Part shown: positions 1 to 64,000 of the stretch, in pieces
How the letters are laid out: every line of letters starts with the position of its first letter
Numbering within the stretch: the stretch's first letter is position 1
Source of the DNA: Salipaludibacillus daqingensis
GTDB taxonomy: Bacteria; Bacillota; Bacilli; Bacillales; Salisediminibacteriaceae
Reading direction: 5' to 3'
Assembly (NCBI RefSeq): GCF_029891575.1
Contig: NZ_JARZHF010000001.1
Coordinates: 248,001 to 312,000 of the forward strand
Length of the DNA: 64,000 bases
The notes under the pieces: generated by a model
Database searches by the model: none
The model's input: only the letters and a program-made list of their open reading frames with translations
What the model was told of the DNA's origin: nothing
Program-made: the position numbers and the translations under genes

Positions 1-340
1 CGTATTTTAACCCGTGATATGTATCCGGAATATTATATTTTTCTAGTAATTTCTCTCGTGCCATATTGCCAACAGTACTTAAATTCACGCCTCTATCAGA
101 ATTTTCTACTATCCATCCATTTTCAAGAAGTTCATTTGCTTTTGCATCTACATATTTTTTCGGTTCGTTCTTTAAAATAGCTGCCGATTGCTCTAGTTGA
201 AATAATGATATGTCTTGAATCGTTTGAGCTGATCTTTTCCCACGTAAAATATGAATAATACCATTAATCGTTCTATCTCCTTGAATAGCATATGTTGTTT
301 GCAAGATAATATAATGAAGACTGGTCATTCCGTTTATCAT
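1..340 (-). CDS. ypbB: YpbB-like helix-turn-helix protein (3' part outside window)
   Basis: Partial gene running off the left edge; about 113 N-terminal residues are visible. The ATG at 340 follows an AAAGGAG ribosome site at 350-356. The protein starts MINGMTSLHYIILQ and contains an ERTI/DRTI-type segment (GDRTINGIIHILRGKRSAQT) resembling the start of B. subtilis YpbB, which lies beside fer and recQ there. The fer gene is divergent and adjacent here, which supports the name. The family has a C-terminal RQC-like helix-turn-helix domain that is not in view. Function is not firmly known; the link with RecQ suggests a DNA-related role. Confidence 0.7.
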   Translation of the reverse strand, partial: MINGMTSLHYIILQTTYAIQGDRTINGIIHILRGKRSAQTIQDISLFQLEQSAAILKNEPKKYVDAKANELLENGWIVENSDRGVNLSTVGNMAREKLLEKYNIPDTYHGLKY

Positions 341-443
341 ATCAACTGTCTCCTTTATTGTGACCTATTTTTATTATAAGTGAAAAGGTACACCCAATCC
401 AATCGAGGCCTTGGCTGAAAAGCATTCTCAATTACTTTTTCTA

Positions 444-472
444 TTGAAAAGTCATGTGATAACCTTTACAAT
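444..472 (+). promoter_or_regulatory. Probable sigma-A promoter of fer
   Basis: A -35 TTGAAA at 444-449 and a -10 TACAAT at 467-472 are separated by 17 nt. They point toward the ferredoxin gene and would give a leader of about 110 nt. The rest of the 341-587 gap shows no gene. Confidence 0.6.
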
Positions 473-548
473 GAAAATAGAAAGAACAGCTTTAATGATG
501 AAGATGTTCTTGAAATTATGCCCTTTTTATATATAGAGAGAGTCATAA

Positions 549-836
<288 letters not shown>

Positions 837-846
837 CGTATACTTT

Positions 847-875
847 AAAACCACCGATTAATCGGTGGTTTTTTC
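847..875 (+). terminator. Rho-independent terminator after fer
   Basis: The perfect palindrome CCACCGATTAATCGGTGG at 851-868 is preceded by AAAA and followed by a run of T. Confidence 0.85.
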
Positions 876-993
876 TATATTAGTTTCTATTAGGCTACCT
901 TGAAAATAGACTAGAGAGAGTTCCAGCATCTTCACAGATAGGAATCCTATTTTCATCCCACATGGTCTGAAATAGATTAGCATGGTTGTCTCT

Positions 994-1018
994 AAAAAAA
1001 CAGGCTTTATTAAAGCTT
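994..1018 (-). terminator. Likely terminator of the Crp/Fnr-type gene
   Basis: On the minus strand a small GCTTT/AAAGC hairpin (1004-1016) is followed by CTG and seven T residues. The stem is short, so the call is moderate. Confidence 0.45.
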
Positions 1019-1025
1019 TCTTTTA

Positions 1026-1676
1026 TTAGTTATTCAGATCAAATTTTTGTTTAACAATAATTCGATCTTTTTTTACATCAACAAACCCTTCGTGTTCCCA
1101 CTTTTTCAATTGTCGACTGACCGTTTCTCTAGAAGCACCTATGATATTACCTAATTCTTGGTGCGTTAATTGTATGACACTTCCTTGAACATCAACTAAA
1201 TAGGAAAAAGTAGATTTAAGTCGCGACTCCACATTTAAAGATAACACTTCGTTTAATTTACGCTGTAGGTAGACGATTTTCTCGTTCATAACTTGAATAA
1301 TTTTAAAGGCAAGTTCTGGTTTTTCACGTATAAACCTTTCAAATCCCTCAATAGGTATACATAACACCGTTACATCTCTTTTCGCTGTTGCTGTTCCGGG
1401 ATATGGAGATCGATGAAAAAATCCTGTGTGAGGAAAAATTTCTCCCTCTCCTAAAACGTTAATTAAACTCTCATCTCCACTTTCCGAAAGTTTACTAATT
1501 AATATTGTACCTTTTCCGAGAACGAAAAATGATTCTTTTTCTTCGCCTTCCCAAAATAATCGTTCTTTATCTTTTAAAGTTTTCTTTCTACTCATGGTTA
1601 TAATTGGCACTAATTCTTCTTCTGTCAACCCCTCAAACAAAGGAGAAGACTGTAAATATTTTATCCACTTGCTAAT
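1026..1676 (-). CDS. Crp/Fnr-family transcriptional regulator (probable ATT start)
   Basis: Cytoplasmic one-component regulator with an N-terminal cyclic-nucleotide-binding-type beta barrel and a C-terminal Crp-type winged helix; the recognition helix motif GASRETVSRQL is clear. There is no N-terminal Cys cluster, so this is not an oxygen-sensing iron-sulfur Fnr. The first canonical start is TTG at 1640 (204 aa), but it has no ribosome site and would begin inside the usual first helix. Twelve codons upstream an ATT at 1676 follows a strong GGAGGGGA site (1681-1688) at ideal spacing and gives MSKWIKYLQSSPLFEGL, a typical family N-terminus; 216 aa. I prefer ATT. The target genes are unknown. 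Confidence 0.85.
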   Translation of the reverse strand: MSKWIKYLQSSPLFEGLTEEELVPIITMSRKKTLKDKERLFWEGEEKESFFVLGKGTILISKLSESGDESLINVLGEGEIFPHTGFFHRSPYPGTATAKRDVTVLCIPIEGFERFIREKPELAFKIIQVMNEKIVYLQRKLNEVLSLNVESRLKSTFSYLVDVQGSVIQLTHQELGNIIGASRETVSRQLKKWEHEGFVDVKKDRIIVKQKFDLNN

Positions 1677-1705
1677 GAGATCCCCTCCAATCTATTTAAA
1701 CTGTT

Positions 1706-2399
1706 CTATTCTTTAAATAATTCACTTTCAACACCAACAATATGATCCATCATCGCTCTATATGCTCCGTCTGAATCTTGGTTTTTTATCGCCTCAAAAA
1801 TTGCTACATGCTCTTGATAAAGTTGAGTCATTTTCATAGGATTAGAATAAAGAAAAAGCTGACGTGCTTCTTTCATTGATTCTCTCATCGTATCTGAAAC
1901 CGTTGTCATTAAACGATAAAGCATATCATTTTTTGTTGCACTGACAATAGCCATGTGAAAATCTATATCTGCTTTCTCCCCTAACTCACCGTTTCCATGA
2001 ATTCGTTTCATCGCATCAATAATTCGTTCAAGCTCTATTATATCTTGATTTGTTCGGTTGATGGCGGCTAAACGAGCAGCTCCTGTTTCGTTTAGTTTCC
2101 TAACTTCAAAAAGTTGTTCCAAATCTTTTTTTAAAATCACAGAAGGAATCATTTTACTTGATATATCGAAGTCAACTTTTTTGACAAATGTCCCTTCACC
2201 TTGGCGGATTTCAATTAATCCCATGGCTTTCATAGCACTTAACGCTTCTCTAATTGCGGACCGACCAACATCAAAATCCTCAGCAAGCTGTTGTACAGAC
2301 GGTAAGCGATCTCCAGCTTCAAATTCGCTATTAATGATCATTTCCGTTAGTTGTTCTGCGACAATTTCATAGATTTTTTTAGATCGAACGTGTTTAATC
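1706..2399 (-). CDS. GntR-family (FadR subfamily) regulator, LutR-like
   Basis: 231-residue regulator. An N-terminal winged helix (residues about 10-75, with the GntR signature SVQQLAEDFDVGRSAIREAL and the wing motif GEGTF) is followed by an all-helical FCD ligand-binding domain. The sequence pattern resembles B. subtilis LutR, which controls lactate use, but no lut genes are in the window, so the ligand is open. The start is GTG at 2401-2399, with AAAGGAGAG 9 nt upstream; the coding region therefore extends to 2401. It is followed 30 nt downstream by the Crp/Fnr-type gene and may be cotranscribed with it. Confidence 0.85.
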
Positions 2400-2401
2400 A
2401 C

Positions 2402-2871
2402 AACCGTTCTCTCCTTTCTTAGTTCGTAACTTTTTTACAAGATAACGAGTTGTGAAACCCTCTGATTGCCATGTGAATTAAGTATGTTAGTATACTTTAT
2501 TTGTGAGACACTTAACAAATTCTTATAGCGTAATCGGGAATCATCTTATTTATTCATATGCAACATACTTACTTATAAATTGTACATATAAAAACGAAAA
2601 GATTCAATACAGTAATCTATCAAAATTTTCCTATACATTTTATTTTTATAATAAACCGTTTTCTAAGAAATGGTTACTTTTAAATGAGAAGAGTCTTTAC
2701 TATCTCTTTCTTATTTTTTGAATAGAATACTAAAGTTTTTTTAATGATATGATATAGCTAAGTTTATGTCATTTTGAGCTCTATTCTTTTCATACATTAA
2801 ATCTATAGTGTAATGACTGAATTTCGTGTTAATATAGAATAATTAAAAAATTATTGAGTAGGAGATGGATT
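2402..2871. other. AT-rich intergenic region, no gene seen
   Basis: About 470 bp between the divergent gntR-type gene and serA. It is strongly AT-rich. A 72-codon open frame at 2503-2721 has no ribosome site and a composition unlike the neighbouring genes, so I do not call it. The serA and gntR-type promoters must lie here, but I cannot place them with confidence. Confidence 0.6.
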
Positions 2872-4485
2872 ATGGTACAAATTCAGCAACCGACCAAAAC
2901 TAATAAAGAACTATTTACGATTCTCGTGTCCGATCAAATGGACAAACAAGGTTTAAAACCGGTTCTTGAAAGCTCAATAGTTAACGTGGTTTTTGAATCA
3001 ATAAAAGATACAACTGTTTCTCTAGATGAAGTTGATGCCCTTCTCATTAGAAGTGCCACAACTGTAACAAAAGAACTTATTGAGAAAATGCCCAGCTTAA
3101 AAATAATTGGTAGGGCAGGCGTAGGTGTAGACAATGTAGACATGGAGGCGGCCACCTCTCATGGAGTTGTTGTCATTAATGCTCCTGATGGGAATACGAT
3201 ATCAACGGCAGAACATACCTTTGCTATGTTAGCTTCTCTCGTTCGAAATATTCCTCAAGCAAACCAATCTATGAAAGAAGGGCGATGGGACCGTAAGTCT
3301 TATCAGGGAGAAGAACTATATGGTAAAACATTAGGCATCATTGGATTTGGAAGAATAGGAGCCGAATTAGCTTCTAGGGCCAGAGCGTTCCGAATGAATG
3401 TGATCGCTTATGATCCGTTTTTAACAAAAACACGAGCTGAAAAAAACAATGTTGTCCCAGTTGAATTAAGTGAGGTTCTTTCGAATAGTGATTTCATCAC
3501 TGTCCATACCCCTCTGACAAAAGACACAAAAGGATTATTAAACCGGCAGACACTTAAACAAACAAAACCAGGTGTTTATATTTTAAATTGTGCTCGAGGT
3601 GGGATCATTGATGAGGAAGCATTGTATGAAGCCATTACTGATGGGCAAGTAAAGGGCGCAGCTATCGATGTATTTGAAGAAGAACCTGCTAAAAACCATC
3701 CGTTAACTAAATTAGAACAAGTAATTACTACACCACATATTGCAGCGTCAACAACCGAAGCTCAAAAAAATGTTGCAGAACAAGTTGCTGTTGAAGTATT
3801 AGACTTTCTTGAAGGGAACCCTGCTCCTCATGCGTTAAACTTACCATACCTTGAAGGTAATATATTCGAGAAATTTTCTCCTGTCACTAAATTAACTAGA
3901 ACTCTTGGAGAAATGACTTCTCAACTATTCCGTGAACCAGTTAAACAAATTGAGATCAGCTATGCTGGTGAGATCTCTCATCAAGAAACAGGATTATTTA
4001 ATCGAAGTTTTCTTGCTGGTTTTTTTCGTCATAGAATAGATGAATATGTCAATGAAGTTAACTCTTCTTGGATAGCTAAACAACGAGATGTTCAAGTAGT
4101 TGAAAAACATGAGAATGAATCTCAAGGCTATTCCAATTTTGTTAAAGCAACCATCTATGGAGAAGGAAATTCTATCGAAGTTTATGGTACATTTAGCCAA
4201 GAAATTGGCCCAAGAATTGTTCAAGTAAACGGCTTCTCTTTTGATTTCCAACCGGCGAAACATACTTTGTACGTTCAACATAATGATAGACCAGGGGTTA
4301 TTGGGAAAGTAGGACAACTGTTAGGTACTCATGATATCAATATTGCAGCAATGCAAGTAGGCCGAAAACAGGAAGGTGGTAAAGCAATTATGCTTATGTC
4401 TACTGATAAAGAGTGCGATAAGTCTGTTCTCGAAGCTTTTGCTAAAATTGAAGAAATTGTCTCCGTCTCAAGTATCGAATTATAA
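2872..4485 (+). CDS. serA: D-3-phosphoglycerate dehydrogenase
   Basis: Catalyses the first step of serine synthesis, NAD-dependent oxidation of 3-phosphoglycerate. The 537-residue protein has the three-part architecture of long SerA: catalytic/NAD-binding domains with GFGRIG, the active-site Arg in NCARGG, Glu in the following EEP segment and His in TPHIAAST; an intervening domain; and a C-terminal ACT domain (about 70 residues, [15 protein letters not shown]) for serine feedback. The start at 2872 is chosen because AGGAG at 2860-2864 sits 7 nt upstream; the TTG at 2854 would overlap that site. Monocistronic, with its own terminator. Confidence 0.95.
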
Positions 4486-4506
4486 TTATTTACGACTTTA
4501 TAGCAT

Positions 4507-4547
4507 CGCGAACTTTCCTTAAACGAAGGAAGTTCGCGTTTTTTATT
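4507..4547 (+). terminator. Terminator after serA
   Basis: CGCGAACTT...AAGTTCGCG stem (with a one-base bulge, CCTT/AAGG extension) followed by a T tract. Confidence 0.8.
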
Positions 4548-4821
4548 TACATTATACCCATTTTTAAATAACGCTGATCAGGATCGACTCGTTTTCCGTC
4601 TACGAACACCAAATCCCCTTATAGTTTTGTTTTACAATGGGTCATGAATCCGTATTATTAATTATGTAAAATGCTTACGTTCCTTCGTATGAATTGTCAA
4701 GGTTCTAGACATAAACATCAAGTTTTTTAGAATTAATAAATTGAATTAGTCTCCTCTTCTATGGTAAAGTTGTACTTATGCACATATTTCACACATAGAC
4801 AAAGAAAGGTTGATTAAAAAA
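4548..4821. other. Intergenic region, no gene seen
   Basis: AT-rich stretch ahead of the lipoprotein gene. No open frame with a ribosome site is visible. Confidence 0.5.
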
Positions 4822-5598
4822 ATGAAGAGAATGAACAAAAAAGCTCTACTTGCTCTTCCACTTTCAGCAGCAATTCTTCTAGCTGCATGTGGCGGAGAAA
4901 ATGATGAGGCAAATAACGGAGACAATTCCGCTAATCAAGAAAATAACAACATTACTGAAGAAGAGAATAATAATTTAGCTAGTAATGAAAATGGTGAGGG
5001 AGACATGGATGGTGAAGCTGATATGGAAGCTGATCCAGAAGAAGCGGTAGCTACTGTCAATGGAGAAGAAATTAAAATGGCAGATCTTCAAGCTCAAATG
5101 GCACAATATCAGCAAATGTTTGCCCAGCAAGGTGTTGATTTTGAAGATGAAGAAAATGCAGAGATGCTTATGCAAATTCAACAAGGTATTCTTGATCAAC
5201 TGATTACTCAAGAAGTAATCACACAAGAAGCACGTGATAAAGACATCGAAGTATCTGAAGAAGAATTGGAAGCAGAACTTGAAGAAATTCGCGCTCAGTT
5301 TGAAAGTGAAGAAGAGTTAGAAGAGTATCTAGCTACTCAGAACTATACGGTTGAAGAAATGGAAGAAGAAATTCGTGATATTTTATTAATTGAAGAATTT
5401 CGCAAAATGGAACATGTTGATGAAGATGAATTTGATGTGACTGAAGACGAAGTTAGAGAATACTACGACCAATTAGCTATGCAAGATCCTGAAATTGCTG
5501 AGTTTGAAGAGATTGAAGACGAGTTAGAGAGTGAAGTCAAAGAACAACAATATATACAACAACTTCGTGACGACGCTGACATCGAAATTCTTATCTAG
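4822..5598 (+). CDS. SurA N-terminal-domain lipoprotein without a PPIase domain
   Basis: Exported lipoprotein of 258 residues. A signal peptide ends in a lipobox with Cys23 (LLAAC-GG). It is followed by an Asn/Glu/Asp-rich linker (about 26-75) and a SurA/PrsA-type N-terminal helical domain beginning AVATVNGEEI and rich in Glu. No parvulin rotamase domain is present, so prsA is not an appropriate name. The protein is strongly acidic. The ATG at 4822 is chosen because AAAGG (4805-4809) is too close to TTG 4810. Likely a membrane-anchored chaperone or folding helper outside the cell; this is inferred from the domain. Flanked by terminators, so monocistronic. Confidence 0.8.
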   Translation: MKRMNKKALLALPLSAAILLAACGGENDEANNGDNSANQENNNITEEENNNLASNENGEGDMDGEADMEADPEEAVATVNGEEIKMADLQAQMAQYQQMFAQQGVDFEDEENAEMLMQIQQGILDQLITQEVITQEARDKDIEVSEEELEAELEEIRAQFESEEELEEYLATQNYTVEEMEEEIRDILLIEEFRKMEHVDEDEFDVTEDEVREYYDQLAMQDPEIAEFEEIEDELESEVKEQQYIQQLRDDADIEILI

Positions 5599-5650
5599 AT
5601 TTACTATTAAGAATTAATACTAGAAACAACCATATCGGCAGATTATCGAG

Positions 5651-5688
5651 AACCTCCACCTTTTTCAAAAGGTGGAGGTTTTTTTTAT
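5651..5688 (+). terminator. Terminator after the SurA-like gene
   Basis: AACCTCCACCTTTT / AAAAGGTGGAGGTT stem followed by a run of T. Confidence 0.9.
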
Positions 5689-5732
5689 TATTCATAAATT
5701 CTATTGAGAACAGCTTTTACTAAGACCAAAGA

Positions 5733-5777
5733 AGATCGCAAACCATCCCCACACCCCAATAAGATGGTTTGCGATCT
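5733..5777. repeat. 15-bp inverted repeat with 15-nt loop
   Basis: AGATCGCAAACCATC at 5733-5747 is matched exactly by its reverse complement at 5763-5777. An outer pair AACAGCTTTT (5709-5718) / AAAAGCTGTT (5788-5797) flanks it. It lies in the convergent gap between the lipoprotein gene and the adenosyltransferase gene. There is no T tract next to the inner stem, so it is not an ordinary terminator. Confidence 0.7.
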
Positions 5778-5781
5778 AAGC

Positions 5782-5818
5782 ACCCAAAAAAGCTGTTGAG
5801 AAGAATTTTCCAACAGCC
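5782..5818 (-). terminator. Terminator of the adenosyltransferase gene
   Basis: On the minus strand a GCTGTTG/CAACAGC hairpin is followed by TTTTTT. Confidence 0.7.
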
Positions 5819-5848
5819 CAATCTCGGGTATTTATTTGGTTTTAATTC

Positions 5849-6406
5849 TTATTTGAATACGTCTTTCCCTCGCTCATAAAGGACATCTTCCGTTCCTTCT
5901 CTCGCGTTAACTACCCTTGCAATTGCAAAAAAGTAGTCAGATAAACGATTTAAATATGCAATTGAATGGGGGGGAGTTTCTGATTGCTCATTGACTCTTA
6001 CAACTAACCGTTCTGCTCTTCTAGCAACTGTTCGACAAACATGGAGTTGCGCTGCCCCTTTTTCGCCACCAGGTAAAATAAACTTCCGCAATTCAGGCGC
6101 TTCCTCCCAATATTTATCGATACTATTTTCTAAATCATCAATATACTCTTTTTTCACTGCCCATTCATGATTATTTGTCACGTTAGCTAAATCACCGCCA
6201 AGATCAAAAAGTTCATGCTGAATTTTAGTAAGTTGTTCAATCATATCTTTATGCATTTTTTCGTTAAGAAACGTCACGGCAAGACCAATTTCGCTATTTA
6301 GTTCATCTACTGTTCCATAAGCTTCTACTCGTTCATGAGTTTTTTTTACTTTTTGTCCAATCAGGTGTGTATCTCCCTGATCGCCTTTTTTTGTGTAAAT
6401 TTTCAT
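5849..6406 (-). CDS. Cob(I)alamin adenosyltransferase, PduO type
   Basis: Makes adenosylcobalamin from cob(I)alamin and ATP in the cytoplasm. 185 residues, usual length for the family (YvqK in B. subtilis). Family motifs: N-terminal TKKGDQGDT nucleotide loop, the helix VEAYGTVDELNS, and the C-terminal signature CRTVARRAER and YLNRLSDYFF. ATG with AGGAGG about 10 nt upstream. Single gene with its own terminator, divergent from moaB. Its presence implies a B12-dependent enzyme elsewhere in the genome. Confidence 0.93.
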   Translation of the reverse strand: MKIYTKKGDQGDTHLIGQKVKKTHERVEAYGTVDELNSEIGLAVTFLNEKMHKDMIEQLTKIQHELFDLGGDLANVTNNHEWAVKKEYIDDLENSIDKYWEEAPELRKFILPGGEKGAAQLHVCRTVARRAERLVVRVNEQSETPPHSIAYLNRLSDYFFAIARVVNAREGTEDVLYERGKDVFK

Positions 6407-6571
6407 AAAATGCCAAACCTCCTAGTATTTCTGTTCATTCATTGATCTGTATTTTTCATTATACAAACTATCACTAAAAATAGCACTCAGAAACAATTAT
6501 ATTGCTCCATTCGTTTGTTTATTTTCTAAATTCTTAGTAAGATATTAATGACACGATAGGAGGGTATTTTT

Positions 6572-7090
6572 ATGAGTGTAGAGGAACATAAACAAGAAGC
6601 ACCAACAAAAGTTTCATGTATGGTTCTTACAGTTTCAGACACAAGGTCATTAGAAACAGATAAGAGTGGTCATATTATGAAGGAAATGTTAGAAGAAGCT
6701 GGTTACTCTGTCATAAAACACGAAATAGTTAAAGATAGCTTAACTGACATCCAGCAATGGATTCGTTATGCTGACAATAGTGAGAACGTTGAAGCGTTAC
6801 TTTTAAACGGTGGGACGGGAATCACATTCAGAGATACTACATACGAAGCAGTATCCACGATGCTTGATAAGGAACTACCAGGATTCGGTGAATTATTCCG
6901 TTATTTAAGTTACGAAAAAGATATTGGTCCCGCAGCGATGCTTAGCAGAGCGATTGCTGGTGTAAGAGGATACACGGCTGTTTTCTCAACTCCTGGATCA
7001 TCTGGTGCAGTGAAACTTGCCATGAAAGAATTGATTGTTCCAGAACTTGCACATGTGATGAGAGAAATTTACAAAGATAAAAAATTATAA
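6572..7090 (+). CDS. moaB: Molybdenum cofactor biosynthesis protein B
   Basis: Molybdopterin-binding (MogA/MoaB-like) protein of 172 residues, implicated in molybdopterin adenylylation. The signature NGGTGIT lies at about residues 77-83, followed by PGFGELFR and the STPGSSGAV loop. AGGAGGG ribosome site upstream of the ATG. No other moa gene is in the window; the orphan iron-sulfur/cytochrome b pair at 19-21 kb may serve a molybdoenzyme coded elsewhere (inference). Confidence 0.93.
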   Translation: MSVEEHKQEAPTKVSCMVLTVSDTRSLETDKSGHIMKEMLEEAGYSVIKHEIVKDSLTDIQQWIRYADNSENVEALLLNGGTGITFRDTTYEAVSTMLDKELPGFGELFRYLSYEKDIGPAAMLSRAIAGVRGYTAVFSTPGSSGAVKLAMKELIVPELAHVMREIYKDKKL

Positions 7091-7093
7091 ATT

Positions 7094-7123
7094 GAAAAAA
7101 CGGTCTAATCGGGCCGTTTTTTG
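7094..7123 (+). terminator. Terminator after moaB
   Basis: AAAAAACGGTC / GGGCCGTTTTTT hairpin with one G-T pair. Confidence 0.8.
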
Positions 7124-7311
7124 TTGATTAAAAGGAAGTTACATTGTATTTTTTACATGAATCTGCTTTTTGCACACCACTTATTACACCTTTTTTGCTC
7201 CACCAGCACCTTTATTTTGTGATACCATATCACGGTCAAAATCTTTTTACTACGCTAATCTCTCTTCAAAGTCTAATATGCAGTAATCTATAAAATAACC
7301 TCCCCAAAAAT

Positions 7312-7350
7312 AAAAAGGCCGCCCAACATTCATTGGAACTGCCTTTTTAT
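7312..7350 (-). terminator. Terminator of the res operon after resE
   Basis: On the minus strand AAAAAGGC...GCCTTTTT with an inner CCAA/TTGG pairing, followed by a T-rich tail. Confidence 0.75.
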
Positions 7351-7383
7351 GTTACTTGTGAAACAAGATTATACCTGTTTTTT

Positions 7384-9177
7384 TTATAAATCTTGCGAAG
7401 ATCCGTAAGGTAAAAACACAGAAAATGTCGTTCCTTCTCCCATTTTGCTATGAGCAGATACTTTTCCTCGATGGGCATCTACAATATTTTTGACTATTGC
7501 TAGACCTAGACCTGTTCCGGAACGTCCTCTTGTTCTGGCCTTATCAGCCTTATAGAATCGCTCAAATACGAACGGAAGGTCATCTTCAGGAATTCCTCCA
7601 CCTGTGTCTTCTACTTCTAGTTTAACGCCATTATGGAAATGCTCTAGACGGAGAGTGACTACTCCATCATCTGGAGTATGCCTAATCGCATTGTCAATCA
7701 AATTAGTTAATATTTGCTCGACTCGGTCTTGATCTGCATAAACGGGTTGATTTATCTCATGAATATCTCCTACTAGCTCTACATCATGCTCTTTTGCTAC
7801 ACCTTGAAACTTTCGAACAATTCTATTTGAAAATTCCTCAATTTCTAATGGTTCTATATTAAGTTGAATATGTCCGGCTTCCATTCTTGCTAAATCTAAT
7901 AATTCATTTACTAACCTACCCATTCTCAGTGATTCATCATAAATAATTTGGGCTAGTTCTTTCTTCTCTTCTTCACTACCAGCAATATCATCAACAATTG
8001 CCTCACTATAACCTTGTAGCATCGAAATTGGCGTCCGAAGTTCATGAGACACATTAGCAATAAAATCTTTTCTTAATTTATCATGCAAACGTTCTTCCGT
8101 CATATCTCGAAGGACAGCAACTGCTCCACGAACATGCTCTTGATCATAAAGCGGAGTCATTAAGATAACCCAACTTCGACCTTGAACGTCGACTTCTCCC
8201 ATTTGCTCTCTTTCTTCTTTGACAACAAGTTCAAATAGGTTTTGCAACTCTTCAGGTAACTCTCCTGACTCTTCCACTTCATATCCTTGTTCAAATAACC
8301 AAGCTCCAATAAATTCATTTGCTGGTGGATTCGTAACCATCACTGCACCGTCACGGTCAAGAGTTATAACACCATCTGCCATTGAACTTAATATTCGTGA
8401 AAGCTGTTCCTTCTCCTGATTTAGAGCATTTAAATTCGTATTTAGTGCTCGAGCCATTCGATTAAAAGCAATTCCTAATAATCCTATTTCATCGTTTGTT
8501 AAAATAGGCACTTTCGTATCAAAATTCCCTTTAGCAACTTCTAAGGACGCTTTCCTCATTTTCCTTAATGGAGCAGTAATCCTCGTTGTTAAGAAAAAAG
8601 CGAATACGGTTGTTAATACTATTGCGATACCAGCCGATAAATATATGATATTTTTCGTTTGGTTTGAAGCTTCTTCCACAACATCAAGAGATTGATAAAG
8701 AAACAACGAACCTCTTTGCCCAGTAGCAAACTCAACTGGAAGACCGACGACCATCACTTCTTCTGTTATTTGTTCACCACTAACAGGAAACGTATAATTT
8801 CCTTGTGTTACAACTGTCTCATTTGAGTTAATCACTCGAGATAAAACCTCGTCCTCATAAAAAATGGAAATAGGTAAATCATCTACGGTTTCATGTGATG
8901 TATACCAATACTCATCTTCATCAAGGATAATCAACGCTTTCGTAGAATATGTTTCTGATATCTTTCTACTCATCGTAAATGCCGCATCATCCGTTTCTCC
9001 ATCCTCTAATAATGATACAATCAAAGTAGCATGATTCATTAATTCACTCTCTGCATGATCCGTATGAAATCTCTCAAAATACTGCAATAATAAGACAGTT
9101 AATATAACAAGTACAACAGAAACAAGGAGGAGAATCGTAAACCACAGTTTGCCTACGACACTACGCCAAAACATCAT
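7384..9177 (-). CDS. resE: Sensor histidine kinase of the ResDE system
   Basis: Membrane sensor, 597 residues. It has a transmembrane helix at about 10-30, an extracytoplasmic sensor region to about 165, a second helix at about 170-195, HAMP, a PAS domain, the HisKA phospho-acceptor motif SHELRTP, and a HATPase_c domain with NLIDNAIRHTP, DTGGGIP and GTGLGLAIV. It partners ResD in oxygen and nitric-oxide-responsive control of respiration in Bacillus. Its ATG overlaps the resD stop by one base (TAATG), indicating translational coupling. Same order as in B. subtilis. Confidence 0.95.
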   Translation of the reverse strand: MMFWRSVVGKLWFTILLLVSVVLVILTVLLLQYFERFHTDHAESELMNHATLIVSLLEDGETDDAAFTMSRKISETYSTKALIILDEDEYWYTSHETVDDLPISIFYEDEVLSRVINSNETVVTQGNYTFPVSGEQITEEVMVVGLPVEFATGQRGSLFLYQSLDVVEEASNQTKNIIYLSAGIAIVLTTVFAFFLTTRITAPLRKMRKASLEVAKGNFDTKVPILTNDEIGLLGIAFNRMARALNTNLNALNQEKEQLSRILSSMADGVITLDRDGAVMVTNPPANEFIGAWLFEQGYEVEESGELPEELQNLFELVVKEEREQMGEVDVQGRSWVILMTPLYDQEHVRGAVAVLRDMTEERLHDKLRKDFIANVSHELRTPISMLQGYSEAIVDDIAGSEEEKKELAQIIYDESLRMGRLVNELLDLARMEAGHIQLNIEPLEIEEFSNRIVRKFQGVAKEHDVELVGDIHEINQPVYADQDRVEQILTNLIDNAIRHTPDDGVVTLRLEHFHNGVKLEVEDTGGGIPEDDLPFVFERFYKADKARTRGRSGTGLGLAIVKNIVDAHRGKVSAHSKMGEGTTFSVFLPYGSSQDL

Positions 9178-9893
9178 TATTCTCTCACAGCCTCAAATTT
9201 ATAACCTACTCCCCAAACCGTTGATATCATATTTGCCGCTTCTGGAGAGACTTTATTTAACTTTTCTCTAAGACGTTTTATATGTGTATCAACCGTTCGT
9301 AGGTCTCCGAAGAACTCATAGTTCCAAACATCTTTAAGTAACTGCTCTCTTGCAAAAACTTTGTCTGGCGCTAGTGCAAGATAATGTAATAATTCATATT
9401 CTTTTGGTGTTAAGTTGATATGTTTGCCTTCAGCTGTTACACGATGGGCATCATTATCAATTGTCAAGTGTGGGAAAACAAGTACATCTTTCGTCGTTGT
9501 CTCCGTCTGTAAGAATTTAGTTGACGATGCTCTTCTTAATAATGCTTTTACACGAAGAACTACTTCTCTTGGGCTAAATGGTTTTACAATATAATCATCC
9601 GTTCCTGCTTCAAACCCCTGAACTCGGTTAGCTTCTTCCCCTTTAGCGGTCAACATAATAATTGGCGTTGCTTTCTGTTTACGAATTTCTTCACAGACTT
9701 CTATTCCATCAATACCAGGCATCATTAGATCTAATACAATTAAATCATAATCTTCTGCTAATGCCATACTTAATGCTTTTTCACCATTTTCTGCATCATC
9801 TACATCATATTCTTCACGCTCTAAATACATTTTTAATAAACGTCTAATACGCTCTTCATCATCGACTACTAAAATTTTTGCCTCATTTGCCAT
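9177..9893 (-). CDS. resD: Response regulator of the ResDE system
   Basis: OmpR/PhoB-type regulator, 238 residues. Receiver domain with VVDDEERIRR and phospho-acceptor Asp in LIVLDLMMPG, Thr in MLTAKG, Lys in VKPFSP; C-terminal winged helix with LTPKEYELL and RTVDTHIKRLREKL. Two start codons are close together; the AAGGGGG site at 9902-9908 is 8 nt from ATG 9893 but only 2 nt from ATG 9899, so 9893 is preferred. Known role: activation of genes for anaerobic and cytochrome-linked respiration. Confidence 0.95.
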   Translation of the reverse strand: MANEAKILVVDDEERIRRLLKMYLEREEYDVDDAENGEKALSMALAEDYDLIVLDLMMPGIDGIEVCEEIRKQKATPIIMLTAKGEEANRVQGFEAGTDDYIVKPFSPREVVLRVKALLRRASSTKFLQTETTTKDVLVFPHLTIDNDAHRVTAEGKHINLTPKEYELLHYLALAPDKVFAREQLLKDVWNYEFFGDLRTVDTHIKRLREKLNKVSPEAANMISTVWGVGYKFEAVRE

Positions 9894-10014
9894 TGTCATT
9901 TCCCCCTTAAGACTCTTGCTGAATTATTTACTATTATAAAATGAAATCGTTTTAGTCTTTTTTCACATTTATTGTAACATGTTACAGCATTATAGTGTAT
10001 ATGTCTTTCATAAA

Positions 10015-10041
10015 GAGCAGCACCGAGGGTGCTGCTCTAAT
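10015..10041 (-). terminator. Hairpin between resC and resD
   Basis: AGAGCAGCACC / GGTGCTGCTCT stem with a 4-base loop, followed on the minus strand by only TTT. It probably reduces rather than abolishes read-through from resABC into resDE. The 144-bp gap also leaves room for a resD promoter. Confidence 0.65.
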
Positions 10042-10043
10042 TA

Positions 10044-11228
10044 TCATGCATATGAATGCAAACCTGCTATAACTAAATTAACAAAAATCAAGTTAAACAT
10101 AATCAGCGCAAAACCAATCACACATAACCATGCACTTTTTTCACCGTGCCATCCTTTCGATAACCTAAGATGCAAATAGACAACATAAAATAGAAATGTA
10201 ATTAATGCCCAAACTTCTTTTGGATCCCAACCCCAAAACCGTGTCCAAGCAATTTGAGCCCATATCATAGCAAAAATCAATCCACCTAAAGCGAAAATTG
10301 GCAGACCAATTGCTATCGCTCGATAGCTTATTTCATCTACTGTTTGTGGGTTTACACTTTTAAGTAATGGTTGAATAGCTCCACCAATCGGTTTTCTTAA
10401 CGATAGCCTTAATAAAAGATATAACACTAACCCACCTAAAACAGACCATAGTACTGTATTTAAATCTGCACTTTCAATATATGCTGGAACTTCTATAAAA
10501 GGATTGATACCCTGCTCAGAAATAAGCTCTCCTTCATTTGGTCCAATAATAGGTGGGAAAACATAATTTATTTCAGCTTCGTTGCCTTGTTCGTTAACAA
10601 ATTCAAATGTTGCTTGATAATCAGCAGCCCCAAAACTAAAACCTAGTATGACGTATGCAAGGGTGCATAACAACGTATACATGATGAACTCTAGTCCTTT
10701 TACTTTCTTTGTTGCTTTATTAAAATCAATGACCTTCACCAAATAGATGAGTCCACTGACAAATCCTATTGCTAGAATTCCTTGTCCAATTACTGTGGTA
10801 ATAACATGAATCGTTAACCAATGAGATTGCAAGGCAGGTATTAATGGCTGCACTTCTCCTGGAAACATGGAAGCATAGGCAACAATGAGCATAACGATTG
10901 GCATCGTAAATAATCCAAGATAATTATTACGATAAATAGCATAGATGATGATGAACCCTAAATTGATCGCTATCCCTAACGCCGTCGTATACTCAAACAT
11001 ATTACTTACAGGAGCATATCCAACACCAATCCACCTCGTTGTGAAGTAAGTCATCATAGCTAAGAAAGCTGCAATAGATGAAATATAGCCAAGCAGACCA
11101 GCTTTATTTTTTTCTAGTCCCTGCTTATTTTTAAATTTTTTCCCTGTTACAGATACAGCAAATAACACTGTCGCCGCAAAATAAAGAAAGAAAGATGCAT
11201 ACATGAAATTACTACTTAGTTCGATCAT
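10044..11228 (-). CDS. resC: Cytochrome c biogenesis protein ResC (CcsA/CcsB family)
   Basis: Multi-spanning membrane protein, 394 residues, that works with ResB to deliver heme to apocytochrome c outside the membrane (System II). The tryptophan-rich WWD-type motif of heme handlers is seen near the C-terminus as WTRFWGWDPKEVWAL, followed by His-containing helices (YLHLRLS). About eight membrane segments. Its start lies inside the end of resB (17-nt overlap), so translation is probably coupled. Confidence 0.94.
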   Translation of the reverse strand: MIELSSNFMYASFFLYFAATVLFAVSVTGKKFKNKQGLEKNKAGLLGYISSIAAFLAMMTYFTTRWIGVGYAPVSNMFEYTTALGIAINLGFIIIYAIYRNNYLGLFTMPIVMLIVAYASMFPGEVQPLIPALQSHWLTIHVITTVIGQGILAIGFVSGLIYLVKVIDFNKATKKVKGLEFIMYTLLCTLAYVILGFSFGAADYQATFEFVNEQGNEAEINYVFPPIIGPNEGELISEQGINPFIEVPAYIESADLNTVLWSVLGGLVLYLLLRLSLRKPIGGAIQPLLKSVNPQTVDEISYRAIAIGLPIFALGGLIFAMIWAQIAWTRFWGWDPKEVWALITFLFYVVYLHLRLSKGWHGEKSAWLCVIGFALIMFNLIFVNLVIAGLHSYA

Positions 11229-12870
11229 CGTCCTGACTCACTCCTTTATTATCCTTATCAGTTTGGTCCAGTGGTAAAGGAATATGAGTGTTATCAGAAA
11301 CCAACTGAAAATCATTCTTCAGTGCCTGCCAATTTTTATTCGCATGGCCTGCTAATAACAGCGTCCCTTCACGATTTTGAATCCAAATCCGACGATGGTG
11401 CCAATATGATCCCTGTATGAAACCGATCATAAATATAATTCCTCCAAGAGAGATAATCGGTAATGTTCGATCTTTACGAATTGTTAGGCCAGTAACATCT
11501 ACCATTTCTGCACCAGTCATGCGGATCGTATGATCGTTCTCACCATTTAGAGCCTCATTAACTTGAATACCGATTAAACTTATTTCCCCTTCGTCTTCAT
11601 TCGCTCCAGGGGGAAATACTTCAAAGATAATACGCGGGTTGTCTGGTATTCTGTTTATTGTTGTTGGTTCTCGATTATCGTCAATGATAAAGTTAGGAAA
11701 ATACTCCATGATTTCAACTCTATAACCATTATCAAATTCAAATGTTTTTTGTGGATCATTTAAATTAACAGTGAACTCTATATCCGAAAAATCTGCATCT
11801 ACTGTTTCACTTTCTAATGTAAAAGTAAATTCGGATAGTTCATTCAATTTGAAATCAACTTGATAAAGCGAAAATCCCTCAAACGTTAACGGATCGTTTA
11901 CTCGAATATCATAATCTTTGATTTCTTCTAATTCGGTTTCACTTCCTACCGTTCCATCACTAGTCCTTTTTAATAATGTTGCCGACGTTTGATATGTTTT
12001 CACAACAGGACCATCAGCTCTTGATAACGCGTCTTGATACTTTTCATCTTCTTCATCATATAATTCAATTAAAAAATCATTATTTCTTAAAAAATATTCT
12101 CCATTGGTTCCACTAACTACTTCATGCTCTCCTTCACGTACCCACATGTGCTCATCTAAGTACATTTCAGGAAAAAATCGTAACATTCCTCCTATGAGAA
12201 AGATGATTAGTCCGACGTGGTTAACATAAGGCCCCCACCTAGCAAATCGACCTTTTTCGGCTAGAAGATTACCATTTTCCCTACGTATGTTATATCGTTT
12301 TTCTTTTAATAGTTTTTCCGCTTTTTGTATTTCTTCATCAATGTTATCAATTTTGTTTGATTCCCCAAAAAGCCTTTGTCTCTTAAGAAAACCTTCGTGC
12401 CTTGATACTCTTTGTGTTTTTAACGCTCTATATAGAGGAACGAATCGATCTAAACTAGCAATAACAAGGGAAATACCTAAAGAAGCAATCAATAACATAT
12501 ACCACCAAGAACTATATAAATTATGAAAACCTAATTGATAATATAGTTTACCCAATAGTCCATATTCTTGTTCATAATAAATAGTTGCATTTTCCCCCGG
12601 CGGAATATACATCTCTTGTGGGAATAACGTTCCTAGAGATGACGTGACTAATAGTAATACAATAATCCAAATTCCTACTTTTACGGAGGAAAAGAAGTTC
12701 CAAACTAAATCGACAGGTGATTTCTTATAAGTCTGTGAACGGCGAGCCACACCTTCATAACGCATGTTCGCCACTTTGCCCTTTTCTTCTTTAAGCGGTT
12801 TTCCACAAGACTCACATAAGTATGTCCCATATGGATTTAAATGACCGCATTCACATTTCACTTTTTCCAT
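11212..12870 (-). CDS. resB: Cytochrome c biogenesis protein ResB
   Basis: 552 residues. A cytoplasmic N-terminal zinc-ribbon-like segment (CECGH...CESCGKPL) is followed by a membrane segment at about 62-82 (WIIVLLLV), further helices, a large extracytoplasmic domain rich in acidic residues (about 230-470), and a last membrane helix near 475 (PIISLGGIIFMIGFIQG). Partner of ResC in heme attachment to c-type cytochromes. The Cys-rich N-terminus is also known in B. subtilis ResB. Follows resA by 12 bp. Confidence 0.94.
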   Translation of the reverse strand: MEKVKCECGHLNPYGTYLCESCGKPLKEEKGKVANMRYEGVARRSQTYKKSPVDLVWNFFSSVKVGIWIIVLLLVTSSLGTLFPQEMYIPPGENATIYYEQEYGLLGKLYYQLGFHNLYSSWWYMLLIASLGISLVIASLDRFVPLYRALKTQRVSRHEGFLKRQRLFGESNKIDNIDEEIQKAEKLLKEKRYNIRRENGNLLAEKGRFARWGPYVNHVGLIIFLIGGMLRFFPEMYLDEHMWVREGEHEVVSGTNGEYFLRNNDFLIELYDEEDEKYQDALSRADGPVVKTYQTSATLLKRTSDGTVGSETELEEIKDYDIRVNDPLTFEGFSLYQVDFKLNELSEFTFTLESETVDADFSDIEFTVNLNDPQKTFEFDNGYRVEIMEYFPNFIIDDNREPTTINRIPDNPRIIFEVFPPGANEDEGEISLIGIQVNEALNGENDHTIRMTGAEMVDVTGLTIRKDRTLPIISLGGIIFMIGFIQGSYWHHRRIWIQNREGTLLLAGHANKNWQALKNDFQLVSDNTHIPLPLDQTDKDNKGVSQDDDRTK

Positions 12871-12882
12871 TTTGAACCTCCA

Positions 12883-13413
12883 CTAGCTACTTGGAATTAA
12901 TTCACTTAACGAGTCCAAGACTTGTTCTTCTGTTTTAGCACCAATCTGCCTTTCGGTTACAATGCCATTTTCATCTATTAAAAATGTTGCTGGAAGACTT
13001 CGGACTCCATATGCATTGCTTACTAGCATATTACGGTCAATAAACAATGGATAATCTAAACCTTGTCGCTGTTTATGCCTTTCTACTTGGAGTGTGGTTT
13101 CATTCACATTCACTGACACAATCCGCACACCTTTATCCTCATATTCCTCATAAAAATTTTGTAAGTATTGCATTTTATCTCGACAATACGTACAGTAAGT
13201 TGCCCAGAAATTCACATAAACACCTTCACCAGAAAGTTCTTGCAATTCAAAACGGTTTCCATCAAGATCTTCCAAGACAAAATTAGGGGCTTTATCACCT
13301 TGATCAACCAATCCTCTTTCATCCGCGAAATGATTGTAAAATGTATAACCAACCGCTGTAATCATAACGATTAATATAACAGACCGTATGAATAATCTAC
13401 GCTGTTTCATCAT
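12883..13413 (-). CDS. resA: Thiol-disulfide oxidoreductase ResA
   Basis: Membrane-anchored thioredoxin-like protein, 176 residues, that keeps the apocytochrome c CXXCH cysteines reduced. N-terminal signal anchor at about 10-25; active site Cys74-Thr-Tyr-Cys77 in WATYCTYC (B. subtilis ResA has CEPC); cis-Pro segment SLPATFLID. First gene of the res operon. Two adjacent ATG codons at 13413 and 13410 follow GTGGGGGAG; either could start. Confidence 0.93.
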   Translation of the reverse strand: MMKQRRLFIRSVILIVMITAVGYTFYNHFADERGLVDQGDKAPNFVLEDLDGNRFELQELSGEGVYVNFWATYCTYCRDKMQYLQNFYEEYEDKGVRIVSVNVNETTLQVERHKQRQGLDYPLFIDRNMLVSNAYGVRSLPATFLIDENGIVTERQIGAKTEEQVLDSLSELIPSS

Positions 13414-13506
13414 ACTCCCCCACTATCTCTTTTAAGAGTATCTCTCACTCTATATTAACATCACACAAATAGTGTTAACAGTCATGTGCGAGTGAGTTTG
13501 TGAACA

Positions 13507-14226
13507 TTATGTGACAGCCAATTCTCTCAGTTGTTTTACTTCATGAGGCTTTAGTTCTCGAAATTCTCCAGCATTCATACCACGAAGATGTAAAAAACCA
13601 TAATTTTCTCTTTTAAGCTTTAATACAGGATGACCTACCGCTTCTAACATTCGGCGAACTTGACGATTTTTACCTTCGTGGATCGATATTTCGACGATAG
13701 AGGAATTCTTAGTCTTATCTGTTTTTTTGACTTTTACTTGTGCAGGTGCTGTTTTGCCGTCTTCTAGTTGCACGCCTTTTTCTAATTTTTTAAGCGTTTC
13801 TCTTAAAGGCATTCCTTCTACTTTTGCAATATAGGTCTTTTTAATCTTATATTTTGGATGCATAAGTAAATTAGCAAATTCTCCATCATTGGTTAATAAC
13901 AACAATCCAGAAGTGTCAAAATCTAATCGTCCAATAGGATAGATGCGTTGCTCCACATCAATATAATCTGTTACTACTTTTCTGCCAAATTCGTCTGAAA
14001 CACTGGATATTACCCCAGTTGGTTTATACATTAAAAAGTAAACTGGTTCCTCTTTATTAATCGGAACCCCATCAACCACTACTTCATCCTTCGATGCATC
14101 CACTTTCGTACCAAGTTCCGTTACTTTATGCCCATTTACGGATACTTTACCACTTGTAATTAGTCCTTCTGCTTTCCTTCTTGACGTGATTCCTGCTTGA
14201 GCAATCACTTTTTGTAAACGTTCCAT
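13507..14226 (-). CDS. rluB: 23S rRNA pseudouridine synthase B
   Basis: RsuA/RluB-type enzyme, 239 residues, modifying 23S rRNA. N-terminal S4 RNA-binding domain (RLQKVIAQAGITSRRKAE) and catalytic domain with the GRLDFDTSGLLLLTNDG signature; the catalytic Asp lies in that motif. GAGGTG 8 nt upstream decides ATG 14226 over GTG 14235. It stands just upstream of resA, as in B. subtilis. Confidence 0.94.
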   Translation of the reverse strand: MERLQKVIAQAGITSRRKAEGLITSGKVSVNGHKVTELGTKVDASKDEVVVDGVPINKEEPVYFLMYKPTGVISSVSDEFGRKVVTDYIDVEQRIYPIGRLDFDTSGLLLLTNDGEFANLLMHPKYKIKKTYIAKVEGMPLRETLKKLEKGVQLEDGKTAPAQVKVKKTDKTKNSSIVEISIHEGKNRQVRRMLEAVGHPVLKLKRENYGFLHLRGMNAGEFRELKPHEVKQLRELAVT

Positions 14227-14324
14227 TTCTTTCACCTCAGCCTCATCATATCATTATCTTTATTGTCGTCGACAGTAATTGGATTCCAAACGTTAATTTT
14301 AGCTTTTTTTTTGTAAAGATACAA

Positions 14325-14356
14325 CAAAAACCCTTGAATCTTTAGATTCAAGGGTA
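14325..14356 (-). terminator. Terminator after spmB
   Basis: On the minus strand CCCTTGAATC / GATTCAAGGG stem followed by TTTTTG. Confidence 0.9.
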
Positions 14357-14362
14357 AACCTT

Positions 14363-14893
14363 CTATAAAAATACGAGTCGTACGATAATAATTGAAGCAA
14401 TAATTCCTATTACATCTGCAGATAGTCCAACTTTCAAAGCGTCACCCATTTTTTTAATTCCAACGGCTCCAAAGTATACTGTAAGAACATAAAAGGTAGT
14501 ATCCGTGCTCCCTTGCATCGTAGACGCTAATCTTCCAATAAAAGAATCTGGTCCATAGGTTGCAATAAGATCACTTGTCATTCCCAACGCTCCATTTCCA
14601 GAAAGTGGTCTAATGAGAGCAAGCGGTAAAATTTCAGTCGGAATATAAAATAATGCAAATAAAGGACGTAATGCATCAATAAAAAAATCTAACGCTCCTG
14701 ACTCTCGGAACACTTTAATAGAAACAAGCATCCCTACTAAGTAAGGGATGATAGAAAAGGATAGGTTAACGCCTTCTTTCGCTCCATCAGTAAACGCCTC
14801 ATATGTGGGGACTTTTTTCCAGGTTGCGATTAGTAATATAATAAATATGAATGAAGGGATGATCCAGATGGAAATCGCCGACAAACCACTCAA
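14363..14893 (-). CDS. spmB: Spore maturation protein B
   Basis: Membrane protein, 176 residues, of the nucleoside-recognition (gate) domain family. Together with SpmA it is needed for normal spore core dehydration. Features: several hydrophobic helices and the motif LIRPLSGNGALGM. It overlaps spmA by 4 nt (ATGA). The operon order dacB-spmA-spmB is that of B. subtilis. Confidence 0.94.
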   Translation of the reverse strand: MSGLSAISIWIIPSFIFIILLIATWKKVPTYEAFTDGAKEGVNLSFSIIPYLVGMLVSIKVFRESGALDFFIDALRPLFALFYIPTEILPLALIRPLSGNGALGMTSDLIATYGPDSFIGRLASTMQGSTDTTFYVLTVYFGAVGIKKMGDALKVGLSADVIGIIASIIIVRLVFL

Positions 14894-15489
14894 TAGCTAT
14901 CACGTCCCTTTTTTAACCTTCTATAATAAAAAAAGCGGTCAATGAGAATTGCCCCAATGGTAGAACACGTTGTAGCTAAAATCGTTGTTACAACGATTTC
15001 TGTTGGTGCAATAGAATTATATTCAATCCGAAGTGCAATAACCGTTGTTGGTATAATCGTTAAGCTAGCCGTGTTAATCGCTAATAATGTAATCATCGAT
15101 CGACTTGCTTCATCTTTATCATGATTTAATTTTTTTAACTCTTTCATCGCTTTAATTCCCATTGGTGTCGCTGCATTACCTAACCCAAACATATTGGCAC
15201 TCATATTGGAAACGATATAACCAAAAGCTGGATGTCCACGAGGGATGTCTGGAAACAGGCGTGATACAAGTGGGTGTAACCACTCCCCGACTTTGGTCAA
15301 AATACCGGCAAGTTCTGCGATTTTCATCATTCCTAACCAAAAGGTTAAAACGCTAATTAATCCAATACAGATAACGACTGCTTCCTTTGCCCCTGAAAAA
15401 ATTGCTTCATTGACATCCTCCATGTTTCCATTAATTGCAGCAAAAATAAATCCGATAAAAAATAAACTTACCCAAATCACGTTAACCAT
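14890..15489 (-). CDS. spmA: Spore maturation protein A
   Basis: Membrane protein, 199 residues, paralogous in fold to SpmB, with the motif SANMFGLGNAATPMGIKAM. The start at 15489 (MVNVIWVSLFF) is preferred because GAGG lies 9 nt upstream and it matches the known SpmA N-terminus; ATG 15504 would precede it by five codons. It overlaps the end of dacB by 8 nt. Confidence 0.94.
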   Translation of the reverse strand: MVNVIWVSLFFIGFIFAAINGNMEDVNEAIFSGAKEAVVICIGLISVLTFWLGMMKIAELAGILTKVGEWLHPLVSRLFPDIPRGHPAFGYIVSNMSANMFGLGNAATPMGIKAMKELKKLNHDKDEASRSMITLLAINTASLTIIPTTVIALRIEYNSIAPTEIVVTTILATTCSTIGAILIDRFFYYRRLKKGRDSY

Positions 15490-16636
15490 ATGAAAACGCC
15501 TCATTTATCATAAACAATTTCTTTAGCCATTTTTTATAAAAAGATTCTTGTTGAATTTCTGCTCCTTTGTAATGTAATGGGACGATTCCGATGACTTCAT
15601 TATTTAATTCGACTTGGATCGTTCCAATCGGAGAAGGATACCCTTCTTTTTTCCAACGCTCCTCATTGGTTGGATTAGGTACGATAACCCGTCGAGATAA
15701 GTTTTGCTTGTCCTTTTCTGATACAGGATACTCAAATGAGAAATCTGCTTCTAACTTATCTTTATAAAACGGATCTTCTATTTGCTCAACCACTCCTTTT
15801 TTTATAACCGTTTGTAAATCAAACTTAGAGTAGCCCCAATCAAATAAATTCATATGGTCATTCCAGTCACTAGGGGCATTGATCGTTACTGCTATAAATT
15901 TCAAGTCATCTTTCTCTGCCGTTGATACAAGCGTTCTTTTCGCTCTTTTCGTATAACCTGTTTTTCCCCCTGTTGAATATTTGTACAATTGCGTGAGTAG
16001 TCGATTCTTATTTTTAAAAACTCGAATCCGATCTTCTTCCGTTTTTGATGTATACGATTTTGTCGAAGATACCTCTGCATATGTTGGATTTTTCATAGCA
16101 TACTGGGTTAATAAAGCCATATCAAAAGCAGTTGAATAATGTTCTTCATGGTCATCTAGTCCATGCGGATTCGAAAAAAATGTATTTTTCATCCCGATTT
16201 CTTCCGCTTTTTGATTCATCAAATATACAAAACCTTCTAAACTTCCTCCTACGTGTTCTGCAATCGCAACTGCAGCATCATTTCCTGAACGCAACATTAA
16301 TCCATAAATCAAATCCTTCAAAAGAATCTTTTCATTTTCAGCTAAATATATCGAGGAGCCTTCTGTCCATGCTGCGTTTTTCGACACTTTTACTGTGTCG
16401 TCCAAATCACCGTACTCAATAGCCAATATCGCAGTCATTATTTTTGTAATACTAGCAATTCTCATTTGTGTTTCCGCTTCTTTTTCAAACAATACTCTTC
16501 CACTTTCTTGCTCAATAAGAACAGCTCCTTGAGCAGAAACTCCTTGATTGTAAGCTTCGTCTTCAGACACCTCTGCCCCGATTAATAACAAGATTGTTAT
16601 CCCACAAAAGAATAAAACAATATGGTTTTTCTTCAT
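15482..16636 (-). CDS. dacB: Sporulation D-alanyl-D-alanine carboxypeptidase DacB
   Basis: Penicillin-binding protein of the S11 family, 384 residues, that trims cortex peptidoglycan and sets its cross-linking. Signal peptide at 1-21; active-site motifs S62-I-T-K65, SGN (SGNDAAVAIAEH) and KTG (GGKTGYTKRA); C-terminal beta domain. The start at 16636 is decided by GGAGGAAAATA just upstream and by the signal peptide; the longer open frame to 16819 is not used. First gene of dacB-spmA-spmB. Confidence 0.94.
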   Translation of the reverse strand: MKKNHIVLFFCGITILLLIGAEVSEDEAYNQGVSAQGAVLIEQESGRVLFEKEAETQMRIASITKIMTAILAIEYGDLDDTVKVSKNAAWTEGSSIYLAENEKILLKDLIYGLMLRSGNDAAVAIAEHVGGSLEGFVYLMNQKAEEIGMKNTFFSNPHGLDDHEEHYSTAFDMALLTQYAMKNPTYAEVSSTKSYTSKTEEDRIRVFKNKNRLLTQLYKYSTGGKTGYTKRAKRTLVSTAEKDDLKFIAVTINAPSDWNDHMNLFDWGYSKFDLQTVIKKGVVEQIEDPFYKDKLEADFSFEYPVSEKDKQNLSRRVIVPNPTNEERWKKEGYPSPIGTIQVELNNEVIGIVPLHYKGAEIQQESFYKKWLKKLFMINEAFSYG

Positions 16637-16694
16637 TATTTTCCTCCGTTCATAGATAGCGACGAGAGTTATCATCACCAATAAAGACGTATTA

Positions 16695-16723
16695 TCTCTT
16701 CCTTCCTCAAACAAAGGAAGAGA
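16695..16723. repeat. 10-bp inverted repeat upstream of dacB
   Basis: TCTCTTCCTT at 16695-16704 and AAGGAAGAGA at 16714-16723, 9-nt loop. No T tract follows on either strand; role unknown. Confidence 0.5.
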
Positions 16724-16837
16724 CACAAATGAACCATTATTTGTACACTTATCATTTCTTAAGTCTAATCTGACCTCTTTAAGAACCAATTTATGCAAAA
16801 AAAAATAAAGTATGTCCAAATCATTTCTACTTTAATG

Positions 16838-16866
16838 GAATATCTATCATTTAATTGTAAATGCTA
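16838..16866 (+). promoter_or_regulatory. Candidate sigma-G promoter of the DUF421 gene
   Basis: GAATA (16838-16842) and AATGCTA (16860-16866) are separated by 17 nt. This fits the sigma-G consensus GHATR / CATNHTA with one mismatch. Transcription would begin near 16873, which excludes the ATG at 16861 as start codon. Confidence 0.4.
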
Positions 16867-16902
16867 TTTTTAACCACTAACAAAAGAGGGAAGGTGAAGG
16901 GG

Positions 16903-17628
16903 TTGAACGAGACCTTTTGGTTAGATACGTTAAGAGTAATTGTTAGAATTTCAACGATCTTACCATTACTACTTGTTGTCACTTTATATATGGGAAAAAG
17001 AGCCATTGGTCAACTACCTCTGTTCGATTTTCTAGTTATCGTCACCCTCGCTTCTGTTACAGGGGCAGATATCGCTGACCCGAACATTCAACATTTCCAT
17101 ACAGTGATCGCTATTTTATTCATTGCCCTTCTACAAAAAATTGTGAGTTATCTACTCATAAATAAAAAATGGCTAGGACAAAAAATGACATTTAAACCAA
17201 CAGTGGTCATTGAACACGGTGTGCTTTTAATTAAAAATATAGAAAGTATTCGCTATTCTATTGATAATGTTTTACAGATGCTTCGAGAAAAAGACGTCTT
17301 TGATCTTTCTATCGTGAAATTAGCTATCGTGGAAGCAAATGGTAAACTAACAATTTTTCGCGAATACAAAAATAATCCTGTTACAATAGAAGATCTCAAT
17401 ATAAATAAAAAATCTTCTAACCTTGCTTACCCAGTGATTATCGAAGGGCAAGTATATGTTAATATGCTAAAATATTTAAACCTGTCTTTAAGTTGGTTAC
17501 ATACAGAACTGCAGAAAAAAGGCATTAATCATATGGAACATGTTTTGTTTGCCAGTGTCAGTGAAGAAGGCTACCTTCATATATCATTAAAAAATCAAAC
17601 CAATAAAGGCATGCCATTTCATCACTAA
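16903..17628 (+). CDS. DUF421 (YetF-type) membrane protein, spoVA-associated
   Basis: 241 residues. Three N-terminal membrane helices (VRISTILPLLLVVTLYMG; LFDFLVIVTLASVTGADI; TVIAILFIALLQKIVSYLL) are followed by a soluble YetF/DUF421 domain. Members of this family occur in the mobile spoVA-2mob operon and affect spore properties there. Here the gene is convergent to spoVAEb rather than in its operon. TTG 16903 is chosen because AAGGTGA lies 5 nt upstream and the candidate promoter covers ATG 16861; GTG 16894 is an alternative. The exact biochemical role is unknown. Confidence 0.75.
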   Translation: MNETFWLDTLRVIVRISTILPLLLVVTLYMGKRAIGQLPLFDFLVIVTLASVTGADIADPNIQHFHTVIAILFIALLQKIVSYLLINKKWLGQKMTFKPTVVIEHGVLLIKNIESIRYSIDNVLQMLREKDVFDLSIVKLAIVEANGKLTIFREYKNNPVTIEDLNINKKSSNLAYPVIIEGQVYVNMLKYLNLSLSWLHTELQKKGINHMEHVLFASVSEEGYLHISLKNQTNKGMPFHH

Positions 17629-17652
17629 AGTATCTTAGATATTTTTACCTAC

Positions 17653-17672
17653 TTTCAAGATTCAACTTGAAA
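17653..17672. repeat. Small inverted repeat in the convergent gap
   Basis: TTTCAAG / CTTGAAA with a 6-nt loop between the DUF421 gene and spoVAEb. Possibly a weak two-way terminator, but there is no good T tract. Confidence 0.3.
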
Positions 17673-17704
17673 AATAATGAGATTTAAAAATACATATACC
17701 TTTT

Positions 17705-18055
17705 TTACCCTTTTGGTTTAAACAGTAAAGCTGCAATAAAACTGAAAATAATCGCTGAAGAAATACCTGCGCTTGTCACTTCAAATATTCCAGTTAAAAT
17801 ACCAACCCACCCATTTTGTTCTGCTTCTGTTATAGCGCCATGAACGAGTGCATTACCAAAACTTGTGATAGGAACTGTTGCCCCTGCACCTGCAAAATCA
17901 ATGAGCGGTTCATATAAGCCAATGCCATCTAAAACAGCACCTGATACAACTAACGTACTAAGTGTATGAGCGGGTGTTAATTTTCCAACGTCCAATAATA
18001 CTTGACCAATGACACAAATAATACCGCCAACAATAAACGCATTTACGAATATCAA
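17705..18055 (-). CDS. spoVAE: SpoVAEb-type spore DPA channel protein
   Basis: 116-residue integral membrane protein of the SpoVAC/SpoVAE family, usual length for SpoVAEb. The shared motif FAGAGATVPITSFGNALVHGA is present in part and the rest is four hydrophobic helices. SpoVA proteins move dipicolinic acid into the spore core and release it at germination. TTG start, with AAAGGAGG 9 nt upstream. It follows spoVAC by 41 bp with no spoVAD between them, which is unusual. Confidence 0.9.
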   Translation of the reverse strand: MIFVNAFIVGGIICVIGQVLLDVGKLTPAHTLSTLVVSGAVLDGIGLYEPLIDFAGAGATVPITSFGNALVHGAITEAEQNGWVGILTGIFEVTSAGISSAIIFSFIAALLFKPKG

Positions 18056-18096
18056 TCGATTTTCCTCCTTTAATTAAAATAAATAAAATAGATTAA

Positions 18097-18561
18097 TTAC
18101 AGTCCAAAAAATGTCATTTTAATGATCACAATGAAAAATGCTGCAACTACCCCAAAAACAATAACAGCCGCGGCTAATTTAAACATATTGGAGGATACAC
18201 CTAGTACATATCCTTCAGTTCGATGTTCGATTGCTGCAGAAGCCATTGAATTTGCAAAACCAGTTACAGGAACAGCCGAACCAGCTCCAGCAAAGTGTCC
18301 AAAACGGTCATAAACACCTAACCCTGTTAACAAGGTAGCTAAAAATATTAATGTTGCTACCGTAGGGTCTCCTGCTGTTTTTTCTGTAAAATCAAAATAA
18401 TATATGTAACCCGTTTGAACCAATTGTCCAAAGGTACAAACTAAACCTCCAATCAGAAAAGCCTTTATACAATTTTTCATTACTGGCCGTTTTGCTTCAT
18501 GTTTTCTTGCAATTTTTTGATACGCTCTTTGCGTTGGTGAAACTTTTGAATCCTTTGCCAT
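18097..18561 (-). CDS. spoVAC: SpoVAC, spore DPA channel protein
   Basis: 154 residues. A basic cytoplasmic N-terminus of about 28 residues precedes hydrophobic helices with the family motif HFAGAGSAVPVTGFANSM. SpoVAC of B. subtilis behaves as a mechanosensitive channel and is thought to be the DPA pore. It begins 2 nt after the YhcN-type lipoprotein gene and so shares its transcript. Confidence 0.92.
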   Translation of the reverse strand: MAKDSKVSPTQRAYQKIARKHEAKRPVMKNCIKAFLIGGLVCTFGQLVQTGYIYYFDFTEKTAGDPTVATLIFLATLLTGLGVYDRFGHFAGAGSAVPVTGFANSMASAAIEHRTEGYVLGVSSNMFKLAAAVIVFGVVAAFFIVIIKMTFFGL

Positions 18562-18563
18562 TT

Positions 18564-19007
18564 TTAAACACCTGCTTTCAAATCTTTATCAACTTTTTTC
18601 AAATCGTCTTCCAGCTGTTTTCGAGTTATTTCTTGGTCACTGAGTTTCTGTTTTAATTCTGTTAATTCCAATTCAATCTTTTTATCTGTTGATACTTCCA
18701 CTGTCCCATCTGGATTTTCAGCTTCTAATTTATCTTTCGCTTCTTTTCTAATGTCTTTTAGAAAAAATCGATCAAATCCTCTAACATCTAAATGAACATA
18801 CACATCCTTTTTATTAGAAACAGCTGTCGCATCGTCTACTCGGTCCAATTCTTTAACTGTTTTCTCTGCATCTTCAGCAACTTTCTGTGATATTTCACTA
18901 GCATCGTCTGCTGATTGTGCTTCAAATGTTTTCTGACCAGTATCACACCCACCTAGATTTAGTAATAAAAATATAAATAGAAAAATAAATGATTTCTTCA
19001 TATTCAC
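18564..19007 (-). CDS. YhcN/YlaJ-family sporulation lipoprotein
   Basis: 147 residues. Signal peptide with lipobox ending LNLGGC, then a YhcN/YlaJ-type domain (ISQKVAEDAEKTVKELDRVDDATAVSNKKDVYVHLDV in part) and a C-terminal coiled coil. Such lipoproteins sit in the spore inner membrane and are part of spoVA-2mob operons. GTG 19007 is chosen: AAAGGA lies 7 nt upstream, and the candidate sigma-G promoter at 19035-19063 rules out the ATG at 19055. First gene of a three-gene unit with spoVAC and spoVAEb. Confidence 0.82.
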   Translation of the reverse strand: MNMKKSFIFLFIFLLLNLGGCDTGQKTFEAQSADDASEISQKVAEDAEKTVKELDRVDDATAVSNKKDVYVHLDVRGFDRFFLKDIRKEAKDKLEAENPDGTVEVSTDKKIELELTELKQKLSDQEITRKQLEDDLKKVDKDLKAGV

Positions 19008-19034
19008 TTCATCATCCTTTCCGCATTCTACTTT

Positions 19035-19063
19035 TAGTATTGGAAAATCACCCATAAATATGT
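19035..19063 (-). promoter_or_regulatory. Candidate sigma-G promoter of the yhcN-type/spoVAC/spoVAEb unit
   Basis: On the minus strand ACATA (19063-19059), 17 nt, then AATACTA (19041-19035): one mismatch in each box from GHATR / CATNHTA. The start point would be about 20 nt ahead of GTG 19007. Confidence 0.35.
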
Positions 19064-19267
19064 TGGAAAAAAAGGGTAGTCAATTTATTCAATTACCACT
19101 CCATTTCAGAAATAACTAAAAAAAACACATACAAGAATTCTCCTGTACATGCTTTAATAAAATAAATGATAATAAACTCTTTACTTAGAATTAACATTTT
19201 TAATTTATACAATGGAACAATTAAAAATAGAAGATTCAGTGTGACTCCCGAAGAAGCACGAGAAGGC

Positions 19268-19960
19268 TTAAAGTTTATTCGCTTTTCCTTTTTCCTTTGT
19301 TTGTAAATCACGATACCAAAGACTATGACGATGTTTCACATAACTTTTATCTACTTTACCAGTAAACATACCTGGTAACATGTTGCGATTTTCTTTGAAT
19401 AAAAAAGCAGCCATATGCCCGATAAATGCGAATATTATCAACACTGTTCCGATGTTATGCCCCATCGTTACTATAACCATCATTGTATTTGAAATATTAA
19501 CTCCCATTAAGTTTTGATATACTTTCACGATCCCAGTTCCAATTAATAACAAAATCGCTACAGCAAATAATAAGTAAGCAAGTCGTTGTTCAGGTAAATA
19601 CTTCTCACTAGGTGGCTCTTGTTTCTTCAAAATCATCGCTTTCATTAAAATCAAAGACGCTTTCATATCACCTTTTTTTGGGATGATAGCATATTCTTTT
19701 CGAATAACATGAAAGAAAGCATGATAAATAATGATAAAAATTAAGATTGATGCAAAAATATAGTGAACCCACAATGTCATCTCATAACTTGTTAACCAAT
19801 TGGTTCCGAATGGCTGCCATAATAGATAACGACCATACAGTGGAAGCTGTCCCAAACCTGTGATGATTAACATAATAATCGAGATAGCACTTACCCAGTG
19901 AACAAACCTATTAGATTTAGATTGACGTACAATTTTTTCGGCGGAGTTGTTTTTATTCAT
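19268..19960 (-). CDS. Cytochrome b subunit, formate-dehydrogenase gamma type
   Basis: Integral membrane diheme cytochrome b of 230 residues with four membrane helices. His residues suited to heme b binding occur at RFVHWVSA, LWVHYIFA, YHAFFHV and MGHNIGTV. It resembles the FdoI/FdnI and NarI-like electron-transfer subunits that pass electrons between a periplasmic-side enzyme and menaquinone. ATG 19960 is chosen by AGAGGAGGAG 7 nt upstream; it overlaps the iron-sulfur gene by 8 nt. No catalytic subunit is linked. Confidence 0.8.
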   Translation of the reverse strand: MNKNNSAEKIVRQSKSNRFVHWVSAISIIMLIITGLGQLPLYGRYLLWQPFGTNWLTSYEMTLWVHYIFASILIFIIIYHAFFHVIRKEYAIIPKKGDMKASLILMKAMILKKQEPPSEKYLPEQRLAYLLFAVAILLLIGTGIVKVYQNLMGVNISNTMMVIVTMGHNIGTVLIIFAFIGHMAAFLFKENRNMLPGMFTGKVDKSYVKHRHSLWYRDLQTKEKGKANKL

Positions 19961-20966
19961 TCGAAGACTCCTCCTCTTTTTCACCTTTTAACGTTTTATA
20001 AGCAGTTATCCCTGCAGCAGCAGCTCCTGCTACTGGAGCTATCATCATAGCTAACGTGAAGCCATGAGCTGTATCAAGTAAATTTTCCACATCTGGTTTC
20101 ATATGTGGTCGCCCAGGACGTTGGTCATTATTTGCTTGTTTATCTTTAGCAATTGCCTCATCTATTATTTCAAACGGAACGTCTGATACGTACAATGTAT
20201 GTGTGCCACCATTTTCATCATCACCATACACATAACCACCAATTTCTTCTGCTCTGGTAGACGCCTCTTGTTTGATTTGATTTAGTGGACCAAACGTAAT
20301 GGCATCTTTTGGACAACTGGTTTCACAAGCTGGCTTTTGTCCTTTTTCAAGTAAGTCAACACACATATCACACTTAAACATGACTCCTCCACCTGCTAAG
20401 TCAGGCATAAGATTCATGTATATTCCAACTCCAGCTTGGCGTTGTGGAATATCCCATGGACAAGCTGAGCGACATTTTGCTCCTCCCATACAGAAGTCTT
20501 CATCAATCGTAACTGCTCCATGCTCACTTTTGTGAATCACACCAAAAGGACATAGTTTTTGACAAGTTGCATCATCACAATGCATACATCTGCGAGGAAC
20601 GGAAACTTTTTTCGTCACTCCGTTATGCTCTACTTCTACCTTATCAACAAACGTCCAGTTGTAAGGTGTCAGCCTGCCCGTTTGATCTTGTTCCCCTGAC
20701 CAATCTTCATGGTGTTTTTGTGGCCAATAATCTTTTATCGGTTTTTCCGGTTGAGGAAATCGATCAGCATTTTTCGTTTTGCAAGCCGTCACACAAAGTG
20801 GAGTATCTTCCAATTCACACCCATCGCATTTCGTCAAATCAATAATCGATCCAATCTGTTTTGAATCCTCTACCCCTGTTGCCGAAACCCATTTTTGTTT
20901 TGTTGTCATTACAGCCGCAGCAGCTGTTGCTGCGCTTGCTCGTTTGATAAATGATCTTCTATCCAC
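19953..20966 (-). CDS. Tat-exported 4Fe-4S dicluster subunit (FdhB/HybA/NrfC type)
   Basis: 337 residues. It begins with a twin-arginine signal (MDRRSFIKRASAATAAAAV), then carries Cys clusters in the FdhB-like pattern: CDGCELEDTPLCVTAC; CMHCDDATCQKLCPFG; CMGGAKCRSACPW; CDMCVDLLEKGQKPACETSCP. These fit four 4Fe-4S clusters. A hydrophobic stretch near the C-terminus (TLAMMIAPVAGAAAAGITA) could anchor it. The GTG start has GGAGGGGA upstream. Expected role: electron transfer between an exported molybdoenzyme and the adjacent cytochrome b. No molybdopterin subunit is present nearby. Confidence 0.82.
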   Translation of the reverse strand: MDRRSFIKRASAATAAAAVMTTKQKWVSATGVEDSKQIGSIIDLTKCDGCELEDTPLCVTACKTKNADRFPQPEKPIKDYWPQKHHEDWSGEQDQTGRLTPYNWTFVDKVEVEHNGVTKKVSVPRRCMHCDDATCQKLCPFGVIHKSEHGAVTIDEDFCMGGAKCRSACPWDIPQRQAGVGIYMNLMPDLAGGGVMFKCDMCVDLLEKGQKPACETSCPKDAITFGPLNQIKQEASTRAEEIGGYVYGDDENGGTHTLYVSDVPFEIIDEAIAKDKQANNDQRPGRPHMKPDVENLLDTAHGFTLAMMIAPVAGAAAAGITAYKTLKGEKEEESSNE

Positions 20967-21107
20967 ATAATCCCCTCCAATTTCACAAATACTAATACCC
21001 CTACTAGTATTTAATCATAAAACTGACACTTGTCGAAGATTTAAATGTGTCATTTGTTTGACAATTTTGATAAGATAAAATCGAACAGGAAGGGAGAATA
21101 GCATTAG

Positions 21108-21635
21108 ATGGAATTAATGATTATTAGTCTCTTATTACTTATTTTTTTGACTCAGCTAATAACAATATGGCTCTATTTTAAAAGAAAACCTCTTACTAAA
21201 GGCGATAAATTGAACGGGAATAAAACTCCCATCTCGCAAATGCAACAAAATAATAAAGAAAGCCTAAAAGATGAATGGAATGAAGAAGTAAAACGAACGG
21301 TTGAACTTCAACTTATGAGAATTCGCAATGCTGTTCAAAAGCAAACAAGCAGCATTCATAAAAAAGAAATTGAATTGGCACCCAAATCTTTGATATTTGA
21401 TGAAAAAGTTTTAATGCACGTTTACAATGAAAAACAACGGTCCATTCTTCAAACTTACATATCTAGCTTTCATACATACTTACAGCGATTTTGGTATACG
21501 AAAAACGGTAAAATAAAGACGGTTTTCCCCGGAACGACTGAAAATACAAATTCAGAAGTAGCTCAACTTTCTCAAGCTTCTCATGAGCTTTGTCACCTAA
21601 TGGATACTTGGATAAAGGAACTTCAGGTTCGTTAA
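21108..21635 (+). CDS. Membrane-anchored protein of unknown function
   Basis: I do not recognise this gene. 175 residues: one N-terminal membrane helix (residues 3-24) with a short outside segment, a basic stop-transfer stretch, and a helical, probably coiled-coil cytoplasmic part containing a run of Lys/Glu-rich segments (NEEVKRTVELQLMRIRNAVQ). GGAAGGGAGA precedes the ATG. It is divergent from the iron-sulfur gene and ends at a strong two-way terminator. Confidence 0.65.
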   Translation: MELMIISLLLLIFLTQLITIWLYFKRKPLTKGDKLNGNKTPISQMQQNNKESLKDEWNEEVKRTVELQLMRIRNAVQKQTSSIHKKEIELAPKSLIFDEKVLMHVYNEKQRSILQTYISSFHTYLQRFWYTKNGKIKTVFPGTTENTNSEVAQLSQASHELCHLMDTWIKELQVR

Positions 21636-21776
21636 GCGAACATTTATACGACAGAGTTTTGTGTGAAACTAAGTATAACCGCAGGAAATAAACACTCCGC
21701 TTATATCCACTTATTAAGCCTCTTTTCGTTCCATAGTAGTGTTTAAATTATTATCGCGTGCATTTAACAGATCCAA

Positions 21777-21820
21777 CAAAAAGAAGGAAGAGACCACAAA
21801 TGGCCTCTTCCTTCTTTTTG
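21777..21820. terminator. Bidirectional terminator
   Basis: A 16-bp arm CAAAAAGAAGGAAGAG at 21777-21792 pairs exactly with 21805-21820. It has A/T tracts at both ends and separates two convergent genes. Confidence 0.93.
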
Positions 21821-21826
21821 TCATTA

Positions 21827-22324
21827 TTATTTACTTTCTCTTTGTTTCACTTTCGTACGATAATCTGTTTCATAGTAGTCCAGCTCTTCGCGAACTTCTT
21901 GGAGTGGTCCTTCCATTGCTTTGACAATATCTTTAATTTTTACAGGAACATCTGATCGGAAACGAATTGCATTTTTACCAGTATATGCAGCTCTACTATC
22001 TTCAAACCAAATATCATAGTGCGGCTGGAAAAATTCTTCTACACATTGATGAAAAATCCAAAATAACGTTTTTTCAGCTGCACTTTTTCGGAAATTCTCA
22101 CTTCTAAGTAATAAGTTCCCAGACTCTAACCCTTCATCAAAAAACACAAGCAGCCTGCGGAATTGATCAAGAATAAGTTGATAATCCTCTTCGGATGTAT
22201 CATTACCTTCACTAATTAAATTTGATAACGTTGCTTCATTCAAGAAACTTCTCAATTTCTTTGATGCCACATCCATATTATCCATCGTAATCGTCAGTTG
22301 TTGTTTTACTAAATCATTTCCCAT
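21827..22324 (-). CDS. ypuI: YpuI-family protein (DUF3907)
   Basis: 165 residues, soluble, helical, acidic. It matches B. subtilis YpuI in position (next to scpB) and general sequence (FEDSRAAYTGKNAIRF region). Function unknown. The start at 22324 follows GGAGAGAGG at good spacing; the longer frame from 22348 has no site. In B. subtilis this gene directly follows dacB; here about 5 kb lie between. Confidence 0.85.
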   Translation of the reverse strand: MGNDLVKQQLTITMDNMDVASKKLRSFLNEATLSNLISEGNDTSEEDYQLILDQFRRLLVFFDEGLESGNLLLRSENFRKSAAEKTLFWIFHQCVEEFFQPHYDIWFEDSRAAYTGKNAIRFRSDVPVKIKDIVKAMEGPLQEVREELDYYETDYRTKVKQRESK

Positions 22325-22432
22325 GTTAAAACCTCTCTCCTTCGTCATCTATATATTTATTTATCACGTTAACTGGCTTGAATATATACCAGTAACAAAC
22401 AGTTAATAATCGATCGTTTTTATGACGCTTCG

Positions 22433-23035
22433 TTACTTCACATCTTGTTCATTTTTGGATAATTGTTGCTGAAATTTTTCAAAGAATAAATCCACTTCTT
22501 CTTCCACTTCATCTTCTGCCACTGATTCAGGAAGGGGTGGAAGCTCTTTAATTGATTGCAGTCCAAACTGCTCTAAGAAAAATTTAGTTGTTCCGTATAG
22601 AATTGCTCTTCCTGTTCTTTCTGCACGACCAACTTCTTTAATAAACCCTTTTCCATTAAGTGTACGGAGTGGGCGCTCCGATTTAACTCCTCGAATATCT
22701 TCTATTTCCACACGAGAAATCGGCTGTTTATATGCAATGATCGCTAATGACTCTAAAGATGCTTGAGAAAGTGTCGCTGATGTTGGAGATTGCACCAATT
22801 TCTTAAAATAACTAGCGTGTTCTTGTTTTGTCGTTAATTGATATCCACCAGCTACTTCTACTAATTGGATACCTCTTGTATTCGATTGATAATTTTCTTT
22901 CATTTCAGCTAAATAAAACTTGAGTGATTTACGATCAATTTGTAAAACGTCCATCATCTGATTTTCATCTATACCTTCTTCGCCAGAAACGAATAGAAGT
23001 CCTTCAATAACTGCTTTTATTTCATGACTTTTCAA
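22433..23035 (-). CDS. scpB: Segregation and condensation protein B
   Basis: 200 residues. Kleisin-interacting winged-helix subunit of the SMC-ScpAB condensin. Recognisable by the family core ESLAIIAYKQPISRVEIEDIRG in part and the RTGRAILYGTTKFFLEQFGL segment. The start overlaps the end of scpA by 14 nt, as is common for this pair. Confidence 0.95.
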   Translation of the reverse strand: MKSHEIKAVIEGLLFVSGEEGIDENQMMDVLQIDRKSLKFYLAEMKENYQSNTRGIQLVEVAGGYQLTTKQEHASYFKKLVQSPTSATLSQASLESLAIIAYKQPISRVEIEDIRGVKSERPLRTLNGKGFIKEVGRAERTGRAILYGTTKFFLEQFGLQSIKELPPLPESVAEDEVEEEVDLFFEKFQQQLSKNEQDVK

Positions 23036-23786
23036 ACGATTGGACCTCCTTTTTGAAAATCATAATATCATCAAAATTTTGTTCTTGTTCGCATCGAATC
23101 GTATTTGATTTCATTAACTCTAGTAATGCAAGAAAGGTCACGACAATATGTTCATAACCATCTTCTTGAAACAACTCTGAGAAACGACTTTTACCACCGC
23201 GAAGATGTAATCGACCGATTATCTGTGACATTTTCAGTTCAATAGGAACCTCTTCCCGATGAACTTTAGAGTAAATCGGTTCATGTTTCTTTTTCCTTTT
23301 ATTCATCTTTTGAAAAGCTTGAAGCATGTCATATATAGAAACATTTATTTTCGACTCTTCTTTGTCTTCTTCAAAATCACTTAGGAGTGGCGTAAGGTCA
23401 GTCATTGGTTTGGAAAACAGCTCACTTCTCGCTAGCTCTCGGCCCTTTAAATCACCTGCCACTTCTTTATATTTTTTATATTCTATAAGTTTTTGCATCA
23501 AGTCTTCCCTCGGATCTTCCTCATCTAATAAGAGATCCTCATCCCAAACATCTTCTTCTACTGGGAGTAATAACTGACTTTTCATATGTAATAATGTAGA
23601 GGCCATCACCAAATATTCACTGGCCACATCTAACTGTAGTATTTGCATTGCATGAATATAAGTCATATATTGCTCCGTTATCTCTTTTACAGGGATATCG
23701 TATAGATCCAAATCATTTTTTTGAATGAGATGGAGTAACAAGTCCAACGGCCCCTCAAAGGAATGAAGCTTTACATTGTATTGCAT
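23022..23786 (-). CDS. scpA: Segregation and condensation protein A
   Basis: 254-residue kleisin of the bacterial condensin. N-terminal motif FEGPLDLLLHLI binds the SMC neck; an acidic middle segment (about 85-105) and a C-terminal winged helix follow. ATG 23786 is chosen because AAAGGGAATGGTGA precedes it and it matches the family N-terminus; the frame from 23807 overlaps that site. Confidence 0.95.
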   Translation of the reverse strand: MQYNVKLHSFEGPLDLLLHLIQKNDLDLYDIPVKEITEQYMTYIHAMQILQLDVASEYLVMASTLLHMKSQLLLPVEEDVWDEDLLLDEEDPREDLMQKLIEYKKYKEVAGDLKGRELARSELFSKPMTDLTPLLSDFEEDKEESKINVSIYDMLQAFQKMNKRKKKHEPIYSKVHREEVPIELKMSQIIGRLHLRGGKSRFSELFQEDGYEHIVVTFLALLELMKSNTIRCEQEQNFDDIMIFKKEVQSFEKS

Positions 23787-23929
23787 TGGTTCACCATTCC
23801 CTTTCATTCATGAATGAATTATACCATATTCTTTTTTGTTGAATGAATAAAATATATGATTTCGTTATCTTCACATTCAGATTCGAATGGTTTATGATGA
23901 AAGTATAAATTAGATTTTTGGAGGAACTT

Positions 23930-24454
23930 ATGAAAAACTATCCAGAGCCCTATTTAGATTATCTTATCCATTTCCATGCATCAAGAGATTACTTTGAATG
24001 TCATGAGATTATGGAAGAGTATTGGCTTGAAAATAACCGTCAAAAGAAATGGCTAGCTCTCATTCAATTAGCCGTCGCTGTTTATCATGAACGGCAAAAA
24101 AATTATTCTGGAAGTCTGAGATTGTATCGTAAAGTGTTATCTCATCTTAGGACAAATAAAAGCATGCTTGATGACTTAAGTATTCACCAAGCTGACTTGG
24201 AGCAGCTCGTTAAGTCACGCATAAAAAATATCCTAAATGACGGGGATTATCAACCGATGAATATTCCGATATTTGATGAAGATTTAATTCACCAATGCGT
24301 TCAACTTGCTGAAGAAAAAGGTTGGAAATGGTTATCATCTGAAGAAAAGGAACAAGAACTGATTTTCAGACATAAACTTCGTGATCGTTCTGATGTCATT
24401 CTCGCTCGGCAACATTCTCTCATAAAAAAGAAAAAAGAAAGGGAAGAGCAATAA
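23930..24454 (+). CDS. ypuF: YpuF-like DUF309 protein
   Basis: 174 residues, same length as B. subtilis YpuF. The DUF309 signature YFECHEIMEEYW is at about residues 24-35, followed by LIQLAVAVYHERQKN. Function unknown. ATG 23930 has TTGGAGGAACTT directly upstream; the open frame from TTG 23918 covers that site. Convergent with ribH. Confidence 0.88.
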   Translation: MKNYPEPYLDYLIHFHASRDYFECHEIMEEYWLENNRQKKWLALIQLAVAVYHERQKNYSGSLRLYRKVLSHLRTNKSMLDDLSIHQADLEQLVKSRIKNILNDGDYQPMNIPIFDEDLIHQCVQLAEEKGWKWLSSEEKEQELIFRHKLRDRSDVILARQHSLIKKKKEREEQ

Positions 24455-24471
24455 TCTTCCCTTTCTTTTTG
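24433..24471. terminator. Bidirectional terminator between ypuF and ribH
   Basis: AAGAAAGGGAAGA / TCTTCCCTTTCTT stem; the ypuF stop codon is in the loop. T tracts are present on both strands. Confidence 0.88.
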
Positions 24472-24474
24472 GCT

Positions 24475-24945
24475 CTATTTACTAAAAGATTTTGATAAGT
24501 TCGCCATTTCTATCGCTCCGGCAGCAGCTTCCCAACCTTTGTTACCTGCTTTCGTTCCAGCACGCTCCACGGCTTGTTCGATACTATCTGTCGTTAGTAC
24601 TCCGAAAATGACAGGAACACCACTAGATAACGAAACAGATGCGACCCCTTTAGATACTTCACTGCATACATAATCAAAATGAGGTGTGGACCCTCGAATA
24701 ACGGTGCCTAATGTTACTACAGCGTCATACTTTCCAGACTCCGCCATACGTTTTGCAATTAACGGTATTTCATATGCACCTGGAACCCAAGCTACATCAA
24801 TGTCATCTTCAGACACACCATGACGTTTAAATGCATCTTCTGCCCCGCCTAATAACTTACTTGTAATAAATTCATTGAATCTCCCTACAACAATTCCTAC
24901 TTTTAATCCGGTTCCAATTAAATGTCCTTCAAATACTTGTCCCAA
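24475..24945 (-). CDS. ribH: 6,7-dimethyl-8-ribityllumazine synthase
   Basis: Penultimate step of riboflavin synthesis. 156 residues with the family motifs [19 protein letters not shown] and [15 protein letters not shown] (catalytic His in PHFDY). TTG start with AGGAGG 9 nt upstream. Last gene of ribD-ribE-ribBA-ribH; ribT, which sits after ribH in B. subtilis, is absent. Confidence 0.95.
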
Positions 24946-24979
24946 TCTTAACGCCTCCTGTAATTTTAAAAAAATTATT

Positions 24980-25070
24980 ACTCATGAACATGAGTTTTTG
25001 ATTGTTCATTTTAATGAATGATGACAATCCGTTACTGTTCTCTCTTTTCAAAATTTTAAGAGGAGAACAG
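24980..25070 (-). other. Two hairpins between ribBA and ribH
   Basis: ACTCAT/ATGAGT (24980-24995) and CTGTTCTC/GAGAACAG (25035-25070) lie in the 138-bp gap inside the rib operon. Neither has a close T tract on the minus strand. They may adjust mRNA stability or partial read-through to ribH (inference). Confidence 0.4.
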
Positions 25071-25083
25071 CACGAAATGTAAT

Positions 25084-26283
25084 CTAAAAATTTAACAAAT
25101 GGCCTAACTTTTCTTTTTTCACTCTCATATACTTCTCATTATTTTTTGAATGAGGCATTTGCAAAGCTACTCGGTCAACAACTTCTAAATCATACCCTTT
25201 TAAACCCGTAATTTTCCTAGGATTATTTGTTAATAATTTCATCTTGCGAATACCTAAGTCACGAAGGATTTGTGCACCGATACCATAATCCCTTAAATCA
25301 GGTGCAAAACCGAGTTTTTCATTAGCTTCGACAGTATCATAACCTTCTTCTTGAAGTTTATAAGCTTTCATTTTATTTAAGAGACCAATCCCTCGTCCTT
25401 CTTGACGCATATATAGAAGCACTCCAGATCCTGCCGCTTCTATTTGTGTAAGGGCTGCGTCTAATTGGGGGCCGCAATCACAACGTTGAGACCCAAACAC
25501 ATCTCCTGTTAAACATTCGGAATGAACTCTCACTAACGTTGGTTTTTCTCCTCCAACTTCCCCTTTTACGATCGCTACATGTTCTTTACCATCTACGATA
25601 TTAGAATATGCGATTGCTTTGAATTCTCCAAATTGTGTTGGTAACTGAATTTCAACTTCCTTTTTGACTAACTTATCTTTTCGATTCCGATATTTTATTA
25701 AGTCTTTTATTGTAACCATTTTCAGTTCATGTTCATCAGCAATCTTACGGAGGTCAGGTACTCGAGCCATTGTACCATCCTCTTTCATTATTTCACATAT
25801 AACACCTGCAGGTTTAGCACCACTCATTCTAGCTAAATCAACAGCTGCTTCCGTGTGACCGGCTCTTCTTAATACTCCTCCTTCTTTAGCAATCAAAGGA
25901 AAAATATGGCCAGGTCGTTGGAAATCTGTTCCTACAGTACTATCATCTATTAATGCTTTTACTGTCATTGCTCTTTCAGGTGCTGAGATTCCCGTTGTCG
26001 TATGTTTATGATCGACACTGACCGTAAAAGCTGTTCCATGGGGATCAGAGTTCCGATCTACCATTGGTACAAGCTCTAACTGTTCTGCTCTTTCCCGTGT
26101 AATAGGCGTACATACAAGCCCTCTCCCATGCGTGATCATAAAATTAATAACTTCCGGCGTTGTTTTTTCAGCTATGGATACAAAATCTCCTTCATTTTCA
26201 CGGTCTTCATCATCACAAACGATGACAACCTCACCTTGAGCAAGAGCGTATATCGCTTCTTCAATTGGATCAAACATACTCAT
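25084..26283 (-). CDS. ribBA: Bifunctional DHBP synthase / GTP cyclohydrolase II
   Basis: 399 residues. The N-terminal half is 3,4-dihydroxy-2-butanone-4-phosphate synthase ([12 protein letters not shown] acidic loop; [14 protein letters not shown]). The C-terminal half is GTP cyclohydrolase II with zinc Cys ligands in [16 protein letters not shown] and the RQEGRGIGL catalytic motif. It supplies both precursors of lumazine. Called ribA in B. subtilis nomenclature. Confidence 0.96.
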
Positions 26284-26301
26284 AATTATGAACCCCTTTC
26301 G

Positions 26302-26958
26302 TTATTTAAACCCATGTTCTTTTAGAAAACTTTCAGTCATTTTTTCAGATGATACTTCATCTGAAGAGAAACGATGCATCATTAATTCTTCAATATATTT
26401 TGTCAACATGTCGCATTCAATATTGACAATTTCTCCAGGACCTTTTTTACCAATTACTGTTTCTTGAACAGTATGAGGAATAAGAGAAATTGTAAATGTA
26501 TCATGTGTTAATCCAAAGATGGTTAAGCTTGTTCCATCAACAGCAACACTGCCTTTCATCATCATGTACTTCCTTAAGTCTTTGCCAACTCCTATTTCAT
26601 AGTAGATGGCATTATGCTCTGTTCGTTTTGACTTTATGACACCTGTTCCATCCACATGCCCGGTAACAAAGTGACCACCAAATCGTCCTTTTGCTGACAT
26701 GGCACGTTCTAAGTTAACTTCAGAACGTACTTGCAGGTCTCGTAAGCTTGTATTTCTAACGGTTTCAGGCATCAAGTCCACTGTAAACGAATGATGATCA
26801 AACGTCGTTACCGTTAAACAAACACCGTTAATTGCAATACTATCTCCTAACTGAACATCAGATAGAATTTTCGATGCCAAGATTGTCATCTTTATTGCAT
26901 CACCTGTTTGTTGTATGTGTTGAACGGTTCCTTTTTCTTCAACGATACCGGTGAACAT
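26302..26958 (-). CDS. ribE: Riboflavin synthase, alpha chain
   Basis: 218 residues made of two lumazine-binding repeats, each starting with the MFTGIVEEKG / GGHFVTGHVDGTG type motif. It dismutates two lumazines to riboflavin. The ATG overlaps the ribD stop by one base (TAATG). Confidence 0.95.
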   Translation of the reverse strand: MFTGIVEEKGTVQHIQQTGDAIKMTILASKILSDVQLGDSIAINGVCLTVTTFDHHSFTVDLMPETVRNTSLRDLQVRSEVNLERAMSAKGRFGGHFVTGHVDGTGVIKSKRTEHNAIYYEIGVGKDLRKYMMMKGSVAVDGTSLTIFGLTHDTFTISLIPHTVQETVIGKKGPGEIVNIECDMLTKYIEELMMHRFSSDEVSSEKMTESFLKEHGFK

Positions 26959-28046
26959 TATTTTTCCCCCTCTTTATAAAATACAAATTTCACATCATCA
27001 CCTATTCGTTCCATTGATTTAATTTCCAACCTTGGTGCTTCGTTTAAGTTTGTTATACCATTACCGGAAAAAGATGAACGGGCGTTTTCCCCTCCGATCA
27101 ATATTGGAGCCATGTATTTCACAACACTTTGGAAATTATTAGAGCGAAGAAAGCTATCATTTATTTGTCCTCCACCTTCAACTAGTAAAGATGTGATGTC
27201 TTTTTCTGCTAATAACGTTAACATCGATGAAATCGAAATCATGTCATCATCCATGACAATGATTTCTACACCTAGGTCTTCTAACTCTCGTTTTTTTTGT
27301 TTATGAGCAGATCGAGTAGTAACGATCCATGTTGAAGCTTGGTTATCAGTGACTAACTTTGCGTTCAATGGCGTTCGAAGCGTTCGGTCCATCACTATTC
27401 GAATAGGGTTCTTACCACCTTGTTCTAATCTCGTTGTTAATGTTGGGTCATCTTGAATAACCGTATCAACTCCAACAAGTATAGCATCGTGCTTATGTCT
27501 TAAACGATGTCCATCTTCTCTTGCTTCATCTCCAGTAATCCATTTGCTTTCACCAGATGATGTAGCAATTTTGCCATCAATACTCGTGGCCATTTTCAAG
27601 GTTACATATGGTTTTGAGTGTTTCATATAATGAAAAAACACTCGGTTAAGCTCATCTGCTTCTTTTTGCATTATCCCTAATGTGACCGCAATTCCTGCTT
27701 TTCTCATTCGTTCAATGCCTTGCCCTGCCACTTGGGGATTAGGGTCTGTCGATGCGATATACACTTTTGATATACCTGCTTCAATAACTGCATCAGCGCA
27801 TGGTGGTGTTCTACCATGGTGTGAACACGGTTCTAATGTCACATACATCGTAGCTCCCCTTGCTTTTTCTTCAGCCATTTGAAGAGCGTGACGTTCAGCA
27901 TGCTCATGGCCTGCTTTTAAATGCGCACCTAAACCGACAATTTCACCATTGTTGACAATAACACAGCCTACAACGGGGTTCGGAGATGTTTGTCCTATTG
28001 TTTCTTTAGCCATTTTTATAGCTAGCTCCATATAGTGGTTATTCAT
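26958..28046 (-). CDS. ribD: Bifunctional riboflavin deaminase/reductase
   Basis: 362 residues. N-terminal cytidine-deaminase-like domain with zinc ligands in HAERHA and PCSHHGRTPPC; C-terminal reductase domain (KMATSIDGKIATSSGESKWI in part; VEGGGQINDSFL). First gene of the operon, with AGGAGGG upstream, following an FMN riboswitch and its attenuator. Confidence 0.96.
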   Translation of the reverse strand: MNNHYMELAIKMAKETIGQTSPNPVVGCVIVNNGEIVGLGAHLKAGHEHAERHALQMAEEKARGATMYVTLEPCSHHGRTPPCADAVIEAGISKVYIASTDPNPQVAGQGIERMRKAGIAVTLGIMQKEADELNRVFFHYMKHSKPYVTLKMATSIDGKIATSSGESKWITGDEAREDGHRLRHKHDAILVGVDTVIQDDPTLTTRLEQGGKNPIRIVMDRTLRTPLNAKLVTDNQASTWIVTTRSAHKQKKRELEDLGVEIIVMDDDMISISSMLTLLAEKDITSLLVEGGGQINDSFLRSNNFQSVVKYMAPILIGGENARSSFSGNGITNLNEAPRLEIKSMERIGDDVKFVFYKEGEK

Positions 28047-28131
28047 CGAACCCTCCTCTAAATATGAAAACGCAGTAGCAAACTTTTATTTTTTGCTTTT
28101 GATCAGCGTCATTTTCGTATGTTTTATAAAA

Positions 28132-28164
28132 ACAAAAAAACCTAAAGGGAAACACCCTTCAGGA
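28132..28164 (-). terminator. Riboflavin-operon attenuator
   Basis: On the minus strand CCTGAAGGG...CCCTTTAGG is followed by seven T. It lies between the FMN aptamer and ribD and fits transcription termination on FMN binding. Confidence 0.8.
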
Positions 28165-28315
28165 CATAGTTGCAGAATATGATTTGTGCAAAACAAGATG
28201 CTAATTTTTCACAGAAAAATCCAATATTGCTTTCGATCTGTGAAACAGATGTCTCAGAATACGTGAAGATTTCACACACGTTCCCTATGTCATCTATCAT
28301 CTTTTTTACCGTCAT

Positions 28316-28456
28316 ATCCTTCTCCCATCCAGACTTTACTGTCGGCTTTGGAGTTTCACCAAATCCACCGTTGCTAAAAGTAGCACCGGGTCACGGACTT
28401 AAAGGCTTTGCCTTATCACCGCCGGTTGGGAATTTCACCCTACCCCGAAGGAACGG
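28316..28456 (-). promoter_or_regulatory. FMN riboswitch (RFN element)
   Basis: Read on the minus strand the conserved RFN blocks appear in order: TTCGGGGTAGGGTGAAATTC, ACCGGCGGTGAT, AGTCCGTGACCCG, GGATTTGGTGAAACTCC, AAAGCCGACAGTAAAGTC and GGATGGGAGAAGGA. It controls ribD-ribE-ribBA-ribH. The open frame on the plus strand here is not a gene. Confidence 0.97.
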
Positions 28457-28512
28457 TTTATTCATTTTGTTTATTATATCACAAGAAAATACAAAAGTTT
28501 TTAAATTTGCTC

Positions 28513-28550
28513 AAAAAAAACGTCTGAAATATGAACATTTCAGACGTTTA
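28513..28550 (-). terminator. Terminator after ppiB
   Basis: AACGTCTGAAAT / ATTTCAGACGTT stem followed on the minus strand by a long T run. Confidence 0.9.
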
Positions 28551-28559
28551 AATGAAAAA

Positions 28560-28994
28560 TTATGCTTCGTATACAGTCACTTCTTGCATTGTATCTCCCG
28601 CTTTAATCCTCGGTAGAATGTCGACACCTTCCGTAACCTTACCAAATACAGTATGAACACCATCTAAATGAGGCTGAGGTTCAAGTACTAAGAAAAATTG
28701 ACTTCCTCCTGTATCTTTCCCTGCATGGGCCATAGAGAGGCTTCCCTTTTCATGTTTATGAGGGTTTCCTTTCGTTTCACATTTAATGGAATACCCTGGT
28801 CCACCCGTTCCATTACCAGTTGGACAACCTCCTTGGGCAACAAAACCTGGAATGACACGGTGGAAAGATAATCCATTGTAAAATCCATCATTAGCTAATT
28901 TTTCAAAGTTAGCAACTGTTCCTGGTGCTTCATCTGCAAAAAAGTCTATAACCACTTTCTCGCCGTTTTCAAACTTAATTTCACCTTTTTTCAT
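28560..28994 (-). CDS. ppiB: Cyclophilin-type peptidyl-prolyl isomerase
   Basis: 144 residues, close to B. subtilis PpiB. It has the cyclophilin motifs [26 protein letters not shown] and HTVFGKV. Cytoplasmic; accelerates proline isomerisation in protein folding. ATG 28994 is chosen by GGAGGT 7 nt upstream; the two upstream ATG codons in the same frame overlap the site. Single gene between rib and lysA, as in B. subtilis. Confidence 0.95.
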
Positions 28995-29060
28995 ATTCAT
29001 TACCTCCATTTTTTTCATTATGTATTGTACACTTTTACTATTTTACACGACTTGAGCAAA

Positions 29061-29098
29061 GAAGGAAACAAAACGAATGCTTGTTTTGTTTCCTTCAA
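29061..29098 (-). terminator. Terminator after lysA
   Basis: Perfect 14-bp stem GAAGGAAACAAAAC / GTTTTGTTTCCTTC, 8-nt loop, then TTT on the minus strand. Confidence 0.85.
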
Positions 29099-29099
29099 A

Positions 29100-30449
29100 T
29101 TATCCTTCTTTTGTAACAGTATTAGATTCTTGCCTGATTGAAACGTTTTTATACGAACGTTCATGCCTTGTTAAATCTTGAAATGTTTCTCTTTCAATGA
29201 CTAATGTATGCTCACCATTCTCCACAAAAACAACTGCAGGTCTTAAGATCCTATTATAATTATTTGCCATGGAATAACCGTAAGCACCTGTAGAGGAAAC
29301 GGCCAACAAATCGCCTTGAACAACAGGTGGAAGTGCCAGGTCCCATATAAGCATATCCCCACTTTCGCAACACTTCCCTGCTATGGAGACAACTTCTGTT
29401 TTATCTTGATCCGCTTTGTTTGCTATAATTGCTTCGTATTCTGCTTGATACAAAGCAGGACGAATATTATCTGTCATACCTCCATCAACCGAAATATATG
29501 TTCTTAAATCTGGTATATCTTTTCTGGAGCCAATCCGATATAACGTCGTTCCTGCTTCACCAACTAAAGCTCGACCTGGTTCAATCCAAATTTCTGGTAA
29601 TGGCATATTTAACTTTTCAGATTCTTCTTTTGCTGATTCTACCATTTTATCTATATACACGTGTAATGGTAGTGGATGATCATGCTCTCCATATCGTATT
29701 CCAAATCCTCCCCCAACATTTAAGACTTCAGGGTAATAATCTAGTTCTTGTTTCCATTCAGCTAACGATAAATAAATTGCTTTAACCGCTTCTTGAAATC
29801 CTTCTGCTTTAAAAATTTGCGAGCCAATATGAGAATGAACACCTTTAAGGTTTAAATATGAATGAGTTAAAATCATTTTTATTGCTTTTCTAGCTTGGCC
29901 ACTATTTAAATCAAAACCAAACTTAGAGTCTTCTTGCCCCGTTGAAATATAGTCGTGAGTATGCGCTTCTACTCCTGGAGTAATCCGAATTAATACATCC
30001 ATTTCTGTTTTCATGGATTCTGTCATAGCCATAAGCCATGATAACTCTGTGAAATTATCAACGACAATACATCCAATTTTCTCTTTCACAGCCATTTCAA
30101 GCTCATCTGGTGTTTTATTATTTCCATGAAAATGGATTCTATCAACGGGGAAATTTGCTTCTAAAGCTGTATACAGTTCTCCACCTGAACAAACGTCTAA
30201 ACTGAGACCTAATTCATCTGCTAATTCAATCATAGCAATACAACTAAATGCTTTACTCGCATATGCCACTTGATACTGAACCTGTTGTTTATCAAAGGCT
30301 TCTTGAAACTCTTTAGCTCTATTACGGATGTCTTTTACATCATATACATATAACGGTGTTCCATATTGATCGGCTAACGTATTGACGTTAACCCCTCCAA
30401 TGGTTAAATGACCGTCGTTATTCACTTCGCTTGTTCCATACAATCCCAT
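29100..30449 (-). CDS. lysA: Diaminopimelate decarboxylase
   Basis: Last step of lysine synthesis. 449 residues, fold III PLP enzyme: PLP Lys66 in YASKAFSC, HSHIGSQI, the GGGFGIRY glycine loop, EPGRALV and the active-site CCESGD from the partner subunit. AAGGAG upstream of the ATG. It sits behind a lysine riboswitch, so it is repressed by lysine. Confidence 0.96.
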   Translation of the reverse strand: MGLYGTSEVNNDGHLTIGGVNVNTLADQYGTPLYVYDVKDIRNRAKEFQEAFDKQQVQYQVAYASKAFSCIAMIELADELGLSLDVCSGGELYTALEANFPVDRIHFHGNNKTPDELEMAVKEKIGCIVVDNFTELSWLMAMTESMKTEMDVLIRITPGVEAHTHDYISTGQEDSKFGFDLNSGQARKAIKMILTHSYLNLKGVHSHIGSQIFKAEGFQEAVKAIYLSLAEWKQELDYYPEVLNVGGGFGIRYGEHDHPLPLHVYIDKMVESAKEESEKLNMPLPEIWIEPGRALVGEAGTTLYRIGSRKDIPDLRTYISVDGGMTDNIRPALYQAEYEAIIANKADQDKTEVVSIAGKCCESGDMLIWDLALPPVVQGDLLAVSSTGAYGYSMANNYNRILRPAVVFVENGEHTLVIERETFQDLTRHERSYKNVSIRQESNTVTKEG

Positions 30450-30517
30450 TATCGCTCACTCCTTGTAACCTACTATGTTAAACATCTCTTCGATAGATAA
30501 ACTAAACTGTTAAATGC

Positions 30518-30557
30518 AAAAAGGGAAATGAATGTGAAACACACTCATTTCCCTTTT
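30518..30557 (-). terminator. Lysine riboswitch terminator
   Basis: AAAAGGGAAATGA(G/A)TGTG...CACA(C/T)TCATTTCCCTTTT stem followed on the minus strand by TTTTTGC. Located between the aptamer and lysA. Confidence 0.85.
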
Positions 30558-30577
30558 GGGCCATCTTGGCAATCCAT

Positions 30578-30749
30578 CAGGATAGTGCTCCACTACATAT
30601 TGCAGTGACAGTGAGTAGTTTATTCAACTACCCCCCAGTTTACTAAAGGAAGGAACCTTTAGTTACTTCGGCAAATTGACCTTTCTATAGCTCTCATCGC
30701 TTCCTTACACTCAAGCTATGTACTGATTCTTTTTGCACCTCTACCTATT
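30578..30749 (-). promoter_or_regulatory. Lysine riboswitch (L box)
   Basis: On the minus strand the L-box blocks are present: AGAGGTGC at the 5' end (30742-30735), GCCGAAG in the core, and CACTGTCA...TGGAGCACTATC at the 3' end. A strong terminator follows before lysA. Attenuation of lysA by lysine is expected. Confidence 0.93.
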
Positions 30750-30914
30750 GTTCGTTCTATTTTAGTTAAATTAGTTTTTTTAAACAATATCATACTCTTC
30801 ATCATCCTGCAACTGTCTTCTACAATAATTGCAACGTCCACTATTATAGAGAATGAATGAAGTATTATCAATAAAAAAGATTTGTTTTCATGTTTTATTA
30901 TTTATCCGAATCAG
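30750..30914. other. Intergenic region between spoVAF and the L box
   Basis: No gene seen. The lysA promoter should be here, but I cannot fix its boxes. Confidence 0.4.
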
Positions 30915-32402
30915 TTACGTATTGCTTTGTCTTATGATATTTTTGGGATGCACAATGCTAGGTCTCTTACGTTTAATTGGAATCGCACGTCTAATGAGAA
31001 TATCTACAAATGCTTTTGGATAGAAAGGTAGAAAAGGCCACAGATAAGGCGCATTTAAAGCCTTTGATTGAACAAGCAAGATGAATAAAACGGTTGTTCC
31101 AATTACAAAACCAGGAACATTAAATAACGCAACTAAAATGATTAAAGCAAGTCGAAGCATCTTTAATGCAACTCCTAATTCATAACTTGGAGTCGCGAAC
31201 ATTCCAATTGCACCTAATGCAACATAGAGAATAACCTCAGAAACAAACAAACCAACTTCGATAGCTATTTCTCCTATTAACAATGCAGCAACAAGTCCTA
31301 GCGCTGTGGCTAAAGGCGAAGGTGTGTGTATTGCTGCCATCCTCAAAAGCTCAATACCAATTTCCGCAAAAATGATTTGTAAAAAAATAGGAACAGTAAA
31401 ATCATCGTCTTCAGGCCCAATAAATTCCAAAGTTTCAGGAAGTAATTCTGGTTGTTGAACTAGCAATAACCATAAAGGTAAGATAAACAAAGCAAACAGC
31501 ATTCCAGAAAAGCGGACCCAGCGAAAAAACGTACCAGCTATTGGTGCTTGCCGGTATTCTTCTGCATGTTGCACATGATGAAAAAATGTTGCTGGAAAAA
31601 TGATAACACTTGGGGAAGCATCAACGAATAGAATAACATGGCCTTCTAAAAGATGAGTAGCGGCCACATCTGGTCTTTCCGTATAGCGAACCATCGGAAA
31701 AGGATTAAGTCCTTGTTTAACTATAAATTCTTCCACTTCTTTATCAGCCATCGTTAGGCCGTCTATATCGATTGCTTCTAATTCTTTACGAATGATTTCG
31801 ACAAGATCAGGGTCTGCAACACCTTCAATATAAGATAGACTTAAGTCGGTCTTTGAGCGACGCCCTACTTGCATAATTTCATTCCGTAATCGTTCGTCAC
31901 GAATTCTCCTTCTCGTTAACGCCGTATTCTCAATGATGTTTTCAGTATATCCGTCACGACTACCTCTGACAACCTTCTCTGTGTCTGGTTCTTCAGGACC
32001 TCGACCTGGATAACTTCTAACATCCACTATAAGCGCTTCAGACTCACCTTCTATGAGGATGAAAATTAATCCAGACAACATTTGAGTAATCGCTTTATCT
32101 AATGTATCCGTTTCCTCCACTTGCACATGAGTGAGTCGGTTCACAATTTGATCTTTGACACTGGATTCTTTTCGTTCAACAGCATCTAAGAACATTAATT
32201 CCTTCAATAATTCAATAATATATTGAATATCACATAAACCATTCACAAAATAAAATTGTATTTCTTTATCAAAAACATATATTTTTCGTACGTCGACATC
32301 AAAACTGGTGCCAATCCCCACTCTTTTTTTTATTATACGTTCATTTTCATGTATATCTCCTGAAATAGGATGGTCAATCTTTGTTTCATCTTGGTGGCTC
32401 AC
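30915..32402 (-). CDS. spoVAF: SpoVAF, GerA-family spore membrane protein
   Basis: 495 residues. GerA-subunit-like architecture: a soluble N-terminal domain of about 290 residues (with PSVIIFPATFFHHVQHAEEY just before the membrane part) and five or so hydrophobic helices to the C-terminus. In B. subtilis it is the last gene of the spoVA operon and affects germination. GTG start with AAAGGAG 8 nt upstream; it overlaps the end of spoVAEa by 17 nt. Confidence 0.93.
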   Translation of the reverse strand: MSHQDETKIDHPISGDIHENERIIKKRVGIGTSFDVDVRKIYVFDKEIQFYFVNGLCDIQYIIELLKELMFLDAVERKESSVKDQIVNRLTHVQVEETDTLDKAITQMLSGLIFILIEGESEALIVDVRSYPGRGPEEPDTEKVVRGSRDGYTENIIENTALTRRRIRDERLRNEIMQVGRRSKTDLSLSYIEGVADPDLVEIIRKELEAIDIDGLTMADKEVEEFIVKQGLNPFPMVRYTERPDVAATHLLEGHVILFVDASPSVIIFPATFFHHVQHAEEYRQAPIAGTFFRWVRFSGMLFALFILPLWLLLVQQPELLPETLEFIGPEDDDFTVPIFLQIIFAEIGIELLRMAAIHTPSPLATALGLVAALLIGEIAIEVGLFVSEVILYVALGAIGMFATPSYELGVALKMLRLALIILVALFNVPGFVIGTTVLFILLVQSKALNAPYLWPFLPFYPKAFVDILIRRAIPIKRKRPSIVHPKNIIRQSNT

Positions 32403-32964
32403 GAAGACCGCTCCTTTCCATTATTATTTGAATAGCTTTTTTTGTGATAGGTGCTCCCACTTCAAAGTCGTCAAACCCTCCCATTTTCCCTACATCTCCA
32501 ATCCCAATAATGATTGGTTCATCATGAACATTTAACAGATCTACCGTATCCCCTCTAATTCTTTTTACTACTGTTTCTTTAATTCCAGCTTTATCCACTC
32601 CGTACTCAGTAATTTCACCAAACCGATCGACACATATATCAACGTTTGTCCAGTCGTTCGTGTCTGAATGGGCTGCAACGGCAATGATCCCTAGTACGTA
32701 TATAAATGGGGAGTTAGCAACTTCTTTCATTCGCTTTTCACCAGGTCCTGTGCCTGGAAACCCTGCATCATCAAATAAAATAATAACCGGCTCCAAAGGT
32801 GCCTCCATAATTTTTTTTATTAAAACCTCAGTCTTAACAAAACTTGGATTCCCTTTGGATAAAGATAGAAAATAACATTGAAGGGTATCAGCAGCAACTT
32901 TCACTGCATTTACGGCTGAATCATCGCCATCTGTAATGAAGATAACTTTTTTCCTTGCTGTCAT
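32386..32964 (-). CDS. spoVAEA: SpoVAEa
   Basis: 192 residues, soluble, with the family features FITDGDDSAVNAVKVAA and FDDAGFPGTGPGEKRM. It belongs to the spoVA operon in B. subtilis, between spoVAEb and spoVAF; function not clear. Here it directly follows sigF, with a candidate sigma-G promoter in the 91-bp gap, because spoVAA to spoVAEb are missing from this locus. Confidence 0.92.
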   Translation of the reverse strand: MTARKKVIFITDGDDSAVNAVKVAADTLQCYFLSLSKGNPSFVKTEVLIKKIMEAPLEPVIILFDDAGFPGTGPGEKRMKEVANSPFIYVLGIIAVAAHSDTNDWTNVDICVDRFGEITEYGVDKAGIKETVVKRIRGDTVDLLNVHDEPIIIGIGDVGKMGGFDDFEVGAPITKKAIQIIMERSGLREPPR

Positions 32965-33007
32965 ATATTCACCTTTTTTCGTCTTAACTATAACGTTCGT
33001 ACGAACT

Positions 33008-33037
33008 TAGTATGAGTGAAACATTGGAAAACAATAC
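33008..33037 (-). promoter_or_regulatory. Candidate sigma-G promoter of spoVAEa-spoVAF
   Basis: On the minus strand GTATT (33037-33033), 18 nt, then a perfect CATACTA (33014-33008). The palindrome GTTCGTACGAAC (32995-33006) covers the predicted start point. Confidence 0.5.
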
Positions 33038-33072
33038 AAAAAAAACAACTCAACATCATTCGTTGAGTTGTT
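33037..33072 (-). terminator. Terminator at the end of sigF
   Basis: AACAACTCAAC / GTTGAGTTGTT stem followed by eight T on the minus strand; the sigF stop codon is within the loop. Confidence 0.88.
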
Positions 33073-33814
33073 CTTTTAACTGATTTAAAATTTTCTTCTC
33101 TAATCGAGATACTTGTACTTGAGAAATCCCTAAACGATCAGCTACTTGTGATTGAGTCTGATCTTTATAATATCGCAGATAGATAATAAGTTTTTCTCTT
33201 TCATTGAGCTTATCGATTTCATCTCTTAATGCAATTCTTTCAAACCATTTCCCATCTTCTTTATTTGAAATTTGGTCAAGGATTGTTATTGGATCACCGT
33301 CATTTTCATATACTGTTTCATGAATAGATGCTAGTTGTCGACTGGCTTCTTGTGCAAAAACGACCTCTTCTGGTGATATATCTAATTTTTGAGCAATTTC
33401 TTGAATGGTAGGAACTCTACCTAGTGTTTTTGATAATTCATCATTCATTTTTCTAATATGATTACCGGTTTCTTTAATAGACCGACTTACTTTTACCGTT
33501 CCATCATCCCTTAGAAAACGCTGTATTTCTCCAATTATCATTGGGACGGCATATGTTGAAAATTTCACTTCATAACTTAAGTCAAATTTATCAACAGACT
33601 TGATTAAACCAATACAACCTATTTGAAATAAATCCTCCTGATCATACCCTCGATTCATAAATCTTTGCACAACAGACCATACAAGTCTTGTATTGTGTTT
33701 GACGATTCTATTTCTAGCGTCTAAATCGCCCTTCTGTGCAATAGCTATCAATCTTTTAACTTCATCGTCTTGTAAATGCTTCTGTTTTTCTTTTTTATAA
33801 TCCAAATTCGTCAT
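33056..33814 (-). CDS. sigF: Sporulation sigma factor F
   Basis: 252 residues. Forespore-specific sigma-70 factor with region 2 (GYDQEDLFQIGCIGLIKSVDKFD in part; YAVPMIIGEIQRFLRDDG), region 3 and region 4 HTH (QSQVADRLGISQVQVSRLEKKIL). It is held inactive by SpoIIAB until septation. Third gene of spoIIAA-spoIIAB-sigF, 9 bp after spoIIAB. Confidence 0.97.
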   Translation of the reverse strand: MTNLDYKKEKQKHLQDDEVKRLIAIAQKGDLDARNRIVKHNTRLVWSVVQRFMNRGYDQEDLFQIGCIGLIKSVDKFDLSYEVKFSTYAVPMIIGEIQRFLRDDGTVKVSRSIKETGNHIRKMNDELSKTLGRVPTIQEIAQKLDISPEEVVFAQEASRQLASIHETVYENDGDPITILDQISNKEDGKWFERIALRDEIDKLNEREKLIIYLRYYKDQTQSQVADRLGISQVQVSRLEKKILNQLKEQLNE

Positions 33815-33823
33815 AGGCTACCC

Positions 33824-34264
33824 TCAATTACATAAAGCTTTTTGCTTTGAGAGTCGCTTCACTAAGGTCAAGGTTGTTCCTGTCATCGGTTCTGAATCAA
33901 CTTGAACATTATCCATGAAATTTTCCATGATCGTAAAGCCCATTCCACTTCGTTCTAACTCTGGTTTCGAAGTATATAGTGGTTGTCTCGCTTCATCTAA
34001 GTCTTCTATACCACGACCTTCATCTCGAATAACTAGATGAACAGTTTCATTGATTAGCTCAACTTCTATATTAACTAATCCATCGTCATTTTCACCATAT
34101 CCGTGAATAATAGCATTCGTAACAGCCTCACTTACTACTGTTTTTATTTCCGTTAATTCATCAAGAGTTGGATCTAATTGTGTTACAAATGCACCTACTG
34201 ATACTCTTGCGAATGATTCATTCGAACTTTTCGCTGAAAAGGATAGCTCCATTCGATTTTTCAT
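33824..34264 (-). CDS. spoIIAB: Anti-sigma-F factor and serine kinase
   Basis: 146 residues. GHKL ATPase with motifs [21 protein letters not shown] and GMGFTIME. It binds SigF and phosphorylates SpoIIAA. The start overlaps the spoIIAA stop (ATGA). Confidence 0.97.
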
Positions 34265-34614
34265 GACGCCACCCCCAAATTCAACAATGCTTCTCTTTCA
34301 TTCGTAGCAAACGTTACTATTTTAAACAAGCCTGAAAGCTCAAACAGCCGTTTTACTTGAGGTGATAAAGAACAGATAACTAATTCGCCACCAATGGAAT
34401 GAACCTTCTTATATCTACCTAACACTACGCCAAGTCCTGAACTATCCATAAATGTTAATTTTTCTAAATTCAACAGTACATGTGTCAAATGTTGTTCAGA
34501 TAGTGCTTCATCTACTCTTTCTCGCAATTTTATTGCAGTATGATGATCCAATTCACCAACAAGCCTTACGCATAAAACTTCTTCCTTTTTTTCCAAATCA
34601 ATTAATAAGCTCAT
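34261..34614 (-). CDS. spoIIAA: Anti-sigma-F antagonist
   Basis: 117-residue STAS-domain protein. The phosphorylated serine lies in the conserved [15 protein letters not shown] segment. Dephosphorylated SpoIIAA displaces SigF from SpoIIAB. First gene of the sigF operon, behind a sigma-H promoter. Confidence 0.97.
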
Positions 34615-34689
34615 GACGTTTCACTCCTTTAATATAAGTTCATTCCCCACAGTTTCCCTCTCCATGGAAACGACGGCTACGCTCAACTA

Positions 34690-34717
34690 ATTCCTTGTCA
34701 ATTTGTAAATTTCCTTC
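34690..34717 (-). promoter_or_regulatory. Sigma-H promoter of the spoIIA operon
   Basis: On the minus strand GAAGGAAAT (34717-34709), 12 nt, AAGGAAT (34696-34690): full match to the sigma-H consensus RNAGGAWWW / RNNGAAT. spoIIA is sigma-H dependent in B. subtilis. Confidence 0.75.
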
Positions 34718-34771
34718 TCTAAAACAAAACTAGTGCCTTTTCGCCAAAAGGAGTTTTCATTCGATATTATT

Positions 34772-35941
34772 TTATGATACATCACCAAATAAAACAGCAG
34801 ATGTTCGTTTCATTAACTTCCATATTGATGCTTGATCGATTGATTCCGATGCAACTAAATCATTTGAAATGATCACTTTACCGTCTTTTTCTAATTCAAC
34901 CTTCCCTAAGTAGTCACCTTGTTGCACTGGTGCTTTTACCTCATCGCTAATCGTTAATTTCTCTGTCATGCCATCGATATTTTCTCCTTTCTTCAAAAGG
35001 ATTGACAGAGGTTCTTCCATCGTCACATCCACTTCTTTTTCTTCACCTTTATCTACTCTCGCTTTTCCTAGTACATCAGAAGTTTGATAAATGGTATGAA
35101 GCTTAAATTGACTATAGGCATAATCAAACATTTCACTAATTTGATTGTTTCGTGTTTTAGGTGAAGGTGCTCCCATAACAACGGCAATCATTCTCATCCC
35201 ATCTTTATTTGCACTTGCAGTTAGGCAGTATTTCGCTTCACTTGTATATCCTGTCTTTAAACCATCTACTCCAGGATAAAATTTGACAAGTTTATTCGTA
35301 TTAACAAGCCAAAATGGATCGTCTGTATCTTCTCTTAAATAATCTTCGTAAAGACTTGTAAATTCGGTGATTTCTTCATGGTGCAATAATTCTTTTCCAA
35401 TTTGAGCTAAATCATATGCGGAAGAATAGTGATCTTCTGCAGGTAATCCATTGGAATTGACGAAGTTTGTATTTTTCAATCCTAATTCGTTCACTTTTTC
35501 ATTCATTTGATTTACAAATTCTTTTTCTGATCCGGCTAAATGTTCTGCCATTGCGACAGACGCATCATTACCAGATGCAATAGCAATCCCCTTCATCATT
35601 TCTTTTACTGTCATTTCCTCCCCTGGTTCTAAAAAAATCTGTGATCCTCCCATTGATGCTGCTCTTTCACTCGTGCGCACATTGTCATCCCATGACAACT
35701 CTCCTTTTTCAATTGCTTCCATAATTAATAGCATTGTCATCACTTTTGTCATACTAGCTGGGGGTAGAGTCTCTTGACTATTCTTTTCAAAAAGGACAGA
35801 ACCAGTATCCCTTTCCATTAATATAGCCGAAGTAGCTTCATCGGCAAATTCTTGACTCTCTTCTTCATCATTAGCTTGAGCAAATGGGGTTTGGTAGATA
35901 AATACTAGAATGGTTAAGCAAACAAAAATAACATTTTTCAA
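34772..35941 (-). CDS. dacF: Sporulation D-alanyl-D-alanine carboxypeptidase DacF
   Basis: 389 residues, S11 family. Signal peptide at 1-23; active-site S63-M-T-K66, SGN (SGNDASVAMAEH) and KTG (LKTGYTSEA). It works with DacB in tuning cortex cross-linking. TTG start with GGAGGG 7 nt upstream. Preceded by a sigma-F-type promoter and followed by spoIIAA, as in B. subtilis. Confidence 0.95.
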   Translation of the reverse strand: MKNVIFVCLTILVFIYQTPFAQANDEEESQEFADEATSAILMERDTGSVLFEKNSQETLPPASMTKVMTMLLIMEAIEKGELSWDDNVRTSERAASMGGSQIFLEPGEEMTVKEMMKGIAIASGNDASVAMAEHLAGSEKEFVNQMNEKVNELGLKNTNFVNSNGLPAEDHYSSAYDLAQIGKELLHHEEITEFTSLYEDYLREDTDDPFWLVNTNKLVKFYPGVDGLKTGYTSEAKYCLTASANKDGMRMIAVVMGAPSPKTRNNQISEMFDYAYSQFKLHTIYQTSDVLGKARVDKGEEKEVDVTMEEPLSILLKKGENIDGMTEKLTISDEVKAPVQQGDYLGKVELEKDGKVIISNDLVASESIDQASIWKLMKRTSAVLFGDVS

Positions 35942-35978
35942 TTCATATCCCTCCGGTGATCTTCATCTAAGTTCTCTT

Positions 35979-36008
35979 TATTTTCTCCAATCCAATCCTT
36001 ATTTATTC
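35979..36008 (-). promoter_or_regulatory. Sigma-F promoter of dacF
   Basis: On the minus strand GAATA (36008-36004), 15 nt, GGAGAAAATA (35988-35979). The -10 fits the sigma-F consensus GGNRANANTW fully and the -35 has one mismatch. dacF is sigma-F dependent in B. subtilis. Confidence 0.6.
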
Positions 36009-36051
36009 TTAGTAAAGGTCAAAAGTTAGAAAATATAACTTTTTTGACACA

Positions 36052-36092
36052 AAAAAAAAGCTGCCTCTACTTTATGTAGTAGAAACAACTTT
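36052..36092 (-). terminator. Terminator of the deoB-pnp-pdp operon
   Basis: On the minus strand GTTGTTTCTAC / GTAGAGGCAGC, paired with several G-T pairs, followed by a long T run. Confidence 0.7.
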
Positions 36093-36128
36093 TTTATATC
36101 ATTTTAACACTTTCAAGGTAGCCTTCAT

Positions 36129-37430
36129 TTAAGAGATCACATCGTATATCAATGTAGGAGCTTTCACTTCCGTTGATGTAATTTCATAAGAAGACAATAT
36201 TTTTTGCTTGGAAGCTTCTATATCTTCTTGATTTGCATAAATGGTTGCAATTGGTTCCCCAGTTTTCACTTTGTCCCCGATTTTCTTTTTTAATTCAATT
36301 CCAACTGCTAAATCAATGACAGACGTTTTTGTTGCACGACCAGCTCCTAGAAGCATCGCTGCGGTTCCAATTTGGTCTGCAACAATCCCAGAGACAAATC
36401 CATCATTTTCTGATAAAATATCAACTTTATATTCTGCAGTTGGAAGCCTTTCAGGATCGTCAATCACAGATGAATCACCGTTTTGAGACTCAATAAATAG
36501 CTTGAAATGTTCTAAAGCTTTTCCTGAAGCAACCGCCTCTTGTAACATTTCTTTTGCTTCTGCAAGTGTTTCTGCTTTTTTCGCTAAGACGATCATATGA
36601 CTTCCTAACGTCATACATAGTTCGGTTAAGTCTTCTGGTCCGTTTCCTTTTAGTGTATCGATCGCTTCTTTTACTTCCAAAGCATTTCCAATCATATAAC
36701 CAAGAGGTTGACTCATATCAGAAATGACCGCGGACGTTTGTCGACCTAAGTTGTTACCTATTCTCACCATGGCCTCTGCTAATTCTTTTGATTCTGATAA
36801 TTCTTTCATGAATGCTCCAGCGCCTGTTTTAACATCTAAAACGATAGCATCGGCGCCAGAAGCAATTTTTTTACTCATAATGGAACTAGCAATAAGTGGG
36901 ATCGAGTTCACCGTTGCTGTCACGTCTCTCAATCCATAGAGCTTTTTATCTGCCGGTGTTAAATTTTGCGTCTGACCGATAACAGCTGCTTTATTTGTAT
37001 TCACTAAATCAATAAATCGTTGGTTGCTAATCTCTACACTAAATCCAGGAATTGCCTCTAGTTTATCAATCGTTCCACCAGTGTGCCCTAACCCTCTACC
37101 ACTCATTTTAGCAACGGGTACACCAACACTAGCTACTAAAGGAGCTAGCACTAATGTGGTTGTGTCTCCCACTCCACCAGTAGAATGCTTGTCAACTTTT
37201 ACCCCTTGAATAGCTGAAAGATCGATTGTGTCACCAGATTGAACGATGGCATCTGTTAAGAAAGCTCTTTCATCTTGTGTCATATCTTTAAAGAAGATTG
37301 CCATCGCCCATGCACTTATTTGATAATCTGGGATCGTATCATTTGAATAGCCCTCAATAATAAATTCAATTTCTTCTTTTGAATGAGGAAGTCCGTTTCT
37401 TTTCTTTTCTATCAAATCAACCATTCTCAT
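36129..37430 (-). CDS. pdp: Pyrimidine-nucleoside phosphorylase
   Basis: 433 residues, exactly the B. subtilis length. It cleaves uridine, thymidine and deoxyuridine with phosphate. Signature [20 protein letters not shown] and the LGHTGGT segment; C-terminal PYNP domain. GAGGAGG upstream of the ATG; 3 bp after the second purine nucleoside phosphorylase gene. Confidence 0.95.
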
Positions 37431-37433
37431 CGT

Positions 37434-38288
37434 TTATTCCTCCTCTTTTTGATTCCACAAACGTCGGTCCCCAGATGCCAAGACATGACGAACTAATGCT
37501 TTAAATCTTGGTTTGGCCTTCGCAGCAACTTCCATTACTTCTTGATGGGTGATTCCTTCAATTGTTTCACCTATAGCCATATCTGTAATACAAGAAATTC
37601 CTAATATATTCATAGACATGTGCCTAGCAACCATAGCTTCCGGAACAGTCGACATTCCTACCACGTCGCCTCCTAATTTTCGTAACATGATTAGTTCCGC
37701 ACCTGACATGTAAGTTGGACCACTCACCGCTGCATATACACCTCGTTGGATCGTTTGTCCTAACTTCTCAGCAGCTTCAAACGCATGGTCTCGTAATGCA
37801 GGTGTATACGTTGTACTCATATCAGGAAAACGAGGACCATATTCGTCTAAATTTTCACCAATAAGTGGGTTCCCACCAGTGAAGTTAATGTGATCATCTA
37901 TAATCATCAAGTCACCGGGTTGAAAATTCTCATTCATTCCTCCACATGCATTCGTAACAATTAAACTTTCACATCCAAGTTCTTTCATGACTCGAACTGG
38001 AAATGTTATTTCTTGCATGGAGTAACCTTCATAGAAGTGAAACCTTCCTTGCATAGCCATAACAGGAATTCCTTCTAATGTTCCAACAACAAGTTGACCT
38101 TTGTGCCCTGCAACCGTCGAAGTCGGAAAATGCGGGATATTTTCATATGAAAGGTAAACAGCTTTCTCTATTTCATCTGCTAAGTCGCCTAAGCCTGAAC
38201 CTAAAATTAATCCTACAATCGGTTTCATCTCTGCTTGTTGTTTTATCCACTCTGCTGATTCTTGAATCATCTTTACAGTTGTCATCAT
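37434..38288 (-). CDS. Purine-nucleoside phosphorylase paralogue with altered base pocket
   Basis: 284 residues, trimeric PNP/MTAP family: LGSGLG phosphate loop, STVAGHKGQLV, RFHFYEGYSM, VGMSTVPE. It is a diverged tandem copy of the upstream gene. Where classical PNP has Glu in (F/Y)ETPAE (human Glu201) and Asn in ISN (human Asn243), this protein has Met (TYMSGAE) and Asp (ITDMA). Asp at that site is a feature of enzymes accepting 6-aminopurines, so adenosine- or MTA-type substrates are possible (inference). 8 bp after its paralogue, in the deoB operon. Confidence 0.88.
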   Translation of the reverse strand: MMTTVKMIQESAEWIKQQAEMKPIVGLILGSGLGDLADEIEKAVYLSYENIPHFPTSTVAGHKGQLVVGTLEGIPVMAMQGRFHFYEGYSMQEITFPVRVMKELGCESLIVTNACGGMNENFQPGDLMIIDDHINFTGGNPLIGENLDEYGPRFPDMSTTYTPALRDHAFEAAEKLGQTIQRGVYAAVSGPTYMSGAELIMLRKLGGDVVGMSTVPEAMVARHMSMNILGISCITDMAIGETIEGITHQEVMEVAAKAKPRFKALVRHVLASGDRRLWNQKEEE

Positions 38289-38296
38289 TTCACCTC

Positions 38297-39118
38297 TTAA
38301 TTCAATTTACCAACAATTTGTTTCACAAATTGAAGGAAATCTGCTCTGACTTGTTCGGTTGTTTCCATTACTTCATCATGAGTCAAAGGTTGATCTAGAA
38401 TTCCAGCCGCCATATTGGAAATACATGAAATTCCAAGTACGTTCATATCGCTATGTCGAGCGACGATCACTTCAGGGACAGTGGACATACCGACGGCATC
38501 TCCTCCCATTGCTCTTAACATTCGAATTTCTGCAGGCGTCTCATACGTTGGTCCAGTATTTCCTACATAGACACCTTGTTGAACGTTTAAATTAATTTCA
38601 TTAGCCACATTTTTTGCTAACTCAACTAATTCCTTTGAATAAGCTGTGGACATATCTGGAAAACGGACGCCTAAGCTATCATCATTAGGTCCAATCAACG
38701 GATTAGAACCAAACATATTTAGGTGATCAGTAATAATCATTAAATTCCCAGGTTTATAGTCTTCATTTATTCCTCCAGCAGCATTTGTAACAATCAATTC
38801 TTCGACCCCAATTGCTTTCATAACTCGTACTGGTAAAGTCACAAGATCCATGGAGTAACCTTCATAATAATGAAAGCGACCTTGCATAGCCACAACTGTT
38901 TTCCCTTGGAGCTCACCTACAACTAACTGTCCTTTATGACCTGCAACAGTTGACGTTGGGAATCCGGGGATTTCATTGTAAGGGATTTCTACAGGATCAG
39001 TAATTTCATCTGCTAATACTCCTAATCCTGAACCGAGGATAAGTCCAATCGTCGGTTTTGCATTTAGTTTTTTTTCGATATACTTCTTCGCTTCATCAAT
39101 CATTTCATAATGAATCAT
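38297..39118 (-). CDS. pupG: Purine-nucleoside phosphorylase
   Basis: 273 residues, close in pattern to B. subtilis PupG (PunA/DeoD-II type trimeric PNP). Conserved base-binding residues: Glu in TYETPAE and Asn in CISNMAAG, which suit guanosine and inosine. The ATG follows AGGAGATGGTAAA. 11 bp after deoB, so cotranscribed. Confidence 0.93.
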   Translation of the reverse strand: MIHYEMIDEAKKYIEKKLNAKPTIGLILGSGLGVLADEITDPVEIPYNEIPGFPTSTVAGHKGQLVVGELQGKTVVAMQGRFHYYEGYSMDLVTLPVRVMKAIGVEELIVTNAAGGINEDYKPGNLMIITDHLNMFGSNPLIGPNDDSLGVRFPDMSTAYSKELVELAKNVANEINLNVQQGVYVGNTGPTYETPAEIRMLRAMGGDAVGMSTVPEVIVARHSDMNVLGISCISNMAAGILDQPLTHDEVMETTEQVRADFLQFVKQIVGKLN

Positions 39119-39129
39119 TTTACCATCTC

Positions 39130-40314
39130 CTATTTCAATTCTTCTAGAAAGCTCGTGCCAAATTTCGGTAGAGCTACATTAAAGTTATCTGCTACCGTTG
39201 CACCAATATCTGCAAATGATTTTCTAATTCCAAGGGATTTTCCAGTCGTCATTTCCTTGTTAAAAACAAGTAGTGGAACGTATTCTCTCGTATGATCTGT
39301 TCCATGGTGAATCGGATCATTTCCATGGTCAGCTGTAATGATTAACAAATCGTCTTCTTTCAGGTTTTCTAGCACCTCAGGCAGTCGAGCATCGAATTCC
39401 TCCAAAGCATTGCCATATCCAATCGGATCACGGCGATGACCAAACTTCGCATCGAAGTCAACCAAGTTAAGAAAACTTAATCCATTGAAATCCATCGCAA
39501 TTGTTTCATTCAACTTATCCATGCCATCCATGTTAGAGGTTGTTCGAAGTGATTGTGTAATCCCTTCACCATCATAAATATCAGCTATTTTCCCAATACC
39601 TATGGAATCATACCCACTATCTTTCAACTCATTCATGACGGTTCTACCAAAGGGTTTCAATGCATAATCATGTCGATTCGCTGTTCGCTCCCAGTTTCCT
39701 GGCTGTCCAAGAAACGGTCTTGCAATCACACGTCCGACCATATATTTTTCATCCAAAGTAAGTTGACGAGCCATCTTACATATTTCCCAAAGTTCTTCTG
39801 CTGGTATCACTTCTTCATGAGCAGCAATCTGAAGCACTGAGTCTGCTGATGTGTAAACAATTAAATCGCCAGTTTTCATATGTTCTTCCCCTAATTCATC
39901 AAGGATTTCCGTCCCCGATGCAGGTTTATTCCCTAAAACTTTACGTCCTGTCCGTTCTTCGATTTCCTGAATTAGTTCTGATGGAAATCCCTCTGGGAAT
40001 GTTCTAAATGGCGTATCAATATGAAGTCCCATGATCTCCCAATGTCCTGTCATCGTATCTTTACCAACTGATAACTCTTCCATTTTTCCAAAATAAGCTT
40101 GAGGATCGTTGATTTCTTGGCCACCTTCGTACTGTTTAATTTGAGTCAAACCTAAACGATCCAAATGCGGCATTGTCAAACCATCCATCTTCTCTGCAAT
40201 ATGTCCAAGGGTATCGGCTCCTTCATCATTAAATGCTTTCGCATCTGGTGCTTCTCCAATCCCTACTGAATCCATAACTACTAAAAAAATACGATTAAAT
40301 TTCTTTTGACTCAT
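39130..40314 (-). CDS. deoB: Phosphopentomutase
   Basis: Converts (deoxy)ribose-1-phosphate from nucleoside phosphorolysis to the 5-phosphate. 394 residues, alkaline-phosphatase superfamily: metal site [12 protein letters not shown] with the nucleophile Thr in GADTLGH..., KDTMTGHWE, and [12 protein letters not shown] 40314 is decided by GAGGAGG 6 nt upstream. First gene of deoB-pupG-pnp-pdp. Confidence 0.95.
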
Positions 40315-40390
40315 ATTCTTCCTCCTCAGTTCTCTTTTGGTCTTTGTCATACTATACCCTAGATCATCCCAACCAATCGATACATGCATC

Positions 40391-40410
40391 GATGTCTGAG
40401 GTCAGACATC
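40391..40410. promoter_or_regulatory. 20-bp dyad upstream of deoB, candidate operator
   Basis: GATGTCTGA-GG-TCAGACATC: 9-bp arms around 2 bases, too tight for a good RNA hairpin, so more likely a protein site. Located about 77 bp upstream of the deoB start and just after xerD. Confidence 0.4.
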
Positions 40411-40423
40411 TTCAACGAAAAAA

Positions 40424-41314
40424 TTAAGCTCTTGGATGGTATTTCGAGTACACTTCTCTCATTCTTACCTTTGTCACATGGGTATATATTTGTGTTGTAG
40501 AAATATCCGCATGACCTAACATCTCTTGTACAGCTCTCAAGTCTGCTCCATTTTCTAATAAATGAGTGGCGAACGAGTGTCTTAATGTATGCGGCGTTAC
40601 TTTCTTGTCTATCTTAGCATCTTTTGCTAATTGTTTAAGTACTTTCCAAAAACCTTGTCTACTTAACGGTCTACCATGATGATTTACAAACAGAAAATCG
40701 TGATGGTTTTTTTTCATTAGAGTTGGGCGGCTTTCTTCTAAATAAGAACCTAAAGCGTCAGAGGCAATTTCACCTATAGGAATAATTCGCTCTTTATTCC
40801 CTTTACCAAGACACCGGATAAATCCCATTTGTAAGTGAAGATCCGAAAGTTTCATGCTGCATAGTTCACTCACTCTCACTCCAGTAGCATAAAGCAATTC
40901 AAACATCGCTTTATTTCTAATTCCTAGCATAGTTGGATTTTTTGCTGCCTCAAGTAAGGCATCTACTTCTGTTGTGGAAAGAATTTTGGGTAGATTTTTA
41001 TCAGGTCTAGGCATCTCAATATGCAAGGAAGGGTCGTGTGAGACAACCGCTTCTCTAATTAGGAATTGATGAAAAGTCCTAATAGAAGATAGCATTCGAG
41101 ACATCGTTGAACTCGCTCTACCTTGATCATTTAAATGATGCAAAAAATAAAGAATCGTTGATTTTTTTACATCATTAAAAGCCTTTACATTCTCCACATT
41201 TTCTAAATAACTAATGTAAGTAGATAAATCTCTCTCATAGGCTTTTGTAGAATTTTGAGCTAGGCCTTTCTCCACTACTAAATAATGAATAAACGCTTTC
41301 AATTCTTCTTTCAA
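40424..41314 (-). CDS. xerD: Tyrosine recombinase XerD
   Basis: 296 residues. Resolves chromosome dimers at dif with XerC. Catalytic residues visible: Arg147 (ATGVRVSEL), Lys171, His242 and Arg245 (HTLRHSFATHLL), His268 (LGHADI), Tyr277 (TQIYTHV). TTG start. Next to yqzK and fur as in B. subtilis (ripX), so a housekeeping recombinase and not a mobile element. Confidence 0.95.
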   Translation of the reverse strand: MKEELKAFIHYLVVEKGLAQNSTKAYERDLSTYISYLENVENVKAFNDVKKSTILYFLHHLNDQGRASSTMSRMLSSIRTFHQFLIREAVVSHDPSLHIEMPRPDKNLPKILSTTEVDALLEAAKNPTMLGIRNKAMFELLYATGVRVSELCSMKLSDLHLQMGFIRCLGKGNKERIIPIGEIASDALGSYLEESRPTLMKKNHHDFLFVNHHGRPLSRQGFWKVLKQLAKDAKIDKKVTPHTLRHSFATHLLENGADLRAVQEMLGHADISTTQIYTHVTKVRMREVYSKYHPRA

Positions 41315-41337
41315 TTAGTGGCCCCACCTTTCTTTAC

Positions 41338-41571
41338 TTATTCACCATCAACAAGAAATAATCGTAAACGTTCGATGGGTAGCCATTCTTCTTGTACATC
41401 TAATGAAGATGGAGAAACCACTTTCATAGATCTTCCTTGAGGTTCATCATATCGATGGTACTCTTTATATTCGTCACTCACCCATAGAATACCATAATAA
41501 AAAAGCAACGTGCACCCCATGAACAATAAAAATAACCATATCATTTGAAAAAAACGAAAATAACTTTGCAT
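41338..41571 (-). CDS. yqzK: YqzK-like small membrane protein (DUF4227)
   Basis: 77 residues with one N-terminal membrane helix (about 8-28) and a short basic/acidic tail. Function unknown; identified by position between fur and xerD and by general similarity. ATG 41571 is chosen since AGAGGG lies 7 nt upstream; ATG 41577 overlaps the site. Confidence 0.8.
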   Translation of the reverse strand: MQSYFRFFQMIWLFLLFMGCTLLFYYGILWVSDEYKEYHRYDEPQGRSMKVVSPSSLDVQEEWLPIERLRLFLVDGE

Positions 41572-41762
41572 AGTCATCCCTCTTTTTGTGTAAATCTATT
41601 GATATTTAAGGATATGTCCATGCCTTTGTCTTCTATACATATTTTCCTAATATTCATTGTATACTTTCTTTTGAACAATTTAAATCAACTTGTGAAAACT
41701 TTTCTCGCATGAAAGAACGAGACATTATCAAATATTATTCCTCATTTTCATTTAAAAACGTA

Positions 41763-41803
41763 CAAAAAAAGCAGCTTTGTATAAAGATACGAATGAGCTG
41801 CTT
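41763..41803 (-). terminator. Terminator after fur
   Basis: On the minus strand AAAGCAGCT...AGCTGCTTT followed by a T run, with a long loop. Confidence 0.7.
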
Positions 41804-41836
41804 TCAACCATTTAGTTAATATTTTAAACGTTAAAA

Positions 41837-42271
41837 TCATTTACATCGATGACAGATGCCATGAAAAGTTAATCGATGATCTTTTATAACAAAGTTCCAG
41901 CGATCTTCCACTACTTTTTCCACATCCTCAAGTAAATCTTCTTGAATTTCATCAACTGAACCACATTCAATGCAAACAAGATGATGGTGGAAATGCGCAG
42001 CCCCTTCTTGTCTTAAATCGTATCTTGATACTCCATCACCAAAATTAATTTTGTCTACAACTTTAAGTTCTGTAAGAAGCTCTAAAGTACGATATACCGT
42101 TGCTAAACCAATCTCAGGATACTTTTCTTTCACAAGCATGTAAACATCTTCCGCACTCAAGTGATCATCCTCATGCTCAAGGAGAACTCGAACTGTCGCT
42201 TCACGTTGTGGTGTCAATTTATAGCTTTGAGAATGCAATTGTTTTTTTATACGTTCAATTCGTTGTTCCAT
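41837..42271 (-). CDS. fur: Ferric uptake regulator Fur
   Basis: 144 residues. Winged helix with LATVYRTLELL recognition segment; metal sites HHHLVC, structural zinc pairs Cys100-x-x-Cys103 and Cys140-x-x-Cys143. The Fur assignment over PerR or Zur rests on position (xerD-yqzK-fur-spoIIM) and sequence pattern. Preceded by a good sigma-A promoter and, further upstream, a PerR-box-like site. Confidence 0.9.
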   Translation of the reverse strand: MEQRIERIKKQLHSQSYKLTPQREATVRVLLEHEDDHLSAEDVYMLVKEKYPEIGLATVYRTLELLTELKVVDKINFGDGVSRYDLRQEGAAHFHHHLVCIECGSVDEIQEDLLEDVEKVVEDRWNFVIKDHRLTFHGICHRCK

Positions 42272-42381
42272 CAGTTTTCCCCCTACAACTAACTTGTCGA
42301 TATTCCTTTGACATTCTTTTAATGAAGCGAAAGGAACGGTAGCTCGTTAACGCTCTTCTAAAAATGACCTATTCTCACTTC

Positions 42382-42411
42382 ATTATACTCTTTGAGAAAA
42401 AAAGGTGTCAA
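42382..42411 (-). promoter_or_regulatory. Sigma-A promoter of fur
   Basis: Minus strand TTGACA (42411-42406), 18 nt, TATAAT (42387-42382): consensus boxes. Confidence 0.75.
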
Positions 42412-42435
42412 ATAAGAATAGTTACAAAATTTTAT

Positions 42436-42450
42436 TTATAACTATTATAA
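42436..42450 (-). promoter_or_regulatory. PerR/Fur-box-like site upstream of fur
   Basis: TTATAACTATTATAA differs from the PerR consensus TTATAATNATTATAA at one base. It is centred about 32 bp upstream of the -35 box. fur belongs to the PerR regulon in B. subtilis. Confidence 0.5.
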
Positions 42451-42468
42451 TTTGATTTTCATTATAAT

Positions 42469-43110
42469 TTAAAGAGCCCTCTCTACAAGAAATTGCATAA
42501 CAACAGGAGTAACCAAAGCCTCAAATGCGGAGACAATCACAAGTCCTCCGCCAACTAAAAGGATAAACATTGTATATGATACAAATTGATGAAAAATTGG
42601 TTGATGTCCTCTGCTTACAATTTGTTTCCATATTTTTATGGAAAACGAAGTTGCTGTGGAAGCGACAAGAATAAAAATCGGAATTAAAAAGATATTTTGA
42701 GGGAAAACAGATGAAAATGCGAACAAAAAACCCTCAAACCCCATTTGATCCACAAGAAAACCTACCGTAAATCCAATCGTAAGACCTTTTATAAAAAGTA
42801 AGATGAATACAATAGGTAATCCTATGATGGATAAACCTAGGAACCAGATAAACCCTAGCACTTTAGAGTAGTAGGCAAAACTTTGTGTAAATATATCTCT
42901 AGCATTTGCAAATTCACCTTTCTCAACTTCACTAAAAAAAAGGGTCAAATAAGCATATAAATCATTTTTTTGCGAAAAACTCATGCTATTTACTATAATT
43001 GAACCAAAGACTACTCCCATAATTAATAAAACGGTAGTGAAAATAAATGTTGACCGATTATCTTCCCAGTAATATAACAATTTATTTTTTCTTATATAGG
43101 ACTTTCCCAT
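42469..43110 (-). CDS. spoIIM: Stage II sporulation protein M
   Basis: 213 residues, five hydrophobic helices (WFLGLSIIGLPIVFILL, GLTIGFTVGFLV and others). Part of the SpoIIDMP complex that drives engulfment in the mother cell. Position beside fur matches B. subtilis. Confidence 0.94.
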   Translation of the reverse strand: MGKSYIRKNKLLYYWEDNRSTFIFTTVLLIMGVVFGSIIVNSMSFSQKNDLYAYLTLFFSEVEKGEFANARDIFTQSFAYYSKVLGFIWFLGLSIIGLPIVFILLFIKGLTIGFTVGFLVDQMGFEGFLFAFSSVFPQNIFLIPIFILVASTATSFSIKIWKQIVSRGHQPIFHQFVSYTMFILLVGGGLVIVSAFEALVTPVVMQFLVERAL

Positions 43111-43212
43111 TCCGCGCCCCTCATTTCTATCATCTGAATATGTATCTATCAGAGTCTATGAAATGAAGATGGAAACTATGATAAAAATAAACAGTGTCCA
43201 CTCTCTTACTAT

Positions 43213-44391
43213 CTATAAAATTTTTCCTTTCACTCCTCCCCCTCCTGGCCTTATATGCAATTTACCTTTCCTCATCAAATCAATTTTTTCAACAGCGGAG
43301 TTCGAAACAACTTCTTTCAGTTTCGATGAAGGGACTTCATGTAACACTTTCATTTCTGAACCGAATCGACTAATAAGATCTTGAATCGTTTTTGGCCCTA
43401 CGCTTGGAATCATTTCTAACGGAGCTTGGTGAAGATATGTTGGTCTATGGATGTTAATCATATTCTTCCCATTTTGTTTCGATGATAATTCTTGAACTCT
43501 ATCGCTCACTCCTTTTACGACAGAATTTCTTTCATGATCGTCACACTTATTTTCACTACCAATACAAAAATCACACACCGTTTGATAATACTTCACTAAT
43601 TTTGGGCTTAATCCTACATTTTTGAGTATTTTTCTCTCGTTTTTTGTTTGCAATACTTTACCTAGCTCTATAAAAGATGGCTCTTTACATAATATAACTT
43701 GATGTTCCCGAGCGATCATTTTCACAGAATGCGCATCTGAATTCGTCAAAAAAGGAAATGGATCTAATTCAGGAAGTGTTCTTGCCATATGTGTATCTGA
43801 ACTCAATCCAAGTTCAACGGCATCGATTTGTTTTATTTCAAACACCTCTTCCATGTAGGTATCTACGCCTTTCCCATAGACACTTTTAAACGGAGTAAAT
43901 ACGTGGGCAGGAATGAACCACCCACCTCCATCTTTCACACGCTGTTGAAGGATTTTTGCTGAAATATAAATCCTTTGTGTACTTAAAGTGATATTTTTTA
44001 TATACATTCGGCACCAATTGGAGAACGATCTCATGCTTTTAAGCGAAGGAAAATAACATAATACATGAATAGGACCTTTGCAATTTTGATCATATACTTC
44101 TATTTCAGCTCCAAGAATAATCGTTAGTTTCCCATCAACGAGTAAACCACCTTCTTGTAATTCTATAGCCCTTCCTTGTTGAATATAATCTTCTAACTCA
44201 TTAAGTACCAAAGGAGAAAGACAATCAATCAAACCTATGACGTCCATTCCTTTGTGAAAGATCGCTTCCTCAATGACAGAATCGACATTCATTCGATTGG
44301 AGGCAGTAATTTTTACAGGTGCATTTTTTAATGTTCGACCTAAATGAATATGTAAATCCATATAATAAACTTGCAACTGTGTTTTATTCAA
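43213..44391 (-). CDS. yqxK: EndoQ-family endonuclease (YqxK), PHP domain plus HhH
   Basis: 392 residues. N-terminal PHP metal-binding domain (YYMDLHIHLGRT, HVLCYFP, FIPAHVFTP, NSDAHSV), a Cys-rich segment CDFCIGSENKCDDH, then a C-terminal helix-hairpin-helix region (MIPSVGPKTIQDLI) and a Gly-rich tail. Endonuclease Q, known in some Bacillus and archaea, nicks DNA 5' of deaminated bases. The start is an ATT/ATG-region codon near 44391 overlapping the end of nudF's downstream gap (4 bp). Confidence 0.85.
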   Translation of the reverse strand: MNKTQLQVYYMDLHIHLGRTLKNAPVKITASNRMNVDSVIEEAIFHKGMDVIGLIDCLSPLVLNELEDYIQQGRAIELQEGGLLVDGKLTIILGAEIEVYDQNCKGPIHVLCYFPSLKSMRSFSNWCRMYIKNITLSTQRIYISAKILQQRVKDGGGWFIPAHVFTPFKSVYGKGVDTYMEEVFEIKQIDAVELGLSSDTHMARTLPELDPFPFLTNSDAHSVKMIAREHQVILCKEPSFIELGKVLQTKNERKILKNVGLSPKLVKYYQTVCDFCIGSENKCDDHERNSVVKGVSDRVQELSSKQNGKNMINIHRPTYLHQAPLEMIPSVGPKTIQDLISRFGSEMKVLHEVPSSKLKEVVSNSAVEKIDLMRKGKLHIRPGGGGVKGKIL

Positions 44392-44395
44392 TCTT

Positions 44396-44944
44396 CTACA
44401 TTCCTTGTCTTTGATTTAATTGCCAATACTGAATCGCATAGATTGTTTTTGCATCATGAATTTCCTCAGATAAGATCATTTGATTCGCTTCTTCCAACGT
44501 TACGTCGACTCTTTCCACAAATTCATCTTCATCCATATTTACATTTCCAGTATGCAAATCTTCAGCCAAATAAACATAAACAATTTCATTTGCAAAACCA
44601 GGACTCGTGTAAAAAGAGTGTAATTTAGACCAATTCTTAGCTTTTACTCCCGTTTCTTCTTCCAATTCTCTTTTCGCACACTCAAGAGGATCTTCTCCTG
44701 ATTCTAACTTTCCAGCAGGTATTTCTGCTATTGCTTTTTCTAAAGCTTTCCGATACTGTTTTACCAAGATTAACTTTCCTTCGTTTGTAAAAGATATAAC
44801 AGCAACCGCCCCTGGATGATGTATTATTTCTCGCTTACTTTCTTCTCCATTTGGTAATTGAACGTCTTGAACTTCAAGATCTATAATCTTCCCTTTAAAA
44901 ATAGATTTCGTTCGAATTGTTGTTTCTTTTAAATGATCATTCAT
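44396..44944 (-). CDS. nudF: ADP-ribose pyrophosphatase (Nudix)
   Basis: 182 residues. The Nudix box GKLESGEDPLECAKRELEEETG fits GX5EX7REUXEEXGU. It hydrolyses ADP-ribose to AMP and ribose-5-phosphate. ATG 44944 is chosen since TGGAGGAC lies 6 nt upstream. Same neighbour as in B. subtilis (yqkG next to yqxK). Confidence 0.93.
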   Translation of the reverse strand: MNDHLKETTIRTKSIFKGKIIDLEVQDVQLPNGEESKREIIHHPGAVAVISFTNEGKLILVKQYRKALEKAIAEIPAGKLESGEDPLECAKRELEEETGVKAKNWSKLHSFYTSPGFANEIVYVYLAEDLHTGNVNMDEDEFVERVDVTLEEANQMILSEEIHDAKTIYAIQYWQLNQRQGM

Positions 44945-45220
44945 TTTAATGTCCTCCATTATTCGTTATCAGTTATTCCATTTAGCATATCAAAGTAATC
45001 TCCATATTTCATTATGAACAAATGATTAGGGACCAATGATTTTATCATTTATTTAACGATCATCGATTTTCCTTGTATAATTTGACTATAGTCTAAAGGT
45101 ATATGTAGTCTCCTGTATCTTTGTTGAAAATAAACAATGTAGCATTATATAGTCCATAGTAAATAAGATCGAAGAATATTTACTGATTAATAAGGGTAAA
45201 TAGCTTATGGAGGTGTATGT

Positions 45221-46132
45221 ATGAAAAAAAATCAATTAGGAACATCGCAATTATATGTATCTGAGATCGGATTAGGCTGTATGTCCTTATCAGAAGACCA
45301 CAAAACAAATAAAAGCATCATTGACGAAGCAATTGATAGAGGTATCAATTATTTCGATACAGCTGATTTATATCAGTTTGGGTTTAATGAAGAAACTGTT
45401 GGTAAGGCGTTGAAAGGAAAAAGAAACGACATCATTCTTGCATCAAAAGGTGGAAATGAATGGGGGAGTGGAATTGATGGATGGCGATGGAACCCAAGAA
45501 AGAGCTACATAAAAGAAGCTCTAAAAAATTCTTTAAAGCGGTTAGATGTGGATTATCTTGACCTTTACCAATTACACGGGGGAACAATTGATGACCCTAT
45601 CGATGAAGTTATTGAAGCGTTTGACGAACTAGTTGAAGAAGGTACGGTACGCTATTATGGCATCTCTTCTATCCGTCCAAACGTGATTAAGCAATTTGCC
45701 GAAAAATCACAAATAATAAGTGTGATGATGCAGTATAGTCTGTTGGATAGACGACCTGAAGAATGGTTTTCATTATTCGAAAAACATGACATTTCTGTTA
45801 TTGCTCGTGGGCCAGTTGCCAAAGGACTTTTAACAAATAATTTCAAAAATAAAATTAGTGACAAAGGTTATCTAGATTATACAAAACAAGAACTCGAAAA
45901 TATATTACCTGAACTAAGTAACATAGCTGCAGATAAAGGAATGACAATGCAACAAATGGCATTAAGATATATTATAGACCAAACTCCTGTTTCAACAGCT
46001 ATTACAGGTGCGAGTAAACGTTCACAAATCATTGATAACGTTCAAAGTGCCGAAGCATCGACACTTTCTAAAGAGTTCGTGGAAAATATACAAGCGATCG
46101 TAAAGAAAACGACTTACGAAAATCATCGATAA
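45221..46132 (+). CDS. yqkF: Aldo/keto reductase
   Basis: 303 residues, NADPH-dependent TIM-barrel oxidoreductase. Catalytic tetrad visible: Asp and Tyr in FDTADLYQFG, Lys in ILASKGGN, His in YQLHGG; the C-terminal cofactor loop is GASKRSQI. Resembles B. subtilis YqkF (AKR11-type). Substrate unknown. Divergent from nudF, as expected for yqkF. Confidence 0.9.
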   Translation: MKKNQLGTSQLYVSEIGLGCMSLSEDHKTNKSIIDEAIDRGINYFDTADLYQFGFNEETVGKALKGKRNDIILASKGGNEWGSGIDGWRWNPRKSYIKEALKNSLKRLDVDYLDLYQLHGGTIDDPIDEVIEAFDELVEEGTVRYYGISSIRPNVIKQFAEKSQIISVMMQYSLLDRRPEEWFSLFEKHDISVIARGPVAKGLLTNNFKNKISDKGYLDYTKQELENILPELSNIAADKGMTMQQMALRYIIDQTPVSTAITGASKRSQIIDNVQSAEASTLSKEFVENIQAIVKKTTYENHR

Positions 46133-46139
46133 TCTTAAC

Positions 46140-46172
46140 AAGGTCTCAAGGTATAAACTTGAGACCTTGTTT
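46140..46172 (+). terminator. Terminator after the aldo/keto reductase gene
   Basis: AAGGTCTCAAG / CTTGAGACCTT stem, then TGTTTATTTT. Confidence 0.8.
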
Positions 46173-46441
46173 ATTTTGGGGAGGAAGGGGTAACCCTCAT
46201 TTACTTCCTTTCATTTGTGCGATCCTCTCGCTCCGAGTACAATGACTATCCTTTCCTTCCTTTCCCCATTCTCTTCCATCCAGAAAGTCTATTAACTCTT
46301 TTATTCCCGCTATTCAAAGAGAAATTTATAGCAAAAGACCTTATTCTATCTTAAGAAATACTTGGCTAATCGCTATAACTTGGCGAAAGCCTTCGTTTTT
46401 TATACTTTAGCCCTTTAACAAATTTAAACTTTCTAAAAGCA
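46173..46441. other. Intergenic region, no gene seen
   Basis: Pyrimidine-rich stretch between two convergent genes. No open frame with a ribosome site and no clear RNA structure. Confidence 0.5.
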
Positions 46442-46478
46442 TAAAAAGCCAGATCTCAAAAATGAGATCTGGCTTTCC
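46442..46478 (-). terminator. Terminator of the TlpA-like gene
   Basis: AAAGCCAGATCTCA / TGAGATCTGGCTTT stem, T run on the minus strand. It lies about 90 bp beyond the stop codon. Confidence 0.85.
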
Positions 46479-46565
46479 ACTTGTATCATATTTAGGTGAT
46501 GTTGAACAAACCTATTCTTTCAAAACGCTCTTTGCTGTTTCACTCTAATAGCTGATATTTTCCTG

Positions 46566-47216
46566 TTAAGAAGTTTGCTCCTCTTCATAGCTCCTCTTCA
46601 CATCAAGATAATAGTTTTCTAATAGTTCATAGTTGATAAACCCTTGTCTTCGCACAGCCACTCGACCATCTGGATCGATAATATATGTTGTTGGCATCAC
46701 AAGTATCTCATAATCTCGAAGAATTATTTCATTTTCATCCAATGCTGTATAAAAAGGGATATTAAAATCATCGACAAATTGCTGTACATCATCCATATTT
46801 CGTTCTTGTGTCGTCATATTAACCCCGATCATCTCGACACCTTCATCTTCATATTTTTCGTAAAAATCAATAAAATCAGGCATTTCGTCACGGCAAGGTG
46901 GGCACCATGTTGCCCACATATTTACAACAACATAGTTACCTCGAAAATCAGATAAGGTAATTGGATCTTCACTTTCTAAATTAGCTAAAGTAAAATCTTT
47001 TGCCATCATTCCAGGTGTGGTTCCTTCTTCATCTTTTGGATCATACTCTTCAAATTCATCACTTCCTAGATCCCTCTCAACACCACCAGTATTCAAATAC
47101 TCATCTAATAGCTCTTGATTGTGATTCGCTTCCCGTTGATTATCATAAACAACAAATGCTCCAACCCCTATAGCAGCAATGAAAATAGCGATACTAAACC
47201 ATTGTTTCGCTTGCAT
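46566..47216 (-). CDS. Membrane-anchored TlpA/ResA-like thioredoxin
   Basis: 216 residues. N-terminal signal anchor (about 7-24), an acidic linker to about 70, then a TlpA-like thioredoxin domain with active site Cys105-Pro-Pro-Cys108 (WATWCPPC) and cis-Pro MPTTYIID. Extracytoplasmic thiol-disulfide reductase; candidates for its role are cytochrome c or spore-envelope protein maturation (ResA and StoA are the Bacillus paralogues). ATG 47216 is preferred over GTG 47222, whose distance to AAGGA is short. Confidence 0.88.
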   Translation of the reverse strand: MQAKQWFSIAIFIAAIGVGAFVVYDNQREANHNQELLDEYLNTGGVERDLGSDEFEEYDPKDEEGTTPGMMAKDFTLANLESEDPITLSDFRGNYVVVNMWATWCPPCRDEMPDFIDFYEKYEDEGVEMIGVNMTTQERNMDDVQQFVDDFNIPFYTALDENEIILRDYEILVMPTTYIIDPDGRVAVRRQGFINYELLENYYLDVKRSYEEEQTS

Positions 47217-47222
47217 AATCAC

Positions 47223-47640
47223 ATCTTCCTTCCCATCAAATTAGCTTGTAATTCTAATCATTGTAGTTATTTAATCATGTCTCATTAATTTATTCATATA
47301 AATAAAACAAGCTATATTATCCTTCAGATTTTCACTCTAATTATAAGCATTTACGATCATTTTTTAAAGAATGATGCTTTTTTTAAAATAACTATACTTT
47401 ATTACCTTAAGCTTTGGTAAAATAACAAATGGTAGATTAGATGAGATTAACTTCCATGCCATCACAATAAAAAGATGCTTAGGCAATGTCTTCATTCAAG
47501 ACCATACCACCATTCATACAATAAAGCATTCGTTAGCCTATTCATACTATCTTATCTCATCAATCCAGTTTTTCGATTTTTAATATCATTATAATGAAAA
47601 ATAATGAACAACCTATTTAGCTTATGAGAGGAAGATCACA
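47223..47640. other. AT-rich intergenic region, no gene seen
   Basis: 418 bp between two divergent genes. No coding frame or strong structure; both promoters must be inside. Confidence 0.5.
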
Positions 47641-48471
47641 TTGACATTATTTGAAGCAATTGTTTTTGGCATCATTCAAGGGATTACAGAATTTCTCCCT
47701 GTATCAAGTACGGCTCATATCGTCATAACGCAGTTGGTATTTGGATATACATTTCCTGGACTGGCTTTTGAAATCTATTTACATCTTGCCTCTGTACTAG
47801 CAGTAGTCATGTATTTTTGGAAAGACCTTTGGAATGTAATTGAAGGATTTTTCAAATTTATTGTTAAACGATCAAATGAAGATCGAGTTCAGTTTTATTT
47901 TGGAGTGTATATCCTTATTGCAACAGTCATTACTGGTATTTTAGGAAAACTATTATCTGATAGTATAGGAGACGGTTTAAAATCACCTGCTATGATTGCT
48001 GGTGCTCTTACAGTCACTGGTTTTGCCCTTATTTTTATTGAGAGATTTCACAAAACTGGTCAAAAAGACGAATCTTCCATGACAGTCGTTGATGCAATTA
48101 TCGTTGGATTAGGACAAACATTAGCTGTGATCCCAGGAATATCAAGATCGGGATCCACTCTTGTCATATCATTGTTAGTAGGATTAAATAGAGAAACGGC
48201 AGTACGCTATTCTTTTTTATTAGCGATCCCTGTCATTCTTGGTTCCAGCGTTTTGGCTCTAGATGATTTCTCAGCAGAAATGCTTGCTTACATTGGACCA
48301 CTTAATCTATTCGTATCCTTTATCGTTACGTTTTTCTTTTCTATTCTTGGTATCATTTGGTTAATCCAATTTTTAAAACAAAGCAAGTTAATCTATTTTG
48401 CCATCTATTGTTTTATTGTTGCCATTCTCGTATATACGATGATAGATCCTGAAACGATTATCGACATTTAA
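47641..48471 (+). CDS. uppP: Undecaprenyl-diphosphatase
   Basis: 276-residue integral membrane protein (BacA family) that recycles the lipid carrier of cell-wall synthesis. Signature segments: GITEFLPVSSTAHIVI near the N-terminus and IPGISRSGSTLVISLL. About eight membrane helices. TTG start, AGAGGAAG 6-7 nt upstream. Confidence 0.95.
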   Translation: MTLFEAIVFGIIQGITEFLPVSSTAHIVITQLVFGYTFPGLAFEIYLHLASVLAVVMYFWKDLWNVIEGFFKFIVKRSNEDRVQFYFGVYILIATVITGILGKLLSDSIGDGLKSPAMIAGALTVTGFALIFIERFHKTGQKDESSMTVVDAIIVGLGQTLAVIPGISRSGSTLVISLLVGLNRETAVRYSFLLAIPVILGSSVLALDDFSAEMLAYIGPLNLFVSFIVTFFFSILGIIWLIQFLKQSKLIYFAIYCFIVAILVYTMIDPETIIDI

Positions 48472-48683
48472 AACTTATGCTAGTTATTGTTCGCTAGAAA
48501 ATCTATTAATCAACAAAGTAAAAATTACTATTCATATGTTCATTTTAGAAGCCCGCAGTTTAAAAATCTACGGGTTTTCTTTCATCTATGTTACATCTTC
48601 TTAAAACTAATTTACGTCGTCGCTAACCTCTGCTAGAATGATTCACAGCTAATACTATTTTAATAAGAAGTCGAGGTCTATCT

Positions 48684-49730
48684 ATGAAGAATAATAAAGG
48701 TACTCTTATTGGCAAGGACTTATTAGGCCTTGGTTTACTATTTTTATTTCTACTCCTATTTCTATTTAGTGAACAAGTGAGTACAAGTGAACAAATGGAA
48801 TCTCTTCCAAATGCCATGGTCAATGTAAATACCATTTTTCTTAGTATCGTCATTGAAGCCATTCCATTTATTTTACTTGGGGTATTTATTTCAGCCCTTA
48901 TACAAATGTATGTATCAGAAGAGACAATTCAACGCTTTTTACCTAAAAATGCTGTTGCTGCATTGGTTCCAGCTGCAATGCTCGGTGCGATTATTCCTTT
49001 ATGTGAGTGTGCCATTGTCCCTGTCGTAAGGCGTCTTATACGGAAAGGCATGCCTCTGCACGTTGGAGTCGTATTTCTTGTAGCGGCACCGATTTTAAAC
49101 CCAGTTGTTTTTGCATCCACTTTTTTTGCTTTTCGAAATAATCCCACCATTCTTTACTCAAGAATGGGACTAGCTTTTGTATTATCGATTATTATTGGGG
49201 CGATCATATTAAAGTTATTTAAAAATAAACCGGATCAACTTCGGCAAACGGCTAATATGTCCTTAGCTAGTCATCACGTTCATGTTGAAGGAATTCAACC
49301 TCAGCGAAAAAAAGCAACCATCTTAACACAAGTTCGAGACACCCTTTACCATGCTGTAGACGAATTTTTTATGATGGGAAAGTATTTGATCTTAGGCGCG
49401 TTTATCGCGGCATTATTTCAAACATTTCTCGACAGAAGTTTACTTGAAACAATTGGATCAAATGAATATTCGTCAACAGTCGTAATGATGGTTTTTGCAT
49501 ACCTTCTATCCTTATGTTCTGAAGCTGATGCATTTGTTGCATCATCATTCGGAAATCAGTTTACAGATCAATCATTGGTTGCTTTCTTAGTTTATGGACC
49601 TATGTTAGATTTAAAAAATACATTTATGCTATTTGCATTCTTTAAAGCAAGATTTGTTATCGCATTTATGATTATTGTTACATTTATTGTATTCGTTTCT
49701 GTTTTGTTATTATTCGGTTGGATATTGTAA
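48684..49730 (+). CDS. ycgR: YcgR-like permease (UPF0718/DUF318)
   Basis: 348 residues, about eight membrane helices in two halves. Family motifs CECAIVPVVRRLIRKGMPLH (first half) and LCSEADAFVASSF (second half), whose Cys residues may bind metal. Paired with a DUF1980/TIGR03943 protein 57 bp downstream, as ycgR-ycgQ in B. subtilis. Substrate unproven; family members often stand in zinc-related neighbourhoods. Confidence 0.88.
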   Translation: MKNNKGTLIGKDLLGLGLLFLFLLLFLFSEQVSTSEQMESLPNAMVNVNTIFLSIVIEAIPFILLGVFISALIQMYVSEETIQRFLPKNAVAALVPAAMLGAIIPLCECAIVPVVRRLIRKGMPLHVGVVFLVAAPILNPVVFASTFFAFRNNPTILYSRMGLAFVLSIIIGAIILKLFKNKPDQLRQTANMSLASHHVHVEGIQPQRKKATILTQVRDTLYHAVDEFFMMGKYLILGAFIAALFQTFLDRSLLETIGSNEYSSTVVMMVFAYLLSLCSEADAFVASSFGNQFTDQSLVAFLVYGPMLDLKNTFMLFAFFKARFVIAFMIIVTFIVFVSVLLLFGWIL

Positions 49731-49787
49731 TGAATTTTCGATTAAAACAACGATACTATGATACTTTTCTTAAAGGAGGGCTTTCCA

Positions 49788-50777
49788 TTGAAACCATATG
49801 ATCATTCCTTTCATGCCTTTATTCAAGGCATCATTCTCATTGGATTCGCTTTACTCATGCTCGGATTGATTTTGTCAGGGAATATTGTTTATTATATTGC
49901 TCCTACAATGATGCCGTTCATCTACTTTTCCATGACTACATTTTTCTTTTTAGGTATCGTACAAGTTTTTCGCAGCACAAAAAAAGAAGATGACCATGAC
50001 CACGACCATACAGCTTGTAACTGCGAACACGATCACCAAATTAATGGCCCGCCATGGGTAAAGGTAATGATTTATAGCATCTTTATTCTTCCTGTTATTT
50101 TCGGATTTGCTCTTCCTGATCGAGGGCTAGATAGTTCTGTCGCTGCTAACCGTGGCATGCAACTTGGTTCTGGAATTAATGAGGAAATTTCTAAAAAGAG
50201 TGCGAATAAAAAAGAAACAGTAGAGAGTTCAGACAGTGAAGAAGAAGTGTCTCGTGTCGATGATTATTTAGACGATCCAGAAGGGTATATCGACAGTTTA
50301 GGCTCAAGCTCTGACGATCTACAAGATGAAGATCACTATGTCATCGAAGATTTATACGATGAAGAATGGTTTGATGACTATTATGTTGAACTAGCAGAAG
50401 AAATGATGGACGAAGATATCATCGTTGTCACAGAAAAAAACTATTTAGATATGATGACTATCTTTGATCTTTATTTAGATAAATTTATAGGAAAAGAAAT
50501 TGAAATTGCTGGCTTCACCTTTCGCGAGCGAGATTTTGATAGCAATCAAATTGTTGCTGCTCGTTTTTCTATGACTTGCTGTACAGCTGATGCTGGAGTT
50601 TATGGAACGTTAATCGAGTCAAGTGAAGCAGAAAATTACGATGATGATACGTGGATTTCAGCAAGTGGAACGATTGAAAAAGATGAATACAACGGTCAAA
50701 CCGTTCCTGTTATTACAAACGCAACAATTTTTGAAATTGAAGAACCAGATAGTCCTTACGTTTATCCAAGTTTTTAA
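49788..50777 (+). CDS. ycgQ: YcgQ-like DUF1980/TIGR03943 protein
   Basis: 329 residues. Two N-terminal membrane helices, then a cytoplasmic or exposed loop very rich in His/Asp/Cys (DDHDHDHTACNCEHDHQ, a likely metal-binding stretch), a third helix (IYSIFILPVIFGFAL), a strongly acidic linker, and a conserved C-terminal domain with RFSMTCCTADAGVYG. TTG 49788 is chosen by AAAGGAGG 8 nt upstream. Presumed partner of the YcgR-like permease. Confidence 0.85.
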   Translation: MKPYDHSFHAFIQGIILIGFALLMLGLILSGNIVYYIAPTMMPFIYFSMTTFFFLGIVQVFRSTKKEDDHDHDHTACNCEHDHQINGPPWVKVMIYSIFILPVIFGFALPDRGLDSSVAANRGMQLGSGINEEISKKSANKKETVESSDSEEEVSRVDDYLDDPEGYIDSLGSSSDDLQDEDHYVIEDLYDEEWFDDYYVELAEEMMDEDIIVVTEKNYLDMMTIFDLYLDKFIGKEIEIAGFTFRERDFDSNQIVAARFSMTCCTADAGVYGTLIESSEAENYDDDTWISASGTIEKDEYNGQTVPVITNATIFEIEEPDSPYVYPSF

Positions 50778-50860
50778 TAGAAACTCACAGCAACTTAGAT
50801 GACTATACGACTTGTTTCCAAGATATTTGATAAAAGATTTAAAATAATGCACACAAAAGG

Positions 50861-50961
50861 TTTGCCTTTCACCAGAATGTCGGTGAAAGGCAAAGACAAG
50901 GTTTATAATGATATAGGGTTCGCACTTCTGGCGGTGAACTTAAGGAAGAACACCGCCAGAA
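50861..50961. repeat. Two successive strong hairpins
   Basis: TTTGCCTTTCACC / GGTGAAAGGCAAA (50861-50894) and TTCTGGCGGTG / CACCGCCAGAA (50926-50961). Neither has a T tract directly after it. A third hairpin follows at 50985. They lie between convergent ycgQ and the PTS gene. Confidence 0.6.
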
Positions 50962-50984
50962 CAAAATCCTTTTTATAATCAAAC

Positions 50985-51031
50985 AAAACGCATCCGACTA
51001 TCAGTTTTGATAATCGGACGCGTTTTTTTAC
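50985..51031. terminator. Bidirectional terminator between ycgQ and PTS IIA
   Basis: AACGCATCCGACTATCA / TGATAATCGGACGCGTT with two mismatched pairs, A/T tracts on both sides. Confidence 0.8.
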
Positions 51032-51047
51032 TATTATTGCATTATCA

Positions 51048-51575
51048 TTACTTTGTTGTAATTGTCATGATAGTTGTTTCTCCAGCAGTTGCTTGTTGAT
51101 TTTCTTGTTTATCAATATTACTTACAATATCTCCATTCGTAATTATCACAGGTGTAATGGTACTCTCTGCTTTCTCATTCACTAAGTCCATATCAAATTC
51201 AATCAGTTTATCACCTTTTGCGACTTTATCTCCTTCTTTCACAAAAGATTTAAAGCCTTCTCCTTGCATGTTAACAGTTTCAATTCCAATGTGAATTAGA
51301 ATTTCAATCCCATTGACTGTTTTAATACCGACAGCATGTTTGGTTGGGAATAATTGCATGATCTCTCCGTGGACTGGAGACACAATCACACCTTCTGATG
51401 GTTTAATAGCAAGACCATCTCCCATCATTTTTTCTGCAAAGGTAGGATCAGGAACTTCAGACAATGAAACAACCTCTCCTGTTGCAGGACTTGCTAATAC
51501 ATCTTTTCCATCCGCTTCTGGCATTTCAACTGTTTTAGCTTCTTTCTTATCTAAACCAAATAATTTTTTAAGCAT
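51048..51575 (-). CDS. PTS glucose-type IIA protein
   Basis: 175-residue stand-alone EIIA(Glc) domain (YpqE/Crr-like). Conserved His in FPTKHAVGI and the phosphorylated His in ILIHIGIETV. It accepts phosphate from HPr and passes it to a IIB domain. AAAGGTGA upstream decides ATG 51575; the longer frame to 51641 is not used. The sugar-specific partner is not in the window. Confidence 0.92.
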   Translation of the reverse strand: MLKKLFGLDKKEAKTVEMPEADGKDVLASPATGEVVSLSEVPDPTFAEKMMGDGLAIKPSEGVIVSPVHGEIMQLFPTKHAVGIKTVNGIEILIHIGIETVNMQGEGFKSFVKEGDKVAKGDKLIEFDMDLVNEKAESTITPVIITNGDIVSNIDKQENQQATAGETTIMTITTK

Positions 51576-51765
51576 TATTATCACCTTTCCTGTTCGTATT
51601 CTTGTATGTACACGTTCCACGTTAAAGCATATTCTAAACAAAAAAAAACCCTATGTAAACCTCTAACATCATTTGTCATCAGATTGTAGCATTTTCACTA
51701 TTTGGTCCCTCCCCTTAAACACGAATAATATTTAATTATTATTGATATTCATTCGTAAAAAAGAC

Positions 51766-51793
51766 TTGATTCACTATAAACATATGATATAAT
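51766..51793 (+). promoter_or_regulatory. Promoter of xpt
   Basis: TTGATT (51766-51771), 16 nt, TATAAT (51788-51793). It precedes the guanine aptamer by about 25 nt. Confidence 0.6.
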
Positions 51794-51818
51794 CAATCCA
51801 TCTTCACCAAAAACACAT

Positions 51819-51889
51819 TACTCGTATAACTGTGAGAATATGGCTCACGAGTCTCTACCAAACAACCATTAATTGTTTGCCTACGAGTG
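51819..51889 (+). promoter_or_regulatory. Guanine riboswitch
   Basis: Purine-type aptamer: P1 ACTCGT / ACGAGT, core ATAA, GTGAG/CTCAC (P2), ATATGG, TCTCTACC, and P3 AAACAA / TTGTTT. The ligand-pairing base before the 3' P1 strand is C (GCC-TACGAG), which specifies guanine or hypoxanthine rather than adenine. Confidence 0.95.
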
Positions 51890-51911
51890 ACAAAAATTGA
51901 GTAGCTTACGG

Positions 51912-51938
51912 ATAGGCAGCACTGCCTTTCTTTTTTTC
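51912..51938 (+). terminator. Small hairpin with T tract in the xpt leader
   Basis: GGCAGCACTGCC-type hairpin (51916-51927) followed by TTTCTTTTTTT. The stem is short; it may be an additional weak terminator or pause site. Confidence 0.35.
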
Positions 51939-51972
51939 CGTACGCTTATTTCATTGATTTCCCTTCATTGAT

Positions 51973-52656
<684 letters not shown>

Positions 52657-52667
52657 GAGTGAAGATT

Positions 52668-54185
52668 ATGTCAGTTAACAAAGTAAATTATCCGTGGTTT
52701 ATAAAAGAAGATATTGATGCTTTTTTTACATTGTTTCAAAATAATTTGGCCAATTTTGTTATTATCGCAGTAACGATGCTCGGATTAGGTTTTCCAGCTT
52801 CTCTTGTTTTTGGCAAAGTCATTCCTGGTGCAGCTGTTGCTGTTATATTCGGAAATATTTATTATGCGTATATGGCTAACCGGTTAGCTAATAAGGAACA
52901 GAGAACCGATGTAACCGCCCTTTCATATGGAATTAGTACTCCTGTTATGTTCATCTTTTTGTTCGGGGTTCTCGTTCCTGCTAACGCCTTTACTGGTGAT
53001 CCAGAATTAGCTTGGAGAATTGCTTTAGCTGCAGCTTTTATCAGTGGGTTGATTGAAGTATTAGCTAGTTTTACTGGTAAATGGTTACAAAGAAACATAC
53101 CGAGAGCAGCGATGCTTGGAGCCTTAGCTGGTGTTGCACTAACCTTTATTGCAGGTGAAATGCTGTTTACTTCTTTTGAAATGCCTGTTGTCGGTTTGTT
53201 TGTTTTAGCGGTGATTCTTATTGGAATTGTTGGAAAAGTTGCTTTGCCTTTTCGAATTCCAGCTTCCCTTTTTGCAATGATCATTGGAACCGGATTGGCT
53301 TTTGGTCTTGGTTATGCTGATATTAGTGCAATAAATGAAGGAATGTCTCATTTAGGATTTTATCCTATTCTCCCATCCATTGATGTATTTCAGGGATTCC
53401 AATACTTATTTGGTGCAATGATTGCTCTTCTTGCTGTTATTCTTCCGATCACTATTTATAATGCTGTAGAAACGATGAATAACGTAGAAGCGATGAAAGC
53501 AGAAGGCGATGATTATGATGTAAGAGAGTGTCAAGCTGTTGATGGTATAGGAACGATGATTGGTGCTATATTCGGAGGCATGTTCCCAACTACTGTTTAC
53601 ATTGCCACTGTCGGATCTAAAAAGATGGGCGCTGGTCGTGGCTATAGCTTGTTAAATGCTGGCGTTTTCACAATTGCTGCCTCATTTGGAATCATTGCTG
53701 CCCTTAGTGCAATCATTCCTGTTGCTGTCGTTGCACCTATATTAGTGTTCGTTGGTATTTCCATGGTTTCATCAGCTTTTAGTAATAATAAAGAAAAATA
53801 TTATCCAGCTGTGGCGATAGCCATGCTACCTTATTTTGCAAACTATTTAATGACGAGATTTAATAACCCATCTCCCGAAGCTATTGCTGATTTATCTGCT
53901 GGTATTGTTCCATTAGGACAAGGGGCCATGTTTACAGCAATTATTCTCGGAGCTATTACTGTATTTATTATTGATCATCAATTTCACCGCGCAGCAATTT
54001 TTTCGTTTGCAGGTGCATTTCTGAGCTTTATCGGTCTCATGCATGCCCCTAGCTTAGAGTTTGCAGCAGCCATGGATTTTGCAATCGGATATGCGTTTAT
54101 CGGCATTTTCTTTGGCGCTTATTACTTAAAAGATATTCGAGTTAAAGCTCAATCAAAAGAGAAGGCTGACGCTAAAGCTGCATAA
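52668..54185 (+). CDS. NCS2/SLC23-like purine permease
   Basis: 505-residue membrane protein with about 12-14 helices. It occupies the place of pbuX after xpt, but is longer and its sequence pattern (PWFIKEDIDAFFTLFQNNLAN near the N-terminus in part; GTMIGAIFGGMFPTTVYIATVG) differs from the PbuX/UraA group; it recalls a less studied xanthine/uracil permease subfamily. Control by a guanine riboswitch argues for a purine substrate. AGGAG 8 nt upstream gives ATG 52668. Confidence 0.82.
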   Translation: MSVNKVNYPWFIKEDIDAFFTLFQNNLANFVIIAVTMLGLGFPASLVFGKVIPGAAVAVIFGNIYYAYMANRLANKEQRTDVTALSYGISTPVMFIFLFGVLVPANAFTGDPELAWRIALAAAFISGLIEVLASFTGKWLQRNIPRAAMLGALAGVALTFIAGEMLFTSFEMPVVGLFVLAVILIGIVGKVALPFRIPASLFAMIIGTGLAFGLGYADISAINEGMSHLGFYPILPSIDVFQGFQYLFGAMIALLAVILPITIYNAVETMNNVEAMKAEGDDYDVRECQAVDGIGTMIGAIFGGMFPTTVYIATVGSKKMGAGRGYSLLNAGVFTIAASFGIIAALSAIIPVAVVAPILVFVGISMVSSAFSNNKEKYYPAVAIAMLPYFANYLMTRFNNPSPEAIADLSAGIVPLGQGAMFTAIILGAITVFIIDHQFHRAAIFSFAGAFLSFIGLMHAPSLEFAAAMDFAIGYAFIGIFFGAYYLKDIRVKAQSKEKADAKAA

Positions 54186-54186
54186 C

Positions 54187-54227
54187 GAAAAAGCATCGAC
54201 CTAATTTTGGTCGATGCTTTTTTTACG
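54187..54227. terminator. Terminator after the xpt-permease operon
   Basis: AAAAAGCATCGACC / GGTCGATGCTTTTTTT stem; also suits the convergent HAD gene. Confidence 0.9.
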
Positions 54228-54231
54228 TCTG

Positions 54232-55113
54232 TTATACAGACCTATGAACTTTAGAAATGACCGAGCGTATAGCATCGGCAACACCATCTTCACTATTTGG
54301 TTTAGTAATAATATCACACATATTTTTGATTTCTGTTTCTGCGTTTCCCATAGCTACTGACAAACCTGCTTTTTTCATCATCGATACATCATTGTAATTG
54401 TCTCCAATAGCCATCGTTTGCGCTAATACTGTTCCATATTCCTTTGCTATTATTTCTATTCCTTTCCCTTTTGTAGCTAAGTTGTGAGTGATTTCCAAGT
54501 TGTCTTTTGCTGAAGCACTAATACTTACGTCAAGCTCATTTTCTATTCGCTTTTTTGCTCGCTCTCTTCTTGTTTCATCTTTTGAAAAAGCTAACAATTT
54601 AAATAAATCATATTGCGGGTATTCCAACAATCTTTTGTAATCATTCGTTCGATTCACGGAACCTTCTTGAAATCTTTTTTCAGCTAATTGCATTGCTTCG
54701 TCATAAGAATTAAATTCACCTGTTGTTAACAATAAATCAATAACTAAGTCCAACCCTTGTTTATCATCATTTGTATAGGCACCTTTTGACGTATAAATTT
54801 CAAAATAAATGCTTTCTTCCTTAAGGATTCGATCCATGATGTTAAACTGTTCCATTGATAATGTTTGTTGGTGGATAATTTCTCCATCTTCTTTTCGTAA
54901 ATCCGCTCCATTTACACAAATAAGCGGTAACCTTAAGCCCGCCTCTTTCAAAGGATAAGCAGCTTCGGTATAATCTCTTCCTGTCGCAACAACAACATGG
55001 ATCCCTGCTTTTTGTGCCTCTTTAATTGCGAGAATATTCTCTTTAGAAACCGATCGACCATCATTTAATAAAGTTCCATCCATATCCGTTGCAATCAATT
55101 GTATGTTTGTCAT
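54232..55113 (-). CDS. Cof-type HAD hydrolase
   Basis: 293 residues. HAD superfamily IIB phosphatase: nucleophile motif ATDMDGTLL, Thr in VVATGRD, Lys and the DNYNDVSMM acidic motif at the C-terminus. Sugar- or nucleotide-phosphate phosphatase of unknown substrate. GAGGAGAC upstream. Confidence 0.9.
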   Translation of the reverse strand: MTNIQLIATDMDGTLLNDGRSVSKENILAIKEAQKAGIHVVVATGRDYTEAAYPLKEAGLRLPLICVNGADLRKEDGEIIHQQTLSMEQFNIMDRILKEESIYFEIYTSKGAYTNDDKQGLDLVIDLLLTTGEFNSYDEAMQLAEKRFQEGSVNRTNDYKRLLEYPQYDLFKLLAFSKDETRRERAKKRIENELDVSISASAKDNLEITHNLATKGKGIEIIAKEYGTVLAQTMAIGDNYNDVSMMKKAGLSVAMGNAETEIKNMCDIITKPNSEDGVADAIRSVISKVHRSV

Positions 55114-55171
55114 TTTTCAGTCTCCTCGAAAATCAATATATCGTCGATAGTACGCCACTTTTGAATAAAGA

Positions 55172-55918
55172 TCAATGATTATAAATCATTTTACGCGTCA
55201 TCCCACCATCAATCACAAGGTTCTCCCCGGTAATAAAATCATTGTCAGGTGACGATAAAAAGAAACATGCACGAGCAATGTCTTCTGGTTTTCCCACCCG
55301 TTTCGACCAATGTTGTTCATGGTCAATCGTTCTTAGTTGTTGATATTTATCGTTTTGAATCCAACCTGGACTGATCGCATTCACCCTTATCTCCATATCA
55401 GATAAACTAGCTGCCAAAGCATGAGTCAGGGAAACGATTGCTCCTTTGGAAGCAGCATAAGCTTCGCTGCCAGGTTCGGACATATTTGCCCTTGTGGAAG
55501 CAATATTTATAATCGAACTTCCTTTTTTCAAAAATCTTGCTCCAAGTTTTGAAAAAAGAAATGCACTACGGACATTTGTATTCATAATCATATCCCAATC
55601 TTCTATAGTAATCTCGTCTAATGGATGGAAGGATGATACTCCAGCATTATTAATAATCACATCTAATGTAATATTTTCTAACTCTATTTTATGAAACAAT
55701 GATTGAATATCTTCAAGTTTAGAAACATCTATCGTCACATGCGTGCAGCTTAACCCTCTAGTTTTTAGGTCTTTCTCTAAATGAAGTCCTTCTTTTTCGA
55801 GAATATCAATGAGCCAAACGTGAAATCCCTTTACGGCAAATTGTTCTGCTATTGCTTTTCCAATTCCTCTTGCTGCTCCAGTTACAATAACTTGTTTCTC
55901 CATGTTATGTTTCATCAT
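55172..55918 (-). CDS. Short-chain dehydrogenase/reductase
   Basis: 248 residues, classical SDR: TGAARGIGKAI cofactor loop, NNAG, catalytic Ser (INIAST), Tyr and Lys in YAASKGA, and the C-terminal VIDGGMTRK. Substrate unknown. ATG 55918 is selected by AGAAGGGG 5-6 nt upstream. Confidence 0.9.
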   Translation of the reverse strand: MMKHNMEKQVIVTGAARGIGKAIAEQFAVKGFHVWLIDILEKEGLHLEKDLKTRGLSCTHVTIDVSKLEDIQSLFHKIELENITLDVIINNAGVSSFHPLDEITIEDWDMIMNTNVRSAFLFSKLGARFLKKGSSIINIASTRANMSEPGSEAYAASKGAIVSLTHALAASLSDMEIRVNAISPGWIQNDKYQQLRTIDHEQHWSKRVGKPEDIARACFFLSSPDNDFITGENLVIDGGMTRKMIYNH

Positions 55919-56018
55919 TATATCCCCTTCTGTTTTCATAAAATTGCATGTTGTTGTACAATTTTTCCACCGTCATATATAATTTAACATAGTAACTATA
56001 TTTAAAGTTTGTTTAAAT

Positions 56019-56112
56019 AAAGCTGATATCCATCCTTAATAGAATGATGAATGCACTAGTCTATCTGTTTATCAAGCTTTAGACTTCACCGGAGGATCCG
56101 ATCAGCTTTTTT
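56019..56112 (+). other. Structured leader ahead of the carotenoid operon
   Basis: AAAGCTGAT at 56019-56027 pairs with ATCAGCTTT at 56101-56109, which runs into TTTTTTC. Inside, AGTCTA (56058-56063) pairs with TAGACT (56080-56085). The arrangement resembles a long terminator or a multi-stem regulatory leader; no known riboswitch class is recognised. Confidence 0.5.
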
Positions 56113-56145
56113 CATTTAAACACACTTTTTAAAGGAGTATTAAAC

Positions 56146-56934
56146 ATGCCAGCAAAATTTGACGTTTACTTGTTTCGATTTTTTGTGATTTGGTACACAA
56201 TTGGTGTTTTCCTTCTATCGTTTGATTTGGTGCCTCCATGGCTTGAATGGGCCAATGTCGTCTTTTTAATTACTTCTGGTCTTTTAGCGGTCGTATATTT
56301 TTACAGAAGCGGTTCCAAAGTCAATAGCATCATTGCTATCATTGTCATTTTCTTTCTTTCTATGGCTATCGAAAGTTTTGGAGTTCATACAGGACTATTT
56401 TTCGGTGATTATACATATAAAACAGATTTTGGTCCAAAAGTAATTGGAGTCCCTATCACGATTGGATTTGCTTGGCTGATGGTTATGGGAACCTCACATG
56501 TCCTTGCTGCACCTATTATTAACGTCGTTTCTCGCTTCAAAGCATTGATTTATGCAAGTTATGGTGCATTTATTGCCACATCATTAGATCTAATTATAGA
56601 TCCTGTAGCTTATGATGCAAAACAATATTGGGTCTGGAATGAACCTGGTTTATATTATAACATCCCATTTTCTAACTTTTATGGATGGTTTATCTTATCT
56701 TTTGTCCTTCACATTGTTATTTACGGATTATTTTTCCGCTCAAATCAATGGATAAATATAAGATCTGTATTTTGGCGTAACAACATGGTGAAATTATACG
56801 TAATGATGGCAGGTATGTTCATCATCATTGCCCTCGTGAACAAATTATGGCTTGCATCTATCGTCTCATTATCGACACTTTGCATTATCTATCTTATTTA
56901 CTTCAAGCTTAGAAGGATGATTGCAAATGATTAA
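56146..56934 (+). CDS. CruF-like carotenoid biosynthesis membrane protein (DUF422)
   Basis: 262 residues with seven or eight membrane helices. Conserved acidic and aromatic positions of the family are present: IESFGVHTGLFFGDYTY and DLIIDPVAYDAKQYWVW. Characterised relatives are carotenoid 1',2'-hydratases acting on the psi end. In this cluster it would modify a C30 chain, which is inference. AAAGGAG upstream; first gene of the four-gene plus-strand operon. Confidence 0.85.
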   Translation: MPAKFDVYLFRFFVIWYTIGVFLLSFDLVPPWLEWANVVFLITSGLLAVVYFYRSGSKVNSIIAIIVIFFLSMAIESFGVHTGLFFGDYTYKTDFGPKVIGVPITIGFAWLMVMGTSHVLAAPIINVVSRFKALIYASYGAFIATSLDLIIDPVAYDAKQYWVWNEPGLYYNIPFSNFYGWFILSFVLHIVIYGLFFRSNQWINIRSVFWRNNMVKLYVMMAGMFIIIALVNKLWLASIVSLSTLCIIYLIYFKLRRMIAND

Positions 56935-57649
56935 AGCAGATAAAAAAAAAGCGTTTCAAAAATTATTTCACTTTTACAATCGTTTTTTAATAAGCAGATC
57001 TTTTCATCACATTTCCATTTCCAAAAATTCATGGGTTCCTACTACTAATCATGGAATTTATTTGATGAATCATAGTTCATGGTGGGACTCCCTCATTTTA
57101 TTCTATTTAAACCAAGAAAAGCTAAAACTAGATGGAATAGCAATGATGGCAGAGGAAGGGTTACAAAGATTTCCCTTTTTTCGAAAAATCGGAGCTTTTT
57201 CTGTTGATCCAACATCGAGAAGATCACTTCTCGAGTCATTAAACTATGCTTCAGACCAATTACAACATGACAAACATCTGTTTTTGTTCCCTCAAGGCGA
57301 AGAATCTCACCTTGAAAAGCGTCCGTTTACATTTTTCTCTGGTGCCGCATACCTTCAGGAAAAAGTTCCTTCTACACCTGTCATCCCTATTGTTTTTTAC
57401 CATGGCTTATTTCATCATCAACTTCCAGAGTGGTATATTCATATCGGTCAACCGATGACCTTCCCAGAAGGTGCTAATCGAAAAGAGAAAACATTCATTT
57501 TTGAACAGAATGTAGAAGATGAATTAAATCAATTAAAACAAATGGTCATGTCAGATCAACCTGATCAGTTCCTCGTTTTATTACGTGGGAAGCAAGGTAT
57601 TGGGCAGAGGTGGGAAAATATGAAAAAACGATGGAAACGAGAGGATTAA
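56927..57649 (+). CDS. PlsC-family acyltransferase of the carotenoid cluster
   Basis: 240 residues. Acyltransferase motifs: NHSSWWD (HX4D), FPQGEES in the place of FPEGTRS, and PVIPIVFYHG. Likely transfers a fatty acid to a carotenoid sugar, given its place before a glycosyltransferase; the known Staphylococcus enzyme for that step (CrtO) belongs to another family. The ATG overlaps the CruF-like stop by 8 nt. Confidence 0.85.
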   Translation: MIKADKKKAFQKLFHFYNRFLISRSFHHISISKNSWVPTTNHGIYLMNHSSWWDSLILFYLNQEKLKLDGIAMMAEEGLQRFPFFRKIGAFSVDPTSRRSLLESLNYASDQLQHDKHLFLFPQGEESHLEKRPFTFFSGAAYLQEKVPSTPVIPIVFYHGLFHHQLPEWYIHIGQPMTFPEGANRKEKTFIFEQNVEDELNQLKQMVMSDQPDQFLVLLRGKQGIGQRWENMKKRWKRED

Positions 57650-57652
57650 TAG

Positions 57653-58759
57653 ATGCTATCTATATATGTTATCATCCTAATTCTTATACTTGTTTGGACA
57701 ATAGTAAACGGATTCAGTCTCCCTTTGCTGAAAACATCATCAAATAAAGAACTAGATAAGAACAAAAAAGTATCTATTCTCATTCCGATGAGAAACGAGG
57801 AAAGAAATATCGCTCCACTCATTGATTCTCTAAAAGAGTTAACTTACGAAAATATGGAATTTATTTTTCTTAATGACGGCTCGAAAGATCGCACGAAAGA
57901 ACTTTTCTATGAAAAAATAGAAGCTGACAATCGTTTTACTCTCATCGAAGGGAAGCCATTACCATCAGAATGGATTGGAAAAGTTCATGCTTGTTATCAG
58001 CTCTCGAAAAAAACAACGGGCGATTATTTGCTATTTTTAGATGCTGATGTAAGAGTCCATCCCAGAACTATTGAAAGAAGCTTACAAGCTTTCTCCACTA
58101 ACACTGGGTTAGTTACTGGGTTTCCTCGTTATCCATTAAAGAGCTTTCTCGGGCATTTGCTCGTACCGATGCAACATTTTGTTGTCTATTTACACTTGCC
58201 TGTATTTCTTGCTAATTTAACGACTTGGCCCGCTGCAACTGCTGCTCACGGCGCGTATATGATGTTTCGTCGTGACGCTTACGAAAAAGCGGGTGGACAC
58301 GAAAAGGTTAAAAATTCATTAGTGGAAGATGTGCATATTACGAGAGAAATCAAAAAAAACGGGTATCAAGTAAAGCTTGTAAACAACACAAACACGGTAC
58401 TTTGTCATATGTATGAAACGAATAAAGAGGTTTGGGAAGGCTTTTCTAAAAATCTCTTTCCTGGACTTGGTCGAAATCCTTTCCTTGTGATAGCACTAGT
58501 GATTTTCTATTTTATTTTTATGATCTTCCCTTTTCCATTAGCTATTTATGGGATCTTCACGTTGGATTTCCTTCTCATCTTGCCTCTTTTACTAACGATG
58601 ATGATCAAGTTATTTATTGATATTATGACAAGACAAAAATGGTGGCTATTTGTCGTTACACCATTTTCGTTATTTTTTATGGTATTACTTATGGTTTATT
58701 CCACCTATTTAGGATTATCTAACAAAGGATTCACATGGAAAGGAAGAACCTATCAATGA
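57653..58759 (+). CDS. Family-2 glycosyltransferase (CrtQ-like)
   Basis: 368 residues. GT2 fold with ILIPMRNEERN, the metal site LDADVRV, and EDVHITREIKKNG, plus three C-terminal membrane helices. It is placed and shaped like CrtQ, which glucosylates diaponeurosporenoate in staphyloxanthin synthesis. 3 bp after the acyltransferase gene. Confidence 0.87.
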   Translation: MLSIYVIILILILVWTIVNGFSLPLLKTSSNKELDKNKKVSILIPMRNEERNIAPLIDSLKELTYENMEFIFLNDGSKDRTKELFYEKIEADNRFTLIEGKPLPSEWIGKVHACYQLSKKTTGDYLLFLDADVRVHPRTIERSLQAFSTNTGLVTGFPRYPLKSFLGHLLVPMQHFVVYLHLPVFLANLTTWPAATAAHGAYMMFRRDAYEKAGGHEKVKNSLVEDVHITREIKKNGYQVKLVNNTNTVLCHMYETNKEVWEGFSKNLFPGLGRNPFLVIALVIFYFIFMIFPFPLAIYGIFTLDFLLILPLLLTMMIKLFIDIMTRQKWWLFVVTPFSLFFMVLLMVYSTYLGLSNKGFTWKGRTYQ

Positions 58760-60234
58760 ACACACAAAAGCAAGCTGTCGTCATAGGAGGTGGATTAGCA
58801 GGATTATCTGCCGCCATCCGCCTCCAATATGAAGGATTTCAAACAACAATATTGGAGAAAAATAATGATATCGGTGGGAAGTTGCATGAAGTTAGCCTAG
58901 GAACGCATCGATTCGACTTTGGTCCGAATACAATTACGATGCCCCACGTGTTTCAATCTGTTCTATCTGATGTAGGTGAAAATCCCGATAACTATTTCCA
59001 ATTTGTTCCATTAGAAACACATACGAAGAATGTTTTTGAAGATGGTTCTCACCTCTATTTTTCTTCTAATCACGAAAAAATGATCGACGAGTTAAGTCGT
59101 CTTGATGCTCAATCAGCTTTGAACTATCCTCAATATTTAAAAGAAGTTAAAAAACTTTACCAATTAGCGAACCATCATTTTTTCCACCGAACTTTTTCTT
59201 CTTGGAAAGACTATTTATCGATTCCATTGGCGAAATCTATGTTGTCTGCAAAACCAATGGAAAACCTAGACCACTTTCACCGGAAATTTTTCAAGGATGA
59301 ACGTATCATTCGCGCTTTTAATCGTTATGCTACATATATTGGTTCTTCTCCGTACAATGCTCCTGCTACGTTTGGTTTGATTGGTCATTTGGAGATGGGC
59401 GACGGGGTTTATTATACAAAGGGAGGAAATGCACAAATTGCTGCCGGATTTAAAAATGCAGCCGAAAAATTAGGCGTAACCATTTTATGTAATGAAGAAG
59501 TGATTAAAGGCCATGCAGTTAATAAACAACTCACTTCCGTTGAAACCTTAAGTGGAGAGAGATACCATGCTGATGTTTTTGTTTTAAACGGAGATTTGCT
59601 TACACAATATCCAAGATTAATAAACGAGAGTGATCGCCCATCTTTTTCAAATAAAAAAGTCGATAGTTATGAGCCGTCCATTTCCGCATTTGTCATCCTT
59701 GCTGCTACGTCAGAAAGATTTGACCTTCACCACCACCAAGTTTACTTTGGGAATGAAGTGAAACAGGAGTTCAACGATATTTTCAAAAAAGGGCTATATG
59801 GTACGGATCCTACTATTTACTTATGTACCTCTTCAAAGACTGAACCTTCTATGTCACCAGATGGGGACAACTTATTTATTTTAGTAAATGCACCGCCACT
59901 AAAAAATAGAAACAACGAAATGTTTGATCGAATGGAAATGGAACAAAGAATTTATCAACATCTTGAAGCAAAAGGTCTGTCTATTCGTCCTTCGTTGGAA
60001 CAGTCCAAAGTCGTCGATCCTCAAACTTTAGCAAATAACTATTATGCATACAGAGGAGCTCTTTATGGTGTTGCTTCAAATAGAAGAAAAGATACGTTTT
60101 TAAGGCCATATAACCGCTCACAAGATTTACACAACTTATTTTTTGCAGGTGGGAGTACTCATCCTGGTGGTGGCTCACCAATGGTCGTCCTTAGTGGACA
60201 AAATGTTGCGAAACGGATTATTCAAGAATACTAA
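58756..60234 (+). CDS. CrtN-family carotenoid oxidase/desaturase (third paralogue)
   Basis: 492 residues. FAD-binding VIGGGLAGLSAAIRL at the N-terminus and the C-terminal GGSTHPGGGSPMVVLSG signature of phytoene-desaturase-type enzymes. Position with the glycosyltransferase suggests a CrtP/CrtNc role, oxidising the chain end to aldehyde or acid. ATG 58756 overlaps the previous stop (ATGA). Confidence 0.9.
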   Translation: MNTQKQAVVIGGGLAGLSAAIRLQYEGFQTTILEKNNDIGGKLHEVSLGTHRFDFGPNTITMPHVFQSVLSDVGENPDNYFQFVPLETHTKNVFEDGSHLYFSSNHEKMIDELSRLDAQSALNYPQYLKEVKKLYQLANHHFFHRTFSSWKDYLSIPLAKSMLSAKPMENLDHFHRKFFKDERIIRAFNRYATYIGSSPYNAPATFGLIGHLEMGDGVYYTKGGNAQIAAGFKNAAEKLGVTILCNEEVIKGHAVNKQLTSVETLSGERYHADVFVLNGDLLTQYPRLINESDRPSFSNKKVDSYEPSISAFVILAATSERFDLHHHQVYFGNEVKQEFNDIFKKGLYGTDPTIYLCTSSKTEPSMSPDGDNLFILVNAPPLKNRNNEMFDRMEMEQRIYQHLEAKGLSIRPSLEQSKVVDPQTLANNYYAYRGALYGVASNRRKDTFLRPYNRSQDLHNLFFAGGSTHPGGGSPMVVLSGQNVAKRIIQEY

Positions 60235-60316
60235 CAAAGTATATTTTTGTGTTCAAAGCTACGATTTCGTTGCACTACAAAACGAAATTGCAATATTTAT
60301 TATTACCATCGAAACA

Positions 60317-60355
60317 AAAAAGAAGGAGAACCTAATTACTGGTTTTCCTTCTTTC
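60317..60355. terminator. Bidirectional terminator between the carotenoid operons
   Basis: AAGAAGGAGAACC / GGTTTTCCTTCTT with one G-T pair, A/T tracts on both sides. Confidence 0.8.
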
Positions 60356-60358
60356 CAT

Positions 60359-61195
60359 TTAACTTTCTATAGCACTTAATATTTGCTTTTTTTCTCGACT
60401 TGAAACAAATGCGCGTTTATGAAAAACATCGTAGTCATTTGCCCTCACAGAATTTAAAATTTCACGATAAAAATGTGCAGCAGCTTTCACTGGCATCCTA
60501 GCATTTAATGGATATAAGTGCATTAATTCAAGGCCTTCCTGATAATAATTTTCCGCTAGATGAGCTAATTCTTCCCATAAAGAGATGAATGATTCATTCA
60601 CCTGTTTATTATTTAACATCATATGTGTATAACCATGATCTTTCATCAATTGAGTAGGTATATAAATACGATCACGCTCGAAATCTTCCCCAATGTCTCG
60701 TAAAATATTCGTGATTTGCATGGCATATCCTAATGAAACGGCACTTTGTTTCAACTGCTCTTGATTTGTTGGAGACAAAATAGGCAATAACATCAACCCT
60801 ACCGTACTAGCAACGTGATAAGAGTAATTGATTAATTCATCCACCGATTCATATCGATTTTTTTTCAAATCCATTTCTTGACCATAAATCATCTCATAAA
60901 ATGGTTTAATATCAAATGTGAAATTTTTAAATGTATCTTCTAATGCAATCCAAAGGAAAGAAGAATCAGGTTGCTTTCCTAGTATAAACATATCAAGTTG
61001 ATGCTTGAATTTCTTAAGTTCTTCTTCTGGATTGATCCCTTCATCAACAATATCATCTGCTTTTCGACAAAACGCATAAACTGCCCATACAGCTTGACGC
61101 TTTTTCTTAGGTAAATGTTGGAATGCTTTCGCAAATGTTTTCGAATGATACTCAATAACATTCTTACATTGAAGATATGCATCATTAACGAGCAT
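60359..61195 (-). CDS. crtM: Diapophytoene synthase (squalene/phytoene synthase family)
   Basis: 278 residues. Condenses two prenyl diphosphates head to head. Both Asp-rich motifs are visible: DDIVDE (47-52) and the DIGEDFERDR region. C30 (farnesyl) rather than C40 product is inferred from the CrtN-type partners. ATG 61195 has AAAGGAGAGG upstream; the open frame continues to 61327 without a ribosome site and would add a hydrophobic extension not seen in the family. Confidence 0.92.
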   Translation of the reverse strand: MLVNDAYLQCKNVIEYHSKTFAKAFQHLPKKKRQAVWAVYAFCRKADDIVDEGINPEEELKKFKHQLDMFILGKQPDSSFLWIALEDTFKNFTFDIKPFYEMIYGQEMDLKKNRYESVDELINYSYHVASTVGLMLLPILSPTNQEQLKQSAVSLGYAMQITNILRDIGEDFERDRIYIPTQLMKDHGYTHMMLNNKQVNESFISLWEELAHLAENYYQEGLELMHLYPLNARMPVKAAAHFYREILNSVRANDYDVFHKRAFVSSREKKQILSAIES

Positions 61196-61323
61196 CGCCT
61201 TCCTCTCCTTTCTAAGTATCTTTTTTATAAAGGAATAATCAATTACACTTTTGAATAATAGGAGAAAAAACGAATAAATAAATGATTGAAATAAGATTTT
61301 TCTCCTTACTTTTTCTGTTAAAC

Positions 61324-62781
61324 TCACGATAATTGGCTATTATTTACCGCATCTTCATCATCTAAAAATTGAGATAACACTTTTGCTCCTTGCATGACAA
61401 TTGGTACTCCCCCACCTGGATGAATCGATGCTCCAACAGCATAAACATTATCATAATCAAATGGTTTTACTTGAGGACGAAATACCCCCGATTGGAATAA
61501 TGTTGGTGCTAAACCAAAACTTCCTCCTTCAAACAAGCCGTCTCTTTTTGATTCAAAAGGTGTTCGAACTTGCTTCCACAAAATTTTATTATAAATATTT
61601 TCATCTAAACGTTCTTTGATTTCGTGAAGCATTTTATCCGCAAAAGCTAGATATTCCTCTTTGGAAATCTCCTTTGAAGTAGGAACTGGTATCAACATGT
61701 ATGCGACACTTTTCCCTTCTGGGGCAAGAGTTTCATCAATTAAAGATGGGTGAAACAAATAAAATGATGGGTCTTCTGGTAATTTTTTTTGCACAAAAAT
61801 TTCATCCATTTGTTGATCTAAGTCGCTTCCCATAAAAAATTGATGAACGTAATTGGTATTTAATTTTCCTTCTATTCCTAAATAAATGAGAACACATCCG
61901 GAAGATGGGATATAAGAACGATTTGTCGTCTTATTAACAAGCTTTTCGGCTATAGGAAAATCTCCATTTAATATAAAGCGATCAAAATAATGCTTTTCTC
62001 CATGAACCGTAAGCGAAGTGGCTATACCTTTGCTTAATTCTACCTCTTGTACGTCAGCATTATATTCAATTGTTACCCCTCGCTTTTCTAATTCGTCTGT
62101 TAGGACTTCAGCAAGATGGGCATACCCACCTTTAATATACCAGATACCATGTTGATGTTCACTAAATGGAACAAGAGAATAAATCGCTGGCGTATGTTCA
62201 GGGGAACCACCTATATACAAGGTTTGTAAAGAAAATGCTTCTTGTAATTTTTTAGCTTGAAAATATTTTTTTGACTGATTTTTCACCGATTGATAAGCTT
62301 TCAGTTTCACAAGTGTTTTGACATTCTTTCTAGTCCAAAAGGATCGCTTTCTAACAAACGGTTGCTCTAAAAAAGCTTTTGATCCTTTTTCAAATCTATC
62401 AGCCATATCTTTCATATATAAAGAAAAATGATCACTTTCACCTGGAAAATGTTTTTCAATTTCCTCTTTTTGCTTATTAACGTTACTCCACTTATGAAAA
62501 GATGTTCCATCACGAAAGTGAAGAGGATAAGTTGGGTCAATTTGCACCATGTCAATTTGTGATAAATCAACGTTTACATCTTGTAAAATATTCCGAATCA
62601 TTTGAGGGAGTAGAACAATGGTTGGTCCTTCATCAATTTTGAACCCATCCTGTTCTGTAAACGCTAAACGACCTCCTAATTTATGCATTCTTTCAAATAT
62701 CGTAACGTTTTCACCTTTTTGATTTAAGTATAATGCAGTGATCATTCCACCAATTCCACCACCGACGATGGCATTGTTCAT
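61324..62781 (-). CDS. CrtN-family carotenoid desaturase/oxidase (second paralogue)
   Basis: 485 residues. FAD motif AIVGGGIGGMITALYL and C-terminal GASIHPGGGVPIVMQGAK. Likely desaturase or terminal oxidase (CrtNa/CrtNb type). Overlaps the previous gene by 4 nt (ATGA); GAGGAGGTGA ribosome site. Confidence 0.92.
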   Translation of the reverse strand: MNNAIVGGGIGGMITALYLNQKGENVTIFERMHKLGGRLAFTEQDGFKIDEGPTIVLLPQMIRNILQDVNVDLSQIDMVQIDPTYPLHFRDGTSFHKWSNVNKQKEEIEKHFPGESDHFSLYMKDMADRFEKGSKAFLEQPFVRKRSFWTRKNVKTLVKLKAYQSVKNQSKKYFQAKKLQEAFSLQTLYIGGSPEHTPAIYSLVPFSEHQHGIWYIKGGYAHLAEVLTDELEKRGVTIEYNADVQEVELSKGIATSLTVHGEKHYFDRFILNGDFPIAEKLVNKTTNRSYIPSSGCVLIYLGIEGKLNTNYVHQFFMGSDLDQQMDEIFVQKKLPEDPSFYLFHPSLIDETLAPEGKSVAYMLIPVPTSKEISKEEYLAFADKMLHEIKERLDENIYNKILWKQVRTPFESKRDGLFEGGSFGLAPTLFQSGVFRPQVKPFDYDNVYAVGASIHPGGGVPIVMQGAKVLSQFLDDEDAVNNSQLS

Positions 62782-64000
62782 ATCTTCACCTCCTCTTTAC
62801 TATACTTTTTGATTAATAAACTAGCTGTAATTCTTGCAGATTCAAAAATCGTTGGTAGACCACTTCCAGGATGTGTTCCCCCTCCAACAAGCCATAGTCG
62901 ATCAATTTCATTAAATTGGTTATGAGGTCTGAAATACATCATTTGACCTAAATTATGAGCAAGATTAAACGTTGCTCCTTTATAAACATGTTTTTGATGT
63001 TCCCAATCGTATGGTGTAAGCACTTTTTCTACTTCAATATTACTTTCTAAATCTTTTAATCCAGTTCTTTTCTTTATCTGATTAAAAATCAATTCTCTAA
63101 ATGTATCTGTTTCATTGTTCCAATCAATTCCACTGAAATTATTCGGTACTGGAGCTAAAATATACAGAGCTGATTTTCCTTGTGGAGCCAGTGTCGGATC
63201 TGTTACGGATGCATTTTGTACGTAAATAGAAGGATTATCCGATAAAATTTTCGTTTTCGTAATCTCTTCCACGTTTTTCTTGTAGTCATCTGAAAACAAT
63301 ATGGTATGATGATCCAAATCAATTGGTTGATTGACACCAGCATAAATCATAAAAGTCGAACAAGAATACTTTTTCTTTTGCAAATGAATATTTTTAAATT
63401 TACGTCTTTTATCGTCATCAATTAATTTTGTCATCCCTTGTGCAAAATCAGCATTCATGATTACATCATCGGCCTCAACCAACTCTCCATCATCTAATTC
63501 TAACCCTGTTACTGCTCGACGATCATCAAGAAGAAGTTTTTTCACACCAACTCCAGTATGAATTTCTCCACCATGTTCTTTCACAACTTTTGCCATGGAC
63601 TTTGTTAATTGATTTAAGCCCCCAATAGGATGGAATACTCCATACTCATGTTCCATAAATGAAAGAATACTAAATGCTCCTGGGCAATCCCAAGGAGACA
63701 TTCCTAAATATTTGGATTGGAATGTAAAGGATAATTTCAAACGTTCGTCATCAAAGTATTTAGACAAAACTTCATACAACGACTTTCCTAATTCCAACTG
63801 AGGAAGCGCTTTTAGCGTTCTAAGCCGCATATAATCAAACAAAGAAGCATGGTTATTTTGCAAAATTGGAGAAAGTGCTGCCATTTTTTTTCTTGTATCA
63901 ACCATAAAACGTTCGTAACTTTCTCCATTCCCTGGAAATAATTGTTCAATATTTTTTTTCATTTTATCAGGATCTCTTGTCGCTCTTATTGTCATCTCAT
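62778..64000 (-). CDS. CrtN-family carotenoid desaturase (first paralogue, 5' part outside window)
   Basis: About 407 C-terminal residues are visible; the N-terminal FAD-binding GxGxxG segment lies beyond the right edge. The frame is open through 64000, so the ATG at 63995 is internal. C-terminal signature GGGTHPGSGLPTIFESAR, plus PWDCPGAFSILSFMEHEYG. Probable diapophytoene desaturase; first visible gene of the crtN-crtN-crtM unit. Confidence 0.92.
   Translation of the reverse strand, partial: EMTIRATRDPDKMKKNIEQLFPGNGESYERFMVDTRKKMAALSPILQNNHASLFDYMRLRTLKALPQLELGKSLYEVLSKYFDDERLKLSFTFQSKYLGMSPWDCPGAFSILSFMEHEYGVFHPIGGLNQLTKSMAKVVKEHGGEIHTGVGVKKLLLDDRRAVTGLELDDGELVEADDVIMNADFAQGMTKLIDDDKRRKFKNIHLQKKKYSCSTFMIYAGVNQPIDLDHHTILFSDDYKKNVEEITKTKILSDNPSIYVQNASVTDPTLAPQGKSALYILAPVPNNFSGIDWNNETDTFRELIFNQIKKRTGLKDLESNIEVEKVLTPYDWEHQKHVYKGATFNLAHNLGQMMYFRPHNQFNEIDRLWLVGGGTHPGSGLPTIFESARITASLLIKKYSKEEVKI

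Follow-up and report, generated by a model that had tools for sequence, protein, structure and literature searches.

Evidence that a spoVA2-type gene set of Salipaludibacillus daqingensis is divided between two sites, with a spoVAD differing in ancestry from spoVAC and spoVAEb

The window, i.e., the whole stretch of 64,000 nucleotides analysed here, harbors on its reverse strand a unit of three genes coding for a YhcN/YlaJ-type sporulation lipoprotein (NJ), SpoVAC (C) and SpoVAEb (Eb); spoVAD is abbreviated as D, and the genome containing the window is referred to as G000. The unit and its neighbours are the following:

16861..17628, + strand: DUF421 (YetF-type) gene, convergent neighbour outside the unit (PF04239 only)
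17705..18055, - strand: spoVAEb, putative channel subunit, TTG start (TIGR02839, 171.3 bits; cut-off 131.1)
18056..18096, - strand: C-Eb spacer of 41 bp, at the place of spoVAD in the intact congeners
18097..18561, - strand: spoVAC, putative channel subunit (TIGR02838, 201.4 bits; cut-off 164)
18564..19001, - strand: NJ lipoprotein gene, putative cap; the reading frame is readable from 19055
19035..19066, - strand: conserved two-block element CCAACATA-N-ATACTA, candidate forespore (sigma-G-like) promoter
19268-19984, - strand: b-type cytochrome gene, upstream neighbour outside the unit
19953-20966, - strand: HybA-like ferredoxin gene, upstream neighbour outside the unit

An earlier note on this DNA had given the coordinates, gene order, strand and 41-bp gap correctly; it was also right in comparing the unit with the mobile operon spoVA2mob and in reporting spoVAD and DUF1657 genes as missing from it. 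According to the accessible part of PMC5133452, the order of spoVA2mob is DUF1657, YhcN/YlaJ, C, D, Eb, DUF1657, and DUF421+DUF1657, and the lipoprotein gene of the window occupies the position of the YhcN/YlaJ gene in this order. In the profile scan its product scored 21.8 bits against PF09580, under the cut-off of 26.3; two of the four orthologues located at the same place exceeded this value (26.9 and 29.8 bits) and two did not (23.4 and 25.1 bits). The ATG at 19001 is the more likely start, since a lipobox-like LNLGGC follows it and the alternative at 19055 falls within the conserved upstream element. Inspection of the 41-bp spacer by eye did not reveal any recognisable spoVAD remnant. As for the DUF421 gene, the note had placed it on the opposite strand, and it does lie on the + strand; it is not, nevertheless, the gene of the operon in inverted orientation, because the domain scan found no DUF1657 domain in it and because it occurs at the same place in six of the seven congeners (G001, G002, G003, G005, G006 and G007), genomes with an intact operon included. 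It was not detected at that place in G004. The DUF421+DUF1657 gene of the operon type is located on another contig (C5).

The window also includes the sigF site, and other features were recognised in it:

28313-28456: FMN riboswitch
30575-30751: lysine riboswitch
30915-32402, - strand: spoVAF (PF03323, GerA family, 525.6 bits), named by its place between spoVAEa and lysA
32386-32964, - strand: spoVAEa (PF14097, 223.4 bits)
51802-51903: purine riboswitch
58735-60234: gene for an amine-oxidase-type protein (PF01593)
60359-61327: gene for a squalene/phytoene synthase family protein (PF00494)

The last two belong to a stretch of carotenoid-cluster-like genes (57653-63995), whose CrtN-like neighbours were judged by eye. 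Canonically, the genes AA-AB-AC-AD-AEb-AEa-AF lie between sigF and lysA. In the window, only spoVAEa and spoVAF are present there, directly after sigF (TIGR02885, 365.7 bits; stretch sigF-spoVAEa-spoVAF, 30915-33814), as the remainder of a canonical spoVA operon from which the core genes are absent. Among the eight genomes of the genus, SpoVAEa was found in two (G000 and G007) and a SpoVAF match at the sigF site in all of them.

The genome (4.58 Mb, 27 contigs, 99.99% complete) was searched for SpoVAD, SpoVAA and SpoVAB, as the earlier note had proposed. One full-length SpoVAD was retrieved, on contig C5 (PF07451, 509.4 bits), which aligns with the solved SpoVAD structures 3lma and 3lm6 over almost the entire length; the profile searches did not retrieve any SpoVAA or SpoVAB from the genome, and the C and Eb of the window were the sole PF03862 members found. 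A complete spoVA operon elsewhere in the genome, the finding that according to the note would speak against its reading, was therefore not found by these searches. On C5, the genes are arranged in the order DUF1657 - spoVAD - DUF1657 - DUF421+DUF1657, and the three genes flanking spoVAD all scored above their cut-offs. Taken together, the window and C5 contain all seven gene kinds of spoVA2mob, with C, D and Eb each found in a single copy; in the numbering of that operon, the window contributes genes 2, 3 and 5, and C5 genes 1, 4, 6 and 7. The note had left two possibilities for the three-gene unit. The first, a SpoVAD borrowed from elsewhere, is supported by the occurrence of the single SpoVAD in a cluster with exactly the missing spoVA2mob genes. 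The second, a different transport system, found no support, since no family member besides C and Eb was found in the genome, D is full length and dpaA is present. The dpaA gene scored above the cut-off in all 15 genomes scanned, that of the window included, and in one of 14 control genomes. With 41 bp between C and Eb and D on a different contig, the three genes do not lie within one operon; this counts against the statement that the set is a spoVA2 operon, not against its parts working like one.

Related genomes were compared for the same three-gene unit (G000-G007, all belonging to the genus). The site of the window is flanked by a DUF3907 gene (labelled ypuI) and the D-alanyl-D-alanine carboxypeptidase gene dacB. 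Five congeners (G001 and G004-G007) harbor an intact NJ-C-D-Eb unit there, with a spoVAD of about 1.0 kb in the place of the 41-bp spacer; G002 and G003 share with G000 the NJ-C-Eb arrangement, with D elsewhere. In these three genomes the D cluster is enclosed by a nitroreductase gene and a DUF4003 gene, and in G000 it is accompanied there by a fumarase-type gene and two others. No spoVA gene was found between the nitroreductase and DUF4003 genes of G001, G005, G006 and G007, so that this second site is empty, and no close nitroreductase was found in G004 (best identity 41%). The C-Eb spacers of G000, G002 and G003 are too divergent for a common deletion scar to tell one loss from two. More generally, D accompanies C in 78 of the 80 named SpoVAC loci (80 kept of 140), CUR1 and S. 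aurantiacus being the exceptions.

Moreover, the ferredoxin/cytochrome pair (19268-20966), which has no catalytic subunit immediately adjoining, lies upstream of the unit in G000, G002 and G003 and is absent from that place in G001 and G004-G007. Residue 28 of SpoVAC is Gly in the five intact congeners and Met or Leu in the three swapped ones; this is one of four columns found post hoc, with G008 and G010 as counterexamples, and its co-change with the exchange of D is a weak lead.

The exact pattern CCAACATA-N-ATACTA, which was defined post hoc from the same sequences then searched, occurs in seven of the eight Salipaludibacillus genomes (not in G004), always just upstream of the lipoprotein gene, and no further occurrence was found elsewhere in the 283 loci compared. 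A scan with a sigma-G consensus took in 11 upstream stretches, eight of lipoprotein genes and three of D clusters. The element of the window matches this consensus with 9/11, a score equalled by 64 of 300 shuffles of the window stretch. The best scores upstream of the lipoprotein genes were equalled by 61-111 of 300 shuffles in seven stretches and by 9 of 300 in G004, and those upstream of the D clusters by 4-16 of 300; in G001, G004, G005 and G007 the best match differs from the conserved element. The element may represent a forespore promoter, of which the consensus scores are no proof.

The ancestry of the three proteins was then analysed. The rows of the trees are the matched parts of the proteins rather than whole sequences, and the D tree covers a chosen subset of 37 spoVA2-type D rows. 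In the C, D and Eb trees, the sequences of G000 fall among the non-canonical (spoVA2-type) rows. The C of the window groups with that of its congeners (95* in the quick tree, 87 in the second tree), with G013 of another genus inside the clade, and its Eb groups with the Eb of the congeners (96*). The second C, D and Eb trees, which gave the value of 87 and the counts of split-label changes reported below, leave out the long or broken rows L163, L186, L179, L201 and L156 where present. The D sequences of G000, G002 and G003 group with that of G036 (100/99), a genome of another family with a complete spoVA2 operon, and a single clade of all eight Salipaludibacillus D was rejected (lnL 123.8 lower, p-AU 3.97e-06); the separation of G000 D and G002/G003 D together from G036 has weak support (88/67). 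According to these trees, D in the genome of the window differs in ancestry from C and Eb, and its source appears to be a different lineage of bacteria. As C and Eb follow the genus and D does not, the channel and cap would have stayed and the plug would have been exchanged.

A tree was built from 20 marker proteins, most of them (18) from the neighbourhood of the window. It places G000 as the sister of G007 (100/100) and G002 as that of G003 (100/100); it does not settle how the main groups of the genus branched, and the gain and losses of D could not be ordered on it. The identity between G000 and G002 is 82% for D and 84% for the neighbouring nitroreductase, which fits an old gain of D. As the second site of G007 is empty and its D is the resident one, the events are explained most simply by a common ancestor of G000, G007, G002 and G003 with both D genes, the resident one being kept in G007 and the foreign one in the other three; the alternative would be a transfer between lineages. 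The swapped species do not form a clade, the sister of G000 being intact, and for this reason either a loss in G007 or a transfer must be added.

Three other explanations of the divided gene set can be weighed against such an exchange. The genome is a draft in 27 contigs, and spoVAD might have been dropped from it by the assembly; given that a single contig carries C and Eb without a break, and that the same state is found in two congeners and in G043, G045 and G112 of other families, each assembled in one to three contigs, we regard this as scarcely credible. A simple break of the operon, in which the resident spoVAD was relocated by rearrangement and no foreign gene was involved, would agree with two complementary clusters and with single copies of C, D and Eb. 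However, the genes of the two clusters alternate along the spoVA2mob order, which a single break cannot produce, and the D of G000, G002 and G003 lies outside that of the congeners (by the same AU test), while C and Eb lie inside the genus; this explanation is therefore very unlikely.

Hardly more probable is a channel able to function in the complete absence of SpoVAD, carrying DPA (dipicolinic acid) or another solute. It is suggested by the lack of spoVAD in the window unit and by the occurrence of D-less C-Eb units in several families; yet every genome found with such a unit (G000, G002, G003, G043, G045, G088, G090, G104 and G112) has a strong SpoVAD elsewhere. Furthermore, a comparison of G002 and G003, both of which are split, shows similarly strong constraint on C, Eb and D (pN/pS 0.04 for C and D and 0.05 for Eb, with synonymous change unsaturated), and the SpoVA systems treated in the accessible text of PMC13059800 need each of C, D and Eb to accumulate DPA.

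The exchange of the plug is the reading that we consider well founded and very probably correct: a spoVA2-type DPA transporter would be encoded in two clusters, the window providing the C/Eb channel with the NJ cap and C5 a D plug that derives from a foreign spoVA2 unit and replaced the resident D. The part of PMC13059800 that could be consulted deals with the B. cereus group, in whose SpoVA2 the channel is predicted to consist of C2 and Eb2, with D2 bound at the cytoplasmic face as a plug and NJ2 at the outer face as a cap; the four proteins co-purify, and in B. subtilis carrying this operon instead of its native one, none of the four is dispensable. Given this architecture, the window would make the cap and the channel, and C5 the plug; DPA import by the mixed complex is likewise deduced from that work. 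In detail, an ancestor with an intact NJ-C-D-Eb unit would have acquired, at another site, a spoVA2 unit of foreign origin, and two D genes would have coexisted for a time, after which the foreign D was kept and the resident one lost; the foreign C, Eb and NJ, if brought along, would have been lost as well. The channel is expected in the inner forespore membrane, with the lipoprotein as its cap and SpoVAD supplied as the cytoplasmic plug; assembled in one complex, NJ, C, Eb and D would import DPA in sporulation and help with its release in germination.

The distribution of such arrangements was checked in other spore-formers. In a sample of 60 genomes, that of the window included, SpoVA genes were found in 49, and D lies apart from C in five of these (G000, G002, G003, G043 and G045). 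A different division is seen in G008 (L153, L154), G010, G016, G023, G028 and G032, where Eb lies apart with NJ at the old site and C and D are together elsewhere; the second, C-D units of these six genomes carry DUF1657 and DUF421 genes where those were detected. No Eb was found in G030 and G034, two assemblies of which one comprises 190 contigs and the other reaches 76% completeness. Eleven genomes from two genera of the same family (G011, G012, G017, G018, G020, G021, G024, G027, G029, G031 and G033) gave no SpoVAD or SpoVAC/SpoVAEb match; they have perhaps lost sporulation, and two of them are only 80% complete.

A second sample, overlapping with the first, comprised 110 genomes of the order, 109 of them with SpoVA genes. 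Counted from the best 150 matches, D lies apart from C in at least seven of the 109, from five families (G000, G043, G045, G088, G090, G104 and G112). The separation was confirmed on the DNA for G088, G090, G104 and G112, and gene adjacency was otherwise read by eye; for G104, two further, weaker SpoVAD matches were counted. In G073 the D cluster is present, and C and Eb were not located among the matches listed. The same partition, DUF1657-D-DUF1657-DUF421 on one side and C-Eb on the other, is found in four families (f1, f12, f29 and f40); an NJ gene next to C was detected only in f1 and f29. In a further family (f10: G043 and G088) the sole D is of the spoVA1 type and lies at sigF, and C and Eb are of the spoVA2 type with NJ adjoining. 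In G043, SpoVAB (122.9 bits) and SpoVAA (69.1 bits) are encoded between this D and sigF, so that AA, AB, D and AF would be retained in this operon, from which C and Eb would have been lost. The split label changes five times on the D tree (at least four forced by starred branches), the corresponding counts being 6 and 3 on the C tree and 6 and 2 on the Eb tree; the changes may be gains or losses. G072, with two units and two D genes, resembles an intermediate state. An orphan spoVA1-type spoVAD is located at sigF with spoVAF in G078 (L263, 5634-6620) and G138 (L264, 5598-6587), with SpoVAEa too in G078; no C or Eb adjoins it, and both genomes have a spoVA2-type C-D-Eb set elsewhere.

On balance, we lean towards a broader interpretation, held with less confidence than the reading of the window genome, in which the plug formed by SpoVAD can be exchanged. 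The resident D would have given way, in several spore-former lineages, to a foreign or paralogous one, usually accompanied by a DUF1657/DUF421 module, the resident channel and cap being kept, and natural DPA transporters of mixed origin would exist; in G043 and G088 a spoVA1-type plug encoded at sigF would have to serve a spoVA2-type channel and cap.

Compared with the known spoVA2 and spoVA2mob operons (Tn1546 of Bacillus subtilis; spoVA2 of the B. cereus group), the same seven gene kinds are present here, but they are located at two sites on different contigs (NJ-C-Eb and DUF1657-D-DUF1657-DUF421/DUF1657), and D is of other ancestry than C and Eb. With the canonical operon (spoVA1) between sigF and lysA, the set shares the families of C and Eb, and spoVAEa and spoVAF are still at the canonical site; it differs in that AA, AB, C, D and Eb are missing from that site and that C, Eb and D are of the non-canonical type in the trees. 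The genome encodes counterparts of all four subunits of the SpoVA2 tetramer NJ2/C2/D2/Eb2 described in the accessible text of PMC13059800; here they are known from their genes, and the assembly, with subunits of mixed origin, is a predicted one. Mobile spoVA2 operons and additional spoVA copies were already known from the available portions of PMC5133452, PMC6907783 and PMC5376575, and an element with SpoVAEb, SpoVAD and an unknown gene is mentioned in PMC6907783, so that partial sets had been seen before. The open-access literature, the accessible parts of PMC5133452, PMC3533761, PMC6907783 and PMC5376575 included, yielded no account of a plug exchange or of a spoVA2 set that is divided, subscription papers lying mostly outside the search. 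As far as this search goes, the part families are all known; what is new is that the set is divided, that its ancestry is mixed and that the division recurs.

Where the partition recurs, D is associated with the DUF1657/DUF421 module and NJ with Eb, whether Eb is alone or with C, and this pattern is a clue to the role of the DUF1657 and DUF421 proteins, about which little is understood. Spore resistance and germination both depend centrally on the DPA channel; plug and channel are usually encoded in one operon. A plug and a channel of differing ancestry, together with close relatives that have the original plug, would offer matched and mismatched pairs for locating the residues by which the plug fits its channel.
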